From contig JAQGIA010000538.1 of assembly GCA_028291445.1 (NCBI GenBank), forward strand, positions 1 to 11,138: DNA of 11,138 nucleotides, written 5' to 3'. The stretch's first letter is position 1; each line of letters opens with the position of its first letter. The stretch comes from Belnapia sp. (lineage in GTDB: Bacteria > Pseudomonadota > Alphaproteobacteria > Acetobacterales > Acetobacteraceae). The position numbers and the translations under genes were made by a program. The notes under the pieces are model-generated. The model made no database searches. It saw nothing but the letters and a program-made list of their open reading frames with translations, and was not told the DNA's origin. Below are positions 1 through 11,138 of this stretch, piece by piece.

Positions 1-566
1 TGGATGCAGCGACCTGGCGCGCGGCGGGCCTGACGCCGGCGGACCGGACTGCCATCGCCGGGCTGGTCGAGATCTATAATCGCGGCAACCTCACTAACCT
101 GCTGCTGCTGACCGCGCTACGGCAAAGCCTCGATGGCCAGCAGCCGGCGGCATCGAAGGGCGCATCCACGACGGCACCCGATCCGCTGCCCGCGCCGCCG
201 CCATTGCCCCGGCTGGACGCGCTTGCCCCGGGCATTGCGGCACTGGTCGAGGGGCTCGCCGCCCGGCATCCCGGCGGTGTCGTGCCCAGCCTCTACCTGC
301 ACCTGGCCCATTGGCCACAGCTGCTGGCGGCGCTGCCGGCCTGGGCGGGGGAGCTGATCGAACCCGGCGCGATCGTCGCGGCACGGGACGCGACCCTGCG
401 GCTCGCCGCGATGGAGGCGGCGACGCTGCGGCCGGCGTTGGATGGGCTGGAAGCTGGCAAGCCAGGACAGCCGGCGCTGGCTGCGATCGAACGATTCACC
501 CAGCAGGTGATCCCCGCCATGGTGCCGGTCGGGCTCGGCCTGCGTCGGCTGCTCGCCCAGCCGTGA
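1..566 (+). CDS. DehI-family (group I haloacid dehalogenase fold) protein, C-terminal part
   Basis: The frame is open from the window edge (first full codon at 3) and gives 187 residues, so the N-terminus is missing; DehI of Pseudomonas putida is about 296 aa. Two segments resemble DehI as I remember it: residues 21-45, with IYNRGN followed by a Leu-run and TALRQS (DehI: FNYGNPKYLLLITALSES), and residues 66-110, with PLPRLDAL then LAHWPQLL (DehI: LLPLVDAT then LANWPKVL). DehI enzymes hydrolyse 2-haloacids through a water activated by Asp189, with Asn114 nearby. The Asn114 equivalent is present (N29, codon 87-89), but the Asp189 position reads Leu (L97, codon 291-293). The fold assignment is fairly secure; dehalogenase activity is doubtful. 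It is followed by a 72-bp gap and the next plus-strand gene. Confidence 0.7.
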   Translation, partial: DAATWRAAGLTPADRTAIAGLVEIYNRGNLTNLLLLTALRQSLDGQQPAASKGASTTAPDPLPAPPPLPRLDALAPGIAALVEGLAARHPGGVVPSLYLHLAHWPQLLAALPAWAGELIEPGAIVAARDATLRLAAMEAATLRPALDGLEAGKPGQPALAAIERFTQQVIPAMVPVGLGLRRLLAQP

Positions 567-638
567 TACCGGACATGCCGGCCGATCCGACACATCATCC
601 CCAGGATTCGTCTACCATCCGGCCTGGGAGACACATCC

Positions 639-1874
639 ATGCTGCAGCAGGATCGACTGGGAAGCTTTACGCCGCAGATGCCCGATCCGGCTGCCGGCGC
701 CGCTCCGGTGCTGGCGGGCTTTGGCCCGGATTGGATCCTGCTCACCGATGCACGGATCGGCACCGAGCGAATCGACTTCGTGCTGCTGCATCCGGCATTG
801 GGCGTGGCGCTGCTGCAGGTCGCACCGCACTGGACCGCGGAGGCGCCCGGCCTGCTGCGCCAGCGGCTGGCGGAAGCGCGGTTCGGCGCAATCTTCCATG
901 GCTATCTGCCCGTGGTGCATCGGATGCTGCGGCCTGGCGAGTTGCCGGCATTGCCGCGGCGGCTGACCGAAGCCTTCGCCGGCCAGCCGCCGCTCGATCT
1001 GCCCAGCGGCGATGCCTGGATGCAGGTGGTACGGCGAGCGCTAACCGGCGTGGCTGGAGCGGAGCTTGACCCCGCCTCGGCAGCTTTGCCCAAGGCACGC
1101 AGGCAGCGCGGCATGGCGGCCGGGCTGGTCCTGGCGGCCACGATGGCAGGCGTGATCCTGCTTACCCGACCGTGGTCAGCGGAGGTGCCGGAGCCGCTGG
1201 GGATCCTGGCCGTGGCCATCGCGTCAGCGGATGCGGCGGCCGCCGTTCAGGCGCCGGACAGCGGTACCGATGCGCCTTCGGCCGAGGCCTGGGGTGGGTC
1301 ACCGGCGATGCCGGCCGAGCCGCCACCCGATGCCGTGCCGCGCCTGGTGGAGATGCCGAAGGTCCAGGAGCCGGAGGTTCAGGCCTTATCGGCCGAGGTC
1401 CGGGTGGCCCCGGTAGCCGAAGTTCCGGTGGCCGTGGTCCCGCTGGTCGAGGCTCCGGTGGCCGAAGTCGCGCCGCCCGTGGCGTCGCCGGCCGATTCGG
1501 CCCCGATCAGCCTTGCGGCCGCTGCCACGAAGCCGGTCCTGCCCAGCATGGCCGAGCCGGCCCTCACCAACCCGGCCCTCACCACCCCGGCCGTCCCTCT
1601 GGCGCACCAGACCATGCTGCTGCGGCTTGGTGAGGCACGCCTGGCGCTCGGCGACGTCTCCGCCGCCCGGCGCTTCTTCGAACGGGTGGCCGAGGCGGGC
1701 AGCGCGGCCGGTGCGCATGCCCTGGGGGAGACCTATGATCCGGATGTACTCGCACGGCTGGGTGCCTGGGGCATCCGGCCGGACCCCGCCGCCGCCGCCA
1801 CCTGGTATCGGCGGGCGCAGGAATTGGCGGCACATGGCATATCGGCCAGCGCAAACCTGGAGACCGTTCGATGA
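639..1874 (+). CDS. Membrane-anchored protein with degenerate NERD-like N-terminus and Sel1/TPR-like C-terminus
   Basis: 411 aa, no named family recognised. The ATG follows GGGAG (626-630) with an 8-nt spacer. Residues 30-62 (DWILLTDARIG, then RIDFVLLHP and GVALLQV) look like the beta core of nuclease-related NERD/PD-(D/E)xK domains, with D46 in place but Q60-V61-A62 where ExK would be, so no catalysis is expected. A single hydrophobic helix at about 158-176, preceded by RRQR, should anchor it with the N-terminus in the cytoplasm. Residues 180-320 are a Pro/Ala/Val/Glu-rich linker with short repeats of PVAEV type. Residues 325-400 look like one or two Sel1/TPR-type helical repeats (GDVSAARRFFERVAEAG, then AATWYRRAQELAAHG). 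It overlaps the next gene by ATGA, which suggests translational coupling and a joint role at the inner membrane/periplasm. Domain calls are tentative. Confidence 0.8.
   Translation: MLQQDRLGSFTPQMPDPAAGAAPVLAGFGPDWILLTDARIGTERIDFVLLHPALGVALLQVAPHWTAEAPGLLRQRLAEARFGAIFHGYLPVVHRMLRPGELPALPRRLTEAFAGQPPLDLPSGDAWMQVVRRALTGVAGAELDPASAALPKARRQRGMAAGLVLAATMAGVILLTRPWSAEVPEPLGILAVAIASADAAAAVQAPDSGTDAPSAEAWGGSPAMPAEPPPDAVPRLVEMPKVQEPEVQALSAEVRVAPVAEVPVAVVPLVEAPVAEVAPPVASPADSAPISLAAAATKPVLPSMAEPALTNPALTTPAVPLAHQTMLLRLGEARLALGDVSAARRFFERVAEAGSAAGAHALGETYDPDVLARLGAWGIRPDPAAAATWYRRAQELAAHGISASANLETVR
1557..1595 (+). repeat. 15-bp tandem repeat inside the linker-coding region
   Basis: Two near-identical 15-bp units (CCGGCCCTCACCAAC at 1557-1571 and CCGGCCCTCACCACC at 1572-1586) are followed by a partial third (CCGGCCGTC). 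They encode PALTN-PALTT-PAV in the proline-rich linker. In-frame 15-bp units expand or contract without breaking the frame, so linker length may vary between strains. Confidence 0.6.
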
Positions 1875-2845
1875 CCCCAGCCCGCCGTGCGCTGCTGCTC
1901 GCCGCCCTTGCCGCCGGCACCGCCCGCCCGTTCGGGGCGCCGGCGGCGGCGCAGGGGCTGGCGGCCTCGCTCAATACGCTCAGCGTCCGGGCCAATGCCG
2001 GCACGGTCGGGGTCGTCTCCGGCGGGATCGACGGCACCTATGCCCGGATCGCCGCCGATCTGGCTGCGGTGCTGGATGATGGCGACCAGCTGCGGATACT
2101 GCCGATCCTCGGCAAGGGCTCGCTGCAGAATCTCAGCGACATCATGGTCCTGCGGGGCGTCGATATCGGCATCGTCCAATCGGACGTGCTGGCCTATGCG
2201 AAGCGGGAGCGGCTGCTGCCCGGGGTCGACCAGCTGATCCAGTACATCGCCAAGCTCTACGACGAGGAGGTGCATGTGCTGGCGGCGCCGGGGATCGGGC
2301 GGCTGGCCGATCTGGCCGGCAAGCCGGTCAATGTCGATGTGCGCGGCAGCGGCACGGCGATGACCGCGACCTTGGTGCTGGATGGGCTCGGGGTCCAGCC
2401 GCGGCATGTGCCGCAGGACAGCGCGCTCGAACAATTGCGGCGGGGCGAGATCGCCGCGCTGGTCTATGTCGCGGGCAAGCCGGCCCGGCTGTTCAGCGGC
2501 ATTCCGGCCAATAGCGGGCTGCATTTCCTGGCGGTGCCGGCGACCCCGGCGCTGCTCGAAACCTATCTCCCTTCCGCCCTGGCGGCGGCTGACTATCCGA
2601 ACCTGGTCGAAGGCGAGGCGGTCGAGACCATTGCGGTCGGCGCCGTCATGGCAGCCTATGCCTGGCCACCGAACAATGAGCGGCATCGCAAGGTCGCCCG
2701 CTTCGTCGAGGCCTTCTTCAGCCGTTTCCCGGATTTCCTGCGGCCGCCCCGCCACCCGAAGTGGCGCGAGGTGAACCTCGCTGCCCAGGTGCCGGGCTGG
2801 ACCCGCTTCGGCCCCGCCGCGGCACGGGTGGCGGCGACGCGCTGA
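1871..2845 (+). CDS. TAXI-family TRAP-type periplasmic solute-binding protein
   Basis: 324 aa. The ATG overlaps the upstream stop codon as ATGA, which fixes the start. Residues 1-28 form an export signal (ARRALLLAALAA, ending near PAAAQ); the RR pair makes Tat export possible. The mature protein has TAXI-type motifs: VVSGGIDGTYARIAADLA (48-65), where TAXI proteins bind ligand around G-x-Y; GKGSLQNLSDIMVLRG (81-96); and VDIGIVQSDVLAYA (97-110), followed by a second lobe with GKPVNVDVRGSGTAM (150-164). TAXI receptors normally deliver dicarboxylates or amino acids such as glutamate to a fused TRAP DctQM permease; no permease gene is present in the window. Pairing with the Sel1-like membrane protein suggests a sensory or assembly role, or use of a distant permease. 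The family call is firm; the ligand is unknown. Confidence 0.9.
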   Translation: MTPARRALLLAALAAGTARPFGAPAAAQGLAASLNTLSVRANAGTVGVVSGGIDGTYARIAADLAAVLDDGDQLRILPILGKGSLQNLSDIMVLRGVDIGIVQSDVLAYAKRERLLPGVDQLIQYIAKLYDEEVHVLAAPGIGRLADLAGKPVNVDVRGSGTAMTATLVLDGLGVQPRHVPQDSALEQLRRGEIAALVYVAGKPARLFSGIPANSGLHFLAVPATPALLETYLPSALAAADYPNLVEGEAVETIAVGAVMAAYAWPPNNERHRKVARFVEAFFSRFPDFLRPPRHPKWREVNLAAQVPGWTRFGPAAARVAATR

Positions 2846-2978
2846 AGCCGCTCGACCGGCCGGCGATGAACCCGTCGCATCCCGGCTACCGCAGGGCGAT
2901 ACGCCAACTGCCGGAGTGAGCCGAAACGATCGCCGCGGCGGTGCGTTGGCAGGGTCCCCCTCCGGATATCCATTGCTT

Positions 2979-4046
2979 ATGACGGATCAGGTCGAACGGC
3001 CCAAGCCACCCGGCTTCCCCGCACATGGCGCCACCGCGCTGCCGGCCGTCAGCGTCGATGCGGTCAATGCCGAACTGCGCACGCCGGAGGGCTTCCTCGG
3101 CGACCAGGCCAGCAGCGGTGCCTTCAAGCAGATCCTCGAGGCCTGGCGGAAGACGCTGAAGCGGGTGGATGACGAGGACCCGCTGGGCGAGGCGCCGACC
3201 GCCCGGATCAGCCGCCGCCAGCTCGACCGGCTGCTGGCCGAGGGCGATGCCGAGGTGGCCGGGCTGGTGCATGGCGTGGTCGAGGAATTCGCCCAGGGCC
3301 TCGCCACCGTCATCCGCCGGCTGCTGAAGCTGAAGGCCTGGCAGGACACCCAGCGCATCGTCGTCGGCGGCGGGATGCGCGGCAGCCGGGTGGGCGAGCT
3401 GGCGATCGGCCGTGCCGGCATGCTGCTGAAGGGCGAGGATATCGCCCTCGACCTGATTCCGATCCGGCACGACCCCGACGAGGCCGGGATGATCGGCGCC
3501 ACGCAGCTCGCGCCGCCCTGGATCTTCCTCGGCCATGATGCGCTGCTGGCGGTGGATATCGGCGGGTCCAATATCCGGGCCGGGCTGGTGCGGCCGCATC
3601 TGAAGAAGGCGCCGGACCTGTCTGCCGCCTGCCTCTGGGACAGCGAGATCTGGCAGCACCGGGAGGACAAGCCGGGCCGCGAGGCGGCCATCGACCGGCT
3701 ATGCGACATGCTGCGCGACCTGCTGCGCAAGGCGGAGAAGCGCGGCCTGGCGGTTGCGCCCTTCATCGGGGTCGGTTGCCCCGGCCAGATCGAAGCCGAT
3801 GGCAGCATCGCGCGGGGCGGGCAGAACCTGCCCGGCAACTGGGAAAGCAGCCGCTTCAACCTGCCCGGCCGGCTCTGCGAGGCCATCCCCACCATCGGCG
3901 GTCATCCAACCATGGTCGTCATGCACAATGATGCGGTGGTCCAGGGGCTCAGCCAGGTGCCCTGGATGGGCGACGTCGAACGCTGGGGGGTGCTGACTAT
4001 CGGCACCGGCCTCGGCAATGCGCGCTTCACCAACCGGGGAAAATAA
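2979..4046 (+). CDS. ROK-family protein with circularly permuted motif order
   Basis: 355 aa from ATG 2979; a GTG at 2916 would add 21 residues, and neither start has a good ribosome site. ROK proteins are sugar kinases or sugar-binding repressors of the actin/hexokinase fold. Here the segment that normally ends a ROK protein comes first: LLAEGDAEV (85-93), a helix with EEFAQGLATVI (102-112), RIVVGGGMRGSRVGEL (126-141), then HDPDEAGMIGATQLA (164-178). Only afterwards come the usual N-terminal motifs: the phosphate loop AVDIGGSNIRAGLV (191-204), GVGCPGQI (264-271), the catalytic-type Asp in HND (D318) and IGTGLGN (341-347). The protein stops eight residues later. The usual Zn-binding CxCGxxGC and the sugar-binding ExGH stretch are not seen. 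ATP binding is plausible; sugar kinase activity is uncertain. Confidence 0.85.
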   Translation: MTDQVERPKPPGFPAHGATALPAVSVDAVNAELRTPEGFLGDQASSGAFKQILEAWRKTLKRVDDEDPLGEAPTARISRRQLDRLLAEGDAEVAGLVHGVVEEFAQGLATVIRRLLKLKAWQDTQRIVVGGGMRGSRVGELAIGRAGMLLKGEDIALDLIPIRHDPDEAGMIGATQLAPPWIFLGHDALLAVDIGGSNIRAGLVRPHLKKAPDLSAACLWDSEIWQHREDKPGREAAIDRLCDMLRDLLRKAEKRGLAVAPFIGVGCPGQIEADGSIARGGQNLPGNWESSRFNLPGRLCEAIPTIGGHPTMVVMHNDAVVQGLSQVPWMGDVERWGVLTIGTGLGNARFTNRGK

Positions 4047-4058
4047 GGCCCCCGGTTG
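4031..4058 (+). other. Perfect 9-bp inverted repeat around the ROK stop codon
   Basis: CAACCGGGG (4031-4039) and CCCCGGTTG (4050-4058) pair perfectly across a 10-nt loop that contains the TAA stop (4044-4046). No T-run follows, so it is not a standard intrinsic terminator. It could slow exonucleases, support Rho-dependent ending, or be incidental in GC-rich DNA. Confidence 0.4.
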
Positions 4059-4117
4059 CCAGCCCCGGCCGCTGCGGCGATCCTCCCGCAACGGAGCCGC
4101 ATGGGACCTTGGACGCG

Positions 4118-4984
4118 ATGCATGATGTACTAAGCCGGGTCGTGGAAGCGCCTGCGGCCTCGTTGGCGCGGATCGATGGCGCGGCCCGGCGGCTCGGGAC
4201 GCCTTGCGGCGATGGGGAGATGGCCTGGCGGGTCTGGGGCAAGGGCCGGCCGCTGGTGCTGCTGCATGGCGGCTCCGGTTCCTGGCGGCATTGGGCCCGC
4301 AACGTGGAGGCGCTGGCGGTGGACCGGATGGTGGTCTGCCCGGACCTGCCCGGCCTGGGCGAGAGCGCCATGCCACCGCCTGCCGAGAGTCCTGCCCCGG
4401 TCGCGGCGCTGGTACGGCAAGGCCTGGCGGCGGTGATCGGTGCCGATACCACCTATGACCTCTGCGGCTTTTCCTTCGGTTCGCTGCTCGCCGGCCATAT
4501 CGCCGCCGAAGCCGGGCCGGAGCTGCGCAGCGTGACCCTGGTCGGGGCCGGGGCGCTCGGCCTGCCGCGCCAGATCACCCCGCTGGTCAAGGTCCGCAGC
4601 GAGGTCGGCGAGGCACGGGTGGCCGCCCATCGGCATAATCTGGCCAGCCTGATGTTCGCCGACCCGGCCGCCATCGACCCGCTGGCCCTGGCGATCCAGG
4701 AGGCCAACAGCGTCGCCGCACGCTTCCGCAGCCGCGGCTTCGCCAGCACCACCAGCCTGAAGGACGCCATCGCCCGCTGCACCGCCCCGGTCGCGCTGCT
4801 CTATGGCGAACGCGATGCGATCGCCTGGCCGGAGGTGGAACTGCGCTTCGCCGCGCTGCGGGAGGTTCAGCCGACGGCTTGGACCGGCGTGATCCCCGGG
4901 GCAGGGCATTGGGTCGCCTATGAGGCGGCGGCCAGCTTCAATGCCCTGCTGGCGGATATGCTGCGACGCAGACTGGGGGATTGA
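4118..4984 (+). CDS. Alpha/beta-fold hydrolase
   Basis: 288 aa from ATG 4118 (GGGA at 4103-4106, 11-nt spacer); a TTG at 4109 would add three residues. It is a classic single-domain alpha/beta hydrolase of usual length: oxyanion-hole turn LLHGGSGSW (48-56), strand and loop VVCPDLPGLGES (72-83), nucleophile elbow GFSFGS with S119, acid in YGERDAIAWP (D233) and catalytic His in GAGHWV (H264). All three triad residues are present, so it should be active on an ester, thioester or C-C bond; it resembles the MhpC/proline-iminopeptidase-like superfamily, but the substrate cannot be read from the sequence. There is no signal peptide, so it is cytoplasmic. It sits between the ROK gene and a Bug receptor gene, all on the plus strand, with a 67-bp gap before the latter. 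Confidence 0.88.
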   Translation: MHDVLSRVVEAPAASLARIDGAARRLGTPCGDGEMAWRVWGKGRPLVLLHGGSGSWRHWARNVEALAVDRMVVCPDLPGLGESAMPPPAESPAPVAALVRQGLAAVIGADTTYDLCGFSFGSLLAGHIAAEAGPELRSVTLVGAGALGLPRQITPLVKVRSEVGEARVAAHRHNLASLMFADPAAIDPLALAIQEANSVAARFRSRGFASTTSLKDAIARCTAPVALLYGERDAIAWPEVELRFAALREVQPTAWTGVIPGAGHWVAYEAAASFNALLADMLRRRLGD

Positions 4985-5029
4985 GCACCCGCAGGGCGGA
5001 TAGCCTCGCCGAACCGGTAATCCGGGATT

Positions 5030-5036
5030 AAGGAGG
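5030..5036 (+). promoter_or_regulatory. Strong Shine-Dalgarno AAGGAGG with long spacer
   Basis: AAGGAGG is the best ribosome site in the window, but it lies 15 nt before the ATG at 5052, longer than usual. No in-frame start codon lies closer, so it supports 5052 over the internal ATGs at 5091 and 5100. Confidence 0.55.
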
Positions 5037-5051
5037 CGGGCGTCAAATACC

Positions 5052-6080
5052 ATGCCGCAAGACGTGCTTCCGAGCACACACCAGGGTGGGATGCCGCAGA
5101 TGCGCGATGGAACCGGAAGCCTGGGGCGACGCAGCGCGCTGGGCGTGGCGCTTGGCATGGCGAGCCGCCCGGCCCTGGCCCAGTGGGTGCCGCCGCGCCA
5201 GATCCGGCTGGTGGTCCCCTTCTCGCCGGGCGGCGGCGCCGATACCACCGCCCGGCTGTTCACCGCGGCCTTCAGCGCCTTCTTCGGCCAGCCCGTCGTG
5301 GTGGAGAACCGGGCCGGTGCCGGTGGCACCATCGGAGCCGCCGAGGTCGCGCGCGCGGCCCCGGATGGCACCACCCTGCTGGTGGATGCAGCCAATCAGG
5401 CGGTGGCGCCCTTCATCTTCCGCAACCTGTCCTTCGACTACGTCACCGGCTTCACGCCGATCAGCCGGGTCACGGTCTATCCGCTGGTCGCCATCGTCCG
5501 GCCGGACAGCCCTTTCCGGACCCTGGCCCAGATCCTCGACAAGGCGCGGGCCGAGCCCGGGCGGGTGACCTACAGCTCCTCGGGCAATGCCGTCTCCAAC
5601 CACATCGCCACGGCGGTGCTGGCCAGCCGGGCCAAGGTGGAGCTGAGCCACGTGCCCTATCGGGGCGGCGGGCCGGCGCTCGCGGCGGTACTGGCGGGGG
5701 ATGTGGATTTCGGCTTCGCCACCGTCGCCTCGGCCGCGGCACTGGCGCAGGATGGGCGAGTCCGGGCGCTGGCGGCTTCCTCGGCGACGCGCATCCCGAG
5801 CCTGCCGGAGGTGCCGACCGTCGCCGAGCAAGGCTTTCCCGGCTACGACCAGAATGAATGGAACGGCGTTTATGGCCCCGCCGGCTTGCCGGGGGCCATC
5901 GTCGAGCGGGTCCATGCTGCCTGCCGGGCTGCCTTGGCCGATCCGCTGGTTGCCCAGCGGCTCACCGCCATCGGGGCGATCGGCCAGGGCAGCAGCCCCG
6001 CCGAGTTCACCGAATACTTGGCCCGCGAGCGGGCGGCCATGGCGCAGCTGGTACGTCAGGCGGGAATCACTGCGGACTGA
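5052..6080 (+). CDS. Bug-type tripartite tricarboxylate transporter substrate-binding protein (first copy)
   Basis: 342 aa. The N-terminus is long (about 43 residues) and has a Tat-like signal: GRRSALGVALGMASRPALA, with arginines 26-27 and cleavage probably after A43. The mature part begins with the Bug hallmark IRLVVPFSPGGGADTTARL (51-69), where D64 lies in the first ligand loop, then VVVENRAGAGGTIGAAEVA and APDGTTLL. A later VPYRGGGPALAAVLAGDVD (about 197-215) is the second typical motif. Length and layout match Bug receptors (about 320-330 aa), which bind carboxylates or related small acids in the periplasm for TctAB permeases; no tctA/tctB gene is here. It is convergent with the second Bug gene, 22 bp away. 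The ligand is unknown. Confidence 0.92.
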   Translation: MPQDVLPSTHQGGMPQMRDGTGSLGRRSALGVALGMASRPALAQWVPPRQIRLVVPFSPGGGADTTARLFTAAFSAFFGQPVVVENRAGAGGTIGAAEVARAAPDGTTLLVDAANQAVAPFIFRNLSFDYVTGFTPISRVTVYPLVAIVRPDSPFRTLAQILDKARAEPGRVTYSSSGNAVSNHIATAVLASRAKVELSHVPYRGGGPALAAVLAGDVDFGFATVASAAALAQDGRVRALAASSATRIPSLPEVPTVAEQGFPGYDQNEWNGVYGPAGLPGAIVERVHAACRAALADPLVAQRLTAIGAIGQGSSPAEFTEYLARERAAMAQLVRQAGITAD

Positions 6081-6102
6081 TCGGGACCGGCCGAAGCGGC
6101 GA

Positions 6103-7053
6103 TTAGGGCTTGGGCGCGCGGGCCATCAGCCCTTCCCAGCGCTCCACGTCGCGCTGCACATAGGCGGCGGATTCCGCCGGTGGCAGCGCCAGCACGCGGT
6201 CGACGCCGAGCTCGGTCCATTTGCGCCGCAGCGCATCCGACTGCTGCACCCGGGCGATGGCGGCATGGAGCGCGGATTTGATCGGCTCCGGCGTCTCGCT
6301 CGGCACGAAGACCGCCTGCCAGACCACCATCTCGGCCTCGACGCCTATCTCGCGCCAGGTCGGTACGTCGGGGGCCGCCGGGCTGCGCTCCGGCCCGGTC
6401 ACCGCGAAGGCCCGGGCCTGGCCGCCCTTGTAGGTCTGCAGCCCGGTAAGCGCGATGTCGAAGACCAGGCCGATGCGGCCGGCGGCGAGGTCGAGGGTCG
6501 CCGGCGCACCGCCGCGATAGGGGATTTCGTTCATTGCCAGGCCGGTCGTCTGCTGGAACAGCAGCGCCGCCATGCCGAGGGTGCCGCCGCCGCCGGTGCT
6601 GCCGAAATCGTACTTCCCCGGATTGGCGCGGACCTCCGCGATGAAGCCGCGGCCATCCCGGGCGGGGAAGCCGTTGGAAACCAGCATGACCATCGGCATC
6701 TCGGATAGGATGGCGATCGGCGAAAGCTGACGGATCGGGTCGACCGAGGCGTTCGGCACCACGGCCCGCAGCACCGCGTGGCTGGTATTGTTGAACAGGA
6801 TGGTATGGCCATCGGCCGGGGCGCGGATGACGAATTCGGCAGCGACCATGCCGGCGCCGCCGACCCTGTTCTCCACCAGCACCGGCTGGGGCAGCACCTC
6901 GGCCAGCGCCTGGGCCAGGACCCGGGCGCCGACATCCGTGGCGCCACCGGCGGTGAACGGCACCACCAGCCGTACCGGCCGTTCCGGAAAGACCTGCGCC
7001 TCACCCACGCCGGGCCAGACCGCTAGCGCCGCCACGACGAGCCACCGCACCAT
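6103..7053 (-). CDS. Bug-type tripartite tricarboxylate transporter substrate-binding protein (second copy)
   Basis: 316 aa from the ATG at 7053-7051, chosen because GGGGA (complement of 7059-7063) stands 5 nt before it and gives a compact signal peptide (MVRWLVVAALAVWPGVGEA, cleavage before Q). An ATG at 7074 would add seven residues but has only a weak AGG upstream. The mature part shows RPVRLVVPFTAGGATDVGAR (Bug signature, Asp at residue 40), VLVENRVGGAGMVAAEF, APADGHTILF and IPYRGGAPATLDLAAGRIG. It differs enough from the plus-strand Bug gene to expect another ligand. It lies downstream of the CoA-transferase gene on the same strand, suggesting uptake of an acid that the transferase activates. 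No permease subunits are present. Confidence 0.92.
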   Translation of the reverse strand: MVRWLVVAALAVWPGVGEAQVFPERPVRLVVPFTAGGATDVGARVLAQALAEVLPQPVLVENRVGGAGMVAAEFVIRAPADGHTILFNNTSHAVLRAVVPNASVDPIRQLSPIAILSEMPMVMLVSNGFPARDGRGFIAEVRANPGKYDFGSTGGGGTLGMAALLFQQTTGLAMNEIPYRGGAPATLDLAAGRIGLVFDIALTGLQTYKGGQARAFAVTGPERSPAAPDVPTWREIGVEAEMVVWQAVFVPSETPEPIKSALHAAIARVQQSDALRRKWTELGVDRVLALPPAESAAYVQRDVERWEGLMARAPKP

Positions 7054-7084
7054 TCGCTTCCCCACATATTCCATTCGTTCTGAA

Positions 7085-7118
7085 CCTATAGAAATAGATG
7101 AGGGTCGGGGAATATACC
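7085..7118 (-). promoter_or_regulatory. AT-rich patch, possible promoter of the second Bug gene
   Basis: Between the CoA-transferase stop and the Bug start, the minus strand reads GGTATATTCC and, 17-20 nt later, ATTTCTATAGG, clearly AT-rich against its surroundings. Either could be a -10 box, giving the receptor its own transcript besides read-through. No convincing -35 is seen. Confidence 0.3.
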
Positions 7119-7134
7119 TTCTCCCGGCCTTGCC

Positions 7135-8541
7135 TCACGCCCAGCCGGGCTCATGCGTCCCCAGCGGCACCGCAGGCAGCGCCCAGAAGGGTGGCGTTTG
7201 GCTGAGCTGGCCGGCATGGCGCAGCGCCGTCAGCCGGCCGAAGCCGCTTTGGGTCACCTCGAGCAGATCACCCATTCCGGCCATCTCCGGCACCTCGGCG
7301 GCGAAGCCATGCTCCAGCCGGCCAAGCCCCCGCAGCCAGCGGCCGGTGCCGGCCAGCGAGACCCGGACCAGCCAGGATCCGCCTTCTTCCGCCTGCCGCA
7401 GCCGGGCGGCGAGGGTGCCGAAGGCGAGCAGATAGCCGGAGGCATGGTCGAGCGCCTGGCAGGGCAACACCTTAGGTTCCGGGTCGGCAGGGTCGGCGCC
7501 GGCGGCGATGGCCTCGGCATGATTGAAGCCGCTGGCGGTCTGTACCAGGGAATCGAAGCCGCGCCGGCCGCCCCAGGGCCCAACCTCGCCATAGGCCGAA
7601 AGCGAGGTGCAAATGATGCCCGGGTTGCGCGCGGCCAGCTCCGTCGGCGCAAAGCCTCGGCCGGCGATGGCGCCCGGGCGGTAGCCCTGGAGGAAGACGT
7701 CGGCCGTCGCCGCCAGGGCATGCAGCGCCGCGCGGCCTTCAGCCTGGCGAAGATCGAGGGCGGCGGTCCGCTTGCCGCGGCCGGTGTCGACGATCAGTTC
7801 GTCGAAGGATGGCAGATGGGCCGCGCTGACATGCAGCACGTCGGCGCCGTGCGCCGCCAGGGTTCGGCCGCAGACCGGGCCGGCGATGACGCGCGTGAGG
7901 TCCAGCACGCGAAGCCCGGCCAAGGGCCGATCCGCGGCCGGTGGCAGGGGCCGGGCCGGGGCATCGCCGATGCGGTCCAGCCGCAGCGCCGGCAGCCCGG
8001 CCACCGCCTGGCCCTGCGGATGCGCATCCCATTCGGCGAAGCTGCGCATGGCGCTGGCGCAAAGCCCGGCCTCGGCCGCGGCGGTCTCGAAGGCGAAGGC
8101 ATCCCGATCGGCAAGCGCCGTCGCCACCGCGGCGCGGGTGCCTTCGCAGCCCAGCAAAGCCAGCATGCCGTCCCGGTGATGCGGGAAGTTCGTATGGAGG
8201 CGCACCCAGCGACCGCCGGCGCGATAGGTGCCGGCGACGCTGTCCCAACGTGCACCGGCATCGCCGCTATCCAGGGCGAGATAGCGCTCCGAGAGGAATT
8301 CGAGGGCGGCGTGGCGCATGTCGACCCGCGCCGTCTGGGCGGGGCCGCCGCGCGCCCGATGGAGCGCGGAGACTGCCGCCGTGGTTGCGGCGATGCAGGC
8401 CTGCGCCGCAGCGCCGATGCGGAATGAAGAAGGCAGGGCCGGCTCGGAGCCGGTCAGCGTCACCTCGCCCATGGTCGCCGGCCGCAGTCCGGCCAGACTC
8501 CAGAGGTCTTCAAGGATGCGGTGGGGGGATGTATCGGCCAT
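7135..8541 (-). CDS. CaiB/BaiF family III CoA-transferase with rearranged domain order
   Basis: 468 aa; ATG at 8541 preceded by GGAG (complement of 8549-8552) with a 7-nt spacer. Family III enzymes move CoA between carboxylic acids through an Asp-CoA anhydride. The canonical N-terminal Rossmann half starts only at residue 206: PLAGLRVLDLTRVIAGP (206-222), GADVLHV, DTGRGKRTAALDLR (252-265), FLQGYRPGAI, CTSLSAYGEVGPW (311-323), GFDSLVQTASG and the presumed catalytic Asp in ALDHASGYLLAFG (D365). Residues 41-205 instead resemble the part that normally follows the catalytic Asp: VDMRHAALEFLSERYL (73-88), AGTYRAGGRWVRLHTNFPHH (103-122) and EWDAHPQGQAV (170-180). The protein is cytoplasmic. It is the first gene of a probable pair with the downstream Bug receptor (60-80 bp gap). 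The substrate acid is unknown. Confidence 0.9.
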   Translation of the reverse strand: MADTSPHRILEDLWSLAGLRPATMGEVTLTGSEPALPSSFRIGAAAQACIAATTAAVSALHRARGGPAQTARVDMRHAALEFLSERYLALDSGDAGARWDSVAGTYRAGGRWVRLHTNFPHHRDGMLALLGCEGTRAAVATALADRDAFAFETAAAEAGLCASAMRSFAEWDAHPQGQAVAGLPALRLDRIGDAPARPLPPAADRPLAGLRVLDLTRVIAGPVCGRTLAAHGADVLHVSAAHLPSFDELIVDTGRGKRTAALDLRQAEGRAALHALAATADVFLQGYRPGAIAGRGFAPTELAARNPGIICTSLSAYGEVGPWGGRRGFDSLVQTASGFNHAEAIAAGADPADPEPKVLPCQALDHASGYLLAFGTLAARLRQAEEGGSWLVRVSLAGTGRWLRGLGRLEHGFAAEVPEMAGMGDLLEVTQSGFGRLTALRHAGQLSQTPPFWALPAVPLGTHEPGWA

Positions 8542-8574
8542 CGATTGTCTCCGCCGTCGGTCGCCTCAGCCTAG

Positions 8575-8593
8575 GCCGGTGCGGCCCACCGGC
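8575..8593. other. 7-bp inverted repeat upstream of the CoA-transferase
   Basis: GCCGGTG (8575-8581) and CACCGGC (8587-8593) flank a 5-nt centre, 34-52 bp before the CoA-transferase start in the divergent intergenic region. It could be a regulator site or a leader hairpin; chance is also likely in this composition. Confidence 0.25.
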
Positions 8594-8659
8594 AAGAGCC
8601 GTTGCTTCGGCTACGCTGCAACCGCTGGCATCAGATCCAAAAGTTTCTCAACGCATGCG

Positions 8660-8684
8660 GGAAACGCGGCGCCCCGCTGGCGTT
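8660..8684 (+). promoter_or_regulatory. Candidate EcfG (general stress sigma factor) promoter
   Basis: GGAAA (8660-8664), 16 nt, then CGTT (8681-8684, continuing TT as CGTTTG) matches the alphaproteobacterial EcfG consensus GGAAC-N16/17-CGTT with one mismatch. Transcription would start near 8690-8695, leaving about 40 nt of leader before the KGG protein ATG at 8732. KGG-type stress proteins are plausible EcfG targets, so position and gene agree. Inference only. Confidence 0.5.
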
Positions 8685-8731
8685 TGGATGAGGGAGCAAT
8701 GGGCTCGGCAACCGAGAAGGCGGGATACAGC

Positions 8732-8989
8732 ATGGCCAATCAGCAGACCTCCACCGGTGGCGGCAACGGCAATCCGGGGAATTTCGCCAATGACCGGCAG
8801 AAGGCCCGCATCGCCGGGCAGCTTGGCGGGATGAAGCAGGGCAAGGCCAGCAACCCCGGCAATTTCGCCAATAACCGGGAAAAAGCTGCGGCCGCCGGGC
8901 GCAAGGGCGGCCAGCACAGCCATGGCAGCAAGGCCCAAAGCCAGGATCGCCCGGGCCAGGAACGCCTCGGCCAGGAAAGCCTCGGTTAG
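8732..8989 (+). CDS. KGG-repeat (Con-10-like) stress-induced protein
   Basis: 85 aa, very hydrophilic, rich in Gly, Asn, Gln and Lys. It has two copies of the KGG/Con-10 stress motif, exactly 27 residues apart: NPGNFANDRQKARIAGQLGG (14-33) and NPGNFANNREKAAAAGRKGG (41-60). Such small proteins accumulate on stress or sporulation in fungi and bacteria; their biochemical role is unclear. ATG 8732 was preferred (AAGG at 8717-8720, MANQ start); an in-frame ATG at 8699 would sit almost on the predicted transcription start. The tail (residues 70-85) is pentapeptide-like, QDRPG-QERLG-QESLG, and comes from a 15-bp tandem repeat that continues past the stop. It is transcribed away from the CoA-transferase gene and towards the LLM gene. 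Confidence 0.85.
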   Translation: MANQQTSTGGGNGNPGNFANDRQKARIAGQLGGMKQGKASNPGNFANNREKAAAAGRKGGQHSHGSKAQSQDRPGQERLGQESLG

Positions 8990-9015
8990 GATCACCTGAG
9001 CCAGGACGCCTGAAG
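8941..9015 (+). repeat. Five-unit degenerate 15-bp tandem repeat spanning the KGG stop codon
   Basis: Units: CCAGGATCGCCCGGG (8941), CCAGGAACGCCTCGG (8956), CCAGGAAAGCCTCGG (8971), TTAGGATCACCTGAG (8986) and CCAGGACGCCTGAAG (9001). The first three encode the Gln-Asp/Glu-rich protein tail. In the fourth unit the Gln codon CAG has become TAG (8987-8989), the present stop; without it the frame would run to TGA at 9010-9012. Confidence 0.75.
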
Positions 9016-9021
9016 CAGCAT

Positions 9022-9056
9022 GATGGGCGCGGGACGGCCAGCCGTCCTGCTCCATC
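9022..9056. terminator. Strong hairpin between convergent genes, likely bidirectional terminator
   Basis: GGACGGC (9032-9038) pairs with GCCGTCC (9041-9047) around a 2-base centre; the stem continues outward through one G-T wobble to 9029/9050. After a small internal loop, GATGG (9022-9026) pairs with CCATC (9052-9056). It lies 32 bp after the KGG stop and 17 bp after the LLM gene stop. There is no clear T-run, so intrinsic termination may be inefficient. Confidence 0.5.
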
Positions 9057-9072
9057 CCGGCGCGGGGTGCCG

Positions 9073-10137
9073 CTACTCCGCGGCGACCGCCTGACGTGGC
9101 TGGAATTCCGGCGCCACGCGGGTCATGAAAAGCCGGATCGATTCATTCGCGACCACGGCCGGCATCGGTCCGAGCCTGAAGGAGCAGATGACGCCGCCGA
9201 CGCCGGTGCGGTCGATCTCCGCCATCTTCGCGGCGACGGTGGCAGGCGACCCGTGAATCAGCGCCGTCTCCACCTGGGCCTGCCGGGGCGGCACGGTCTC
9301 CTGCACCATGCGGATGCCCTGTTCGGCATAGACGCGCTCCCGCATGACGCGGCGCTGTTCCTGCATCGCCTCGAAGGCGGGAATGCCGATCCGGGCGGCT
9401 TCGGCATCCGTCTCGGCCACCACCACGTTGCGCCAGACCCAGCTCTCCGCCATGCAGCGGGCGACCGCCGCCTCATCATGGCCGCTGGCCGCAAGCTGGC
9501 TGCGGTAGGCGGCCAGGCGTGTCCGGGTGGCCTCGAGCGATTGGACGTTCATCATGAAAGGCAGGCCGCGCTCGGCCAGATGCAGCGCGCCTTCCTCGGA
9601 GGAAGCGGCCCGCAGCACCACGGGATGCGGCTGGGTGAAGCATTCCGGCCGGAGGCGGGGCGCCTTGATGTCCCAGAATTTCCCCTGGTGGCTGAAACCG
9701 GTCGGGCTGGTCCAGGCCTTGAGCATGATGGCCTCGGCCTCGACATAGCGCTCGCCGGCCTCGCGCCAGTCGATCCCGTAGCCCTGATATTCATAGACGT
9801 TGTAGGCGGTGCCGCGGCCCAGCCCGACGATCAGCCTGCCCTCGCCGATATTGTCGAGCAGGGCGATCTGCTCGGCCAGGCGGATAGGATGGTGCAGCGA
9901 GACCTGGGCCACGGCGAAGCCGACCTTGATTCGCTTGGTCGCGGCCAGGATGGCGGCGGCGAAGGTGGTCGGGTCGACATAGGCGCAATTGCCGTCGAAA
10001 TGATGCTCCGCCAACCAGAGCACCTCGACGCCGAGTTCGTCGCAGAGCTTGGCCTCCTCGATGCATTCGCGGATGACCCGGGCATCGGTTGCCGGTTCGC
10101 GGCTTTCGGTAAAGAGAAAATTGCTGAATTTCAGCAT
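9073..10137 (-). CDS. LLM-class (luciferase-like) flavin-dependent oxidoreductase
   Basis: 354 aa, the usual length of the family. ATG at 10137 follows GGAG (complement of 10144-10147) by 6 nt. The open frame extends upstream to 10581, but that part is unlike the family. Family motifs are clear: VLWLAEHHF (39-47) with the luciferase-like EHH, LHHPIRLAEQIALLDN (81-96), GEGRLIVGLGRG (98-109) and GSPATVAAKMAEI near the C-terminus. These TIM-barrel enzymes use reduced FMN (some F420) to oxygenate or reduce small organic substrates; several in alphaproteobacteria act on alkanals, sulfonates or xenobiotics, and the substrate here is not evident. No flavin reductase gene is adjacent. It is divergent from the DUF6489-like gene and convergent with the KGG gene. 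Confidence 0.92.
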   Translation of the reverse strand: MLKFSNFLFTESREPATDARVIRECIEEAKLCDELGVEVLWLAEHHFDGNCAYVDPTTFAAAILAATKRIKVGFAVAQVSLHHPIRLAEQIALLDNIGEGRLIVGLGRGTAYNVYEYQGYGIDWREAGERYVEAEAIMLKAWTSPTGFSHQGKFWDIKAPRLRPECFTQPHPVVLRAASSEEGALHLAERGLPFMMNVQSLEATRTRLAAYRSQLAASGHDEAAVARCMAESWVWRNVVVAETDAEAARIGIPAFEAMQEQRRVMRERVYAEQGIRMVQETVPPRQAQVETALIHGSPATVAAKMAEIDRTGVGGVICSFRLGPMPAVVANESIRLFMTRVAPEFQPRQAVAAE

Positions 10138-10280
10138 GGGCGGCTCCGTCCTGCTGCGGTGCGGGCAGCCTAGCGGAGTTGTGCGCCGCCGCAACCAGGG
10201 CCGCCGGCAGCCGATGGCGGTGCTGCACATTGCCAACAAAGCGTAACCACGCTGGCGGGCGGGCGGCTGCGGGTCCATAT

Positions 10281-10297
10281 CGGCGGCGATCCGCCGC
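10281..10297 (+). other. GC-rich hairpin directly before the ribosome site of the 95-aa gene
   Basis: GCGGCG (10283-10288) and CGCCGC (10292-10297) enclose ATC; an alternative register is CGGCGG/CCGCCG (10281-10296). The stem ends one base before GGAG (10298-10301), the Shine-Dalgarno of the gene at 10313, so in RNA it could influence access to that site. It may equally be chance in GC-rich DNA. Confidence 0.25.
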
Positions 10298-10312
10298 GGA
10301 GTTTCTGTTTTC

Positions 10313-10600
10313 ATGAAGATCAATGTCGAGGTCGATTGCACGCCGGAGGAGGCCCGCCAGTTCCTCGGCCTGCCCGATCTGCGGCCGATGCAGGATGCGG
10401 TGATGGCGCGGATCCAGCAGCAGATGCTGGATGGCGTCGATGCGCTGTCGCCGGAGGCATTGCTGCGGACCTGGATGCCGCTGGCGCCGCAGACCCCGGA
10501 CCAGTTGCGGGATACCATGACCGGCCTGTTCCGCATGTTCTCGCCGATGGGCGGCACGCCGCCCAAAGGGCCTGGTCCCAAAGGCCCGGGCCAGAGCTGA
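10313..10600 (+). CDS. Small DUF6489-like protein
   Basis: 95 aa. ATG after GGAG (10298-10301) with an 11-nt spacer. The start MKINVEVDCTPEEARQFLGL is characteristic of a small conserved alphaproteobacterial family that I recognise as DUF6489; its function is unknown. Residues 1-9 should form a beta strand, and residues 11-40 (PEEARQFLGL, PMQDAVMARIQQQML) and 45-75 two or three helices (SPEALLRTW, DQLRDTMTGLFRMF). The tail 80-95 is low-complexity with PKGPG repeated twice from a 15-bp tandem unit (10562-10591). There is no signal or membrane segment. It lies 23 bp before the TonB/TolA-like gene on the same strand and may be co-transcribed with it. The family name is from memory. Confidence 0.75.
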   Translation: MKINVEVDCTPEEARQFLGLPDLRPMQDAVMARIQQQMLDGVDALSPEALLRTWMPLAPQTPDQLRDTMTGLFRMFSPMGGTPPKGPGPKGPGQS

Positions 10601-10623
10601 ACGTCCAGGATGGGCCTTTAGGC

Positions 10624-11138
10624 GTGGCGAGGGAGCCCTTGCGGGCCGAGCCGTCGGCGCGGCCCGGCGTCCTACGGGTGCCCCGCCGGCAGCGGCCCTG
10701 GCGGCGGCTGCGTCCGGGGCTGGTCGGTTCCATGGTGCTGCACCTGGGCTTCTTCGCCCTGGTGCTGCTGGCGGTGATGACCCGGCCGCGCCCGCCTGAG
10801 CCGCTGCCGCCGCCTTCCTTCGAGGTGGAATACCAAGCCGGCGCGCCCGAGCGGCCGGGCGATGAGCAGGCCGAGGCGACAGCGCGGATGGAGGCGCCAC
10901 CGCCCGCCCCGGTCTCGCCGCCCGCGGTACCGCAGCCGCCCACGCCGCCGCAGGTCGCCACCGCACCGCCACTGCCACCCTTGCCCTTGCCGCCTGCCCC
11001 ACCACCGCCACCACCGCCGCGCCAGCAGCAACAGGCGGTCGAAGCCCCAGCGCCACCGCCGCCGGCAGCCGCCGAACCATTGCCCATGCCACCCCCGCCG
11101 CCCGCCCCGCCGCGCGAGGTGCAGCGGGCCGAGCCGGC
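10624..11138 (+). CDS. TonB/TolA-type energy transducer, N-terminal part (runs off window)
   Basis: At least 171 codons, cut by the window edge. The GTG at 10624 is the likely start (AGGA at 10607-10610, 13-nt spacer); ATG 10732 would remove the important serine. A basic cytoplasmic stretch (RRQRPWRRLRPG, 21-32) precedes one transmembrane helix, about 31-52, with S36 and H40 in the S-x3-H spacing that TonB and TolA use to contact ExbB/D or TolQ/R. From residue 54 on it is a periplasmic Pro/Ala-rich rod with runs up to seven prolines and a QQQQ tract, as in TonB spacers. It most likely transmits proton-motive energy to the outer membrane. TonB versus TolA cannot be settled without the C-terminal domain. 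Confidence 0.7.
   Translation, partial: MAREPLRAEPSARPGVLRVPRRQRPWRRLRPGLVGSMVLHLGFFALVLLAVMTRPRPPEPLPPPSFEVEYQAGAPERPGDEQAEATARMEAPPPAPVSPPAVPQPPTPPQVATAPPLPPLPLPPAPPPPPPPRQQQQAVEAPAPPPPAAAEPLPMPPPPPAPPREVQRAEP

Follow-up and report, generated by a model that had tools for sequence, protein, structure and literature searches.

What kind of protein results when the motifs of a ROK sugar kinase appear in the wrong order? The window, the whole stretch of 11,138 nucleotides of Belnapia sp. DNA that was analysed (contig JAQGIA010000538.1), carries an open reading frame, here called cp-ROK (permuted ROK), in which an earlier note, made from the sequence alone, saw the motifs that normally close a ROK protein placed ahead of those that normally open it, and took this for a natural circular permutation of an actin-like kinase fold. 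The reading frame, its coordinates and the positions of the motifs are all as that note had them (Table 1), with IVVGGG at residues 127-132, and the protein does end just past GTGLGN, where 8 residues remain. Its start coincides with the consensus start in an alignment of relatives, a few rows of which have longer N-termini.

Table 1. Features in and around cp-ROK, in window coordinates; fractions refer to aligned relatives.
Feature	Position	Strand	Remarks
Upstream neighbour, NMT1-like (TAXI-type) solute-binding protein	1871..2845	+	PF16868
EcfG-like promoter, GAAAC-N16-CGTT	2923..2947	+	begins 56 bp before the cp-ROK ATG
cp-ROK (permuted ROK) gene	2979..4046	+	355 aa, ATG start
N-terminal half, residues 1-186, ROK C-lobe equivalent	2979..3536	+	
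His16, candidate for the ExGH histidine	3024..3026	+	47/48; posterior 0.71 to NanK H156
GFLGD, residues 38-42	3090..3104	+	F39, G41, D42 48/48; approximately at the place of the ROK zinc loop
VGGG, residues 129-132, adenosine-side motif	3363..3374	+	G130-132 in 48/48
HDPDEAGMIGA, residues 164-174	3468..3500	+	start of the helix that closes ordinary ROK proteins
C-terminal half, residues 187-355, ROK N-lobe equivalent	3537..4043	+	
DIGGS, residues 193-197, phosphate-1 motif (ROK DxGxT)	3555..3569	+	D193, G195, G196 48/48
GCPG, residues 266-269	3774..3785	+	P268, G269 48/48; C267 41/48
HND, residues 316-318	3924..3932	+	48/48; D318 = ROK kinase catalytic base
GTGLGN, residues 342-347, phosphate-2 motif	4002..4019	+	8 residues from the C-terminus
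Downstream neighbour, alpha/beta hydrolase	4109..4984	+	

Circular permutants are recognized by two non-collinear matches to their relatives that merge into one when the template is a tandem or a re-ordered one, and exactly this behaviour was found. When 25 linear ROK proteins serve as the reference profile, that of the permuted family matches with residues 189-353 on ROK positions 3-141 (E 1.3e-9) and with residues 74-180 on positions 191-288 (E 1.9e-6). A tandem ROK-ROK profile leaves a single match (74-353 on 191-432; score 114.9, E 1e-14), and when the halves are swapped back, a collinear ROK match extends over 3-349 (E 3e-14). Halves with shuffled columns (20 each) reached at most 18.9 and 19.1, as against real scores of 51.4 and 72.1, and reversed halves, used as a control against the ROK profile, scored 14.8 and 14.1. 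NCBIfam models agree, as window residues 96-175 fall on the C-terminal end of BglK (210-282 of 291, E 2e-4) and residues 191-351 on the N-terminal end of PPGK (4-141 of 242, E 0.057). At the level of single motifs, VGGG aligns to NanK 240-242 with a posterior above 0.98 and N317-D318 to NanK N104-D105 with a posterior of 0.99; residues 17-73 have no confident placement on the ROK profile (posteriors of about 0.4). The window protein itself gives no PF00480 match up to a limit of E 10, with HMMER filters dropping most matches above about 0.1, and its sole Pfam row is to an unrelated family, below that family's own cut-off. PF00480 is matched, though, by 37 of 48 cp-ROK relatives at E <= 1e-3. 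Nothing significant was returned from the PDB sequences, either for the whole protein (best E 0.21) or for a profile of the N-terminal half (best E 1).

The predicted structures tell the same story. In an AF2 model of the protein (pLDDT 90.1, pTM 0.89), supplemented by a second model of a half alone (pLDDT 74.7, pTM 0.69), residues 185-353 fit ROK N-lobes and residues 23-180 fit ROK C-lobes, so that each half adopts its matching lobe in the predictions, with the evidence for the N-terminal half being the weaker. A helix is predicted for residues 166-177, at the HDPDEAGMIGA motif. The structural matches to both halves include chains of Mlc; absence from these match lists was not counted as evidence. 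Neither of the contrary outcomes named in the earlier note appeared: the whole protein has no collinear alignment to ROK, and its residues 23-180 do match the ROK C-lobe. Both the note's description of the motif order and its reading of that order stand, the former through motif positions and profiles, the latter through sequence profiles, two predicted structures and an order that is conserved. Computationally, we regard it as virtually certain that the ROK fold of cp-ROK is circularly permuted in nature.

How widespread is this arrangement? A protein search yielded at least 8,000 candidates with E <= 0.001 throughout; in the best 120 of them, identity to the query is 62-100% over 92-100% of its length, and they are labelled 'ROK family protein', 'glucokinase', 'predicted NBD/HSP70 family sugar kinase' or 'hypothetical protein'. 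In named genomes, at least 569 relatives were found among 593 stretches; the best 80 were retained and include Belnapia, Roseicella, Siccirubricoccus, Roseomonas, Bradyrhizobium, Nitrobacter, Rhodoplanes, Methylobacterium and Stella. Full-length cp-ROK is found in 12 of 289 genomes in a sample of the class, next to one weak match, and in 22 of 398 in a sample of the phylum, next to 12 weak partial matches, six of which were inspected and are ordinary linear ROKs. In the window's own family the gene is present in 13 of 120 genomes, once split over two frames, and in Bradyrhizobium, a genus assigned here from loci identical to those of named Bradyrhizobium, in 59 of 60, including all 57 of good quality. 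A second branch, with 42-49% identity to the window protein, includes Pseudoxanthomonas, Luteimonas, Lysobacter and Stenotrophomonas (Xanthomonadales). Plasmids contribute 206 matching records, mostly from Rhizobium and Sinorhizobium, and in 204 the match covers 80% or more of the query; pSymB of S. meliloti 1021 is among them, with the matching region at 477,071-478,414.

Throughout, the order of the motifs is the same: it is identical in alignments of 46 and 48 relatives, and an order pattern fits 108 of 110 permuted proteins, with both misses still closing with GTGLGN (a tighter pattern, judged too tight, fitted 97). The suspicion of the earlier note that this is a stable family thus holds for a large set of relatives. 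A chance order of motifs, a misassembly or a one-off rearrangement is refuted by the relatives in many independent assemblies, by the conservation in 57 of 57 good Bradyrhizobium genomes and by profile nulls far below the real scores; we consider it vanishingly improbable. Broken or fragmentary copies were seen in four genomes (G661, G680, G681 and G818), in the first three alongside a full-length cp-ROK, and in one 566-residue protein (P0055), which may be an artefact of gene calling or assembly, cp-ROK follows a segment containing an H2TH (Fpg/Nei-type) domain.

The single breakpoint in everything aligned suggests that the permutation arose in one event. A close linear ancestor was not found in the two samples, where the best linear matches are weak (E 1.9e-5 in 289 genomes, 5.2e-6 in 398), and no tandem ROK intermediate was met incidentally. 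In the window's genome, an assembly that is 75% complete, the permuted gene occurs once, and PF00480 finds one other ROK gene on another contig (G000:C632:2056-2931), which is linear and shows DLGGT first, then GEWGH and CxCGxxGCxE, with GDSSGVLGA closing. The PPGK model of NCBIfam is matched by 21 of 48 cp-ROK members (the ROK glucokinase model by 23), and two PPGK-like proteins, L173 and L174, lack the zinc motif as cp-ROK does, but are linear and retain E-x-A-H. Since other linear proteins, L114-L120 and L013, score highest against the re-ordered profile, a PPGK parentage is not established. L013 (751-1905, minus strand) encodes a linear ROK-like protein of 384 residues without a zinc motif, which has DGHASKLHVNVD at the expected place of ExGH, resembling the HGA..LP.V.VD start of the cp-ROK family.

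What has the permuted protein kept of its ROK heritage? Both lobes match the ROK sugar kinases (PF00480; NanK, NagK, the GNE kinase domain and ROK glucokinase), with which cp-ROK shares the DxGG, catalytic Asp and GTG motifs, and from which it differs in the swapped halves, in an N-terminus inside the former C-lobe and in lacking CxCGxxGC and a literal ExGH. When 48 relatives of both branches are aligned, no variation is seen at D193, G195, G196, P268, G269, N283, W288, H316, N317, D318 and the GTG at 342-344; position 197 holds T in 35 of them and S in the other 13. The NagK residues D6, T10, D105 and T132, whose mutation abolishes or lowers activity according to the accessible part of PMC10031466, correspond by motif to D193, S/T197, D318 and T343, each of them conserved in 48 of 48. 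The chemistry of cp-ROK is probably like that of ordinary ROK proteins. In the set of 110 permuted proteins, CxCGxxGC and ExGH are both absent, as against 24 and 23 occurrences in 25 linear ROK proteins. The absence of these elements that the earlier note had claimed, and the loss of the sugar/zinc insert that it had concluded, therefore stand as far as the zinc motif and a literal ExGH are concerned, although the ExGH histidine may be retained as His16 at the new N-terminus. The GFLGD motif is placed at the ROK zinc loop with posteriors of only 0.41-0.44, and its D42 falls beside the position of the GCxE glutamate with a posterior of only 0.44; for the ExGH and GCxE glutamates, the alignment posteriors reveal no clear counterpart. 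As the structure alignment begins later than His16 and gives no support to either residue, the placement of His16 and D42 remains a lead.

Measured against the ROK features listed in the available text of PMC5458393, namely an N-terminal DxGxT nucleotide site, a strictly conserved catalytic Asp, ExGH and CxCGxxGCx(E/D), cp-ROK has the DxGxT motif in its second half rather than its first, the catalytic Asp in 48 of 48 relatives as D318, at most the histidine of ExGH as H16, and no CxCGxxGCx(E/D) among 110 proteins; the same text describes an accepted member, F. nucleatum NanK, in which the zinc site is missing and the active-site features are kept. Homology by profile similarity to PF00480 is given through the 37 relatives mentioned above. 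With order, ExGH and zinc motif all departing from the list, cp-ROK is best described as a permuted ROK derivative and not as an ordinary member.

Can a function be read from the gene neighbourhood? The NMT1-like cluster adjoins cp-ROK in 7 of 81 loci and the alpha/beta hydrolase lies just downstream in 14, the window included in both counts and the latter on the Belnapia/Roseicella side; these two neighbours of the window gene are not thought to be part of the system. A gene for a GreA/GreB-type factor (e.g. L019:6667-7266), not present in the window, was seen directly upstream in 13 of 81 loci, again on the Belnapia/Roseicella side. In Bradyrhizobium-type loci, a different alpha/beta hydrolase cluster adjoins on the opposite strand, where ribosomal L21, GNAT, Obg and a ProB-like kinase are also encoded. 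In 20 further regions, representatives of the GreA/B factor and of both hydrolases had no tblastn match at E <= 1e-8. With no neighbour kept across lineages, a functional assignment from neighbourhood was rejected. On rhizobial plasmids (L186-L188, L190), cp-ROK lies near otsB, a peptidase of an osmoprotectant NAGGN system and ferritin-like, PRC-barrel and Hsp20 proteins; otsB is its divergent neighbour in Rhizobium bangladeshense, and is named beside it in only one of four annotated plasmid regions.

Some of these stress-type genes near the plasmid copies led us to look for a stress promoter, of which the earlier note had said nothing, and an EcfG-like promoter upstream of cp-ROK emerged as a new result. 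The motif of R. etli EcfG is given in the accessible part of PMC3892343 as GGAAC-N16-CGTT. In this strict form, with spacings of N15 to N17, it occurs in 10 of 111 cp-ROK upstream regions, as compared with 32 of 8,272 background windows; for the 106 alphaproteobacterial regions the strict count is 9. After viewing the upstream regions we allowed A or C at the second -35 position; this variant, G[ACG]AAC...CGTT, occurs in the 106 alphaproteobacterial loci 56 times at N16 and 5 times at N17, while no other spacing between 8 and 25 accounts for more than 2 loci. If the first -10 base is also left open (G[ACG]AAC-N-NGTT), 82 loci have the motif at N16 and 5 at N17, 87 of 106 in total, with at most 2 loci at each other spacing from 10 to 23 and a background of 120 in 22,996 windows. 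Neither the broad nor the variant motif occurs upstream of the 5 cp-ROK relatives outside Alphaproteobacteria, and the broad motif is absent from the 17 scorable upstream regions of 30 linear ROK loci.

As the variant had been chosen after looking, loci outside the set that defined it were examined: the strict motif at N16 or N17 is present in 8 of 9 such plasmid loci (9 of the 206 records), representing 7 of 8 species with Methylobacterium as the exception. Another 20 loci were fetched, 9 of which were copies and were left out; of the 11 new ones, 7 have the broad motif. Since loci are related, counting was also done by protein clusters: at 90% identity the promoter is present in 46 of 60 clusters, at 80% in 30 of 41 and at 70% in 17 of 24; among distinct upstream regions it is 85 of 104. 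In the window's genome, G[ACG]AAC-N16/17-CGTT is not enriched (64 occurrences, 102 in a reversed control), which makes the match in the window weak by itself and leaves the case to conservation across loci. Within the window, G[ACG]AAC-N(15 to 17)-CGTT occurs at two places when both strands are counted, including the cp-ROK promoter. A near-EcfG motif, GAAAC-N15-CGTT, starts at 8661, about 70 bp before the likely start of a gene for a small KGG-repeat protein (8732-8989, plus strand), a member of a stress-induced family.

Of 34 genomes examined for NepR, the anti-sigma factor of EcfG, 21 exceed its cut-off, all Alphaproteobacteria; 0 of the 5 genomes from other classes do so. At E <= 0.1 the count rises to 26 of 34, but there a control outside the class matches too. 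The window's own genome, which is incomplete, gave no NepR match. Text searches in the main texts of PMC3616915, PMC6180224, PMC8877191 and PMC3188799, on EcfG/RpoE2 regulons, returned nothing on cp-ROK. Given the promoter motif and the N16 spacing that cp-ROK upstream regions share with the general stress regulon, we consider control by EcfG very likely for most alphaproteobacterial members.

What, then, might cp-ROK do? The earlier note had proposed a non-sugar substrate or a regulatory role; that proposal is not established, as the catalytic Asp and the phosphate motifs, invariant in 48 relatives, favour phosphotransfer. A related idea, in which a stress-induced regulator or scaffold binds ATP or another ligand on the permuted fold without being a kinase, as ROK repressors do, would account for the absence of literal ExGH and zinc motifs in all 110 proteins and for the structural match of both halves to Mlc, a ROK repressor that is not a kinase. 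However, the invariance of the catalytic Asp, DxGG and GTG would be an unexpected need in a pure regulator, and none of the Pfam families that the 48 relatives match is a DNA-binding domain, so that we regard this idea as unlikely.

Still less probable, in our estimate, is an ordinary ROK hexokinase that retained the substrate class of linear ROK proteins through a neutral permutation, for instance one supplying glucose 6-phosphate from glucose to OtsA for trehalose synthesis under stress. All catalytic residues would be in place for it, TIGR00744, the ROK glucokinase model, is matched by 23 of 48 members, otsB is the divergent neighbour in Rhizobium bangladeshense, trehalose synthesis is under EcfG control in B. 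diazoefficiens (accessible text of PMC8092242), and the F. nucleatum NanK (PMC5458393, in the part available) keeps its active-site features without a zinc site. Yet the glutamates of ExGH and GCxE are without clear counterpart, the link to otsB is seen in just the one plasmid region of four, and the glucokinase PF02685 co-occurs in 22 of 31 cp-ROK genomes, because of which a simple replacement of glucokinase was rejected.

We thus lean towards a stress-induced ATP-dependent phosphotransferase that founded a permuted branch of ROK proteins, with catalytic phosphotransfer as such being rather likely from the pattern of conserved residues. In the permutation, new termini opened in the C-lobe, after the GTGxG strand, and the old termini were fused, such that the former C-terminal helix runs directly into the DxGxT strand, and the swapped halves together restore the two lobes with their ATP site. 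ROK domain 1 consists of residues 1-118 and the C-terminal part (accessible text of PMC5458393); as both old termini lie in the N-lobe, their fusion would be structurally easy. The new termini fall in the C-lobe, where the ROK dimer interface sits, as described for GNE in the available part of PMC2742894. ATP-Mg would be bound between the two re-made lobes, with D193 handling the metal, S/T197 and T343 the phosphates, and D318 serving as the base, and phosphate would be passed to a hydroxyl of a small molecule in a remodelled acceptor pocket, possibly involving H16 and D42, that replaces the ExGH/zinc pocket of ROK; by conservation, candidate residues of this pocket are H16, D27, D42, E102, W121, N283 and W288. 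In Alphaproteobacteria, transcription would be switched on by EcfG/RpoE2 once this is released under stress. Such control would make a sugar or polyol acceptor in stress or osmoprotectant metabolism the probable choice; taken by itself, we give a sugar or polyol an even chance. A bolder version, in which cp-ROK is a new, anciently fixed branch of actin-like kinases that turned the sugar/zinc loop into termini, acquired a new acceptor and became a core stress effector, is tentative and falls somewhat short of that.

Judged by titles and the beginnings of abstracts, none of the papers found by searches of the open-licence literature describes a permuted ROK protein, nor is one described in the accessible parts of PMC12696579, PMC1079889, PMC1976428 and PMC2213659. 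As Pfam tags 37 of 48 relatives with PF00480, the homology is known to annotation pipelines; as far as we have seen, the permutation itself appears not to be, and current database labels hide the difference between cp-ROK and linear ROK proteins. With at least 8,000 matches, the permutation is fixed in probably thousands of proteins. A kinase of this superfamily, that of actin and hexokinase, permuted by nature would mean that a two-lobed fold can be re-threaded during evolution and that new termini can become the site of a rebuilt substrate pocket. The general stress response matters for legume symbiosis (PMC8092242, in its accessible part), and the promoter ties an uncharacterised gene of S. 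meliloti 1021 and Bradyrhizobium to this symbiosis-relevant response.
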